DNA from: Bacillota bacterium
GTDB taxonomy: Bacteria > Bacillota > Clostridia > Oscillospirales > CAG-272
Direction: 5' to 3'
Assembly: GCA_029219205.1 (NCBI GenBank)
Contig: JAQXSY010000113.1
Location: 1-41,944 of the forward strand
DNA: 41,944 bases
Below the pieces are notes generated by a model. The model did no database searches, was not told where the DNA came from, and saw only the letters and a program-made list of their open reading frames with translations. The stretch's first letter is position 1. Each line of letters starts with the position of its first letter. Made by a program: the position numbers and the translations under genes. Positions 1 to 41,944 of this stretch are shown here, piece by piece.

Positions 1-1
1 G

Positions 2-379
2 ACCGGAATCGCAGGCGGAATAACCGAAATGAAGCTGAGCTTTTCCGACGGAGTCGGCGTATTCGAATACATAAACGGAGACGGAAAGGGCGCGGTGCGC
101 TTCGGCTTCGGACATCACGAATACGGAGAATTTCCGACGTCAAAATATTTCGGAGACCAAATCGGCAAGCCCGCGGGATATCCGTACAAAATCTCCGCAA
201 ACGGAGCCTGGACGTCGCCCGACGTGCTTGAGGTCAGGGTGTTCTCGCTTTCAAACTTCATAGGCAATTTCTGGATCAGATTTGCTTTCGGCGGAGACAG
301 CGTCAGAATGAAGTTTTCCAATCACTCGGAGTGGTTCTTCAACGAATTCAAGGGCAATTCGGTCGGAAGAATGATATAA
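2..379 (+). CDS. Probable serine hydrolase (beta-lactamase-like), C-terminal fragment
   Basis: The reading frame is open from the left edge, so this is the 3' end of a gene that starts outside the window; the internal ATG at 29 is not a credible start because the frame continues before it. About 125 residues remain. They are rich in Gly, Phe and Trp and have alternating hydrophobic strands, including a segment with GAWTSPDVLEVRVF and one with NFWIRFAF. This resembles the beta-rich C-terminal domain that follows the catalytic domain in class C beta-lactamase-like serine hydrolases of Clostridia. No catalytic SxxK is visible because that part lies upstream. The family assignment is an inference from fold-like pattern only; another beta-sandwich protein is possible. 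The stop codon overlaps an extended -10 promoter for the next gene. Confidence 0.45.
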   Translation, partial: TGIAGGITEMKLSFSDGVGVFEYINGDGKGAVRFGFGHHEYGEFPTSKYFGDQIGKPAGYPYKISANGAWTSPDVLEVRVFSLSNFIGNFWIRFAFGGDSVRMKFSNHSEWFFNEFKGNSVGRMI

Positions 380-380
380 T
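372..380 (+). promoter_or_regulatory. Extended -10 promoter for iorA
   Basis: TGATATAAT is a perfect TGN-TATAAT extended -10 box. No good -35 is found 17 bases upstream, which is tolerated with extended -10 promoters. It overlaps the stop codon of the upstream gene, and would start a transcript near 387, about 40 bases before the iorA start. Confidence 0.45.
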
Positions 381-426
381 TTAATTAATGAAAATAAATA
401 ATAACAATAAAAAAGGTAGAAGAAAA

Positions 427-2169
427 ATGAAAAAGATCATGCTCGGAAACGAAGCCGTGGCTCGGGGACTCTATGAGGCGGGATGCCGTCTTGTGTCCTC
501 CTACCCCGGAACTCCGTCAACTGAAATCACAGAATACGCCGCAAATTACAGAGAGATTTATGCGGAATGGGCGGTAAACGAAAAGGTTGCGCTTGAAACC
601 GCAATCGGAGCGTCTATGGCGGGCGGCCGCGCCTTTGCGGCGATGAAGCACGTCGGACTGAACGTTGCGGCGGATCCGCTGTTTATCGGCGCGTACGTCG
701 GAGTCGGCGGAGGACTTGTCATCGCGGTCGCGGACGACCCCGGAATGCATTCGTCGCAGAACGAACAGGATTCGAGGCACTATGCCGAAGCGGCGAAGCT
801 GCCGATGCTCGAGCCGTCCGATTCCGGAGAGTGCAAGGAATTTACAAAAACGGCGTTTGAGCTTTCCGAACAGTTCGGAACGCCGGTTCTGCTCCGTCTG
901 AGCACGCGGATTTCGCATTCGCAGAGCGAGGTTACGGAGGAGGACCGCGCTGAGCGCGAGCTTGTTCCTTATGTAAAGGACGCAAAGAAGCACGTAACGA
1001 TTCCGGCTCATTCGCGCGAGTTGCATATTGAGGTTGAGGAGCGTCTGGAAAAGCTTTCCGATTACGCATACGGCAGTCCGCTCAACCGTATAGAGCGCGG
1101 AACCGACGGAAAGCTGGGAATAATCACGTCCGGCGCGTCGTACGACTACGCACGCGAGGTTTTCGGAGATAATGCGTCGTATCTGAAGCTCGGAATGGTA
1201 TATCCGCTCTCCGACAGGCTGCTGACTGAGTTTGCGGCGTCGGTCGAGCGCGTGATTGTGATCGAGGAGCTTGACCCGGTAATCGAAACAAAATGCCGCG
1301 CGCTCGGTATAAAGTGCGACGGAAAGAATCTGCTTCCGCTCTGCGGAGAGTATTCGCAGAAGCTGCTGAGAGAAAAGCTGCTGGGCGAGAGTCCGGAATG
1401 CGCGGACTTCGGCGAGCCGGTTCCGGGACGTCCGCCGGTGCTTTGTCCGGGATGCCCTCACAGAGGCGTTTTCTACGTACTGAAGAAGCTTAAGCTCTAC
1501 GTTTCCGGAGACATAGGCTGCTACACGCTCGGAGCGTCCCAGCCGCTTTGCGCCATGGACACAACCTTCTGCATGGGCGCGTCGGTGTCGTCGCTGCACG
1601 GCTTCAACAAGATAAGAGGCGAGGAGAGCGAGGGCAAGAGCGTTGCGGTTATCGGAGACTCAACCTTTTTGCATTCTGGAATAACCGGACTGCTCAACAT
1701 CGTCTACAACAAATCAAATTCAACGGTAATTATCGTTGACAACTCCATAACCGGCATGACCGGACACCAGCAGAATCCCTGCTCGGGCTACACGCTCAAG
1801 GGAGAGCCGGTGACGGGACTTATGCTTGAAAAGATTTGCGAGGGCGTGGGAGTCGAAAAGGAACACATAAGAATTGTCGATCCGGCAGACATACAGGAGT
1901 TTGAGAAGACGCTTAAGGAAGAGCTTAAGGCAAAATGTCCGTCGGTAATAATCGCACGCCGTCCCTGCGCGCTGCTTAAATTCGTAAAGAGACGCGTTCC
2001 TATGACGGTTGTTGTGGACAAATGCGTCGGATGCCGCATGTGCATGAGTATAGGATGCCCCGCGATAAGCTTCACGGAGCACGCGTCGGTCGATGCGTCG
2101 CTCTGCAACGGCTGCGGACTTTGCCGCAGTCTGTGCCGCCCGAAGGCGATCTGCGAAAAGGAGATATAA
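427..2169 (+). CDS. iorA: Indolepyruvate:ferredoxin oxidoreductase, alpha subunit
   Basis: This is the large subunit (580 aa) of the thiamine diphosphate-dependent enzyme that oxidatively decarboxylates aromatic 2-oxoacids with CoA and ferredoxin, giving arylacetyl-CoA and CO2. Near the N-terminus SYPGTPSTEI is typical of the family. The TPP-binding region carries GDIGCYTLG and GDSTFLHSG followed by DNSITGMTGHQQNP. The C-terminus is a ferredoxin domain with two cysteine clusters: C533, C536, C539, C544 and C560, C563, C566, C570, enough for two [4Fe-4S] centres. I chose ATG 427 over the in-frame ATG 388 because AAGGT lies about 9 bases upstream of 427, while the extra 13 residues are a low-complexity Asn/Lys run. 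iorB follows 4 bases after the stop. Confidence 0.95.
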   Translation: MKKIMLGNEAVARGLYEAGCRLVSSYPGTPSTEITEYAANYREIYAEWAVNEKVALETAIGASMAGGRAFAAMKHVGLNVAADPLFIGAYVGVGGGLVIAVADDPGMHSSQNEQDSRHYAEAAKLPMLEPSDSGECKEFTKTAFELSEQFGTPVLLRLSTRISHSQSEVTEEDRAERELVPYVKDAKKHVTIPAHSRELHIEVEERLEKLSDYAYGSPLNRIERGTDGKLGIITSGASYDYAREVFGDNASYLKLGMVYPLSDRLLTEFAASVERVIVIEELDPVIETKCRALGIKCDGKNLLPLCGEYSQKLLREKLLGESPECADFGEPVPGRPPVLCPGCPHRGVFYVLKKLKLYVSGDIGCYTLGASQPLCAMDTTFCMGASVSSLHGFNKIRGEESEGKSVAVIGDSTFLHSGITGLLNIVYNKSNSTVIIVDNSITGMTGHQQNPCSGYTLKGEPVTGLMLEKICEGVGVEKEHIRIVDPADIQEFEKTLKEELKAKCPSVIIARRPCALLKFVKRRVPMTVVVDKCVGCRMCMSIGCPAISFTEHASVDASLCNGCGLCRSLCRPKAICEKEI

Positions 2170-2173
2170 ATTA

Positions 2174-2749
2174 ATGAAAGATATGAATATAATGATAGTC
2201 GGCGTAGGCGGGCAGGGCTCGCTGCTTGCGTCGAGGATAATCGGAAACGCGCTGCTGCTTTCCGGACGCGAGGTTAAGGTCTCGGAGGTGCACGGAATGT
2301 CGCAGAGAGGAGGCTCGGTCGTAACTTACGTCAGAAGCGGAGAGCGCGTGTCGTCGCCGGTCATCTGCGAGGGCGAGGCGGATTTCATTCTTTCCTTTGA
2401 GGAGCTTGAGGCGGCAAGATGGCTGCCCTACCTTAAAAAAGACGGAGTAATCGTAACGTCGAGCCAGCACATAATGCCTATGCCGGTCATAACCGGCAGC
2501 GCGGTCTATCCCGAGGACATAACCGAAAAGCTTAAAAAGGCGGGCGTAAAGGTTGTGTGCGCGGACGCGATGGCGATTGCGGAAAAAGCCGGAAACGCAA
2601 AGGCAGCGAACGTCGCGCTTATCGGAGTGCTTTCAAAATATCTCGGACTGGACGACGACGTTCTCGAAAAAGCGCTTAAGATGTCGGTTCCGGTTAAGCT
2701 CATCGGAGTAAACGAAAGGGCGTACGCTTTCGGAAGAGAACAGGCTTGA
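2174..2749 (+). CDS. iorB: Indolepyruvate:ferredoxin oxidoreductase, beta subunit
   Basis: The small (gamma-type) subunit, 191 aa, partners IorA and shuttles electrons and CoA in arylpyruvate oxidation. The N-terminal IMIVGVGGQGSLLAS is the diagnostic Gly-rich motif of 2-oxoacid:acceptor oxidoreductase gamma subunits, followed by SEVHGMSQRGGSV, the usual second motif. Start ATG 2174 is set by AAGGAG about 10 bases upstream, in the last codons of iorA, and by the family length of roughly 190 aa. The gene is probably co-transcribed with iorA and with the CoA ligase that starts 10 bases downstream. Confidence 0.95.
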   Translation: MKDMNIMIVGVGGQGSLLASRIIGNALLLSGREVKVSEVHGMSQRGGSVVTYVRSGERVSSPVICEGEADFILSFEELEAARWLPYLKKDGVIVTSSQHIMPMPVITGSAVYPEDITEKLKKAGVKVVCADAMAIAEKAGNAKAANVALIGVLSKYLGLDDDVLEKALKMSVPVKLIGVNERAYAFGREQA

Positions 2750-2759
2750 GGAAGTATTT

Positions 2760-4067
2760 ATGACAAAATACTACAACGAAGAAATCGAATGCGCAACGCC
2801 CGAGCAGATGCGCTGCATACAGTCGCTTGCGCTGACAAGAAAGATAAAGCAGGTGTACGAGAACGTACCGCTTTACAGAAAGCGCATGGACGAGGCGGGC
2901 GTCCGTCCGGAGGACATACATTCGGTTGACGATCTTCCGAAGCTCCCCTTCACATACAAGCAGGACCTGCGCGACACATACCCTTACGGTATGTTTGCCG
3001 TTCCGATGGACCGCGTTGTGCGCATACACGCCTCGTCGGGAACGACGGGCAAGCAGACGGTTGTCGGATATACCGAGCACGACATTTCGATCTGGGCGGA
3101 ATGCGCGGCAAGGGCGCTGGCGGCAGCCGGAGTTGAAAAGAACGACTTCATTCACGTTTCCTACGGCTACGGTCTGTTTACGGGCGGACTCGGACTGCAT
3201 TACGGCGCGGAGCGCTTCGGAGCAACGGTCATACCTGCTTCCACCGGAAACACGGCGCGCCAGATACAGATGCTGCGCGACTTCGGCTCGTCCGTGCTCT
3301 GCTGCACGCCGTCCTACGCGCTGTATCTGAGCGACGCGATTGCCGATGCGGGAATTTCGCCGGATGAGCTTCATCTCAGAGCGGGAATATTCGGCGCGGA
3401 GCCGTGGTCGGAGAACATGCGCAGGGAGATCGAGCGCCGTCTGCACATAAAGGCGTACGACATATACGGACTGTCCGAGGTCTGCGGACCGGGCGTTTCG
3501 TTCAACTGCGAGTGCCAGAACGGTCTGCACGTAAACGAAGATCATTTTATAATTGAAATTGTAGATCCAAAGACCGGAAAGCCGCTGCCAGACGGGGAGG
3601 AAGGCGAGGTTGTCTTCACCTGCGTAACAAAGGAAGCGCTTCCGCTTATACGCTACAATACGCACGACATATCGTCGATAACTCATGAAAAGTGCGAATG
3701 CGGCAGAACGCTCGTACGAATGAAGAAGGTCACGGGACGCACGGACGACATGCTTATAATCCGCGGCGTAAACGTATTCCCGTCGCAGATTGAGAGCGTG
3801 CTGCTGTCGGTCGGACAGGTTGACCCGCATTATCTTATAATCGTTGACCGAATAAACAACCTCGACACAATGGAAATACAGATCGAGGTTTCGCACGAGC
3901 TGTTCTCGGACCGCGTAAGAGAGCTTGAGAAGCTCGGACAGAGCATAAAGCAAAAGCTCGACACGGTGCTCGGAATTTCCGCGAAGATAACGCTCGTCGA
4001 ACCGAATTCAATCCCCCGTTCCGAGGGCAAGGCAAAGCACGTTGACGACAGAAGAAGCAAAAACTGA
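2760..4067 (+). CDS. paaK: Phenylacetate-CoA ligase family protein
   Basis: This is a 435-aa adenylate-forming enzyme that would join CoA to phenylacetate or a related arylacetate, with ATP going to AMP. Visible motifs are the P-loop-like SSGTTGKQTVVGYT near residue 90, YGLSEVCGPG around residue 240, the D-x-x-x-x-RG motif TDDMLIIRGVNVFPSQIE and the C-terminal PRSEGKAKHV containing the conserved Lys. Length matches PaaK. Directly downstream of iorAB, its product is the same arylacetyl-CoA that IOR makes or consumes, so the three enzymes could recover arylacetates from the medium to rebuild aromatic amino acids, or run outward in amino-acid fermentation. Substrate choice (phenyl-, hydroxyphenyl- or indoleacetate) cannot be read from sequence. 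Confidence 0.92.
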   Translation: MTKYYNEEIECATPEQMRCIQSLALTRKIKQVYENVPLYRKRMDEAGVRPEDIHSVDDLPKLPFTYKQDLRDTYPYGMFAVPMDRVVRIHASSGTTGKQTVVGYTEHDISIWAECAARALAAAGVEKNDFIHVSYGYGLFTGGLGLHYGAERFGATVIPASTGNTARQIQMLRDFGSSVLCCTPSYALYLSDAIADAGISPDELHLRAGIFGAEPWSENMRREIERRLHIKAYDIYGLSEVCGPGVSFNCECQNGLHVNEDHFIIEIVDPKTGKPLPDGEEGEVVFTCVTKEALPLIRYNTHDISSITHEKCECGRTLVRMKKVTGRTDDMLIIRGVNVFPSQIESVLLSVGQVDPHYLIIVDRINNLDTMEIQIEVSHELFSDRVRELEKLGQSIKQKLDTVLGISAKITLVEPNSIPRSEGKAKHVDDRRSKN

Positions 4068-4114
4068 ACAAGCCCGTCAGACAACCGTTTAAACGACGCA
4101 GAGGAGGAAACGGA

Positions 4115-4531
4115 ATGATTATTAAACAGATATCAGTATTTGTTGAAAACCGCAGCGGCAGGATGGCTGAGATAACGAGAGACATATCGGAGGGAGGCGT
4201 CAACATCCGCGCGCTGTCGGTGGCGGACACGGACAACTACGGTGTGCTGCGCTTCATAGCGGACGATCCGGTAAAAGCCGAGAAAGTGCTCAGAGACAGC
4301 GGGATGACGGTTACGCTGACCGACGTTCTCGGAGTCGGAATAGACGATACGCCGGGAGGACTTTCAAAGGTTCTGACCGAGCTTGCCGATCACAGCATAC
4401 AGGTCGAATACATGTATGCGTTTATATCAAAGAAGGAAAACCGCGCGGGAGTCGTTCTGCGCGTTGAAAACGCCGAGGAAGCCGCAAAGCTGCTTACCGA
4501 AAAGGGCTGGAAGGGGCTTTCCGAGGACTGA
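4115..4531 (+). CDS. Tandem ACT-domain amino-acid-binding protein
   Basis: A 138-aa protein made of two ACT domains: residues about 1-65 (IKQISVFVENRSGRMAEIT then GVNIRALSVAD) and about 70-138 (GVGIDDTPGGLSKVLTEL then VEYMYAFISKKENRAGVV). ACT domains bind amino acids and act as allosteric sensors. Free-standing tandem ACT proteins of this type are commonly found next to iorAB-paaK sets, so it probably senses an aromatic amino acid or modulates the neighbouring enzymes (inference). A strong AGGAGG ribosome site precedes ATG 4115. Confidence 0.88.
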   Translation: MIIKQISVFVENRSGRMAEITRDISEGGVNIRALSVADTDNYGVLRFIADDPVKAEKVLRDSGMTVTLTDVLGVGIDDTPGGLSKVLTELADHSIQVEYMYAFISKKENRAGVVLRVENAEEAAKLLTEKGWKGLSED

Positions 4532-4561
4532 CTTAAGAAAAAAGCATCGCCGGAATAAAAG

Positions 4562-4645
4562 GCCGGAGCGAGTTTGAATTTGCAAAGAAAAACGTGCGCG
4601 TAAAAAAACCGCGCCGAGGCGGACAGGCTCGCTTCCGGCTTTTTT
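4562..4645 (+). terminator. Branched inverted repeat with U-run, possible terminator or leader structure
   Basis: GCCGGAGCGAG (4562-4572) pairs with CTCGCTTCCGGC (4628-4639) with one bulged base, and is followed by six T. The loop between is about 55 bases and holds a second small stem (CCGC/GCGG near 4609-4622). The long loop makes a simple terminator less certain; a folded leader for the next gene is the alternative. Confidence 0.35.
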
Positions 4646-4694
4646 GGACGCCGGCAAAAAACAAATAAAAAAAACAATCAAGGGAGAAACGGCA

Positions 4695-5765
4695 ATGAAA
4701 AAAAGGCTGCGGGAGCTTGGCAAAAGATATTTCATTGACGCTATGGGAGCTATGGCGCTCGGACTGTTCGCGTCGCTGCTCATAGGAACGATTTTCAGGG
4801 CGCTCGGTATGATACCGGGGCTGGGACTGCTTGCAAAAATCGGAGGATACGCGTCCTCCGTGGCGGGAGCGGCAATGGGCATAGCAATCGCAAATTCGCT
4901 CAAAGGACATCCGCTTGTGATATTTTCCTGCGCGGCGGTCGGATATGCGGCGAACCTTGAGGGAGGAGCCGGCGGCCCGCTTGCGGTGTTCGTAATCGCG
5001 ATAATCGCGGCGGAAGCGGGTATGCTCGTATCGAAAAAGACCAAGGTGGACATAATAGTAACGCCGTTTGTGACGCTGCTTGTCGGAGGACTGCTTTCGA
5101 TATACGTCGCGCCGCTTATCGGCGTGCTTGCGGGATATATAAAGGACTTCATAGGGTGGGCGACGTTCCAGGCGCCGTTTGTAATGGGAATTATCGTTTC
5201 CGTCGTCATAGGAATGTGTCTGACGCTTCCGATTTCAAGCGCCGCAATATGCGCGAGCCTTGTTATGACCGGAAGCGCGGCGGCGCAGGGCTCGTCCGAG
5301 GGGCTTGCAATCGCCGGAGGCGCGGCGGTCGCGGGCTGCTGCGCGCAGATGATAGGCTTTGCGGTCATAAGCTTCCGTGAAAACAGGTGGGGCGGCCTGC
5401 TCTCGCAGGGTATCGGAACAAGTATGCTTCAGATGCCGAACATAGTACGTCATCCGCAGATCTGGATACCCGCAACGCTTGCCTCCGCGGTGACCGGACC
5501 GCTTGCGACCTGCGTATTCCGCATGAGGATGTACGGCGCGGCGATAAATTCGGGCATGGGCACCTGCGGAATGCTCGGACCCATAGGCATTATACTCGGA
5601 TGGATTGACGCCGAAAACGGCTGTCCGTATAAGCCGGGAGCGCTTGAATGGGTCGGACTTGTGCTTATCTGCTTCATACTTCCTGCGGTTCTGTCGCTTC
5701 TTATCAGCGAATTTATGAGAATGCGCGGATGGATCAAAGACGGCGATATGAAGCTTCCGGATTAA
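4695..5765 (+). CDS. PTS EIIC-like / PfoR-type membrane protein
   Basis: A 356-aa integral membrane protein with about nine hydrophobic segments and many Gly/Ala-rich helices (for example MGIIVSVVIGMCLTLPISSAA, split across residues roughly 170-190). The conserved end region with INSGMGTCGMLGPIG and the overall pattern match the PTS_EIIC_2/PfoR family, membrane proteins related to sugar PTS IIC subunits but lacking IIA and IIB domains. No phosphotransfer partner is nearby, so transport by the PTS mechanism is not supported by context; substrate unknown. ATG 4695 is preferred over 4644 because AGGGAG lies about 9 bases before it and the upstream extension is a Lys-rich tail from the structured intergenic region. 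Confidence 0.75.
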   Translation: MKKRLRELGKRYFIDAMGAMALGLFASLLIGTIFRALGMIPGLGLLAKIGGYASSVAGAAMGIAIANSLKGHPLVIFSCAAVGYAANLEGGAGGPLAVFVIAIIAAEAGMLVSKKTKVDIIVTPFVTLLVGGLLSIYVAPLIGVLAGYIKDFIGWATFQAPFVMGIIVSVVIGMCLTLPISSAAICASLVMTGSAAAQGSSEGLAIAGGAAVAGCCAQMIGFAVISFRENRWGGLLSQGIGTSMLQMPNIVRHPQIWIPATLASAVTGPLATCVFRMRMYGAAINSGMGTCGMLGPIGIILGWIDAENGCPYKPGALEWVGLVLICFILPAVLSLLISEFMRMRGWIKDGDMKLPD

Positions 5766-5807
5766 AAAATTGAATAATTTATATAATAAGGAAAGGTAAA
5801 CGGCGGC

Positions 5808-6443
5808 ATGAGGTTTGAAAGAACGAACGTATATAATTTTGAAGGCGCGCTGCGCGGAATGAGAAATCCGCTCGATTCATGGGACAAGAGCGACAGCGGC
5901 ATAAACGCCGCCGGAGAGTACGAGATTGGTCCTGCCGACCTTGCTTTGGCGCAGAGGCTCATAAGCGGAGGGACGGAGCACCGGAAATTCATGCGTCAGA
6001 TTTTTGTAACGGTTGACATAACCGCGCCGATATACTGGTGGAGCGAATACGACACCTACAAGGTCGGAACAACGGCGAACTCGCGCTCAACGATGCATAC
6101 GCTCTCGAAATATCCGATAACCGAAGAGATGTTCGAGCGCGACCCCGACAGCGAGTACGGCGCATACTGGGACGCGGTCATACCGATGCTGGAGGAGCTT
6201 CGCCTAAAGTACCGCGAGACCGGGGACTACAAATACTTCCGGCTGCTCAAGCAGAGGCTTCCGTCGTCGTTTTTGCAGATGCGGACGTGTACGATGAACT
6301 ACGAAAACGTGCGGTCGATAGTCGGACAGCGCAGAAACCACCGGCTGATCGAATGGTCGCGTGATTTCATAAAATGGGCGGAAGGACTTCCGTATTCAAA
6401 GGAACTGATTTTCTTCGAAAAGGGCAGGGAAAACGAATCGTAA
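5808..6443 (+). CDS. ThyX-like protein of unknown function
   Basis: A 211-aa soluble protein. The middle (residues about 60-100: DITAPIYWWSEYDTY, then GTTANSRSTMHTL) and the C-terminal third (RLPSSF, then NYENVRSIVGQRRNHR) align in order with segments of the flavin-dependent thymidylate synthase ThyX: substrate loop, LP motif, N-x-R-S-like helix and R-x-x-H-like helix. The signature RHRxxSxxxxSxR is not present; a WSEYDxYKVGTTANS segment stands in its place. Thymidylate synthase activity is therefore not claimed; a ThyX-fold relative is an inference. Such proteins occur in Firmicutes and phages as conserved hypotheticals. AAGGAAAGG precedes the ATG. The stop TAA shares its last base with the polA ATG, so the two are translationally coupled. 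Confidence 0.7.
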   Translation: MRFERTNVYNFEGALRGMRNPLDSWDKSDSGINAAGEYEIGPADLALAQRLISGGTEHRKFMRQIFVTVDITAPIYWWSEYDTYKVGTTANSRSTMHTLSKYPITEEMFERDPDSEYGAYWDAVIPMLEELRLKYRETGDYKYFRLLKQRLPSSFLQMRTCTMNYENVRSIVGQRRNHRLIEWSRDFIKWAEGLPYSKELIFFEKGRENES

Positions 6444-8953
6444 TGAAAACACTCGTTATCGTTGACGGCAACAGCATACTGAACCGCGCGTTTTACGGCG
6501 TTCGTCCGCTTACGGCGAGCGACGGACTTTTCACGCACGCTGTCTACGGCATGATGAACATACTGCTTCGTCACATGGAGAATGAAAAGCCGGACTACGC
6601 GGCGGTTGCATTTGACATGCGCGCGCCGACCTTCCGTCACAAGCTTTACGACGGATATAAGTCGTCGCGAAAGGGAATGCCGGAGGAGCTTGCACAGCAG
6701 CTCCCGTACGCAAAGGAATGCTGCGCGGCGCTCGGCTTTTGTCTGCTTGAAAAAGAGGGCTACGAGGCCGACGACATTATCGGAACCTGCGCCGCAAAGG
6801 CGGAGCTTGGCGGCGCTGCGGCGAAGATACTGACCGGAGACCGCGATTCGCTTCAGCTTATAACAAAAACGACAACCGTTCTGCTCGCGTCAACCGGAGA
6901 GACGGCGGAAAACGGGATTGAGGAGTTCAAAGACAAATACGGAATAACGCCAGACCGGTTTGTGGACGTAAAGGCGCTTATGGGGGATTCGTCGGACGAC
7001 ATACCCGGAGTTAAGGGTATCGGAGAGAAAACGGCGCTGAAGCTGATAAGCGATTACGGGAGCATAGAGAAGCTGTATGAGGAGCTTCCCGGCGCGGAGC
7101 TTACAAAATCGGTGCGCGAAAAGCTTGAAGCCGGGCGAGATATGGCGTTTTTGTCAAAGCGTCTGGCAAAGATAGACACAAACGTGCCGCTCGGCATAAC
7201 GCTTGAAGATCTGAAGTACCGCGGAATCGACAAATGCGAGATGCTGCGTCTCTGCACGCGGCTTGAGCTGAACGGACTGATAAAGCGGCTTTCGCTCGAC
7301 TCTGCCGCCGGCGGCGGGGATCCGGAAAAAAACGGAGCGCCGGAGTACAGGGCGGTTGGCGAAAGCGAAATGAAGAGCATGACGTCGCGCGGAAGGTGGG
7401 CGGTGTCGCTTGGTGAAACGCTGAGGGCTGCCGGAGACGGAGTATTTGTTGAGTGCGGGGCAAAGGATCCGTGGGACGCGCTTGCGCTCGACAGTCCGGA
7501 CGCGGAGTTTATAATGAATGACGTGAAGTCGTTTTTAAGAAGCACGGACCGCGCTCCGAAGGCGGCGCTGAAAGACATTACGCTTGCCGCGTACGTTACG
7601 GACGCCTCCGCAAATTCGTACGACCTGCAAAGGCTGTGTACGGCGTATCTTGCAAGGCCGGCGTCGGGCGACGACGCGCGGGACATGGCGGAGCTGTACC
7701 CGGCGCTTGAGGAAAAGCTGAAAGAAAGCGGACAGGCGGAGCTTTACGGAAAAATCGAGCTTCCCCTGACGGCAGTGCTTGCGGACATGGAGAAAAAAGG
7801 CTTCATGATTGACCGCGCGGGACTTGAAAGCTTCGGAGAGACGCTGGCGGCGCGCGAAAGCGAGTGCGCAATGGCGGTATACGAGGCCGCGGGAGGCGCG
7901 TTCAACCTGAATTCGCCGAAACAGCTTGCCGAGGTGCTGTACGACCGCCTGGGTCTGCCCGGAGGCAGAAAAACAAAAACCGGAAGATCAACCGACGCGG
8001 AAACGCTTGAGGGACTGCGTCCTTTTCATCCGATAATCGACCTTCTGCTTGAGTACCGGAGAGTAACAAAGCTGCGCGCGACCTACGCCGACGGACTGCT
8101 GCGCGTCGCGGACGAAAACGGGAAGGTTCACACCTCCTTTAAGCAGACGGTCACGGCGACGGGAAGGCTTTCGTCTGTCGAGCCGAATCTGCAGAATATA
8201 CCGGTCAGAACCGAGCTCGGGCGGGAGCTGCGCCGGTTTTTCATACCCGAAAGCGGCGAAAGGGTGCTTATCGACGCGGACTATTCGCAGATTGAGCTGC
8301 GTTTGCTGGCGGCGGTATCGGGAGACGAGAAAATGATAAGCGCATTTTGCGAAGGAGCGGACATACACACGGAAACGGCGGCGTCGGTGTTCGGAGTGCC
8401 GCGCGGCGAGGTTACTCCGGAGATGAGAAAGCGCGCAAAGGCGGTAAACTTCGGAATAATGTACGGAATCGGAGATTATTCGCTGTCGCGCGATCTCGGA
8501 ATAACGCGCAGGCAGGCGGCGGATTATATAGAAAGCTACATGAGCCGTTTTCCTGCGGTGCGGGCGTATCTGGACAAAGAGATTGAGTCCGCAGAGCGCG
8601 ACGGCTTTGTTACGACGATGTTCGGAAGGCGGCGCTATATACCGGAGCTTGTTTCGCAGAAGAAGAATATGCAGGCGTTCGGCAGGCGTGTCGCGATGAA
8701 CAGTCCAATACAGGGCGCGGCAGCGGACATAATCAAGCTGGCAATGATAAACACTGCGCGCGCGCTGCGTGAAAACGGGCTTGACGCCGCGCTGATACTG
8801 CAGGTGCACGACGAGCTGATTGTTGAATCCGCAAAAGAATGCGCCGAAAGGGCGGCGGAGATACTGAAAAGCGAAATGGAGAACGCCGTTAAGCTTGCGG
8901 TTCCGCTGACGGTTGAGACGGGCATCGGAAAAACGTGGTACGACGCCCACTGA
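6443..8953 (+). CDS. polA: DNA polymerase I
   Basis: An 836-aa enzyme for Okazaki-fragment maturation and repair synthesis. Residues 1 to about 290 form the 5'-3' nuclease (VDGNSILNRAFYG, GDRDSLQL, DSSDDIPGVKGIGEKTA). Residues about 300-430 replace the 3'-5' exonuclease; the DxE and later acidic positions of a proofreading site are not recognisable, so this domain looks inactive, as in many Gram-positive PolA. The polymerase domain has motif A near 611-620 (DADYSQIELR), motif B (RAKAVNFGIMYG) and motif C at 787-791 (QVHDE). Start 6443 overlaps the stop of the preceding gene; the longer upstream frame would lie inside that gene. Confidence 0.97.
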   Translation: MKTLVIVDGNSILNRAFYGVRPLTASDGLFTHAVYGMMNILLRHMENEKPDYAAVAFDMRAPTFRHKLYDGYKSSRKGMPEELAQQLPYAKECCAALGFCLLEKEGYEADDIIGTCAAKAELGGAAAKILTGDRDSLQLITKTTTVLLASTGETAENGIEEFKDKYGITPDRFVDVKALMGDSSDDIPGVKGIGEKTALKLISDYGSIEKLYEELPGAELTKSVREKLEAGRDMAFLSKRLAKIDTNVPLGITLEDLKYRGIDKCEMLRLCTRLELNGLIKRLSLDSAAGGGDPEKNGAPEYRAVGESEMKSMTSRGRWAVSLGETLRAAGDGVFVECGAKDPWDALALDSPDAEFIMNDVKSFLRSTDRAPKAALKDITLAAYVTDASANSYDLQRLCTAYLARPASGDDARDMAELYPALEEKLKESGQAELYGKIELPLTAVLADMEKKGFMIDRAGLESFGETLAARESECAMAVYEAAGGAFNLNSPKQLAEVLYDRLGLPGGRKTKTGRSTDAETLEGLRPFHPIIDLLLEYRRVTKLRATYADGLLRVADENGKVHTSFKQTVTATGRLSSVEPNLQNIPVRTELGRELRRFFIPESGERVLIDADYSQIELRLLAAVSGDEKMISAFCEGADIHTETAASVFGVPRGEVTPEMRKRAKAVNFGIMYGIGDYSLSRDLGITRRQAADYIESYMSRFPAVRAYLDKEIESAERDGFVTTMFGRRRYIPELVSQKKNMQAFGRRVAMNSPIQGAAADIIKLAMINTARALRENGLDAALILQVHDELIVESAKECAERAAEILKSEMENAVKLAVPLTVETGIGKTWYDAH

Positions 8954-8994
8954 CGGGCAAAAACGGAAATCGGAAAAGAAGGGAGGCGCCGCCG

Positions 8995-9579
8995 ATGAGT
9001 CCGACGGAGGATCTGGAACTTATACAAAGAGCCGCTGAGGGCGACTGCGGCGCTTTTACCGAGCTGGTTCAAAAATACGAAACTTTTGTATATAACATAG
9101 TATTCCATTCGCTCAGAAACGCGGACGACGCCTTTGACGTTTCTCAGGAGGTGTTCATACGCGTATACAAATCGCTCGGCAGCTTCAGAGGAAGCAGTAA
9201 ATTTTCAACGTGGCTGTATACGGTGGCGATGAACGTCATACGCGACAGCATACGGGCGTCAAAGCACCGTATACGCGCGGTCTCTCTCAGCCCGGACGAC
9301 GGAGAAGGGGGGGAGAAGGAATTTGATATTCCCGATAGGTCGGAGACGTCAAATCCGGAGGAGATGCTTGAGAAAAAGGAGCGTGCCAAGGCGGTACGCG
9401 AGGGAATACGAAACCTCAGCGAGGATCACAGAGAGGTAATCCTGCTGAGAGATATCGAGGGATATACATACGAAGAGATTGCTTTGATGCTTTCCATAGA
9501 CATAGGCACGGTCAAGAGCAGGCTGAACCGGGCAAGAAATTCTTTAAAAAAATATTTGTCGGAGCGGAACATTTTCTAA
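8995..9579 (+). CDS. ECF-type RNA polymerase sigma factor
   Basis: A 194-aa group 4 (ECF) sigma factor of the SigW/RpoE type. Region 2 spans about residues 15-90 with DAFDVSQEVFIRVYKSL and FSTWLYTVAMNVIRD; region 4 spans about 140-190 with LSEDHREVILLRDIEGY and TYEEIALMLSIDIGTVKSRL, a helix-turn-helix that reads the -35 box. No extra C-terminal domain. GGGAGG 8 bases before ATG 8995 fixes the start; the longer frame runs into the end of polA. It is followed 74 bases later by its likely anti-sigma, so it is probably held inactive until an envelope signal. The target promoters are not identifiable here. Confidence 0.93.
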   Translation: MSPTEDLELIQRAAEGDCGAFTELVQKYETFVYNIVFHSLRNADDAFDVSQEVFIRVYKSLGSFRGSSKFSTWLYTVAMNVIRDSIRASKHRIRAVSLSPDDGEGGEKEFDIPDRSETSNPEEMLEKKERAKAVREGIRNLSEDHREVILLRDIEGYTYEEIALMLSIDIGTVKSRLNRARNSLKKYLSERNIF

Positions 9580-9653
9580 AAAGATCCGTCACATAAGACG
9601 TACGGAGGGTTCAGACAGCATTAACTTTACGCATACGAAAGAGATGTATTGAT

Positions 9654-10502
9654 ATGGAAGAAAAAAACCGTTCGGATAAGGACTGTGAATGGGTCCTGGA
9701 GCAGCTCGGGGCATATGCCGACGGGGAGCTTGACGAAGCCGAGCAAGCTCGGGTTGAAGAGCATCTTGTCGGTTGTGAGAATTGCCGGAGGGAGCTTGAG
9801 GATCTGAAAAGGCTTATTCTGCTTATCGGAGACGGAAAAGTTGTGCCGGAAAAGAGCATATCCGGCGCGGTTATGGAAGAAGTCGGACGCAGAAAAGCGG
9901 CGAAACTGCGTTTGGGCAGATTTTCGTCTCACATCGCGGCCATAGCGGCATTGTTTGTGACCGTCGCGTCGGTCGCCGTATTCGGAATATATGGATCAAT
10001 GCAGACAAAGCTCATCGACCGGGAGGAAAGCAATTCTTGCAATCCCTCAAATGACAATGTTAATTCAATAATAGGATCGCAGAGCGATCCGCTCCGCAGC
10101 CCAAACGAATTGGAAACAGACCCCGACGTCGGCTATACGATAGGGATTCACGAAGGCAATTTGCCGAGCGCCGTATCGACCGACGGAGAGATTACGGATA
10201 TTCTCGGACCGGATGACGTTCAAACGGAGCGCGAATACGCAAAGGACGAGATTGAACGCATAGTCGGGCTTGTCGTACCCGAGAGCGAGCGGAAAAACGT
10301 TGGCTTTGCGTATGTCGGACGCGCGGCGGACGAAGCGGCGTCGGCGCTGGGAGCCGAGCCGGATGTAAACGGCGGAACTTACAGGGTTTATCTTTTCGGA
10401 TATGAGAAGCTGGAAAGCGTCGAAACCGAGCTTGAAAAATCGGGAGCGAAGCTTGAAACAACGGACGGCGGAACGCTGATCGCGCTCATCGCCATAGACT
10501 GA
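9654..10502 (+). CDS. Anti-sigma factor with zinc-finger domain
   Basis: A 282-aa membrane protein. The N-terminal cytoplasmic part (about residues 10-50) is a zf-HC2 anti-sigma domain with the H-x3-C-x2-C signature in HLVGCENC. One transmembrane segment follows at about 93-117 (IAAIAALFVTVASVAVFG). The rest is an extracytoplasmic domain of about 165 residues that I do not recognise; it starts with a Ser/Asn-rich linker and ends in a compact alpha/beta-like segment. Its place after the ECF gene marks it as the cognate anti-sigma. The ribosome site is weak (AAAGAG), suggesting coupling to or lower expression than the sigma gene. A terminator follows. Confidence 0.85.
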   Translation: MEEKNRSDKDCEWVLEQLGAYADGELDEAEQARVEEHLVGCENCRRELEDLKRLILLIGDGKVVPEKSISGAVMEEVGRRKAAKLRLGRFSSHIAAIAALFVTVASVAVFGIYGSMQTKLIDREESNSCNPSNDNVNSIIGSQSDPLRSPNELETDPDVGYTIGIHEGNLPSAVSTDGEITDILGPDDVQTEREYAKDEIERIVGLVVPESERKNVGFAYVGRAADEAASALGAEPDVNGGTYRVYLFGYEKLESVETELEKSGAKLETTDGGTLIALIAID

Positions 10503-10512
10503 CCACAAAAAA

Positions 10513-10546
10513 GGGCGCGGAAATTCCGATTCCGCGCTCTGTTTTT
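10513..10546 (+). terminator. Rho-independent terminator after anti-sigma gene
   Basis: GCGCGGAA (10515-10522) pairs perfectly with TTCCGCGC (10530-10537), loop of seven, followed by TCTG and five T. Confidence 0.8.
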
Positions 10547-10620
10547 CTGAAAACGCGGAAATTATGCGATATATGGCATTATACGCTTCCCGCACACTTA
10601 AACTTTTTATAAGAAAACTA

Positions 10621-10649
10621 TTGCAAAATAAAAAAAAATAGGTTACAAT
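10621..10649 (+). promoter_or_regulatory. Sigma-A promoter for efp
   Basis: TTGCAA (10621-10626), 17-base spacer, TACAAT (10644-10649), in an A/T-rich tract between the terminator and efp. The predicted transcript starts near 10656, giving a leader of about 47 bases. Confidence 0.75.
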
Positions 10650-10702
10650 AATTATGTTTATATAAAAATCTATTATAACATCCGTATTGGAGGAAACGAT
10701 TT

Positions 10703-11260
10703 ATGGTCACAGCCGGAGATTTTAAGAACGGCATAACATTTGAATTGGACGGAAACGTCATGCAGGTCATAGAGTTCCAGCATGTAAAGCCCGGCAAAGG
10801 CGCGGCGTTCGTTCGTACAAAAATCCGCAACGTCATCAGCGGCGCGGTAACAGAGCGTACATTCAGCCCGACAGACAAATTTGAAAACGCGTATATCGAG
10901 CGCAAGGATATGCAGTATCTCTATAACGACGGCGATCTTTACTACTTCATGGACATGGAATCCTATGAACAGCTTCCCATAGGCAAGGACAAGCTCGACG
11001 ACAACTTCAAGTTTGTCAAGGAGGAGATGATGTGCCGCGTATGCTCATACAAGGGCAACGTATTTGCGGTTGAGCCTCCGATGTTTGTTGAGCTTGAGGT
11101 AACGGATACCGAGCCCGGCTTCAAGGGCGACACCGCAACCGGAACGACAAAGCCCGCAACGCTTGAGACCGGAGCGCAGATCAAGGTTCCGCTCTTCATA
11201 GACGTCGGCACCGTTATCCGTATTGACACGCGCACGGGAGAATATCTCGAACGCGCATAA
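10703..11260 (+). CDS. efp: Translation elongation factor P
   Basis: 185 aa, full length. EF-P relieves ribosomes stalled on consecutive prolines. Three OB/KOW-like domains are expected, and the loop [10 protein letters not shown] carries Lys32 at the position that is post-translationally modified in other bacteria (Lys32 in Bacillus, Lys34 in E. coli numbering). The GKG context is of the Bacillus type; no modification enzyme is seen in the window. The C-terminal [11 protein letters not shown] ending is typical. AGGAGG lies about 10 bases before ATG 10703. It has its own promoter and probably heads a short transcript with the CD1247-type gene. Confidence 0.97.
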
Positions 11261-11322
11261 AAATTCTCTCTGAATATAATAATATCGGGAGAATACAGAA
11301 CAAACCGAAAGGAAGAAAAACC

Positions 11323-11628
11323 ATGGGACTTACCGAAAAGGCTGCATATTTAAAGGGACTTCTCGAAGGCTTCAAGCTTGACGAAAACAATCCCGAGAAC
11401 AAGCTTCTGAAGGAGATAATCGGAATGCTCGGCGACATGGCCGAAGAAGTATCCGCGCTCGGCAAAGAAAACGACACGATAAACGACTTCCTCGACGAGC
11501 TCGACTACGATCTCGGAGCGCTTGAGGAGGACTTCTACGGCTGTGACGACGACTGCTGCTGCGACGACTGCTGCTGCTGCGACGACGGCGACGAAGATGA
11601 TGACGAAGACGACGGAGAGGATAAATAA
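11323..11628 (+). CDS. CD1247-type N-terminal-domain protein with Cys/Asp-rich tail
   Basis: A 101-aa protein. Residues about 1-70 match the small helical domain named after Clostridioides difficile CD1247 (EKAAYLKGLLEGFKLD, then a predicted coiled coil through DLGALEEDFYG). Family members are widespread in Clostridia with no established function; many carry a C-terminal zinc-binding segment. Here the end is reduced to alternating short runs of Cys and Asp (residues about 74-90: CDDDCCCDDCCCCDD) and then an acidic tail. Nine cysteines close together suggest metal or persulfide binding, but the spacing fits no standard ribbon. GAAAGGAAG precedes the ATG. The gene sits 62 bases after efp. Confidence 0.75.
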   Translation: MGLTEKAAYLKGLLEGFKLDENNPENKLLKEIIGMLGDMAEEVSALGKENDTINDFLDELDYDLGALEEDFYGCDDDCCCDDCCCCDDGDEDDDEDDGEDK

Positions 11629-11678
11629 AGGCGTTCTGCCATCTCCCGAATCTGTGAAATAAGGTTAAACGAGGGCGG

Positions 11679-12641
11679 ATGCGCGACTTATCTGAAGCCG
11701 CAGCTTCCGCTCTTGTGTCGGTTTATATGAAAAACTTTAAATTTAAAGGTCCGCTTTTACTAATGCTTACCGCGTTTATCTGGGGCAGCGCGTTTGTCGC
11801 ACAGAGGGTCGGCACGGAGCATATCGGACCGTTTACATTCAATTTTATACGCTCTGTGCTCGGAGGGCTTGTGCTCATTCCGGTCATACTTATAAGCGGC
11901 AGAAAGGAAGCGGCAAAAACCGGCGAACGCGGACTTCCTTTTTATAAGGATAAAACTCTGCTTTGCGGCGGAATGCTTTGCGGCTTTGTGCTGTGTTTTG
12001 CAATGTTCTTTCAGCAGTTCGGAATGTCCGATCCCGGCTGCACGTCCGGCAAGGCGGCGTTTATTACGACGCTGTATATAATTTTTGTGCCGGTGGCGGG
12101 GCTGTTTATGAAGAAAAGGCCGTCGCCGCTTGTCTGGATAAGCATACTTGTCGCCGCGCCGGGTATGTACCTGCTTTGTATGAGCGGCGAGCTTAAGCTC
12201 GGCTGGGGAGACATATCGGTTTTGTGCTCGGCTGTTATGTATACGGCGCATATTATCGTCATCGACAAATTCGCGCCGCTTACCGACTGCGTAAAGATGT
12301 CGTGCATACAGTTTTTTACGGTTGCGCTGATCTCGCTGCCCTGTATGCTCATATTCGAACGCATACCGTCGGCGCAGTCGCTTGTACAGTGCTGGCTGCC
12401 TCTGGCATACGCCGGAATCATGTCGAGCGGAGTAGCGTACACGCTCCAGATAATCGGACAGAAATATACTCCGGTTTCGGTTGCACCGCTTTTAATGAGT
12501 CTTGAATCGGTGTTCGCGGCGATTATGGGCTGGATACTTATAAACGAAACAATGACCGCGGATCAGATAATCGGCTGCGTAATGATATTCGGCGCGGTCA
12601 TTCTCGCTCAGGTGCCCGCTCCGAAAAGGAAGAACAAATAA
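11679..12641 (+). CDS. EamA (DMT) family transporter
   Basis: A 320-aa (or 304-aa) inner-membrane protein with about ten hydrophobic helices in two EamA repeats. LLLMLTAFIWGSAFVAQRVG at the first helix is the typical start of this family, and SLESVFAAIMGWILINE near the end is the typical second-repeat signature. Drug/metabolite transporters of this group export or import small metabolites such as amino acids; the substrate is not predictable here. The start is uncertain: ATG 11679 follows a GAGGGCGG sequence, whereas ATG 11727 gives the more usual N-terminus (MKNFKFKG) but lacks a ribosome site. The next gene begins 16 bases after the stop. Confidence 0.88.
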   Translation: MRDLSEAAASALVSVYMKNFKFKGPLLLMLTAFIWGSAFVAQRVGTEHIGPFTFNFIRSVLGGLVLIPVILISGRKEAAKTGERGLPFYKDKTLLCGGMLCGFVLCFAMFFQQFGMSDPGCTSGKAAFITTLYIIFVPVAGLFMKKRPSPLVWISILVAAPGMYLLCMSGELKLGWGDISVLCSAVMYTAHIIVIDKFAPLTDCVKMSCIQFFTVALISLPCMLIFERIPSAQSLVQCWLPLAYAGIMSSGVAYTLQIIGQKYTPVSVAPLLMSLESVFAAIMGWILINETMTADQIIGCVMIFGAVILAQVPAPKRKNK

Positions 12642-12656
12642 CCGAGGAAAAAAGAA

Positions 12657-13697
12657 ATGGCTTTCGATATACTGAATTTTTCTCCGTCCGACGCGGAGGC
12701 GTTCATGACTGAGCTCGGCGAACCTGCGTACCGCGGAAAGCAGCTTTACGAATGGGCGCAGAAAGGCGTGCCCGTTAAGGATATGACGACCTTTTCAAAG
12801 TCGCTGCGCGAACGTATAGCGGAACGCGGAGACGTGTTTTTGCCGCAGGCCAGGCGCAAGCTCGTGTCCGCGGTTGACGGAACGGTCAAATATCTGTTTG
12901 AGCTGAGGGACGGTCAGCTTATCGAAAGCGTTGTTATGAAATACGAACACGGCAGCACAATCTGCATATCGTCGCAGGCGGGCTGCCGGATGGGATGCCG
13001 GTTCTGCGCGTCGACGCTCGGCGGACTCATACGGAATCTTGAGCCGTCGGAGATGCTGGGGCAGATAATCGCCGCGCAGAACGATCTCGGAATACGCATA
13101 TCAAACGTCGTGATGATGGGCATAGGCGAGCCGCTCGACAATTACGACAACACGCTTCGGTTCATAATGCTGGCAAACGAAAAGGACGGACTGAACATCG
13201 GCCAGCGTCACATATCCGTATCAACCTGCGGACTTGCGGACCGCATAAGACGGCTGGCGGACGAAAATTTACAGATAACGCTTTCAATTTCGCTGCATTC
13301 CGCCGACAACGAGGCGCGTAAGAAGATAATGCCGATAACAAACCGGTACAGCGTCGACGAGCTGCTTGCGGCGTGCCGGGACTATTTCAAAAAAACGGGG
13401 CGGCGGATATCGTTTGAATACACGCTTATCGGCGGAGAAAACGACAGCGAGGCGCACGCGCAGGCGCTTGCGTCGAAATTACACGATTATTTCGGAAAAA
13501 ATATGCCGTTTCACGTAAATCTGATTCCGCTGAACGAGGTAAAGGAGCGCGGATTTCACAGAGGAAGCCGCGAGTCGGTCGACGCGTTCAAGAAGCTGCT
13601 CGGACGGCTTGGGGTAAACGCGACGGTGAGACGGCGTCTCGGTCCGGACATAAACGCCTCGTGCGGGCAGCTCCGGCTTAACGAGACGGTGAACTGA
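12657..13697 (+). CDS. rlmN: Dual-specificity 23S rRNA/tRNA adenine-C2 methyltransferase
   Basis: 346 aa, a radical SAM enzyme that methylates C2 of A2503 in 23S rRNA and A37 in some tRNAs. The [4Fe-4S] cluster motif CRMGCRFC places C110, C114 and C117. GIGEPLDNYDN is the SAM-binding GGEP-like motif. The resolving cysteines of the ping-pong mechanism are expected near the C-terminus; SCGQLR at the end provides the usual one. YRGKQLYEWAQKG near the N-terminus is the family's RNA-binding start. In many Clostridia rlmN is followed by prpC and prkC, as here. Confidence 0.96.
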   Translation: MAFDILNFSPSDAEAFMTELGEPAYRGKQLYEWAQKGVPVKDMTTFSKSLRERIAERGDVFLPQARRKLVSAVDGTVKYLFELRDGQLIESVVMKYEHGSTICISSQAGCRMGCRFCASTLGGLIRNLEPSEMLGQIIAAQNDLGIRISNVVMMGIGEPLDNYDNTLRFIMLANEKDGLNIGQRHISVSTCGLADRIRRLADENLQITLSISLHSADNEARKKIMPITNRYSVDELLAACRDYFKKTGRRISFEYTLIGGENDSEAHAQALASKLHDYFGKNMPFHVNLIPLNEVKERGFHRGSRESVDAFKKLLGRLGVNATVRRRLGPDINASCGQLRLNETVN

Positions 13698-13825
13698 GTA
13701 TGAATTTTACGGAAAAAAATACCGATTTAATATTTTCGGCGTATAAATATTAATAATTTATAGTATAAAATATAGGAAGTACGAAACGGTCGGACAAAAC
13801 GGGAGAAAGGAAACGGAATCCGAAT

Positions 13826-14611
13826 ATGTTTTTTTGCGGAATAAGCGACATCGGAAGGAAACGCGTCTCAAATCAGGACAGCTTCAACATAACGGAGCTT
13901 GACGGAGCGCTGCTCTGTACCGTATGCGACGGCATGGGCGGAGCGAACGGAGGCAATGTTGCGAGCGAGCTGGCCGTAAAGGTATACACAAACTTCATAT
14001 GCGACTGTCTTTCCGGCAGAAAGGACGCGCCGGATCACGTAAACCTGCGCAGCATACTCAGCGACGCCGTGAGCGCGGCGAACGGAACCGTATACAGACG
14101 CGCGGAGTCTGACTTTACGCTCAGCGGCATGGGGACGACTTTGGTCTCTGCGCTTGTGCTCGGCAGCACGCTTTATGCAGTAAACGTCGGGGACAGCCGT
14201 TTGTACATGATTTCAAACGGCGGCATAAAACAGGTAACGCACGACCACTCGTACGTACAGTGTCTGATAGACATCGGAAAGCTCACGCCCGAGGAAGCGG
14301 CTACGGCTCCGATGAAGAACATAATAACGCGTTCGGTCGGCTGCGAGAGCCGGATCAAGGCGGACATTTTCACAGAGGAGCTGAACGGCAGCGGATACCT
14401 GCTGCTCTGTTCGGACGGACTTACCAACTACGTAACCGAGGCGCAGATACTCAACACCGTCACCGGATTTTCCGACGGAACGACCGATTTACCGTTTGAA
14501 GAAGCCGTTTCGGGAGGCGAGGCGCTCGCGGAGCGCGCAAAACGTCTGATCGGACTTGCAAACGAGGCGGGCGGCGGCGACAACATAACCGTTGTTCTGG
14601 TGAGATTCTGA
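13826..14611 (+). CDS. prpC: PP2C-family Ser/Thr protein phosphatase
   Basis: 261 aa. It removes phosphates placed by the PASTA kinase encoded next. Metal-binding motifs are all present: NQDSF with D18, CDGMGGANGG with D35, SDGLTNYV near residue 195 and GGGDNITVVLV near the C-terminus. There is no membrane segment, so it is cytosolic. The 128 bases upstream are A/T-rich and contain TATAGT and TATAAA-like boxes near 13759-13769 but no convincing -35, so a promoter here is likely but not placed. The kinase gene starts 40 bases downstream. Confidence 0.93.
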   Translation: MFFCGISDIGRKRVSNQDSFNITELDGALLCTVCDGMGGANGGNVASELAVKVYTNFICDCLSGRKDAPDHVNLRSILSDAVSAANGTVYRRAESDFTLSGMGTTLVSALVLGSTLYAVNVGDSRLYMISNGGIKQVTHDHSYVQCLIDIGKLTPEEAATAPMKNIITRSVGCESRIKADIFTEELNGSGYLLLCSDGLTNYVTEAQILNTVTGFSDGTTDLPFEEAVSGGEALAERAKRLIGLANEAGGGDNITVVLVRF

Positions 14612-14651
14612 CGAAAAAAGTCAAAATAAAACAAGGAAAGCGATGTGTTGA

Positions 14652-16484
14652 ATGGAAAGCTTCGATAAATATCTGGGTCGGGTGTTCGACAGAAGATATA
14701 AAATAAATAAAATAATCGGCATCGGCGGCATGGCGATCGTTTTCGAGGCGCAGGATCTTGTTATGAAGCGCACAGTTGCGGTCAAGATGCTCAAGGATGA
14801 GATTGCAAACGACGCTCAGGCGGTAAAACGCTTTGTGAACGAGTCGAAGGCGGTTGCGATGCTCTCGCATCCGAACATCGTTTCGATATACGACGTGTCC
14901 GTAAAGGAAAATTTAAAATATATTGTAATGGAGCGTGTGGAAGGGATCACGCTCAAGAATTATATGTCAAAGCGCGGGCCGCTTCCGCAGAACGAGGTCA
15001 TACACTATACCGAACAGATTCTGCGGGCGCTTGAACACGCGCACGGAAAGGGCATAATCCACCGCGACATAAAGCCGCAGAATATAATGCTTCTCAAAAA
15101 CGGACGGATAAAGGTCGCGGATTTCGGAATAGCGAAGCTCCCGAACGCCGAGACCGTCACGATGACGGACAAAGCAATCGGGACGGTATATTACATCAGT
15201 CCGGAGCAGGCGAGCGGCAACCCGATCGACCAGCGCAGCGACCTGTATTCGCTCGGAGTAATGATGTACGAAATGACGACCGGAGAGCTTCCGTTTACGG
15301 CGGACAGTCCGGTATCGGTTGCGCTGATGCAGGTAAACGACACGCCCCGGCGTCCGCGCGAGATCGATCCGAAAATTGCTCCGGGACTCGAGCAGATTAT
15401 ACTCGGAGCTATGGAAAAAGATCCGGAACGACGTTTTCAGACGGCAGGTCAGATGCTCCGTTATATTCAGAAGCTGAGCAGCTCTCCGGACTACGTTTTC
15501 AAACCGGTCCGTCCGAAGCACGAAACGGGAGAAACCGCCCTTCGGGAAGGAGAAAAAGACGGAGTGAAAAAGAAGCGTCAGAGCCGTACCATGTTTCCGA
15601 TCATATTCGGAGTAACGGCGGCGTTCCTTATCGTAATGGGAATAAGCGTTTACTACGGACTGTCGCTTATGCTTGAAAGTCAGAGAAGCAACAGCCCAAA
15701 GACGGTTATCATACCGAATCTTGTCGGCGCGATATACGATTCCTCGCTCGACGCACAGCTCGACAGGTCAATTTACAACCTTACTGTAATTGAAAAAACG
15801 AGCGACAACTATTCCCGCGGAACGATCATGGATCAGGAGCCGCGCGGGAACGAGCGGCGCCGCGTTATTGCGGACAAGCAGAAGTGCAATCTGACTATAA
15901 CGGTCAGCAAAGGCCCGGAAACGGTCAAGCTGTCGGATTACACCTATATGAATTATCTGAACGTGGAGATCGCGCTCAGAAAGGCGGGACTTATCTGCGA
16001 CGTCAAGAAAGTTGAAAGTCCGACGGTTGACGTCGGATACGTCGTAAAAACGCTGCCCGGCGCCGGCGACACAGTAAAGGTCGGCTCAACGGTTGTCATT
16101 TATACGAGCATCGGCGCAAGCTACACGACCGTTCAGGTTCCGGATTGTATAGGAATGACCGCGAAAAAGGCGCTGAAGGCGCTTAAAGGTTCAACCGGAG
16201 AGCTTCAGTTCCAGATTGGAAAATGCGAGTACGAATATTCGAACCTGTATAAAGAGGGAGAGATCGTACGTCAGTCGAAAACGCCTTATTCAACGGTGCC
16301 GAAGGGAACCGTGATATCGTTTGTATTCAGTCTCGGACCGGAAAAGATCGATCCGCCGGAAACCGATCCCCCGGAAACCGATCCGCCTGACACTGATTCT
16401 CCGGATACAGATTCACCGGATACCGATCCGCCCGACGAAGGTTCAGAGGAGACAACCGACGCCGAAACCGCGCAGCCCGAATAA
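14652..16484 (+). CDS. prkC: PASTA-domain Ser/Thr protein kinase
   Basis: 610 aa, membrane sensor kinase that reads cell-wall muropeptides or lipid II and controls growth, division and wall synthesis. The kinase domain (about 15-275) has GIGGMAIVF, catalytic K45, HRD at 137-139, DFG at 157-159 and the activation loop ending SPEQASG. One transmembrane helix lies at about 314-340. Three PASTA repeats follow (about 352-422, 423-490 and 491-560), the first two divergent. The end is a tail of six five-residue Asp-Pro repeats (see the repeat entry) and an acidic terminus, unlike the usual short end; it may act as a wall-spanning spacer. ATG 14652 is the only plausible start, since ATG 14643 meets a stop at once. 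Confidence 0.95.
   Translation: MESFDKYLGRVFDRRYKINKIIGIGGMAIVFEAQDLVMKRTVAVKMLKDEIANDAQAVKRFVNESKAVAMLSHPNIVSIYDVSVKENLKYIVMERVEGITLKNYMSKRGPLPQNEVIHYTEQILRALEHAHGKGIIHRDIKPQNIMLLKNGRIKVADFGIAKLPNAETVTMTDKAIGTVYYISPEQASGNPIDQRSDLYSLGVMMYEMTTGELPFTADSPVSVALMQVNDTPRRPREIDPKIAPGLEQIILGAMEKDPERRFQTAGQMLRYIQKLSSSPDYVFKPVRPKHETGETALREGEKDGVKKKRQSRTMFPIIFGVTAAFLIVMGISVYYGLSLMLESQRSNSPKTVIIPNLVGAIYDSSLDAQLDRSIYNLTVIEKTSDNYSRGTIMDQEPRGNERRRVIADKQKCNLTITVSKGPETVKLSDYTYMNYLNVEIALRKAGLICDVKKVESPTVDVGYVVKTLPGAGDTVKVGSTVVIYTSIGASYTTVQVPDCIGMTAKKALKALKGSTGELQFQIGKCEYEYSNLYKEGEIVRQSKTPYSTVPKGTVISFVFSLGPEKIDPPETDPPETDPPDTDSPDTDSPDTDPPDEGSEETTDAETAQPE
16350..16439 (+). repeat. Six tandem 15-base repeats in kinase C-tail
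   Basis: Six in-frame 15-base units, each starting GAT and encoding variants of D-P/S-P-E/D-T, run without gaps. The last unit is the most diverged. The copies differ at synonymous positions, so they are not a very recent expansion. Copy number could vary between strains through slippage. Confidence 0.9.
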
Positions 16485-16525
16485 ATCAAATAAACAAACC
16501 GACTGCATCGGGGGTGTTTTGTTAT

Positions 16526-17830
16526 ATGACTGACGATTATTTGCGAAGACTGTGGATCTGGCTGAGCCTCGTTTTCGGCTCGGGCACCGTAAGCACCGAC
16601 CGGCTTTTATTAAATTTTGACTATGACATAAAGGCGCTGTACAATGCCGAAGCCGGAGAATACGAAAAGATTCTGACTCATGCCGGCAGAAGGCCGCGCA
16701 GGGATATCGTAGACAGGCTGTGCGACAAGTCGCTGGCTGGTGCGGAAGCGATTATCGAAAAATGCGCAAATCTCGGCTGCGGTATCGTCTCATTCTCCGA
16801 TAAGGAATATCCGAACAGACTCAGAATGATAAAAAGCAAGCCTCTTGTGCTGTATTATTTCGGAAAACTGCCGGATTTTGACAATGAAGTCGCCGTTGCG
16901 GTCGTCGGAACACGTCAAATGACCGAATACGGCCGGCGCAACGCGTACACGCTGTCGTATGATATTGCCAAAAGCGGCGGAATTGTCGTAAGCGGTCTGG
17001 CGAGGGGCGTCGACGGGATTGCGCACCGCGGCTGTCTCGATGCCGGCGGAACGACCGTCGCCGTTGTCGCAACCGGGCTTGAAACGGTTTATCCGAGCGA
17101 GCACGAACGGCTTGAGCGCGAGATCAGACGAAACGGCGCGGTCATTTCGGAATATCCTCCGGAAACCAAGGTGAATTCGTATAATTTCCCGAAAAGAAAC
17201 CGAATAATAAGCGGGCTTTCGCTCGGGACGGTTGTAATAGAAGCCGGACGTAAGAGCGGTGCGCTCATTACCGCCGGCACAGCGATTGAGCAGGGAAGAG
17301 ATGTTTACGCCCTGCCGGGAAACGTCGGTGAGCATGAAAGCCTGGGAACAAACGAGCTGATAAAAAAGGGCGCGCGGCTTGTAACCGAGGCGTCGGAAAT
17401 CATATCCGTATATGAGCAGCTGTATCCGAACAAGGTTGATGTATCAAAGATACCGTCGGTAAAGGTAGGTCTTGCGGACGGACCGAAATATTTGAAAAGC
17501 ATTCAAAAGCAGAGCGAAGACAAAAACGATGATTACGCGGAAGTCAAAGCGCCCGAAAAAGACGCGGACGCAGAGAAAACGAGCCGCGGCGAGAGAACAA
17601 ATACGCCGCAGATGAGCGCACGCGACCTTGGAAAGCTGCTTTGCGGGTGCGGTTTTGCCGAACAGCAAATATACGGCATTATACCGGAAAACGAGCCGAT
17701 TCTTCCCGACACAATTTCCGAAGCGCTGAATATGCCTGTATCCGAGGTAATGGTCTCGCTTACGATGCTTGAGATCAGAGGTCTTGTAACCTCGGTGCCG
17801 GGCGGCGGCTTTATAAGGAAGCATTTCTGA
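16526..17830 (+). CDS. dprA: DNA-processing protein DprA
   Basis: 434 aa. DprA loads RecA onto incoming single-stranded DNA during transformation and protects it. The N-terminal SAM-like region is followed by a Rossmann domain (about 110-310) with VVGTRQMTEYG, SGLARGVDGIAHRGCLDAGG, VATGLETVYPSEH, FPKRNRIISGLS, EAGRKSGALITA and GRDVYALPGNV, all standard DprA motifs. After a charged linker of about 60 residues comes a winged-helix domain at the C-terminus. I chose ATG 16526 over 16514 because GGGGGTG lies about 10 bases upstream. dprA-topA-trmFO is a common Firmicute order. It need not mean natural competence. Confidence 0.94.
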   Translation: MTDDYLRRLWIWLSLVFGSGTVSTDRLLLNFDYDIKALYNAEAGEYEKILTHAGRRPRRDIVDRLCDKSLAGAEAIIEKCANLGCGIVSFSDKEYPNRLRMIKSKPLVLYYFGKLPDFDNEVAVAVVGTRQMTEYGRRNAYTLSYDIAKSGGIVVSGLARGVDGIAHRGCLDAGGTTVAVVATGLETVYPSEHERLEREIRRNGAVISEYPPETKVNSYNFPKRNRIISGLSLGTVVIEAGRKSGALITAGTAIEQGRDVYALPGNVGEHESLGTNELIKKGARLVTEASEIISVYEQLYPNKVDVSKIPSVKVGLADGPKYLKSIQKQSEDKNDDYAEVKAPEKDADAEKTSRGERTNTPQMSARDLGKLLCGCGFAEQQIYGIIPENEPILPDTISEALNMPVSEVMVSLTMLEIRGLVTSVPGGGFIRKHF

Positions 17831-17874
17831 CAAAGTCAGTCCAAAAAAATAATAAAAAGAGGAAACTATCCACA

Positions 17875-20172
17875 ATGTCCAACCTCGTTATAATCGAATC
17901 CCCATACAAGATAGCAACAATAAAGAACTGTCTCGGCTCGAACTACAAGGTAATCGCGTCGAAGGGACACGTGCGCGATCTTCCGAAGAGTTCGCTCGGC
18001 GTTGATATAGAAAACGGTTTTGAAGCGCGATATATAAACATACGCGGCAAAGGCGACATAATCAAGGAACTGAAAAAAGAAGCGAAGAACGCGAGCAAAA
18101 TATATCTTGCCGCCGACCCGGACCGCGAAGGAGAAGCAATTTCGTGGCATCTGGCGACGGTGCTCGGCATACCGATTGAAAAAACAAACCGGATCACGTT
18201 CAACGAGATCACGAAAAGCGCGATCAAGGCGGCAATCAAGGCTCAGCGCACAATAGACATGGATCTGGTAAACTCGCAGCAGGCGAGACGCATACTTGAC
18301 CGCATAGTCGGCTACAAGCTGTCTCCGTTTTTATGGAAAACGGTGCGCAGCGGACTTTCTGCCGGGCGCGTGCAGTCTGTCGCGACAAGAATAATAGTCG
18401 AGCGAGAGGACGAGATACGCGCGTTTGTGCCAAAGGAATACTGGACGCTTGACGTTGAGCTGAAAAATCCGTCCGGAGCTGCGTTTACCGCTCATTTTTA
18501 CGGCACGCAGGACAAGAAGATAGATCTTGGCACCGAGGAAGAGACCGGCGCTGTGGAAAAAGCGGTCGAAAACGGCGTATTTAAGGTTATCGCGCAGAAA
18601 AAATCGCTCAGAACGCGCAATCCCGCGCCTCCGTTTACAACCTCAACGCTTCAGCAGGAGGCGTCGAAGAAGCTCGGTTTCCAGTCCGCGCGGATAATGA
18701 AGGTTGCGCAGGAACTTTACGAGGGAATAAATCTCGGAGCCTCCGCCGGAGGAACGCAGGGACTTATAACGTATATGAGAACCGACTCGCTGCGTGTGTC
18801 GTCCGAGGCGGCCGAAGCGGCAAAGACGCATATAACCGAAAAATACGGCAGCGAATATTATCCGGAAACGCCACGTGTGTACAAATCGAGGGCGAACGCG
18901 CAGGACGCGCACGAGGCGATCAGACCTGCGTCAATGAAGTACGAGCCGTCGGAGATAAAGAAATCGCTGACGTCGGATCAGTATAAGCTGTACAAACTCA
19001 TATGGGACAGGTTCATTGCGAGCCAGATGGCGTCGGCTCAGCTTGATACGGTAAGCGCGGACATCGAATGCGGAGGATACATCTTCCGTGCAGGCGGAAG
19101 CACCGTGCGTTTTCCGGGCTTCATGGCGCTTTACGACTACGCCGAGGAGGAAGACGACGCGTCCTTAAGCACAAATAAAAAGAGCAAAAAAAATCATCTG
19201 CCCGAGCTGAACGAAGGGGACGAATGCGCCCTCGAAAAGACGCTTCCGGAGCAGCATTTCACCGAGCCGCCCGCAAGATACAACGAAGGCTCTCTGATAA
19301 AATTCCTTGAGGAAAAAGGAATCGGACGTCCCAGCACGTACACTCCGATAATCACAACGATCGTATCGCGCGGCTATGTGGAGCGCGAAGGAAAGGCGCT
19401 CAAGCCGACGGCGCTCGGCGAAATTACGACGAGGCTTATGGTCAAGAGCTTCCCGGACATTGTCGATTACGCTTTTACCGCCGAGATGGAGGAAGATCTG
19501 GACAGCATCGAAAGCGGCGAGCGCACTATGCAGGAAGTGCTGAGCGGATTTTATAAAGATTTTGAAAAGGATCTCGAGGCGGCGGAGGAAACGGTTTCCA
19601 AGGAAGAGATTTCGGTTCCCGCCGAGGAGACCGACATTATCTGCGACAAATGCGGAGCGCGGATGATAATCAAGAACGGCAGGTTCGGAAAATTCGCCGC
19701 CTGCCCGAACTACCCGGAATGCAAGAACACAAAACCGCTTGCCAAAGACGGAAAAACCGCCGCCGAGCCGGACGAACCGACGCCGACCGGCGAAAAATGC
19801 GAGCTTTGCGGCGCCGAAATGCTCAGAAGAAAGGGCAGATACGGAGAATTTATCGCCTGCGCGAACTATCCGAAGTGCAAGAACACCCGGCAGATAAACA
19901 AAGAGACCGGCGTGAGATGTCCGCTGTGCGGAGGTATGATTGTCGAGAAGCACGGCAGAAACCGCAGCTTCTTTTACAGCTGCGAGAAGTATCCGGAGTG
20001 CACATTTGTTTCATGGGATCAGCCGCTGGACGAGAAATGTCCGGAATGCGGTCAGATGCTGTTTATAAAAAAGGGCAAAAAACAGATTGTATGCCATAAC
20101 AAGGAGTGCGGGTACAAGAGAGACGCTGAAATGCCGGAAGATGAAAAGGATTTCGGAAATGACGAAGAGTAA
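17875..20172 (+). CDS. topA: DNA topoisomerase I
   Basis: 765 aa, type IA topoisomerase that relaxes negative supercoils. The TOPRIM domain starts at [13 protein letters not shown] with E8 and contains the D-x-D-x-E site (D81, D83, E85 in DPDREGE). The catalytic tyrosine is Y300 in [18 protein letters not shown] is the usual signature near residue 485. From about residue 588 on there are four zinc-ribbon units, each with two CxxC-type pairs (CDKC, CELC, CPLC, CPEC), which bind single-stranded DNA; the last one ends CHNKEC. The ESPYKIATI start differs from the common ESPAKAKTI but keeps the acidic residue. Its last 14 bases overlap trmFO. Confidence 0.97.
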
Positions 20173-21475
20173 GCATATAACCGTCGTGGGCGCGGGGCTT
20201 GCCGGCTGCGAGGCGGCGTGGCAGGCGGCAAACCGCGGAGTTGGCGTAACACTATACGAAATGAAGCCGCATAAATACACGCCCGCGCACAAGTACAAAG
20301 GCATGGCGGAGCTTGTCTGCTCAAACTCGCTGCGTTCGGCGCAGGTGACAAACGCGATCGGACTGCAAAAGGAAGAGCTTCGCCGTCTCGGCTCGCTGAT
20401 AATGGAGGCGGCGGACAGCACGGCGGTTCCGGCGGGCTCGGCGCTTGCGGTTGACAGGTATCTTTTTTCGGATTACGTAACAAACAAGATACGTTCGCAT
20501 CCGGATATTGAGGTAAGGGAGCAGGAGATAACCGAAATCCCGGAGGGCATAACTGTAATCGCAACCGGGCCGCTCACCTCGGACGCGCTTTCCGAGAAGA
20601 TAGCGGAGCTTATCGGAGAAGGCTACCTCAGCTTTTTTGACGCTGCCGCGCCGATTATTTCGGCGGAAAGCATAAACGGAGAAATTGTGTACGCGGCGTC
20701 GCGCTACGGAAAAGGAGAGGCGTCGTACCTGAACTGTCCGATGTCTAAAGCGGAATACGAGGCGTTTTACAGGGCGCTTGTAACCGCGGAGGAAGCGAAG
20801 CTGCACGAATTTGACAAAAGCGGTTTTAAGGTATTTGAAGGATGTATGCCGGTCGAGGTTATGGCGAAGCGCGGAGAGGAAACGCTGAGATTCGGTCCGC
20901 TTAAGCCTGTGGGACTGCCCGATCCGCGCACCGGTAAAGAGCCGTACGCGGTCGTACAGCTCAGACGCGAAAACACCGCGGGCACGACGTACAATCTTGT
21001 GGGATTTCAGACACATCTGACGTTTCCGGAGCAAAAACGCGTGTTCAGAATGATTCCCGGACTTGAGAACGCCGAGTTTCTGCGCTACGGCGTTATGCAC
21101 CGGAACACATACCTGAATTCGCCGCGTCTGCTTTCGGGAGATTATTCAATGCGAGAAAGGCCGGAGCTGTTTTTTGCGGGACAGATGACCGGCGTGGAAG
21201 GTTATATAGAATCAGCGTCGTCCGGATGGACGGCGGGAGTGAACGCAGCAAGGCGCGCGCTCGGTATGGAAGCGGCGGTTCCGCCTCCGGAAACGATGAC
21301 CGGAGCGCTTGCCGCGTATATTTCAGATAAAAACGTGACTGATTTTCAGCCGATGAACGCGAACTACGGACTTGTTCCGCCGATGAGGATAAAGGGCGGC
21401 AAGGCGGCGAGATGCGAGGCGTATTCAAGCCGTGCGCTCGCGGCGCTTGACGAATGGCGTGAAAATTTAACTTGA
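20159..21475 (+). CDS. trmFO: Methylenetetrahydrofolate-tRNA (uracil-54 C5) methyltransferase
   Basis: 438 aa. TrmFO uses methylenetetrahydrofolate and FADH2 to make ribothymidine at U54 of tRNA. The FAD-binding dinucleotide fold is at the N-terminus: [18 protein letters not shown]. Family motifs follow: [14 protein letters not shown], and in the second half [16 protein letters not shown] and [13 protein letters not shown]. The start at ATG 20159 lies inside the end of topA and is set by AAAAGGA about 10 bases upstream; the longer frame back to 20087 is entirely within topA. Translation is probably coupled to topA. Confidence 0.96.
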
Positions 21476-21494
21476 TTTCCGGAGATAAAAAATA

Positions 21495-22514
21495 ATGAAA
21501 ATTATTGTTGACGTAATGAGCGGCGACAACGCGCCGCTTGAAATACTCCGAGGCGTTGAAATGGCGTCGGAGCTTGAAGGGCTTGAGCTGATTATTACCG
21601 GCAGCGAGGAGACAATAAGAGAAACCGCGGAGGCGCACGGTATCAGCATAAACAAAGACAACATTTCGGTTGTCGGCGCGGAAAGCGTAATCACAATGGA
21701 AGACGCTCCGCTGTCTGTCGTTCGCGAAAAAAGCAATTCGTCGATGGCGGTCGGACTGAAGCTTTTGGCCGAGGGAGCCGGGGACGCTATGGTAAGCGCG
21801 GGCAACACGGGCGCGCTTCACGCCGGCTCAACGCTCATCGTGCGCAGGATCAAGGGAGTGAAAAAGTCCGCGATTGCCACGATACTTCCGTACAAGAATC
21901 CGACTCTGCTCATGGACAGCGGCGCAAACATTGAGATTGCTCCCGACGTCTACGTACAGTTTGCTCAGATGGCGTCGTTGTATATGGAGCGCATAATGGG
22001 TGTGGAGTCGCCACGTGTCGGGCTGCTGAACATAGGAGCCGAGCCGACGAAGGGAACGAAAAACGTCGTTGAGGCGTACAATCTTCTTAAAGAGACGCCG
22101 GATATAAACTTTATCGGAAATATTGAAGGCAAGGAGCTGCCCGGAGGCGGCTGCGACGTATGCGTAACCGACGGTTTTACCGGAAATATCGTACTTAAGC
22201 TGACAGAAGGCTGCGGAAGCTTCATAATGTCAAAAATCAAGGAAATCTATAAAAAGAACGCGGTTACAAAGATGTCGGCGCTCATGGTCAAAAACGGAAT
22301 CAAGAAACTTAAAAATGATTTTGACGCGTCGGAGTACGGCGGAGCGCCGCTGCTCGGACTGTCAAAGCCGGTAATCAAGGCGCACGGAAGCTCCGACGGA
22401 CTCGCGATATACAACGCGGTAAGACAGGCGATGCGCTGCGTTGATTCAAACATGGTATACGAGATTGCGATGAAGCTTGTGCCGAACATTATGGAGCAGC
22501 AGAACCGCGACTGA
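21495..22514 (+). CDS. plsX: Phosphate acyltransferase PlsX
   Basis: 339 aa, makes acyl-phosphate from acyl-ACP for the PlsY step of phospholipid synthesis. The N-terminal IIVDVMSGDNAP is characteristic (usually DAMGGD-P), followed by MVSAGNTGALHAG and LNIGAEPTKGTK, and DGFTGNIVLKLTEG near residue 220. The gene is 19 bases after trmFO and is followed directly by rnc. In many bacteria acpP lies between plsX and rnc; it is absent here. Confidence 0.95.
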   Translation: MKIIVDVMSGDNAPLEILRGVEMASELEGLELIITGSEETIRETAEAHGISINKDNISVVGAESVITMEDAPLSVVREKSNSSMAVGLKLLAEGAGDAMVSAGNTGALHAGSTLIVRRIKGVKKSAIATILPYKNPTLLMDSGANIEIAPDVYVQFAQMASLYMERIMGVESPRVGLLNIGAEPTKGTKNVVEAYNLLKETPDINFIGNIEGKELPGGGCDVCVTDGFTGNIVLKLTEGCGSFIMSKIKEIYKKNAVTKMSALMVKNGIKKLKNDFDASEYGGAPLLGLSKPVIKAHGSSDGLAIYNAVRQAMRCVDSNMVYEIAMKLVPNIMEQQNRD

Positions 22515-22546
22515 GCCCGCGCGCCGTAAGAAAGGATATAAATTTT

Positions 22547-23257
22547 ATGGAACGATATCCGCACGAGCTTTCACAGCTTGAAAAAAGGATCGGCTACGTC
22601 TTTTGCGACCGTTCAAAGCTTGAGCTTGCGATGACGCATTCGTCGTATTCAAACGAGCTGCGCGCAAAAGGCATTTCGTGCGGCTGCAACGAGCGGCTTG
22701 AGTTTCTCGGCGATTCGGTGCTGTCGCTTGTGACGGCGCGGTATTTATATGAGCTTACTCCGAAGCTTCCGGAGGGGGATATGTCGAAGGTGCGCGCGGC
22801 GGCGGTATGCGAAAAGGCGCTGCACGGCTTTGCGTCGTCAGTCGGGCTCGGAGATTATCTGCTGCTCGGTCACGGCGAGGAGCTGAGCCACGGCAGGACG
22901 CGGGCGTCAATACTCGCGGACGCGTTTGAGGCGCTGCTTGCGGCGATGTATCTCGACGGAGGCTTTGAGGCGGCGGAGAAGTTTTTGCTGCCGTTCATAC
23001 GCGGGGAGGTGTCGGAAATAATCTCCGACGGCCGCCTGCGCGACCATAAGACCGCGCTTCAGCAGCTTATCCAGCAGGACCGCGACGAGCTGCTTGAATA
23101 CAGGACCGTACGCGAATCCGGACCGCCTCACAAACGTATTTTTGAAGTTGAAGCGGTGCTGAACGGAAATGTTATCGGAAAAGGGACGGGACTGTCAAAG
23201 CGTTCCGCCGAACAGAACGCCGCCATGGAAGCGCTTAAGCTGTTCGGTGTGGAATAA
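22547..23257 (+). CDS. rnc: Ribonuclease III
   Basis: 236 aa, double-strand-specific RNase for rRNA and mRNA processing. The catalytic domain (about 1-150) has NERLEFLGDSVLSL with the acidic residues for metal binding, DAFEALLAAMYLDGG as the second signature, and HGEELSHGR between. The double-stranded RNA-binding domain occupies about 160-234 (DHKTALQQLIQQ, then GTGLSKRSAEQNAAMEAL). AAAGGAT precedes the ATG at 22547. Unlike in many Firmicutes, smc and ftsY do not follow. Confidence 0.96.
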   Translation: MERYPHELSQLEKRIGYVFCDRSKLELAMTHSSYSNELRAKGISCGCNERLEFLGDSVLSLVTARYLYELTPKLPEGDMSKVRAAAVCEKALHGFASSVGLGDYLLLGHGEELSHGRTRASILADAFEALLAAMYLDGGFEAAEKFLLPFIRGEVSEIISDGRLRDHKTALQQLIQQDRDELLEYRTVRESGPPHKRIFEVEAVLNGNVIGKGTGLSKRSAEQNAAMEALKLFGVE

Positions 23258-23303
23258 TATTTAAAAATACACAGAAAAAAACAAGAAAAGGTAATGACGG
23301 GCA

Positions 23304-24329
23304 ATGAAAAAGCACGCGAACATTCCTGTTTTCATACCGCATCTCGGCTGCCCGAACAACTGCGTGTTCTGTAATCAGCGCAGTATTTCGGGCGCTTCGT
23401 CTTTTGACGAGTCGAAGGTAAAAGACGAAATTGAAAAGGCGCTCGGGAGCATAGACCGGGAAACCGAAGCCGAGATAGCCTATTTCGGCGGCTCCTTTAC
23501 CGGCATCGACCGGAATCTGATGATACGCCTGCTTGAAACCGCAGAAAAATACATACAAAGCGGCAGAGTTTCGTCGATACGCCTTTCAACGAGACCGGAC
23601 TATATTGACAAAGAGATACTGGACATACTGTCGCGCTACGGAGTAAAAAACATAGAGCTCGGCATACAGAGCATGAACGACCGTGTGCTTGCCCTGTCAA
23701 AACGCGGACACACCTCGGCGGACAGCGAAAGGGCGTGCCGGATGATAGTTGAAGCCGGGTTCGGGCTTGTCGGACAAATGATGATCGGACTGCCGGGATC
23801 GTGCGCGGAGGACGAAATTGAGACGGCAAAACGAATCTGCGCTCTCGGTGCGAGCGGCGCGAGAATTTATCCGACGGCGGTGTTTGCCGGAACCGAGCTT
23901 GACGCGATGCGTCAGAACGGAAGCTATGCTCCGCTCGGGCTTGAAGACGCGGTTGTTCGCGCGTGCGGAGCGCTGCGTGTGTTCCGTAAAAACGGCGTTT
24001 TTGTGCTCCGCGTCGGGCTTTGTGAGAACGCGGGGCTGCACGGAGAATCCGGAATTGCCGCAGGCGTGTATCATCCGGCGTTCGGAGAGCTTTGCGAAAG
24101 CCGTCTTGTAAGCGAAACGATAGAAAAAACGCTGCGCTGCGGCGGAATAGACGCGCGCGGACGTCTGCTTACGGTCCGCGTGCCGAAAAACATGATGTCA
24201 AAGGTAATAGGTCAGGGCGGTTCGGAACGAAAGCGGCTTATACGCGAGCTTTCGCTTTGCGGCCTGCGCCTGAAAGAGGGCGTGCCGGCTCTCATCATAG
24301 GAGACGCGGAGCTTCCGCTTCGGCTCTGA
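23304..24329 (+). CDS. Elp3-like radical SAM protein
   Basis: 341 aa. The cluster-binding motif C16-x3-C20-x2-C23 (GCPNNCVFCNQ) is preceded by VFIPHLGC, as in the short Elp3/MiaB-like radical SAM proteins that Firmicutes encode next to rnc. YFGGSFTGID is the Gly-rich SAM-binding motif, and ELGIQSMND is the typical TIM-barrel segment. There is no acetyltransferase domain of true Elp3. The C-terminal part contains PKNMMSKVIGQGGSERKRLI, which resembles a KH-type RNA-binding turn, so a tRNA or RNA role is plausible. The substrate is not known. Confidence 0.85.
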   Translation: MKKHANIPVFIPHLGCPNNCVFCNQRSISGASSFDESKVKDEIEKALGSIDRETEAEIAYFGGSFTGIDRNLMIRLLETAEKYIQSGRVSSIRLSTRPDYIDKEILDILSRYGVKNIELGIQSMNDRVLALSKRGHTSADSERACRMIVEAGFGLVGQMMIGLPGSCAEDEIETAKRICALGASGARIYPTAVFAGTELDAMRQNGSYAPLGLEDAVVRACGALRVFRKNGVFVLRVGLCENAGLHGESGIAAGVYHPAFGELCESRLVSETIEKTLRCGGIDARGRLLTVRVPKNMMSKVIGQGGSERKRLIRELSLCGLRLKEGVPALIIGDAELPLRL

Positions 24330-24364
24330 AAACAGGCGTTATTTTACAAAGGAGCGGCGTTTTT

Positions 24365-25918
24365 ATGATTTTAAAAATAATTATAACGGCGCTGCCGGCG
24401 CTGTACGCGTTCTTTCTTATGCTTTACGGACGGTGGAACGCGGCGGCGGTCATGATGCTTATTGCTGGAGCCTGCGCGTACTATGCTTTTTTTTGCAAAA
24501 ACAAAGAAGAGCAGGTTAGGACTAAATCCGAAAAAGGCCGCGGAGTGCTGACATTTGCGGCGGCGGTACTCTTTGGGGCGGCGCTGTCCTGCGTTATAGG
24601 ATTTTTTACGGTTCTCCGACTCAAGACCTTCACAGCGCCGGATTTTGACTTCGGAATATTCGTAAATATGTTTTACAATATGAAAAAAAGTTTCGGAGCC
24701 TATACGACGGTCGAGCGCGACGGTTTGCTCTCGCACTTTGCGGTGCATGTGTCCCCGATTTTTTATCTGATTCTGCCGGTATACGCGCTGTTTCCGTCGC
24801 CGGTCACGCTTCAGATTTGTCAGGCGCTGATTGTAGGCTCGTCCGCCGTGCCGCTTTATCTGCTCGCGTTAAGAACCGGAGCCGGGAAACGGCGCGCGGC
24901 TCTGCTCTGCGCGGTTCTTGCGCTCTATCCGGCGGCGTCCGGAGGCTGCTTTTACGATTTACACGAAAACTGCTTTCTGCTTCCGTTGCTGCTGTGGATG
25001 TTCTGGGCTTTCGAGGCGGACAGGACGGCGCTTATGTACGTATTCGCGGCGGCGGTATTGACGGTCAAGGAGGACGCGCCGGTATATGTGGCGGTTTTTG
25101 CGCTCTGGATGCTGATTTCGGGACGGAAACGAAAGCACGGAGCGGCGCTTCTCGGCGTTTCGTGCGCGTACTTTGCCGCGGTATGCACTTATCTTTCGAT
25201 TGCGGGAGAGGGAATAAAAGCGTCGTCGCGCTACGCGGTCTACGGAAAAAACGCGGGCGAGATCATAGTTAATCTGCTTAAGGATCCGGCGCTTGCGCTT
25301 GAGCAGATTGCGTCGCCGGAAAAGCTCCCGTACCTTGCGTGCATGCTGCTTCCGCTCGCTCTGCTTCCGTTTATGACAAAAAAGCCGTCGTCGCTGATAC
25401 TGCTGGCGCCGCTTCTGATATTCAATCTTCTGCCCGCATACAGATACCAGTACGATATATATTTTCATTACAGCTTCGGGAGTACGGCGTTTTTGTTTTA
25501 CCTTAGCGCGATGAATCTGCCGCGGATAAAGAACCGCACGTTTTCATCCGTACTGACGCTTGCGGCGGTTGTGATTTCGGCGGTCATGTTCCGAATGACC
25601 GTAATCGAGGACAAGGGCGGGCTGATTGAATTATACCGACTTGAAAAGAGCCGAAACGAGTTTGTCGAAGAAACGCTTAACGCAATTCCGGAGGAGGCGT
25701 CGGTCCGCGCGTCGGTATTTTATCTGCCCTTTATAGCGGAACGGAGCGAAATATACGCGCTCGACACAAAGCACGACACCGAGTACACGGTTATAGATTT
25801 AAGGCTTGAGGACGAAGAGTCGGAAACGCTTTGCAACGAGCTGCTTTCGTCGGACGAATACGAGCTTATAGAGTATTACGAAAGCCTGATTGCGGTTTTT
25901 CTGCGCAAAACTCCGTGA
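24365..25918 (+). CDS. DUF2079-family polytopic membrane protein
   Basis: 517 aa with about ten to twelve hydrophobic helices. The segment FTAPDFDFGIFVNMFYN and, shortly after, LSHFAVHVSPIFYLILPVYAL is the DUF2079 signature: an acidic loop between early helices, similar in layout to GT-C glycosyltransferases. Activity is not established for the family. The last 120 residues are a soluble extracytoplasmic part with VRASVFYLPFIAERSEIYALDT. ATG 24365 has AAAGGAG about 11 bases upstream; the frame open from 24092 overlaps the radical SAM gene and gives an Arg-rich non-membrane N-terminus, so it is rejected. Confidence 0.75.
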   Translation: MILKIIITALPALYAFFLMLYGRWNAAAVMMLIAGACAYYAFFCKNKEEQVRTKSEKGRGVLTFAAAVLFGAALSCVIGFFTVLRLKTFTAPDFDFGIFVNMFYNMKKSFGAYTTVERDGLLSHFAVHVSPIFYLILPVYALFPSPVTLQICQALIVGSSAVPLYLLALRTGAGKRRAALLCAVLALYPAASGGCFYDLHENCFLLPLLLWMFWAFEADRTALMYVFAAAVLTVKEDAPVYVAVFALWMLISGRKRKHGAALLGVSCAYFAAVCTYLSIAGEGIKASSRYAVYGKNAGEIIVNLLKDPALALEQIASPEKLPYLACMLLPLALLPFMTKKPSSLILLAPLLIFNLLPAYRYQYDIYFHYSFGSTAFLFYLSAMNLPRIKNRTFSSVLTLAAVVISAVMFRMTVIEDKGGLIELYRLEKSRNEFVEETLNAIPEEASVRASVFYLPFIAERSEIYALDTKHDTEYTVIDLRLEDEESETLCNELLSSDEYELIEYYESLIAVFLRKTP

Positions 25919-25947
25919 TAAATTTAAGAAAAACATACTGTCAGGTG

Positions 25948-25976
25948 TTGAAAAGCGGGCCGCTATGTGATACAAT
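25948..25976 (+). promoter_or_regulatory. Sigma-A promoter for yebC
   Basis: TTGAAA (25948-25953), 17-base spacer, TACAAT (25971-25976). Predicted start near 25983, giving a leader of about 45 bases with AGAGG before the ATG. Confidence 0.75.
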
Positions 25977-26027
25977 AATAAAGTAAGGCACAGCAAAAAA
26001 GAAACAAACAAAATAAAGAGGTTAAAA

Positions 26028-26762
26028 ATGTCCGGACACAGTAAATGGAAAAATATAATGCATAAGAAGGAGAAGACGGACGCACAGCGCGCGTCGGTCT
26101 TCACCAAGATAGGCAAGGAGATGGCGATTGCGGTACGTGAAGGCGGACCCAATCCGGCTTCGAACAGCCGTTTGCGCGATCTTATATCAAAAGCCAAGGC
26201 GAACAACGTACCTAACGACAACATCGACCGCATCATAAACAAGGCGAGCGGTGCCGACGCGACTACCTACGAGGAGATTTACTACGAGGGCTACGGTCCC
26301 TCCGGTGTTGCGGTTATAGTTGAAGCGACGACCGACAACCGCAACCGCACGGCAGGCGACGTGCGCCACACCTTTGACAAATACGGCGGCAACCTCGGTC
26401 AGACCGGCTGCGTAAGCTATCTTTTCACCGACAAGGGCGTAATAATCATAGAAAACGACGGCGAGATAGACGAAGACAAGCTTATGGAGGACGCAATGGA
26501 GGCCGGCGCCGAGGACTACGAAAGCTCGGGCGATGTTTTTGAAATATACACGGAGGTTGACGATATAACCGCTGTCCGCGAAGCGCTTGAAGCGAAAGGA
26601 TATACCGTTGTTTCCGCGGAAAAGGACAAGATTCCATCCAATTACGTAACGCTGACCGACGAGGAAGATATCAAAAACATGACTCTGATGCTGGAAAAGC
26701 TTGAGGACAACGACGATATCCAGCAGGTTTACCACAACTGGGAAAATGAAGGAGAAGGCTGA
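26028..26762 (+). CDS. yebC: YebC/TACO1-family protein
   Basis: 244 aa, full length. The N-terminal MSGHSKWKNIMHKKEKTDAQ (positions 1-20) and KANNVPNDNIDRIINKASG are the family hallmarks. Members bind nucleic acid; they have been described as DNA-binding regulators and, more recently, as translation factors acting with or beside EF-P at proline stretches. efp is also in this window, 15 kb upstream. The acidic middle (EIDEDKLMEDAMEAGAEDY) is the usual second domain. The gene has its own promoter and a downstream gene overlapping its end. Confidence 0.96.
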   Translation: MSGHSKWKNIMHKKEKTDAQRASVFTKIGKEMAIAVREGGPNPASNSRLRDLISKAKANNVPNDNIDRIINKASGADATTYEEIYYEGYGPSGVAVIVEATTDNRNRTAGDVRHTFDKYGGNLGQTGCVSYLFTDKGVIIIENDGEIDEDKLMEDAMEAGAEDYESSGDVFEIYTEVDDITAVREALEAKGYTVVSAEKDKIPSNYVTLTDEEDIKNMTLMLEKLEDNDDIQQVYHNWENEGEG

Positions 26763-28365
26763 TAAGATTCCGAAAATCAGAACGCACCGTATCATATTCG
26801 CGGTTTTTGCCCTGCTCACGGGCATGACCGCGTTTGTTACGGTGCTTTTTGGCGATGATTATTATTATGCGTATTTTGTAAAGGCGGGCGGGGAGTTTTT
26901 TCTGTCGGAGAATATCGTTCACTACGAACAAACGAACGGACGCGCGCTCGTACACCTGCTCGACGAGCTGCTGATCGGCTTCGGACTGACTCCGTGGCGG
27001 ATTTTTGTAACGGTTTGCGCGGCGGGGGCGGCGCTGCTTATCGCGCGCATCGCGTCGGACGCGTATTCGGCGGAGGCGCTTGAGTCAAAGAAGTACGCGA
27101 AGGCGCTTGTGTTTTCGTGTGGCGCGTTTGCGTCGCTTGATATCGCAATATTGCGGCAGAGCGTTTGGTGGGCAACCGGCTCGCTCAACTATCTCTTTCC
27201 GGCGGTGCTGCTGCTTTTTTTGTGGTATAATTTTGAAAAACCGTTTAAGACTTCGGGCAAGCCCGCGCTCTGGCTTCCCGCGCTTGCGCTGCTCTGCGGC
27301 ATGAGCACCGAACAGGCGGCGTTTGCGTCGCTTGCGGTCTGCGTTTTTTATTCGGTGAAGGCGTTTTTGTTCAGGTCCGCCCGACGGTTTATATATCCGG
27401 TTTCGCTTTTGTCTGCGCTCGCGGGTTTTCTTACGCTTTATCTTGCGCCCGGAAACCGTATGAGAATGGAATATTATCCTGAATTCTATTCGCTCGGATT
27501 AATCGGACAGGCAGTGCGGAATTTTTCGGAGCTTGCGTCGGTTGCCTTCGGAACGGGCGGCATGTATTCGGCGCTGATCGCGGCTCTGGCGGCGTTTGCG
27601 GCCGTGAGAGCGCGTGAAAGGAAGTTCGTTCCGGCGTCTCTCGGCGCGCTGTCCCTTGCCTTATATACGGCGGGACTTACGGGATGCCTGATTTGCCCAG
27701 ACAATGAGTTTTTTACCGTGCTTACGGTATGCGCGGCGCTTTCCGGCTTTGCCGTGCTCATCCCCGACGGACTGATACGGCTGATAAAGAAGGGCGAAAG
27801 CGATTTTATGTTTTACGCCGGCGCGCTCGTGCTCCAGGCGGCGATGCTTGTCTCGCCGCAGTTCGGTCCCCGCACCGTGCTTGTGTCGGCGCTGCTCGTT
27901 TCTGTTCCGGCGGTGAAGAATCTTTCGGATGAAAAATGCGGCGCGGCAGGTTTTGCGGCGGCGGCCGTGCCGTTTTGCATCGTGTTTTCACTGCGATATA
28001 CCGGAGTTGTGCCGGTATTCTGCGCGGCGGGCGCGGCGGTTGTCGGACTTACGCTTGTCCGCAAAAATAAGCTGCGCGCAAAGGAGCTGCTTGGAGTTGT
28101 CTGCGTTGCGGTTATGTTTGTCCGCGCGGCTGTAAACTATGCCGGATATGCGGAAAACTACGTATGCCATGAGAAGAATGCGGAGCGGGTGAAGGCGTTT
28201 GTCTCGGGCGAACGCGAAGGTACTGAGCTCAATTTGTTCTATCTGCCGAACAGCGTGTACAAATACACAATGCCGTACGACGACACCTACCATATGTGGC
28301 GTTACAAACTGCTGTATGACATTCCGGAGGACACGAAAATTGTCTATACGGAGTATGAGGACTGA
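26746..28365 (+). CDS. DUF6056-like polytopic membrane protein
   Basis: 539 aa with about twelve hydrophobic helices. The first loop has FGDDYYYAYFVKAG and, further on, HYEQTNGRALVHLLDELL, a DDY plus NGR pattern seen in DUF6056 and GT-C-like membrane proteins of Gram-positive bacteria. STEQAAFASL around residue 185 and YLAPGNRMRM around 225 fit the same family. The catalytic role and the glycan or lipid substrate are unknown. ATG 26746 lies 17 bases inside the end of yebC in another frame; no better start follows. The final 60 residues form an extracytoplasmic end rich in Tyr. Confidence 0.7.
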   Translation: MKEKADKIPKIRTHRIIFAVFALLTGMTAFVTVLFGDDYYYAYFVKAGGEFFLSENIVHYEQTNGRALVHLLDELLIGFGLTPWRIFVTVCAAGAALLIARIASDAYSAEALESKKYAKALVFSCGAFASLDIAILRQSVWWATGSLNYLFPAVLLLFLWYNFEKPFKTSGKPALWLPALALLCGMSTEQAAFASLAVCVFYSVKAFLFRSARRFIYPVSLLSALAGFLTLYLAPGNRMRMEYYPEFYSLGLIGQAVRNFSELASVAFGTGGMYSALIAALAAFAAVRARERKFVPASLGALSLALYTAGLTGCLICPDNEFFTVLTVCAALSGFAVLIPDGLIRLIKKGESDFMFYAGALVLQAAMLVSPQFGPRTVLVSALLVSVPAVKNLSDEKCGAAGFAAAAVPFCIVFSLRYTGVVPVFCAAGAAVVGLTLVRKNKLRAKELLGVVCVAVMFVRAAVNYAGYAENYVCHEKNAERVKAFVSGEREGTELNLFYLPNSVYKYTMPYDDTYHMWRYKLLYDIPEDTKIVYTEYED

Positions 28366-28383
28366 AACGAAAGGTAAAAGAAC

Positions 28384-29511
28384 ATGAAATCGCTGAACGT
28401 ACTTGTAAAGCCGGTATCCGGCGGATGCGATATGCGCTGCGGATACTGTTTTTACGCAGACGAGCGCAGACTTAGGGAAAAGCCGGCGCCGTTTGAGAGA
28501 ATGAAGCCCGAGACGCTTGAGACGCTGACAGAAAAAATCCTTTCAAAAGCAGAAGAGAGCTGTACGTTCTGTTTTCAGGGCGGAGAACCGACGCTTGCCG
28601 GGCTCGATTTTTTTTGCAGCGCTGTTGAGCTGCAGAAAAAATATAACGTAAACGGCGTAAAGATATCAAATTCGATTCAGACAAACGGGATTCATATTGA
28701 TTCGGTCTGGGCAGAATTTTTAAGTCTGAACCGGTTTCTGACCGGGCTTTCGCTCGACGGTCCGAAGGAGCTTCACGACGCGCTGAGGGTTGACGCGGGA
28801 GGAAAGGGCACGTTTTCACGCGTCATGAAGGCGGCGGAGACGCTGAAAAAGGCGGGAGCGGAGTTCAACATTCTCTGCGTCGTAAACGGGACGAACGTAC
28901 GTCATCCGGCGCGCGTGTATGAATTTTTCCGGAAAAACGGCTTCAGTCATCTTCAGTTTATTCCCTGCCTTGACGGATTTGACGGAAAAAAACAGCCGTA
29001 TTCGCTCGAGCCCGAGCAATACGGCAGGTTTTTAAATACAATATTCGACTTATGGTACAGAGACTGCCTTGCGGGCGGTCAGATCAGAATCAGGCAGTTT
29101 GACAATTACATCGCAATGCTGCTCGGCATGCCGCCGGACAGCTGCGAGAATTGCGGAGGCTGCCGCGCATACCTGACTCTTGAGAGCGACGGCGGCTGCT
29201 ACCCGTGCGATTTTTACACAATAGACGGCTGGAGGCTCGGAAATATAAACGAAAACGGCATTGAAGAGATGCTTTCCGGCGAGACGGCGAAGCGGTTTGA
29301 AGCGCTGTCGCGAAATTTCGGGCAGGAATGCCTTGAATGTCCGTACCGTCTGCTTTGCAGGGGAGGCTGCCGGAGACGCCGCGAGAACGGAGAAGGAGAG
29401 TTAAAAAAGGACGCTCTTTGCGCGGCGTACAGAATATTTTTTGAATATGCGGCCGGAAGGCTTTGCACTCTGGCCGACAAAATAGCCGCCGGCGGGAGGC
29501 GGACGCGGTGA
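28384..29511 (+). CDS. anSME-type radical SAM/SPASM enzyme
   Basis: 375 aa. The N-terminal LNVLVKPVSGGCDMRCGYCFY with C15, C19 and C22 is the hallmark of anaerobic sulfatase-maturating enzymes, which convert an active-site Cys or Ser of a sulfatase to formylglycine. FQGGEPTLAG is the SAM-binding motif and GLSLDGPKELHD the following one. The C-terminal SPASM domain (about 255-345) supplies cysteines for two auxiliary clusters: CENCGGC, CYPCDF, CLECPYRLLCRGGC and a final C. No sulfatase is encoded in the window, so it may act on a distant target or on another peptide. It overlaps the next gene by four bases. Confidence 0.88.
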   Translation: MKSLNVLVKPVSGGCDMRCGYCFYADERRLREKPAPFERMKPETLETLTEKILSKAEESCTFCFQGGEPTLAGLDFFCSAVELQKKYNVNGVKISNSIQTNGIHIDSVWAEFLSLNRFLTGLSLDGPKELHDALRVDAGGKGTFSRVMKAAETLKKAGAEFNILCVVNGTNVRHPARVYEFFRKNGFSHLQFIPCLDGFDGKKQPYSLEPEQYGRFLNTIFDLWYRDCLAGGQIRIRQFDNYIAMLLGMPPDSCENCGGCRAYLTLESDGGCYPCDFYTIDGWRLGNINENGIEEMLSGETAKRFEALSRNFGQECLECPYRLLCRGGCRRRRENGEGELKKDALCAAYRIFFEYAAGRLCTLADKIAAGGRRTR

Positions 29512-30188
29512 ACGGCATCGGCACGAAGAACGAGCACACGCTTCACGCGGCGCTTAAACTGTATTTTGAGCCGGACGAGTCATTTCACGAGGTTCCGTGC
29601 GGCGGCTATATAGCGGACATTCTCCGCGGCGGCGAGATCATCGAAATACAGACAAAATCTCTTTTCAATCTTTGCGGCAAGCTTGAAGCGTTTCTCGGAG
29701 AATATAAGGTTACGGTTGTGCATCCGATTGCGCGCAAGAAGCGGATAATTACAATCGACGAGGAAACCGGGGAGATTGTGTCGTCGCGGCGTTCGCCGAA
29801 GACCGGTAGGTTTCAGGACTGCTTTAGGGAGCTTTACGGAATCAAAAAATATCTGAATTCTCCGTCGCTGACCGTAAAGCTTATGCTTATAGACGCGGAC
29901 GAATACCGGCGCACCGACAGAAAACACAGGGAGTCGCGCAAGGGAAGCGTACGAAAAGAAACCGTGCCCGTTGAGCTGGGAGAGACTGTGACGCTTGCCT
30001 CTCCTGCGGATTATCTGCAGCTGCTGCCGGACGGACTGCCGGAAGAGTTTACCTCGTCCGACGTCGCCGTGCTTCTGAAAATGTCCAAAGGGGCGGCGTC
30101 GCTGATGCTTAACGTGATGACCTATACCGGCGCGGTCGGACGCGCAGGAAAAAAGGGAAGGGCATACCTGTATCGGCGGTTATTTTGA
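29508..30188 (+). CDS. Nuclease-fold-like protein with C-terminal helical domain
   Basis: 226 aa, not assigned to a characterised enzyme. The start is GTG 29508, whose GTGA overlaps the anSME stop; GGGAGG lies about 9 bases upstream, whereas ATG 29463 would lie inside the anSME gene. The N-terminal half has NEHTLHAAL, then YIADILRGGEIIEIQTKSL, which fits the E...D...ExQ pattern of PD-(D/E)xK nuclease folds (inference), then VVHPIARKKRII. The C-terminal 70 residues look like a winged helix (LPEEFTSSDVAVLLKMSKGAA). It is basic overall. Similar proteins are found as conserved hypotheticals in Clostridia. It converges on, and overlaps by nine bases, the lipoprotein gene on the other strand. Confidence 0.7.
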   Translation: MNGIGTKNEHTLHAALKLYFEPDESFHEVPCGGYIADILRGGEIIEIQTKSLFNLCGKLEAFLGEYKVTVVHPIARKKRIITIDEETGEIVSSRRSPKTGRFQDCFRELYGIKKYLNSPSLTVKLMLIDADEYRRTDRKHRESRKGSVRKETVPVELGETVTLASPADYLQLLPDGLPEEFTSSDVAVLLKMSKGAASLMLNVMTYTGAVGRAGKKGRAYLYRRLF

Positions 30189-30692
30189 AACTATGCGGCG
30201 CAGAGTTTCCGAAACCGAGGCGTTGTCCGGCGTTGCGATAAGCATAACGCAGGTTCCGCAGACGATAATTTCCGCAGGATTGCCGTAAAACGGGTTGTCG
30301 TCGTCTTCGGCGGCTTTGCCGGCATAGGCTGTGAGCAGCGCCGCCCTTTTTTCGACAAGCTTTTTTAAAGACGGCACATCTCCGGGAGTGCGTGCCCTGA
30401 TCACGTGGATCTCAAAAACATACGGACGTTCCGAAAGCAGTACCGCGCAGTCTGAAATCAGTCCGAACGCGCCGCATTTGCCGCGCAGTCCGGTATAAAT
30501 GAACGAAATTTCCTCCTCGTTTAAATAATCGCGGCTGTTTTCATCGTACGAGGTCGAAAGAATACGGTGCTGCGGGACGCCGCCGGCCGTTTCAGCCGCC
30601 GCTTTAACTATGTCAGTACAGCACGGAGGCGACGTTCGGCAGCCGGTCAGCAGCATTGTTGCGCAGAGCAGTGTGATAATAAATTTTTTCAT
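30180..30692 (-). CDS. Small DUF4358-like lipoprotein
   Basis: 170 aa. A short Lys-start signal and LLTG-C lipobox place the lipidated cysteine at residue 18 (MKKFIITLLCATMLLTGC). After it comes a compact alpha/beta domain with SFIYTGLRGKCGAFGLISD and FEIHVIRARTPGDV, resembling DUF4358 lipoproteins of Clostridia, whose function is not known. No Shine-Dalgarno sequence precedes the ATG, and an in-frame stop lies just upstream, so this is the only possible start for the signal peptide. A perfect TATAAT six bases before the ATG suggests a leaderless transcript. It diverges from the corrinoid-activator gene. Confidence 0.72.
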   Translation of the reverse strand: MKKFIITLLCATMLLTGCRTSPPCCTDIVKAAAETAGGVPQHRILSTSYDENSRDYLNEEEISFIYTGLRGKCGAFGLISDCAVLLSERPYVFEIHVIRARTPGDVPSLKKLVEKRAALLTAYAGKAAEDDDNPFYGNPAEIIVCGTCVMLIATPDNASVSETLRRIVSK

Positions 30693-30704
30693 ATATAAAT
30701 TATA
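30693..30704 (-). promoter_or_regulatory. -10 box placed for leaderless transcription of the lipoprotein
   Basis: On the minus strand TATAAT (30704-30699) is followed by TTATAT and then the ATG of the lipoprotein gene. With the usual six or seven bases between the -10 and +1, transcription would begin at or beside the A of the start codon. No strong -35 is visible. Confidence 0.45.
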
Positions 30705-30723
30705 TTAAAGGAGGTCGGCGGAT

Positions 30724-32217
30724 ATGACTGTGCGTATAAAGCATGGGAACCGGTGTGTCAGCGCGGAGGCAGACTGCGGAGAACGGATGTACGACGTGCT
30801 TTTGCGTGCGGGAGCCGACGGATTTGACGCGCCCTGCGGAGGCGCAGGTATCTGCGGAAAATGTTGGGTAAAAATTGACGGGAAACGGGAGCGTGCGTGC
30901 CTTTACCGTATTTGCGGAGACTGCGAAGTTGAGCTGAACGGAGAAACGGACGCAAAGGCTCCTCTGTCAGACGTTATTGTCAAAGACGGCGGAGACAAAA
31001 AAAAGTACGGGCTTGCCTGCGACATAGGCACAACGACGGTTGCAATGAGTCTGTGCCGGCTTTCGGACGGAAAAACCGTTGCCGGACAGTCGTTTATGAA
31101 TCCGCTTCGCGCATACGGCGCGGACATAATTTCGCGGCTGAAATTTGCAGCGGAAAACGAAAACGGCGCGGAAATTCTGCACGGAGTACTGATAAATAGA
31201 ATGAGAGCCGCGATGGAGCAGCTTTGCGCAAAGGCTGGCGCGGACACGGACGAAATTGAGGCTGCGGCCGCGGCGGGCAACACGGTTATGCAGCACATAT
31301 TCGCAGGCGAGGAGCTTCGCGGACTTGCGGCGTATCCGTTTGAGCCTGCGTCTCTGTTCGGAGAAACGCGGGAAATCAAAGGTTTCGGCATACGCGCTCC
31401 GGTCTATTTGCCGCCCTGCTTTTCCGCGTTTGTCGGGGGCGACATTTCGGCGGGCGCCGCGGCGGCGGAGCTTGACAGAACGGAAGGCGGCGTTCTTTTC
31501 GCGGACATCGGAACAAACGGCGAAATGTGCCTGAAAACAGACGCTTTTCCGGGCGGCGGAGCTTGTTCGGACATGTCCTGCACTGACAAAAACGCAAGGT
31601 ATGAGGTGTGTTCGGTTGCGGCGGGGCCGGCGTTTGAGGGCGCGGGCATTGAATGCGGAACGGCAGGAATTCCCGGCGCCGTAAACCGTGTCGCAATCGG
31701 GAAAGACGGAATTGAAATTTGTACGATAGGGAACTGCGCTCCGGTCGGAATCTGCGGCTCGGGGATTATCAGCGCGGCGGCGTGTCTTTTAAAAATGGGA
31801 ATAGTTGACGAGAGCGGAAAGATGAGCGGGCGTTTTTATCTTGACAAAGAGCATGAAATTTATGTTTCACCCGCCGATATAAGACAGCTTCAGCTTGCAA
31901 AGGCGGCATTTGCCGCAGGAATCGAGCTGCTGTCGCGCCGTGCGCCGAACGGGACAAAGCTTATGCTTTCCGGAGGCTTCGGATCGTTTATCGACGCCGG
32001 ATGCGCGGCCGAAATCGGTCTTATTCCCGCCGCAAAAAAAGACAAAACGCAGATTCTCGGAAACACGTCGCTCATCGGCGCTCAGCGGCTGATAACCGAG
32101 GACGGTTTTGCGGACAGAGTTGAAGAAATTGTCCGGAACGCGTCCGTGCTTGAGCTTGCGGGAGATCCGGAATTTTGCGAGAGCTATGTTGAGCATATGA
32201 CTTTATGCGAATTTTAA
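30724..32217 (+). CDS. Corrinoid-protein reductive activator (DUF4445/RACE type)
   Basis: 497 aa. These ATP-dependent iron-sulfur proteins reduce inactive Co(II) corrinoids of methyltransferases to Co(I). The N-terminal ferredoxin domain ligates one [2Fe-2S] with C38-x5-C44-x2-C47-x11-C59. An ASKHA ATPase core follows: CDIGTTTVAMSL near residue 99, GNTVMQHIFAGE, FADIGTNGEMCL near residue 258, GICGSGIISA and LSGGFGSFIDAG. It is shorter than most RACE proteins (often 600 aa or more), lacking most of the linker between ferredoxin and ATPase. No corrinoid protein or methyltransferase is encoded nearby, so its partner must be elsewhere. AAAGGAGG at 30707-30714 gives a strong ribosome site. Confidence 0.87.
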   Translation: MTVRIKHGNRCVSAEADCGERMYDVLLRAGADGFDAPCGGAGICGKCWVKIDGKRERACLYRICGDCEVELNGETDAKAPLSDVIVKDGGDKKKYGLACDIGTTTVAMSLCRLSDGKTVAGQSFMNPLRAYGADIISRLKFAAENENGAEILHGVLINRMRAAMEQLCAKAGADTDEIEAAAAAGNTVMQHIFAGEELRGLAAYPFEPASLFGETREIKGFGIRAPVYLPPCFSAFVGGDISAGAAAAELDRTEGGVLFADIGTNGEMCLKTDAFPGGGACSDMSCTDKNARYEVCSVAAGPAFEGAGIECGTAGIPGAVNRVAIGKDGIEICTIGNCAPVGICGSGIISAAACLLKMGIVDESGKMSGRFYLDKEHEIYVSPADIRQLQLAKAAFAAGIELLSRRAPNGTKLMLSGGFGSFIDAGCAAEIGLIPAAKKDKTQILGNTSLIGAQRLITEDGFADRVEEIVRNASVLELAGDPEFCESYVEHMTLCEF

Positions 32218-32234
32218 AAAATAAACATTATTAC

Positions 32235-32263
32235 TTGAAAAAGTTCAGATTTTATTATATACT
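32235..32263 (+). promoter_or_regulatory. Sigma-A promoter for GH106-like gene
   Basis: TTGAAA (32235-32240), 17-base spacer, TATACT (32258-32263). It lies 18 bases after the preceding stop and 41 bases before the next ATG, marking the start of a new transcription unit. Confidence 0.7.
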
Positions 32264-32304
32264 GGCTGAAGAAACAATTTCCTAAAACGAAAGGGCAGAA
32301 GAAC

Positions 32305-35300
32305 ATGGAAAAATGGCTTGAAAAAATGATTGATCCGCCGGCGGAATACAGACCCCATCCGTTCTGGTCGTGGAACGACGATCTTGAGGAAGGCGAACTG
32401 CGCCGGCAGATACGCGAGATGAAAAAGACCGGTCACGGCGGCTTTTTTATGCATGCAAGAGACGGTCTTATCACTCCATACATGGGTGAAAAATGGTTTA
32501 AGCTTATAAACGCCTGCTCCGATGAAGCGGAAAAATGCGGAATCGAAGCATGGTGCTATGACGAAAAGGGCTGGCCGAGCGGAAGCGCGGGACACGAGGT
32601 GCCGAATCTCGGCGATTATTACAGAGTAAGGTGGCTGAAGCTGCTGCCGCTCGGCGAAGGCGAAAACACGCAGGGCGAGGTTATCGCGTATTACGGAGTT
32701 AAGGCTGACAACAGCTACCGTATACTGAGCCGCAGCCGCGGCGAAGCGGAGGAGGCGCTGGGCGAAGACGAAAAAATGATGTACGCGACGCAGTTTACCG
32801 GCGGCGACTACATCGACATACTGAATCCCGACGTTGTACGCAAGTTCATAGACGTAACCTACGAGCGCTATGCAAAAGAGTCGGAGGATGAATTTAAGCG
32901 CGGCACGCTTCACGGATTCTTTACGGACGAGCCGCAGTACTCGCTCTGCAAGACGCCGTATTCAACGATAACCGAAGCCGAATTCATGAAGGAGTATAAT
33001 TACAGCATAGTGGACAACATTCCGGCGCTGTTTTTGGGACGCGACGGAATGGAGGCAGTGAGGTACGACTACTGGAAGCTGGTCAGCAGACTGTTCACGG
33101 AGTCCTTTGCAAAGCAGATATACGAATGGTGCGACGCGCACAACTGCAGTTTCACCGGCCACGCGATGATGGAAGACAACATGCTCTGTCAGATTCACTG
33201 CACGGGCGGCTGTATGCCGATGTACGAATATATGCACATACCCGGCATAGACTGGCTCGGACGCGGCGTGGGGCGCGACCGTGTGAAACCAGATCACGTT
33301 GAGTCGGTTACGCCGCTTCAGCTGGGTTCGGTTGCGGCGCAGCTCGGAAAGCATCACGTAATAAGCGAGATGTTCGCGCTTGCCGGATGGGACGTATCGT
33401 TCCGCGAACTCAGATTTATAGCAGAGTGGCAGTTCTTGGGCGGCGTAAACATGATTTGTCAGCATCTTGAAGGATATACGCTGCGAGGAATGCGCAAGGG
33501 CGACTACCCGCCCGGAATGTTCTATCAGTCTCCGTGGTGGAACGAGTACAAAAACTTCAACGACACGTTAAGCCGTCTCGGAATGCTGCTTGCAAACGGA
33601 GAGAGCGACCCCGGCATACTGCTTCTGCATCCGATGCATTCGGTATGGCTGAAATATACAAACGACAACCTGAACGCCGAACAGGAGTACGACGACACAT
33701 TCAACCTTGCAAACTACACGCTCGACGAGCTGCATCTTGTATATCATCTCGGCGACGAGACGATCATGGCGCGCCACGGACGTGTTGAAAACGGCAGACT
33801 GATAATCGGAAAATGCTCGTATCATACCGTATTCATCCCGTCGATATTCGGACTTGACAGAAGCACCGTTGAATTGTTTAAGAAGTTTGAAGAAGAGGGC
33901 GGACGCATTATTTCTCTCGGCGAAAAGCCCGAATTTATCAGCGGAAGACGCTGCCCCGAGGAGCTTGCGGAGCTGACTTCAAAATGGATTGACCTTCCGC
34001 TCGAGGGCGAAGAACTTAAGCAGTACATAACGATTAACGGATTAAAGAAAGTTACGGTCAGCGGTCCCGACGGAGAGGATCCGAAAATCCACGTGACAGT
34101 ACGTGATTATCCCGGTGAAAACCGCCGCGTTTATATGTTTTTGAACACGGATATCGAAAAGAAGCGCCGCGTCCGCATCGACCTTCCCGAAGCCGAGGCC
34201 GTTGAGTTTATGCCCGAGGACATGAGCTTCCGTTCGCATCCGGTTATCAGCCGCAAGAACGGAATTTCGCTTGACGTTTGGTTTTGTCCCATGGAATCGC
34301 ACACGTTCATAGCCGGAGAAGGACTGCCCGAGGCAGAGCCGGTGCTGTCGTCCTGCGAATCCGCGCCTCTTAAGCTCCAAAACGAGTGGACAATAAGCGA
34401 AAAGAGCTCTCCCAACTCATATCTTATGGAATTCTGCCGCGTCGGCGACGGAAAAGAATGGGGCGAGCTTAAGCACACCTACCTTGCAAGCAAGGAATGC
34501 GAATCGGACAAATGGCGCCGCGTTGAGCCGCAGGTCAGATTTACGTTTGACATTGAGGACAAAGCGGATCTTGACGCCATGAAAGATATGCGGCTGGTTT
34601 CGGAATTCCGTCAGCCCGCGGACATATACGTAAACGGCAGAAAGGCTGAGCTGATTCCCGGAGAATGGTTTGTCGATCACACTTTCTCGGTATACGGAAT
34701 CGGCGGTCTTGTAAAGCACGGCGAAAACGAGATTATCGTCAAAGGCTTCTGCAAAACGTCGGTTGAGGACGGCGTAACCGTATACAGACACGTAAACGAA
34801 TTCGGATATATGTACCTGTTCGGAAACTTCGGAGTATTCCCGGACAAGCCGTATACGTATTCGGAAAATCATTCAATGGTAACGTACGGCAAGCTGAGCC
34901 TCGGAGACAAGGTCACCAAGCTTGAGGGCGGAAACATAACCGCGCAGGGCTGGCCGTTCTTTGCGGGAACCGTCGTTTTGGAGCAGGAAATTGAGATAAA
35001 AGATGCGTCGATCCGCCGTCACATTGATCTCGGAAGTCCCTATGCGGCGTGCGCGAGGGTAATTGTCAACGGAGAGCGCGGCAGGCTTATGGCGTGGGGC
35101 GACTTCACTGAAGATGTTACCGGCAGACTGCATGAAGGTAAAAACAAGATCGAAATTGAGCTTACGACCGGGAACCGCAACTTGCTCGGTCCGCATCACA
35201 TGGAAAATCCCGAGCCTCAATGCGTAGGTCCGAGCGAATTTATCCCCTTTGAACCGAAAAAATGGCTTCCGCGCTTCAGCTTTGTAAAAGCCGGGCTCGG

Positions 35301-35307
35301 AGAATAA
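32305..35307 (+). CDS. GH106-like glycoside hydrolase
   Basis: 1000 aa with no signal peptide, so probably cytoplasmic. The start PHPFWSWNDDLEEGELRRQI followed by MKKTGHGGFFMHARDG is typical of the large TIM-barrel hydrolases related to alpha-L-rhamnosidases of family GH106. Other family-like segments are WCYDEKGWPSG, HGFFTDEPQYS, and HVISEMFALAGW with GGVNMICQHLEGY. The last 350 residues form beta-sandwich domains with a sugar-binding look (ADIYVNGRKAELIPG and ARVIVNGERGRLM). The true substrate could be rhamnosides or another deoxy or uronic glycoside. It heads a run with the acyltransferase-like gene 27 bases downstream and has its own promoter. Confidence 0.7.
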   Translation: MEKWLEKMIDPPAEYRPHPFWSWNDDLEEGELRRQIREMKKTGHGGFFMHARDGLITPYMGEKWFKLINACSDEAEKCGIEAWCYDEKGWPSGSAGHEVPNLGDYYRVRWLKLLPLGEGENTQGEVIAYYGVKADNSYRILSRSRGEAEEALGEDEKMMYATQFTGGDYIDILNPDVVRKFIDVTYERYAKESEDEFKRGTLHGFFTDEPQYSLCKTPYSTITEAEFMKEYNYSIVDNIPALFLGRDGMEAVRYDYWKLVSRLFTESFAKQIYEWCDAHNCSFTGHAMMEDNMLCQIHCTGGCMPMYEYMHIPGIDWLGRGVGRDRVKPDHVESVTPLQLGSVAAQLGKHHVISEMFALAGWDVSFRELRFIAEWQFLGGVNMICQHLEGYTLRGMRKGDYPPGMFYQSPWWNEYKNFNDTLSRLGMLLANGESDPGILLLHPMHSVWLKYTNDNLNAEQEYDDTFNLANYTLDELHLVYHLGDETIMARHGRVENGRLIIGKCSYHTVFIPSIFGLDRSTVELFKKFEEEGGRIISLGEKPEFISGRRCPEELAELTSKWIDLPLEGEELKQYITINGLKKVTVSGPDGEDPKIHVTVRDYPGENRRVYMFLNTDIEKKRRVRIDLPEAEAVEFMPEDMSFRSHPVISRKNGISLDVWFCPMESHTFIAGEGLPEAEPVLSSCESAPLKLQNEWTISEKSSPNSYLMEFCRVGDGKEWGELKHTYLASKECESDKWRRVEPQVRFTFDIEDKADLDAMKDMRLVSEFRQPADIYVNGRKAELIPGEWFVDHTFSVYGIGGLVKHGENEIIVKGFCKTSVEDGVTVYRHVNEFGYMYLFGNFGVFPDKPYTYSENHSMVTYGKLSLGDKVTKLEGGNITAQGWPFFAGTVVLEQEIEIKDASIRRHIDLGSPYAACARVIVNGERGRLMAWGDFTEDVTGRLHEGKNKIEIELTTGNRNLLGPHHMENPEPQCVGPSEFIPFEPKKWLPRFSFVKAGLGE

Positions 35308-35334
35308 AAAAATAAAAAACGGAGGCACATTGCA

Positions 35335-36237
35335 ATGACTGATTACAAGATCTACGAGCAGCATATAACAACGCTTAACGAAAAAATAAAAATGCCGGAG
35401 AACGCGCACCGTAAGGTGCTTGAGATATGCCGCGCAGTGTGCGGCTCCGAAGAGCTTTTTGCAAAATATAAAGACATAGAAGCCCGTTATTTTGCGGGAA
35501 CGGGCGACACGCGGGACGAAGTTTTTGCGCTCGGAGAGGAAAACGGCTTCAACCGCTACGAATTCGCGCTTGCGCTGTGCGAGATGTACTCGCTGCATAC
35601 GCTTGAGATATACCGCTGGCGCCAATATCCCATGGACGTATACTACGACTCGTTTCTTGATCTTGTGATCTGGTCGCGCGTGTGCGAGGGAACATACGGC
35701 GTATTCGGCATTGAGAATTACGGCTGGGTTTCCAGTCAGATACGCGCGAATATATTCAGACTGGGCCGACTCCAGTTCCACTTTATCCGAAGCAATTTTG
35801 ATTACAGCCGCGCCGGCGTTCATGTCAGACCCAACCAGCTGGTAATAAACATTCACATTCCCGAGGGCGACGGAATTACGCGTGAAAAGCGGTATGATTC
35901 ATACCGCAGGGCGTATGAATTTTTCGAGCAGACCGGAAACGCCGTTTTCGTATGCTCGTCATGGCTGCTCTACCCGGGACATGAGGAATTTCTGTATCCG
36001 GAATCGAACATACTTGATTTTATGCACGATTTTGAAATAATAAACTCAAGCGAATCGCCGAACGGACTCGGAGGAGACACATGGCGCGTATTCGGCTACG
36101 GAAAGTACGATTCTCCCGCGGATTATCCCGAACGCACCCGTCTGCAAAGAGCCTACAAACAGCGTCTTCTTGAAAAAAAGCCGACCGGAAGCGGCTATGG
36201 AGTATTTATTTTTGACGGAGAAAAGATACTCAAATAA
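35335..36237 (+). CDS. GNAT-like acyltransferase (DUF5596 type)
   Basis: 300 aa, soluble. The N-terminal half is helical; the C-terminal half contains LVINIHIPEGDGIT, then SYRRAYEFFEQTGNAVFVCSSW split at residues about 183-205, and EFLYPESNILDFMHDFEI. This order matches the N-acyltransferase N-terminal plus GNAT-like C-terminal pair found in Firmicutes, often beside carbohydrate genes. The acyl donor and acceptor are not known. ACGGAGG precedes the ATG. It lies directly after the hydrolase gene and is followed by a terminator, so the two probably form one transcript, with a possible role in acylating or de-decorating sugars (inference). Confidence 0.65.
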   Translation: MTDYKIYEQHITTLNEKIKMPENAHRKVLEICRAVCGSEELFAKYKDIEARYFAGTGDTRDEVFALGEENGFNRYEFALALCEMYSLHTLEIYRWRQYPMDVYYDSFLDLVIWSRVCEGTYGVFGIENYGWVSSQIRANIFRLGRLQFHFIRSNFDYSRAGVHVRPNQLVINIHIPEGDGITREKRYDSYRRAYEFFEQTGNAVFVCSSWLLYPGHEEFLYPESNILDFMHDFEIINSSESPNGLGGDTWRVFGYGKYDSPADYPERTRLQRAYKQRLLEKKPTGSGYGVFIFDGEKILK

Positions 36238-36296
36238 GACGGCGGCGCCAAAACGGATGTGAGACGTAAAAACTGCGGAACAAAGCTGCGGAAGGA

Positions 36297-36328
36297 TGCG
36301 CGTATAAATAAAGCTACGCGTGTTTTTT
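36297..36328 (+). terminator. Terminator after acyltransferase-like gene
   Basis: TGCGCGTA (36297-36304) pairs with TACGCGTG (36315-36322) with two G-T wobbles, ten-base loop, followed by six T. The rest of the 180-base gap to the next gene shows no other structure I can support. Confidence 0.6.
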
Positions 36329-36419
36329 CGGAATTTCGCGGATATTGCCGGACTTTTAAAACGTCAAAAAAAGCACGCCGAATAAAGGCGTATCAGATGA
36401 AATGGAGACAATTCCGAAA

Positions 36420-37862
36420 ATGAAAAAGCCTGCACTTTTCCTGCTTGCAGCGCTCTGCATTGTGCTTTCCGGCTGCGTAAAACGTCATAGCTACGGCGAA
36501 TGGATTATAACAAAGCCGGCAGACTGCCAAAACGAGGGAGAGGAAGCCAGAGTCTGCGCCGACTGCGGCAAAACCGAGACGCGTACAATCCCGAAAACGG
36601 AGCACGAAGAACAGCTTGTCAGACTTTTTTGCGGCGGGGATGAGCTTGGCAGAACGGGAGAGTTTGTCTGCTTAAACTGCGGAGAAACGGAGGTGCGCGC
36701 CGTCGTACCGGACGATGTCGGTATTCCTGTCATTGAAATAACCGGTTCGCTTGAGGGCATTTCAAAGGAAAAAAACGTTGATGTGAAGTTCGTTTACAGC
36801 GACGGCAAAAGAAGCATAACGTCGGACGCGACGCTTAAGCTTCAGGGTACGTCGAGTATTGTTAACCCGAAAAAAAACTTCACGATAAAGTTCGTGAAGA
36901 AAGACGGAGAAAAGAACAAGATAGAATTTGACAGCCGGTGGGGCGCGCATTCAAAATACTGTCTGAAAGCCAACTACAACGACTTTTCACAGGCGCGGAA
37001 CATTGTTTCTGCAAGACTCTATGGGCAGGTTGTGCGCGACAGAGGGGACGCGGAGCTTGAAGCCATGCCGAACTGCGGCGCTGTTGACGGATATCCCGTG
37101 CTTATTTACCATAACGGCGCGTATCTCGGACTGTATACGCTGAACATACCGAAGGACGAATGGATGTTTGGCATGGACGGACAAACGCGTCAGGCGATGC
37201 TTATGGCGGACACACGAACGGACTCGGTCAGACTGCTTGAGCCGATCGGAGAAAGCTACGCCGACAGCGGCTGGGAGGTTGAATACTGTTCAACCGAGGA
37301 CGACGGATGGGTACGCGAATCGTTCAACCGGTTTATAGAATTTCTCGGAAAAGTCGGAGACGAAGAGCTTCGCCGGAGCCTTTCGGACTTTATTGACGTT
37401 GACCGTGCGATTGACTCGATGCTTCACACATTCGTAATTGCCGGCACGGACAATACCGAGAAGAACATTCTCTGGGTAACGCTTGACGGAGAAAAATGGT
37501 ATCCGTCCGTATACGACATGGACTCGGCGTGGGGACTTTCCGACACAGGCGCAGAAATATACCCGCCGGACGTAACTCTGCCGGGTAAGGTTTATTCAAA
37601 TCTGCTTTTTGAGCGTCTGCTTACCGCATACCGCGCGGAAGTTGAAGCGCGGTATGCGGAGCTTAGAGGAGACGTTTATTCGCTTGAGAACATAGAACGG
37701 ACTTTTGAAGAGTTTTTCTCAATTATACCGGAAGTTGTGAGGGAAAGCGAGCGCGAGCGCTGGAAGGATATACCAAATAAAAACGCGCTGTATGATCAGA
37801 TTTGCGTTTTTGCTTTTCAGCGGCTTCCGCTGCTCGACAGTATCTTTAACTACGGCCGGTGA
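36420..37862 (+). CDS. CotH-family kinase lipoprotein
   Basis: 480 aa. Signal peptide with lipobox (VLSG-C, Cys19) indicates an outer-surface lipoprotein. Residues about 30-105 hold two short cysteine modules (CQNEGEEARVCADCGKT and GEFVCLNCGETE) of the kind common in Firmicute surface proteins. The remaining part is the CotH kinase domain: LKLQGTSSIVNPKKNFTIKF, YCLKANYNDFSQARN and, at residues 365-368, YDMD, the metal-binding motif. CotH phosphorylates spore-coat proteins in Bacillus; many Clostridia have surface versions with unknown targets. I chose ATG 36420 over 36402 because GGAG lies about 12 bases before it and the six-residue extension weakens the signal peptide. Confidence 0.85.
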   Translation: MKKPALFLLAALCIVLSGCVKRHSYGEWIITKPADCQNEGEEARVCADCGKTETRTIPKTEHEEQLVRLFCGGDELGRTGEFVCLNCGETEVRAVVPDDVGIPVIEITGSLEGISKEKNVDVKFVYSDGKRSITSDATLKLQGTSSIVNPKKNFTIKFVKKDGEKNKIEFDSRWGAHSKYCLKANYNDFSQARNIVSARLYGQVVRDRGDAELEAMPNCGAVDGYPVLIYHNGAYLGLYTLNIPKDEWMFGMDGQTRQAMLMADTRTDSVRLLEPIGESYADSGWEVEYCSTEDDGWVRESFNRFIEFLGKVGDEELRRSLSDFIDVDRAIDSMLHTFVIAGTDNTEKNILWVTLDGEKWYPSVYDMDSAWGLSDTGAEIYPPDVTLPGKVYSNLLFERLLTAYRAEVEARYAELRGDVYSLENIERTFEEFFSIIPEVVRESERERWKDIPNKNALYDQICVFAFQRLPLLDSIFNYGR

Positions 37863-37891
37863 TTTTTCGGCTGTTTTACAAAAGCATAGGT

Positions 37892-37907
37892 AAACCGGGG
37901 TTCATAC
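37892..37907 (+). repeat. Left copy of imperfect 16-base direct repeat
   Basis: TAAACCGGGGTTCATA at the 3' end of the solute-binding protein gene matches 14 of 16 bases with 39381-39396 beyond the 5' end of the same gene. The stop codon lies within this copy. Confidence 0.6.
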
Positions 37908-39344
37908 TTCAAGCTTGCTTAAAGTTTTTTTCAGGCTGGAGTTGAACCCCTTGGCTTTTGTATCAATAACGCGCTGCCATGAGTTCGTATTTGTCATGGT
38001 TTCGGTGAACGCGTCGAAAACGTTCCCCCAGCCGAAAAACGAACATATGTCAAAGGTTGTGTTGCTGTAAATAATATTAATCATGCGGATTGCGTCTTCG
38101 TCGCCCCGGCCGATTTTGTAATATATCGTGCGGTCGATGACCTCCGGAGTTACGAGCTGCTGCGCATAGTAGCCGAGAGCGTTCATAACGTCGCCGGTCA
38201 TGTCGTAATATTTAACCGGAAGCGTGGTCGGAACCGACGTGTAGGTTGTGCCGGTTCTGCCGCACACGCTTATGTAGTCCTGCTGTGCTTCGTTTTGCTT
38301 GGGCATAGGGATTATGCCGTAGTCGGTTTCCATGTTGCGGAAGGTGTTTCCGATGATCAGCGCCCACGGATAGAAAAGGATTTTGTCCTGCGTGAATATT
38401 TGCGCTCCCATTTTGTTAAGACAGTTTTGAGGCTGAATTACGTAGTCGCGCACTTTGTTGAAAATATCGATATTGGACTCGTCGGCAGCAACAAGAGTTA
38501 TGTCGCCCGCGTTGTCGCGCTTTGTGAGTCTGCCGCCGCACGCAAAGTAGAGATTGTGTATCCCGTCGCTGTGACCTATTCCGTAGCGGTCGTTTTCGTC
38601 GAATTTTCCGTCGTTGTTCAGGTCCTTGTTCGCATTTTGCGCCATTTCAAACATTTTGTCAAGCGTCCACTCGTTTTTATCCGCAAGCTCGTACGGATTT
38701 TCAAGATTCAGGTCGCTTATGAGCATTTTGTTAAAGAATATGGCTTCAACGGCAGTTATAAAGCCAAGATTGAAATGTCCCGTCATGGCGTAGGTCTGAT
38801 TGTAAAACGTAAATTCTTCAATCGAGCGTTCGTTCCACCAGGACGCATCCATGTTGAGATTTTCGATATTTTTCAGATTTAAAAGAGCCTCCGGACTCTT
38901 CATTATCTCATAAAGCGCGTTTCCGGTGCAGCTTATCATGTTGGCGATATAGTCTCCCGCCATGATTGTTGACGCAATTTTGTTGTATGCGGACATCTCG
39001 GGCAGCTGCAGGAACTTTATTTTTACTTCGAGCTCGTTTTCAACCTTTGCGTTTCGCCGGAATATGCCGGTCTCGATCGGATCCGAGGATTCTGTTTCTT
39101 CAAACGATTCGCATATATGGCTGATGATGGACCAGGACGAGCTGTGTCCCCAGGTAGTAAAATCGGCTCCGTCGTATTTAACGCCGGGGCTTACGTACTC
39201 TGATGGCTTGGTTGTTTCGTCTGAGCTTATCGGCTTTTCCGAGCTGTTTTCGTCCGTACCGGCGTTTTTTTCGGCGCAGGATGCAAAAACCGGAGTAAGG
39301 ATGATAATAAGCAGCAGAAGCAGTGAAATCGTTTTTTTCATCAT
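37902..39344 (-). CDS. Extracellular solute-binding lipoprotein (ABC sugar transport)
   Basis: 480 aa. The first residues form a signal peptide with lipobox FAS-C (Cys23 if the start is 39344). After a Ser/Thr/Glu linker the sequence follows the family 1 sugar-binding fold, with KIKFLQLPEMSAYNKIASTI, NLGFITAVEAIFFNKMLI and the calcium-loop-like DLNNDGKFDENDRYG. It would capture a carbohydrate outside the membrane for an ABC importer. No permease or ATPase gene is in the window, so it is an orphan. Starts at 39344 and 39341 are both possible (AAAGG five or eight bases upstream); the annotated upstream extension to 39395 has no ribosome site. It is convergent with the CotH gene. Confidence 0.88.
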   Translation of the reverse strand: MMKKTISLLLLLIIILTPVFASCAEKNAGTDENSSEKPISSDETTKPSEYVSPGVKYDGADFTTWGHSSSWSIISHICESFEETESSDPIETGIFRRNAKVENELEVKIKFLQLPEMSAYNKIASTIMAGDYIANMISCTGNALYEIMKSPEALLNLKNIENLNMDASWWNERSIEEFTFYNQTYAMTGHFNLGFITAVEAIFFNKMLISDLNLENPYELADKNEWTLDKMFEMAQNANKDLNNDGKFDENDRYGIGHSDGIHNLYFACGGRLTKRDNAGDITLVAADESNIDIFNKVRDYVIQPQNCLNKMGAQIFTQDKILFYPWALIIGNTFRNMETDYGIIPMPKQNEAQQDYISVCGRTGTTYTSVPTTLPVKYYDMTGDVMNALGYYAQQLVTPEVIDRTIYYKIGRGDEDAIRMINIIYSNTTFDICSFFGWGNVFDAFTETMTNTNSWQRVIDTKAKGFNSSLKKTLSKLEV

Positions 39345-39380
39345 GAATACCTTTCTGAAAATTGTGTAAATTTTTTTCTT

Positions 39381-39396
39381 TAACCGGGGGTTCATA
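39381..39396 (+). repeat. Right copy of imperfect 16-base direct repeat
   Basis: TAACCGGGGGTTCATA, 14 of 16 identical to the copy at 37892-37907. Together the copies bracket the solute-binding protein gene. Confidence 0.6.
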
Positions 39397-39455
39397 GAGA
39401 AAAATGCGCGAAGTCGCTTTGCTGATTTTATTTCAATAATCCATTCTATATAATA

Positions 39456-39484
39456 ATCTTAACATAACTGGCGTTATAAGTCAA
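39456..39484 (-). promoter_or_regulatory. Promoter for solute-binding lipoprotein gene
   Basis: On the minus strand TTGACT (39484-39479), 17-base spacer, TAAGAT (39461-39456). Predicted start near 39449, leaving a leader of about 105 bases. Confidence 0.55.
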
Positions 39485-39527
39485 CCTCATAATTATGCAA
39501 AAACAACAATAATAAAATATTATTAAC

Positions 39528-39556
39528 TTGACACGGCAAATCCCTTATGATATAAT
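39528..39556 (+). promoter_or_regulatory. Consensus sigma-A promoter for CNNM gene
   Basis: A perfect TTGACA (39528-39533), 17-base spacer, TATAAT (39551-39556). The best promoter in the window. It is divergent from the solute-binding protein promoter, 43 bases away; the whole gap between 39397 and 39639 is A/T-rich. Confidence 0.9.
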
Positions 39557-39574
39557 TAGCGAAACGGAGCAAAG

Positions 39575-39601
39575 CGCCGTCACAAATTTTACGTGACTGC
39601 G
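39575..39601 (+). other. Hairpin in the CNNM mRNA leader
   Basis: CGCCGTCAC (39575-39583) pairs with GTGACTGCG (39593-39601) with one mismatch and a nine-base loop, starting about 12 bases after the predicted transcript start. No T-run follows, so it is not a terminator; a stabilising or regulatory 5' stem is possible. Confidence 0.45.
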
Positions 39602-39639
39602 TTCATCCGTTAAAAAATACATAACAGGAGTTGAAAAAT

Positions 39640-39699
39640 TTGGAAGACGGCAGTATTCCCCGATGTGAACGCGGCAGAAAGAAGGTGTCCGCATGGTAG
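39640..39699 (+). CDS. Possible 19-aa leader peptide ahead of the CNNM gene
   Basis: TTG 39640 is preceded by AGGAG at a nine-base spacing, a better ribosome site than most genes here have. The frame encodes 19 residues (LEDGSIPRCERGRKKVSAW, first residue read as Met) and stops at TAG 39697-39699, overlapping the CNNM start codon at 39693. The arrangement would couple the two. It may be chance; there is no other evidence that it is translated. Confidence 0.35.
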   Translation: MEDGSIPRCERGRKKVSAW

Positions 39700-40970
39700 A
39701 AAGAGATATAATTACCATAGCGGCAATGGTCATACTGATCCTTTTCAGCGCGTTTTTTTCGGCGACTGAAACAGCGTTTACATCCGCGAGCCGGTCAAAG
39801 CTGACGCTTTTGGCGGACAAAAAAGACAAGAGCGCGATTCTGGTGCTCAAACTTCTTGACAACTACGACAGCCTTATATCGACGATACTGATAGGAAACA
39901 ACATTGTCAATATTCTGTCGGCGTCGATATGCACTTTGTTTTTCGTAAAGCACCTGGGCGATCATGGTACCGTAGTGTCAACGGCGGTTATGACCGTCGC
40001 AGTGCTGATTTTCGGTGAGATTTCGCCGAAAAACATGGCGAAACGAAAGCCGGAGAGGTTTGCAATTATTTCGGCGCCGGTGATACGCGCGCTGATATGG
40101 CTGCTGTATCCGCTGAATTATGTGTTTTCGCTGTGGAACAAGCTGCTTATCAAGCTTTTCGGGAGCGAGGACGATCGCCGCATAACCGACGAAGAGCTGC
40201 TCACGATAGTTGAGGAGGCGTGCGAGGACGGTACGTTCGGAAAGCAGCAGAGCGACCTTATCTGTTCGGCGATTGAATTTGAGGATCAGAAGGCGGCGAA
40301 CATACTCACGCCGCGCGTCGACGTCACGAGCGTTCCGCTTGACATACCGCTCGGGGAGCTTAACGACACATTCCGTGAGAGCGGATTTTCAAGACTTCCC
40401 GTATACGGTGAAAACATCGACGACGTTGTCGGCATCATTCATCAGAAGGACGTTTGCTATATGAACGCACAGGACTTTGATCTCAGCTGTCTGATGAAAA
40501 AGCCGCTGTTTACGACTCCGAACGCGAGGGCGGCGGATCTTTTGCGAATTCTGCAGAAGGAAAAATCGCACATGGCGATCGTGAACGACGAATACGGCGG
40601 TATGATCGGCATTATAACTCTCGAGGACATAATCGAGGAGATTGTCGGCGACATCTGGGACGAATACGACGAGGTTGTAAGCGATATTGTCAAGCTTGGC
40701 GACGACAAATACCGTGTGTCCGGTTCGGCGTCGATTGAAAAGATTGCGGAGCTGTTCGACGACGAAGTTGACGATGAATCCGTTACAACCTTCAACGGCT
40801 GGATAATCGGAAAATTCGGAAGGATTCCGGAAGCCGGTGAAAAGATCTCGGTCGGAGAATATGAGGTAGAGATTATCGAGGCGACCGAAAAGATGGTCAA
40901 GAGCGCGATAATTGAGCGCGTCGCCGCAGAAGAAAAGACCGGGGAAGAGAAGGCCGCGGCGAAGCTTTAA
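39693..40970 (+). CDS. CNNM/CBS-domain transporter (CorC/HlyC family)
   Basis: 425 aa. The N-terminal DUF21/CNNM transmembrane domain (about 1-190, four hydrophobic segments) has SAFFSATETAFTSASRSKL and GEISPKNMAKRKPERFA, both family signatures. A tandem CBS module at about 205-335 includes ILTPRVDVTSVPLD and IVNDEYGGMIGIITLEDIIEEIVGDIWDE (residues about 300-328). A CorC/HlyC C-terminal domain follows (YRVSGSASIEKIAELF). Relatives mediate magnesium or cobalt efflux or resistance, and older annotations call them hemolysins. GAAGG lies about 8 bases before ATG 39693. A strong promoter, hairpin leader and terminator frame it as a single-gene unit. Confidence 0.93.
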   Translation: MVERDIITIAAMVILILFSAFFSATETAFTSASRSKLTLLADKKDKSAILVLKLLDNYDSLISTILIGNNIVNILSASICTLFFVKHLGDHGTVVSTAVMTVAVLIFGEISPKNMAKRKPERFAIISAPVIRALIWLLYPLNYVFSLWNKLLIKLFGSEDDRRITDEELLTIVEEACEDGTFGKQQSDLICSAIEFEDQKAANILTPRVDVTSVPLDIPLGELNDTFRESGFSRLPVYGENIDDVVGIIHQKDVCYMNAQDFDLSCLMKKPLFTTPNARAADLLRILQKEKSHMAIVNDEYGGMIGIITLEDIIEEIVGDIWDEYDEVVSDIVKLGDDKYRVSGSASIEKIAELFDDEVDDESVTTFNGWIIGKFGRIPEAGEKISVGEYEVEIIEATEKMVKSAIIERVAAEEKTGEEKAAAKL

Positions 40971-40984
40971 ATTTAAAAATAATA

Positions 40985-41023
40985 ACGCAGGAAAAGCTAC
41001 GGAGGTTTTTCCTGCGTCTTTTT
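40985..41023 (+). terminator. Terminator after CNNM gene
   Basis: ACGCAGGAAAA (40985-40995) pairs with TTTTCCTGCGT (41007-41017), eleven perfect pairs, followed by C and five T. Confidence 0.88.
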
Positions 41024-41160
41024 GTTAGTGAAAACGGCGGCCTTTGAGGATGCGGAGAGGATAAGGTGGGTTAATTATTCCTTAAAAAAGTTTTTGCAGC
41101 CTTCTTTTGAGGCGATATTGCATATGTTCCGGAAAATCTGCCGGAGGATGAAAGCAAAAC

Positions 41161-41188
41161 GCCCGAAGAAACGACGGATTCTCCGGGC
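41161..41188 (-). terminator. Terminator of the QueD-like gene
   Basis: GCCCGAAGAA (41161-41170) and TTCTCCGGGC (41179-41188) form a near-perfect stem just past the minus-strand stop. On the minus strand it is followed by GTTTTGCTTT; the plus-strand side is also T-rich, so it could work both ways. Nothing else supportable lies between 41024 and 41208. Confidence 0.55.
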
Positions 41189-41208
41189 ATTTTGTTTGCA
41201 CATATGGA

Positions 41209-41775
41209 TTACTGCTTCCTATAACCGCACTTCGGGCATACTCCGTTTTCGTTCAGCGCGATACCGCACAGAGGGCAGCGGTCTTTCGAGCCTTCGGGCT
41301 TGTATTCCTGTGACGCAGCGTTCACGCCGCTGGTGAATGTCAGCTTAGCGATATTCAGCTTGTCCTTCAGAAGATCATAGACGATCTTGATCATGCCTTC
41401 AACAGTCATGGTTTCCTTTGTTACGACCAGACGGCAGTCGGGATAAGCGGTTGCCAGCTCGGTTTTGAACGCGGGTCCCTTCATTTTGTTAGAGGGGGCG
41501 CCGTCCCTGATGCCCTGCTCTTCATAGACTTTCAGTATTGCCGGCAGAAGCGGATCATCTTCGCGCAGAATCAGAGCATGGTCAAAATTCTTCAGAACCT
41601 CCCATGCCGTTTTCTGAATCTCGTTGCACGGGAAAACCATATTCACGCCCGGTTCGACAGTGTCTTCGACTTCAATGGTCAGAACGCCGGTATGTCCGTG
41701 CAGATACTGTGCCTCCCCTTTAAAACCATAAAAACGATGTGCGTACTGCAGGTCTAAAGTTGTAATGCTTCGCAT
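41209..41775 (-). CDS. QueD/PTPS-like protein with C-terminal zinc ribbon
   Basis: 188 aa. The zinc-binding histidines of the 6-pyruvoyltetrahydropterin synthase fold are present: YAHRF near residue 12 and YLHGHTG near residue 25, with FDHALIL at about 64-70 giving the catalytic His and TVEGM near residue 123 the pterin-anchoring Glu. The cysteine that normally lies four residues before HGH in QueD is absent (EAQYLHGH), with a Glu one residue earlier. The end has CPLCGIALNENGVCPKCG, a two-CxxC zinc ribbon not found in ordinary QueD. Queuosine or folate-type pterin chemistry is possible but not certain. GGAGG lies six bases before the ATG. It lies downstream of a Fur-type regulator. Confidence 0.8.
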   Translation of the reverse strand: MRSITTLDLQYAHRFYGFKGEAQYLHGHTGVLTIEVEDTVEPGVNMVFPCNEIQKTAWEVLKNFDHALILREDDPLLPAILKVYEEQGIRDGAPSNKMKGPAFKTELATAYPDCRLVVTKETMTVEGMIKIVYDLLKDKLNIAKLTFTSGVNAASQEYKPEGSKDRCPLCGIALNENGVCPKCGYRKQ

Positions 41776-41801
41776 GATAATCCTCCGTTAAATTAATTTA
41801 T

Positions 41802-41827
41802 GAAAACGCTCGTTTAAGCGCATTTTC
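41802..41827 (-). other. Hairpin between Fur-type and QueD-like genes
   Basis: On the minus strand GAAAATGCGCT and AGCGTTTTC can pair with a two-base bulge and a six-base loop. There is no clear T-run, so partial termination or mRNA stability between the two genes is only a possibility. Confidence 0.3.
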
Positions 41828-41837
41828 CTGATTTGGT

Positions 41838-41944
41838 TTATTCTTTGCCGGGACCCTTTTTTCCTTTGCATTCGGGACAAACGCCGTGAAAAATTATGTC
41901 ATAACCGGAAAAGTCAAATCCATGGGCGTCTCTTATACCGCTTT
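41838..41944 (-). CDS. Fur/PerR-family regulator, C-terminal fragment
   Basis: The minus-strand frame is open from the right edge and ends at TAA (41840-41838), giving the last 34 residues. HGFDFSGYDIIFHGVCPECK is the typical C-terminus of Fur-family metal-dependent repressors, with the CxxC that binds structural zinc. The DNA-binding domain lies outside the window. The wording of this end is closest to PerR-like members, which sense peroxide (inference). The QueD-like gene lies 62 bases downstream on the same strand. Confidence 0.75.
   Translation of the reverse strand, partial: SGIRDAHGFDFSGYDIIFHGVCPECKGKKGPGKE

Follow-up and report, generated by a model that had tools for sequence, protein, structure and literature searches.

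What does the 211-residue reading frame at positions 5808 to 6443 encode, and could it answer how its host makes dTMP? Profile searches of the genome (G000; 95.6% complete, 2.3 Mb, 191 contigs) that holds the window, i.e., the whole stretch of 41,944 nucleotides analysed here, gave no ThyX, ThyA, TK, or PF00186 DHFR. The frame starts with ATG and stops with TAA, and the final base of that stop is the A of the polA start codon (6443 to 6445); both the frame and this one-base overlap, which a preliminary description had pointed out, are borne out by the sequence. The polA frame that opens at 6443 encodes an 836-residue, full-length DNA polymerase I (5'-3' exonuclease domains and DNA_pol_A, E = 3.9e-153), and the 5' neighbours in the window encode a PTS EIIC protein and a double-ACT-domain protein; the setting therefore looks chromosomal. 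A conserved linkage to polA was not supported: with the window PolA as query, none of 200 further loci showed polA (a family match was present in 191; flanks of up to 8 kb, often shorter), and the partnership was rejected as a functional clue. A separate search with the same query found polA beside the family gene only at the window's own loci (L081 and L104) and at 0 of 80 others. On the computed basis of a predicted fold, conserved positions, gene absences in G000, a replacement pattern among genomes, and DHFR operons, we consider it likely that the gene specifies a third type of thymidylate synthase, folded like ThyX and with its active site rewritten.

Table 1. Positions of the family gene, its neighbouring signals, and the residues discussed in the text (window coordinates unless a locus is named)
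Feature	Position	Strand	Remark
ThyX-fold family gene (PHROG 6721)	5808-6443	+	211 aa; proposed third-type thymidylate synthase
Putative ribosome-binding site GGAAAGG	5790-5796	+	11 bases 5' of the ATG; identified by eye
polA	6443-8953	+	One-base overlap with the family gene; outside the proposed mechanism
H58 codon	5979-5981	+	At the place of ThyX His-53; AP proline 16 residues on in either protein; 84/87 rows
E80-T98 block EYDTYKVGTTANSRSTMHT	6045-6101	+	Stands in for the ThyX signature; preferred register aligns TYK with RHR
L151-P152	6258-6263	+	At the conserved LP of ThyX; P152 in 87/87 rows
R175-H178	6330-6341	+	R175 at T. maritima ThyX Arg-174; both residues in 87/87 rows
RYH/RYR branch loci	L269:5842-6426; L334; L335; L087:4878-5540; L086:4800-5432		

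An AlphaFold2 model computed from an alignment of 87 sequences (pLDDT 95, pTM 0.87) is predicted to take the ThyX fold (PF02511, EC 2.1.1.148) over the whole chain. The first 47 of 50 entries ranked by VIA-align 2 are ThyX or its paralogue PolB (Z = 12.2 to 14.8; 2.5 to 3.5 Å over 166 to 189 residues), and the next unrelated row has a Z of 4.1; Thermotoga maritima ThyX (8req_D) matches the model at 2.6 Å over 183 residues. All 50 rows shown by Foldseek are ThyX (best E = 3.3e-10, TM 0.71), and among the 22 viral models matched at E ≤ 0.001, every one of the 14 that carry a functional name is a thymidylate synthase. This model superseded one from 41 sequences (pLDDT 82, with residues 83 to 96 below 50), which gave the same ThyX ranking at high rmsd. 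The proposal that the segments of the protein follow the order of ThyX is thus borne out by the structure matches, and the comparison with ThyX suggested at the outset returned a ThyX-like predicted fold.

The direct sequence link to ThyX is weak. For the window protein, searches of Pfam, including Thy1 (PF02511) at its curated cut-off, and of NCBIfam gave no match, and a single-sequence search of the PDB yielded nothing of use. When 41 members were compared with Pfam, Thy1 matched more of them than any other family, i.e., five (best E = 0.1), with better single E-values elsewhere (e.g., DUF4476, 0.0037, two members); the same members gave scattered weak matches and no thymidylate synthase in NCBIfam. 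A Thy1 search of the genomes recovered six members at the positions of the family genes themselves, all of one genus (g22), at 19.5 to 23.2 bits against a cut-off of 24.8 (E = 5.7e-5 to 7.9e-4). The divergent member P0004 matches Thy1 co-linearly (residues 34 to 177 on 36 to 179; E = 0.0074, 16.5 bits); P0001 and P0003, which are likewise of the RYH type described below or otherwise divergent, match an unrelated Pfam family (0.036) and no Pfam family, respectively. A first profile compared with the PDB yielded six unrelated chance matches, which were discarded, and a broader profile yielded only two, both to H. pylori ThyX (E = 0.2 and 0.3). The hhalign probabilities against ThyX alignments were not significant (0.4 to 5.4%). 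In a null test against a ThyX model, 12 of 51 members outscored every one of 2091 shuffled or reversed controls, and the RYH-type members P0001, P0004, and L335 had no good match.

The positions of several conserved residues follow those of ThyX step by step. In T. maritima ThyX (native numbering), His53 and Pro69 are 16 residues apart, and Pro151, Asn163, and Arg174 follow each other at 12 and 11 residues; in the family, H58 and P74 are again separated by 16, and P152, N164, and R175 by 12 and 11, with four residues fewer between these two blocks. The Arg-174 equivalent, R175, is thus kept in 87/87 rows at the same spacing from LP and TxN. The nucleotide site is different. The signature RHRx7-8S is missing from the consensus of the 87 members and from the translation, where its absence had been noted in the form RHRxxSxxxxSxR, and a conserved TYK...SxSxMH block takes the place of the ThyX RHR/S/R site. 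The stretch singled out in the preliminary description, WSEYDTYKVGTTANSRSTMH, is present and strongly conserved: Y84, S92, S94, M96, and H97 occur in 87/87 diverse rows, as do P152, R175, and H178, and D82, T83, and K85 occur in 86, 84, and 84 rows, respectively. Judged from the alignment, the replacing block is a different and equally conserved site. The dUMP contacts of the T. maritima enzyme are Arg-78, Arg-80, Ser-88, and Arg-90 (PMC3498832); at these places the preferred register puts T83, K85, T93/S94, and T95, so that the contacts are not kept. The window copy itself departs from the usual residue at T98 (K in 84 rows), F144 (W in 85 rows), and K148.

That T83-Y84-K85 would stand at the place of Arg-78/His-79/Arg-80 is the most likely alignment, and we prefer this gap-free register because of a bridging phage sequence (RQWDRYH), the co-linear Thy1 match of P0004, and helix 75-84 of the model. 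In contrast, hmmsearch, hhalign, and the null-test fragments put MHK on RHR, which is the competing placement. The bridging sequence comes from a C. difficile phage member, which reads RQWDRYH...SSQSKMHR where ThyX has RQWFRHR...ELSGRYSK. A divergent RYH/RYR branch with an SSQSxMHR block is found in C. difficile and Fusobacterium phages and in a second copy in genome G189; G015 and G165 carry copies of similar type (RYH or RYR), which are the only candidate synthases of these two genomes. Bridging searches of viral contigs led from the C. difficile phage member to 19 loci and from the Fusobacterium phage member to 1, mostly near copies.

The fold and the spacing place the family in the ThyX superfamily, and its active-site residues set it apart from standard ThyX. 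An ordinary ThyX whose motif has drifted, with the same cofactor, effective substrate contacts, and no new mechanism, is the alternative that survives best; it overlaps with the synthase of rewritten active site that we favour, the difference being one of degree, and it would account for the whole-chain fold match, the identical H58-P74 and P152-N164-R175 spacing, and a DHFR frequency that resembles that of ThyX genomes (see below). We nevertheless regard it as rather unlikely, since the replacing block is both different and near-invariant (84 to 87 of 87 rows), which argues for a new conserved site and not for drift, and since neither Pfam Thy1 nor PHROG 85 reaches the family.

Instead of being drawn into an unrelated family by the profile searches, the window protein matched PHROG 6721 (E = 1.4e-53, residues 4 to 202 on 11 to 216 of 218). 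Divergent phage members match the same entry at E = 2e-38 to 2e-105, and a canonical Clostridial ThyX is assigned to PHROG 85, not to PHROG 6721. Family relatives are encoded by 131 stretches of bacterial contigs, the best 80 of which are 49 to 57% identical to the window protein and come mostly from Clostridia MAGs, and by at least 532 stretches of viral contigs, of which the best 80 were analysed; this recurrence is far beyond chance. All 15 annotated genes under the 20 matches in phage records are called hypothetical protein, as are all 13 family matches in plasmid records. Divergent members of 25 to 28% identity, again labelled hypothetical (H64 to H66), are encoded on large plasmids of Cetobacterium somerae and Ilyobacter polytropus. 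Among the open-access papers that our searches listed, judged by title and opening of the abstract, we found none describing the PHROG 6721 family or a third thymidylate synthase.

The distribution of the family was compared with those of ThyA and ThyX, both counted generously at the Pfam cut-off, in a class sample of 195 genomes for which a completeness of at least 95% was requested. ThyA is present in 89, ThyX above cut-off in 87, both in 7, and neither in 26. Strong family matches occur in 20 genomes, i.e., in 17 of the 26 that lack a synthase versus 3 of the 169 that have one (Fisher p = 2.6e-15); these figures exclude three weak matches, namely that of G067, which has ThyX and in which the match is a fragment, and those of G015 and G165, intact divergent members in genomes without ThyA/ThyX, and become 19/26 versus 4/169 when all three are counted. 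A hand count by genus gave 10/16 versus 3/115 (p = 7e-9), with two of the 16 genera also containing genomes that have a canonical synthase. A second sample consisted of 39 relatives, no two of the same genus and some of lower completeness; ThyX was found in 18, ThyA in 9, and the family in 12; it is present in 11 of 13 genomes without ThyA/ThyX versus 1 of 26 others (p = 5e-7), the very weak match of G214 (E = 8.7e-4) being excluded. The two samples overlap in G000, G027, and G095, and all of these p-values are too small because the sampled genomes are related. The family fills the place of ThyA or ThyX in these genomes.

TK is present in only 1 of the 17 family-only genomes, compared with 36 of 81 ThyA-only and 26 of 78 ThyX-only genomes. 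Sixteen of the 17 therefore lack ThyA, ThyX, and TK, so that either they have no known route to dTMP or the family is the missing enzyme. According to section 6 of one review, the few species without thymidylate synthase among 711 in the COG database all carry tdk (PMC5954106). Seven class genomes have neither a synthase nor the family (G004, G035, G081, G135, G010, G124, and G134), and TK is found in G124 only; the argument from the lack of TK is weakened by the other six. These six near-complete genomes may belong to auxotrophs or contain a further synthase; four of them (G004, G035, G081, and G135) form one genus (g14) with genomes of 0.8 to 0.9 Mb. Two of the relatives (G213 and G219) also lack ThyA, ThyX, and the family. 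When more divergent members were sought with A4 in 13 synthase-less genomes (E ≤ 1), only the G015 and G165 copies were found. As a separate observation, L322 (G084:C52:33225-34427) and L323 (G193:C9:888-2150) each hold one frame, of 467 to 483 residues, with two tandem ThyX-like stretches.

Neighbouring genes were counted at the 176 family loci (72 viral) that remained from 187 after identical proteins were dropped; L265, L267, and L275 to L278, in which the gene caller missed the family gene, are absent from these counts and from the FastTree tree. DHFR lies directly 3' of the family gene on the same strand at 12 of the 176 loci and two genes downstream at one further locus; among the 13 loci where DHFR falls within six genes, 7 show a four-base overlap, and Pfam confirmed DHFR in all three neighbours tested. 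In the FastTree tree, such pairs fall in the bacterial clade (L069, L070, and G189) and outside it (eight contig loci, G038, and G154), and the pairing therefore arose at least twice on that tree. PF00186 DHFR is present in 79/81 ThyA-only, 17/78 ThyX-only, and 5/17 family-only genomes, and the family enzyme therefore seems not to need DHFR. Within six genes of the viral family genes (n = 72), guanylate kinase occurs at 14 loci, NrdD at 15, and DNA ligase at 16, and the commonest neighbours are a GIY-YIG protein (27) and an AAA protein (26), each neighbour cluster having been named by Pfam from one representative. The commonest neighbours at bacterial loci, i.e., an ABC ATPase (23), a short-chain dehydrogenase (22), and TatD (19), say nothing about nucleotides. 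Near the family member of Enterocloster phage PMBT24, a large gene (L085:1-2418) is annotated as RNA-dependent RNA polymerase, which is odd for a tailed DNA phage. The suggestion that the gene is linked to dNTP supply is supported by the DHFR operons and by the way in which the family takes the place of a missing thymidylate synthase.

The preliminary description had further supposed a ThyX relative with a changed reaction; the ThyX fold without the motif stands, and we do not favour a changed net reaction, because the genomic pattern points to the ordinary conversion of dUMP to dTMP through a changed active site. A ThyX-fold enzyme with another nucleotide reaction, such as pyrimidine hydroxymethylation or methylation for modified phage DNA or a PolB-like UMP/CMP methylation, retained by bacteria for a related purpose, would fit the replaced dUMP-site residues, the many viral members, and the known ThyX paralogues with other substrates (PMC5954106); we consider it improbable, as it leaves unexplained both the concentration of the family in genomes without ThyA and ThyX and the DHFR pairs. 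Least credible is that the protein is no thymidylate synthase and its carriers are thymidine or thymine auxotrophs with an unrecognised kinase, the pattern being due to ancestry and phage load: the six class genomes without ThyA, ThyX, TK, and the family indicate that such a lifestyle may be possible, and genome relatedness inflates the statistics, but the pattern is seen in 10 class-sample genera and in the 39 single-genus relatives, and DHFR pairing is found in two branches.

The family appears to have passed from phages to bacteria. In a maximum-likelihood tree of the 87 rows, viral and bacterial rows are mixed, with eight label changes, at least four of which are forced by well-supported branches, and the window protein groups with the viral rows L174 and L196 with good support and on a long branch. 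In the FastTree tree, which covers more genomes, it again lies among viral rows, nearest to L184 and L183, whereas copies from the same GTDB family (G197, G202, G211, G216, and G217) lie in the bacterial clade. In G121, which has ThyA as well, the closest neighbour of the family copy in this tree is a viral row. As the window protein stands among viral rows in both trees, the gene was likely acquired from a phage; since polA is absent from the 200 other loci, the polA neighbourhood is probably no more than the site where it landed.

The gene is probably the dTMP source of the window bacterium, of some of its relatives, and of many phages. In the mechanism that we propose for a synthase with a rewritten site, the pocket known from ThyX would accommodate dUMP and, very likely, a reduced flavin, and the enzyme would transfer a one-carbon unit from methylene-tetrahydrofolate to C5 of dUMP, yielding dTMP. 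R175 would act in place of ThyX Arg-174, and K85, S92/S94, and H97, perhaps together with R59, K60, R63, or R159, would replace Arg-78/Arg-80/Ser-88/Arg-90. The folate would leave as tetrahydrofolate in the manner of ThyX and not as dihydrofolate in the manner of ThyA, which is expected because 12 of the 17 family-only genomes lack PF00186 DHFR. Phages would keep the gene for their own dTMP supply and would have passed it on to bacteria, and in the window genome it would have ended up before polA. Several points count against this explanation, among them the loss of the dUMP-binding arginines, the weak sequence homology to ThyX, the occurrence of the family together with a canonical synthase in three class genomes (G027, G121, and G184), and the long branch and atypical residues of the window copy. 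On balance, and with less assurance than for the enzyme type itself, we favour the broader view of an unnamed third class of synthase with its own nucleotide site, and perhaps its own cofactor site, spread by phages and sustaining Clostridia that apparently have no synthase or TK. If true, this would close a gap in the DNA-precursor pathway of the carrier bacteria, correct metabolic models and predictions of antifolate sensitivity, provide a natural experiment on the limits of rewriting the ThyX active site, and give a function to a phage family of wide occurrence.

Among known systems, PHROG 6721 is the same family as the window protein, catalogued for phages without a function; we propose here to extend it to bacterial chromosomes and to assign it a role. 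PolB, the UMP/dUMP methylase of Streptomyces cacaoi (4p5a and 4p5b), shares the ThyX fold and matches the model with Z-scores of 13.2 and 12.6, and is described as a ThyX paralogue for nucleoside antibiotics (PMC5954106); the window family differs from it in tracking the absence of ThyA/ThyX. ThyX (PF02511, Thy1; PHROG 85) resembles the family in the predicted whole-chain fold and in the His-16-Pro and Pro-12-Asn-11-Arg spacing; genomes with either mostly lack DHFR, and both have been taken over by phages. Unlike ThyX, the family lacks RHRx7-8S, has other residues in place of the T. maritima dUMP contacts, and scores under the Thy1 cut-off. The thyA gene often sits directly before the DHFR gene, and several ThyA and DHFR matches of the class sample also lie side by side. 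ThyA (PF00303) would share with the family its net product, dTMP, and, as far as 12 of the 176 family loci are concerned, the position of its gene directly before DHFR; however, its fold is unrelated, the window protein has no PF00303 match, and PF00186 DHFR is missing from 2 of 81 ThyA-only genomes versus 12 of 17 family-only genomes.
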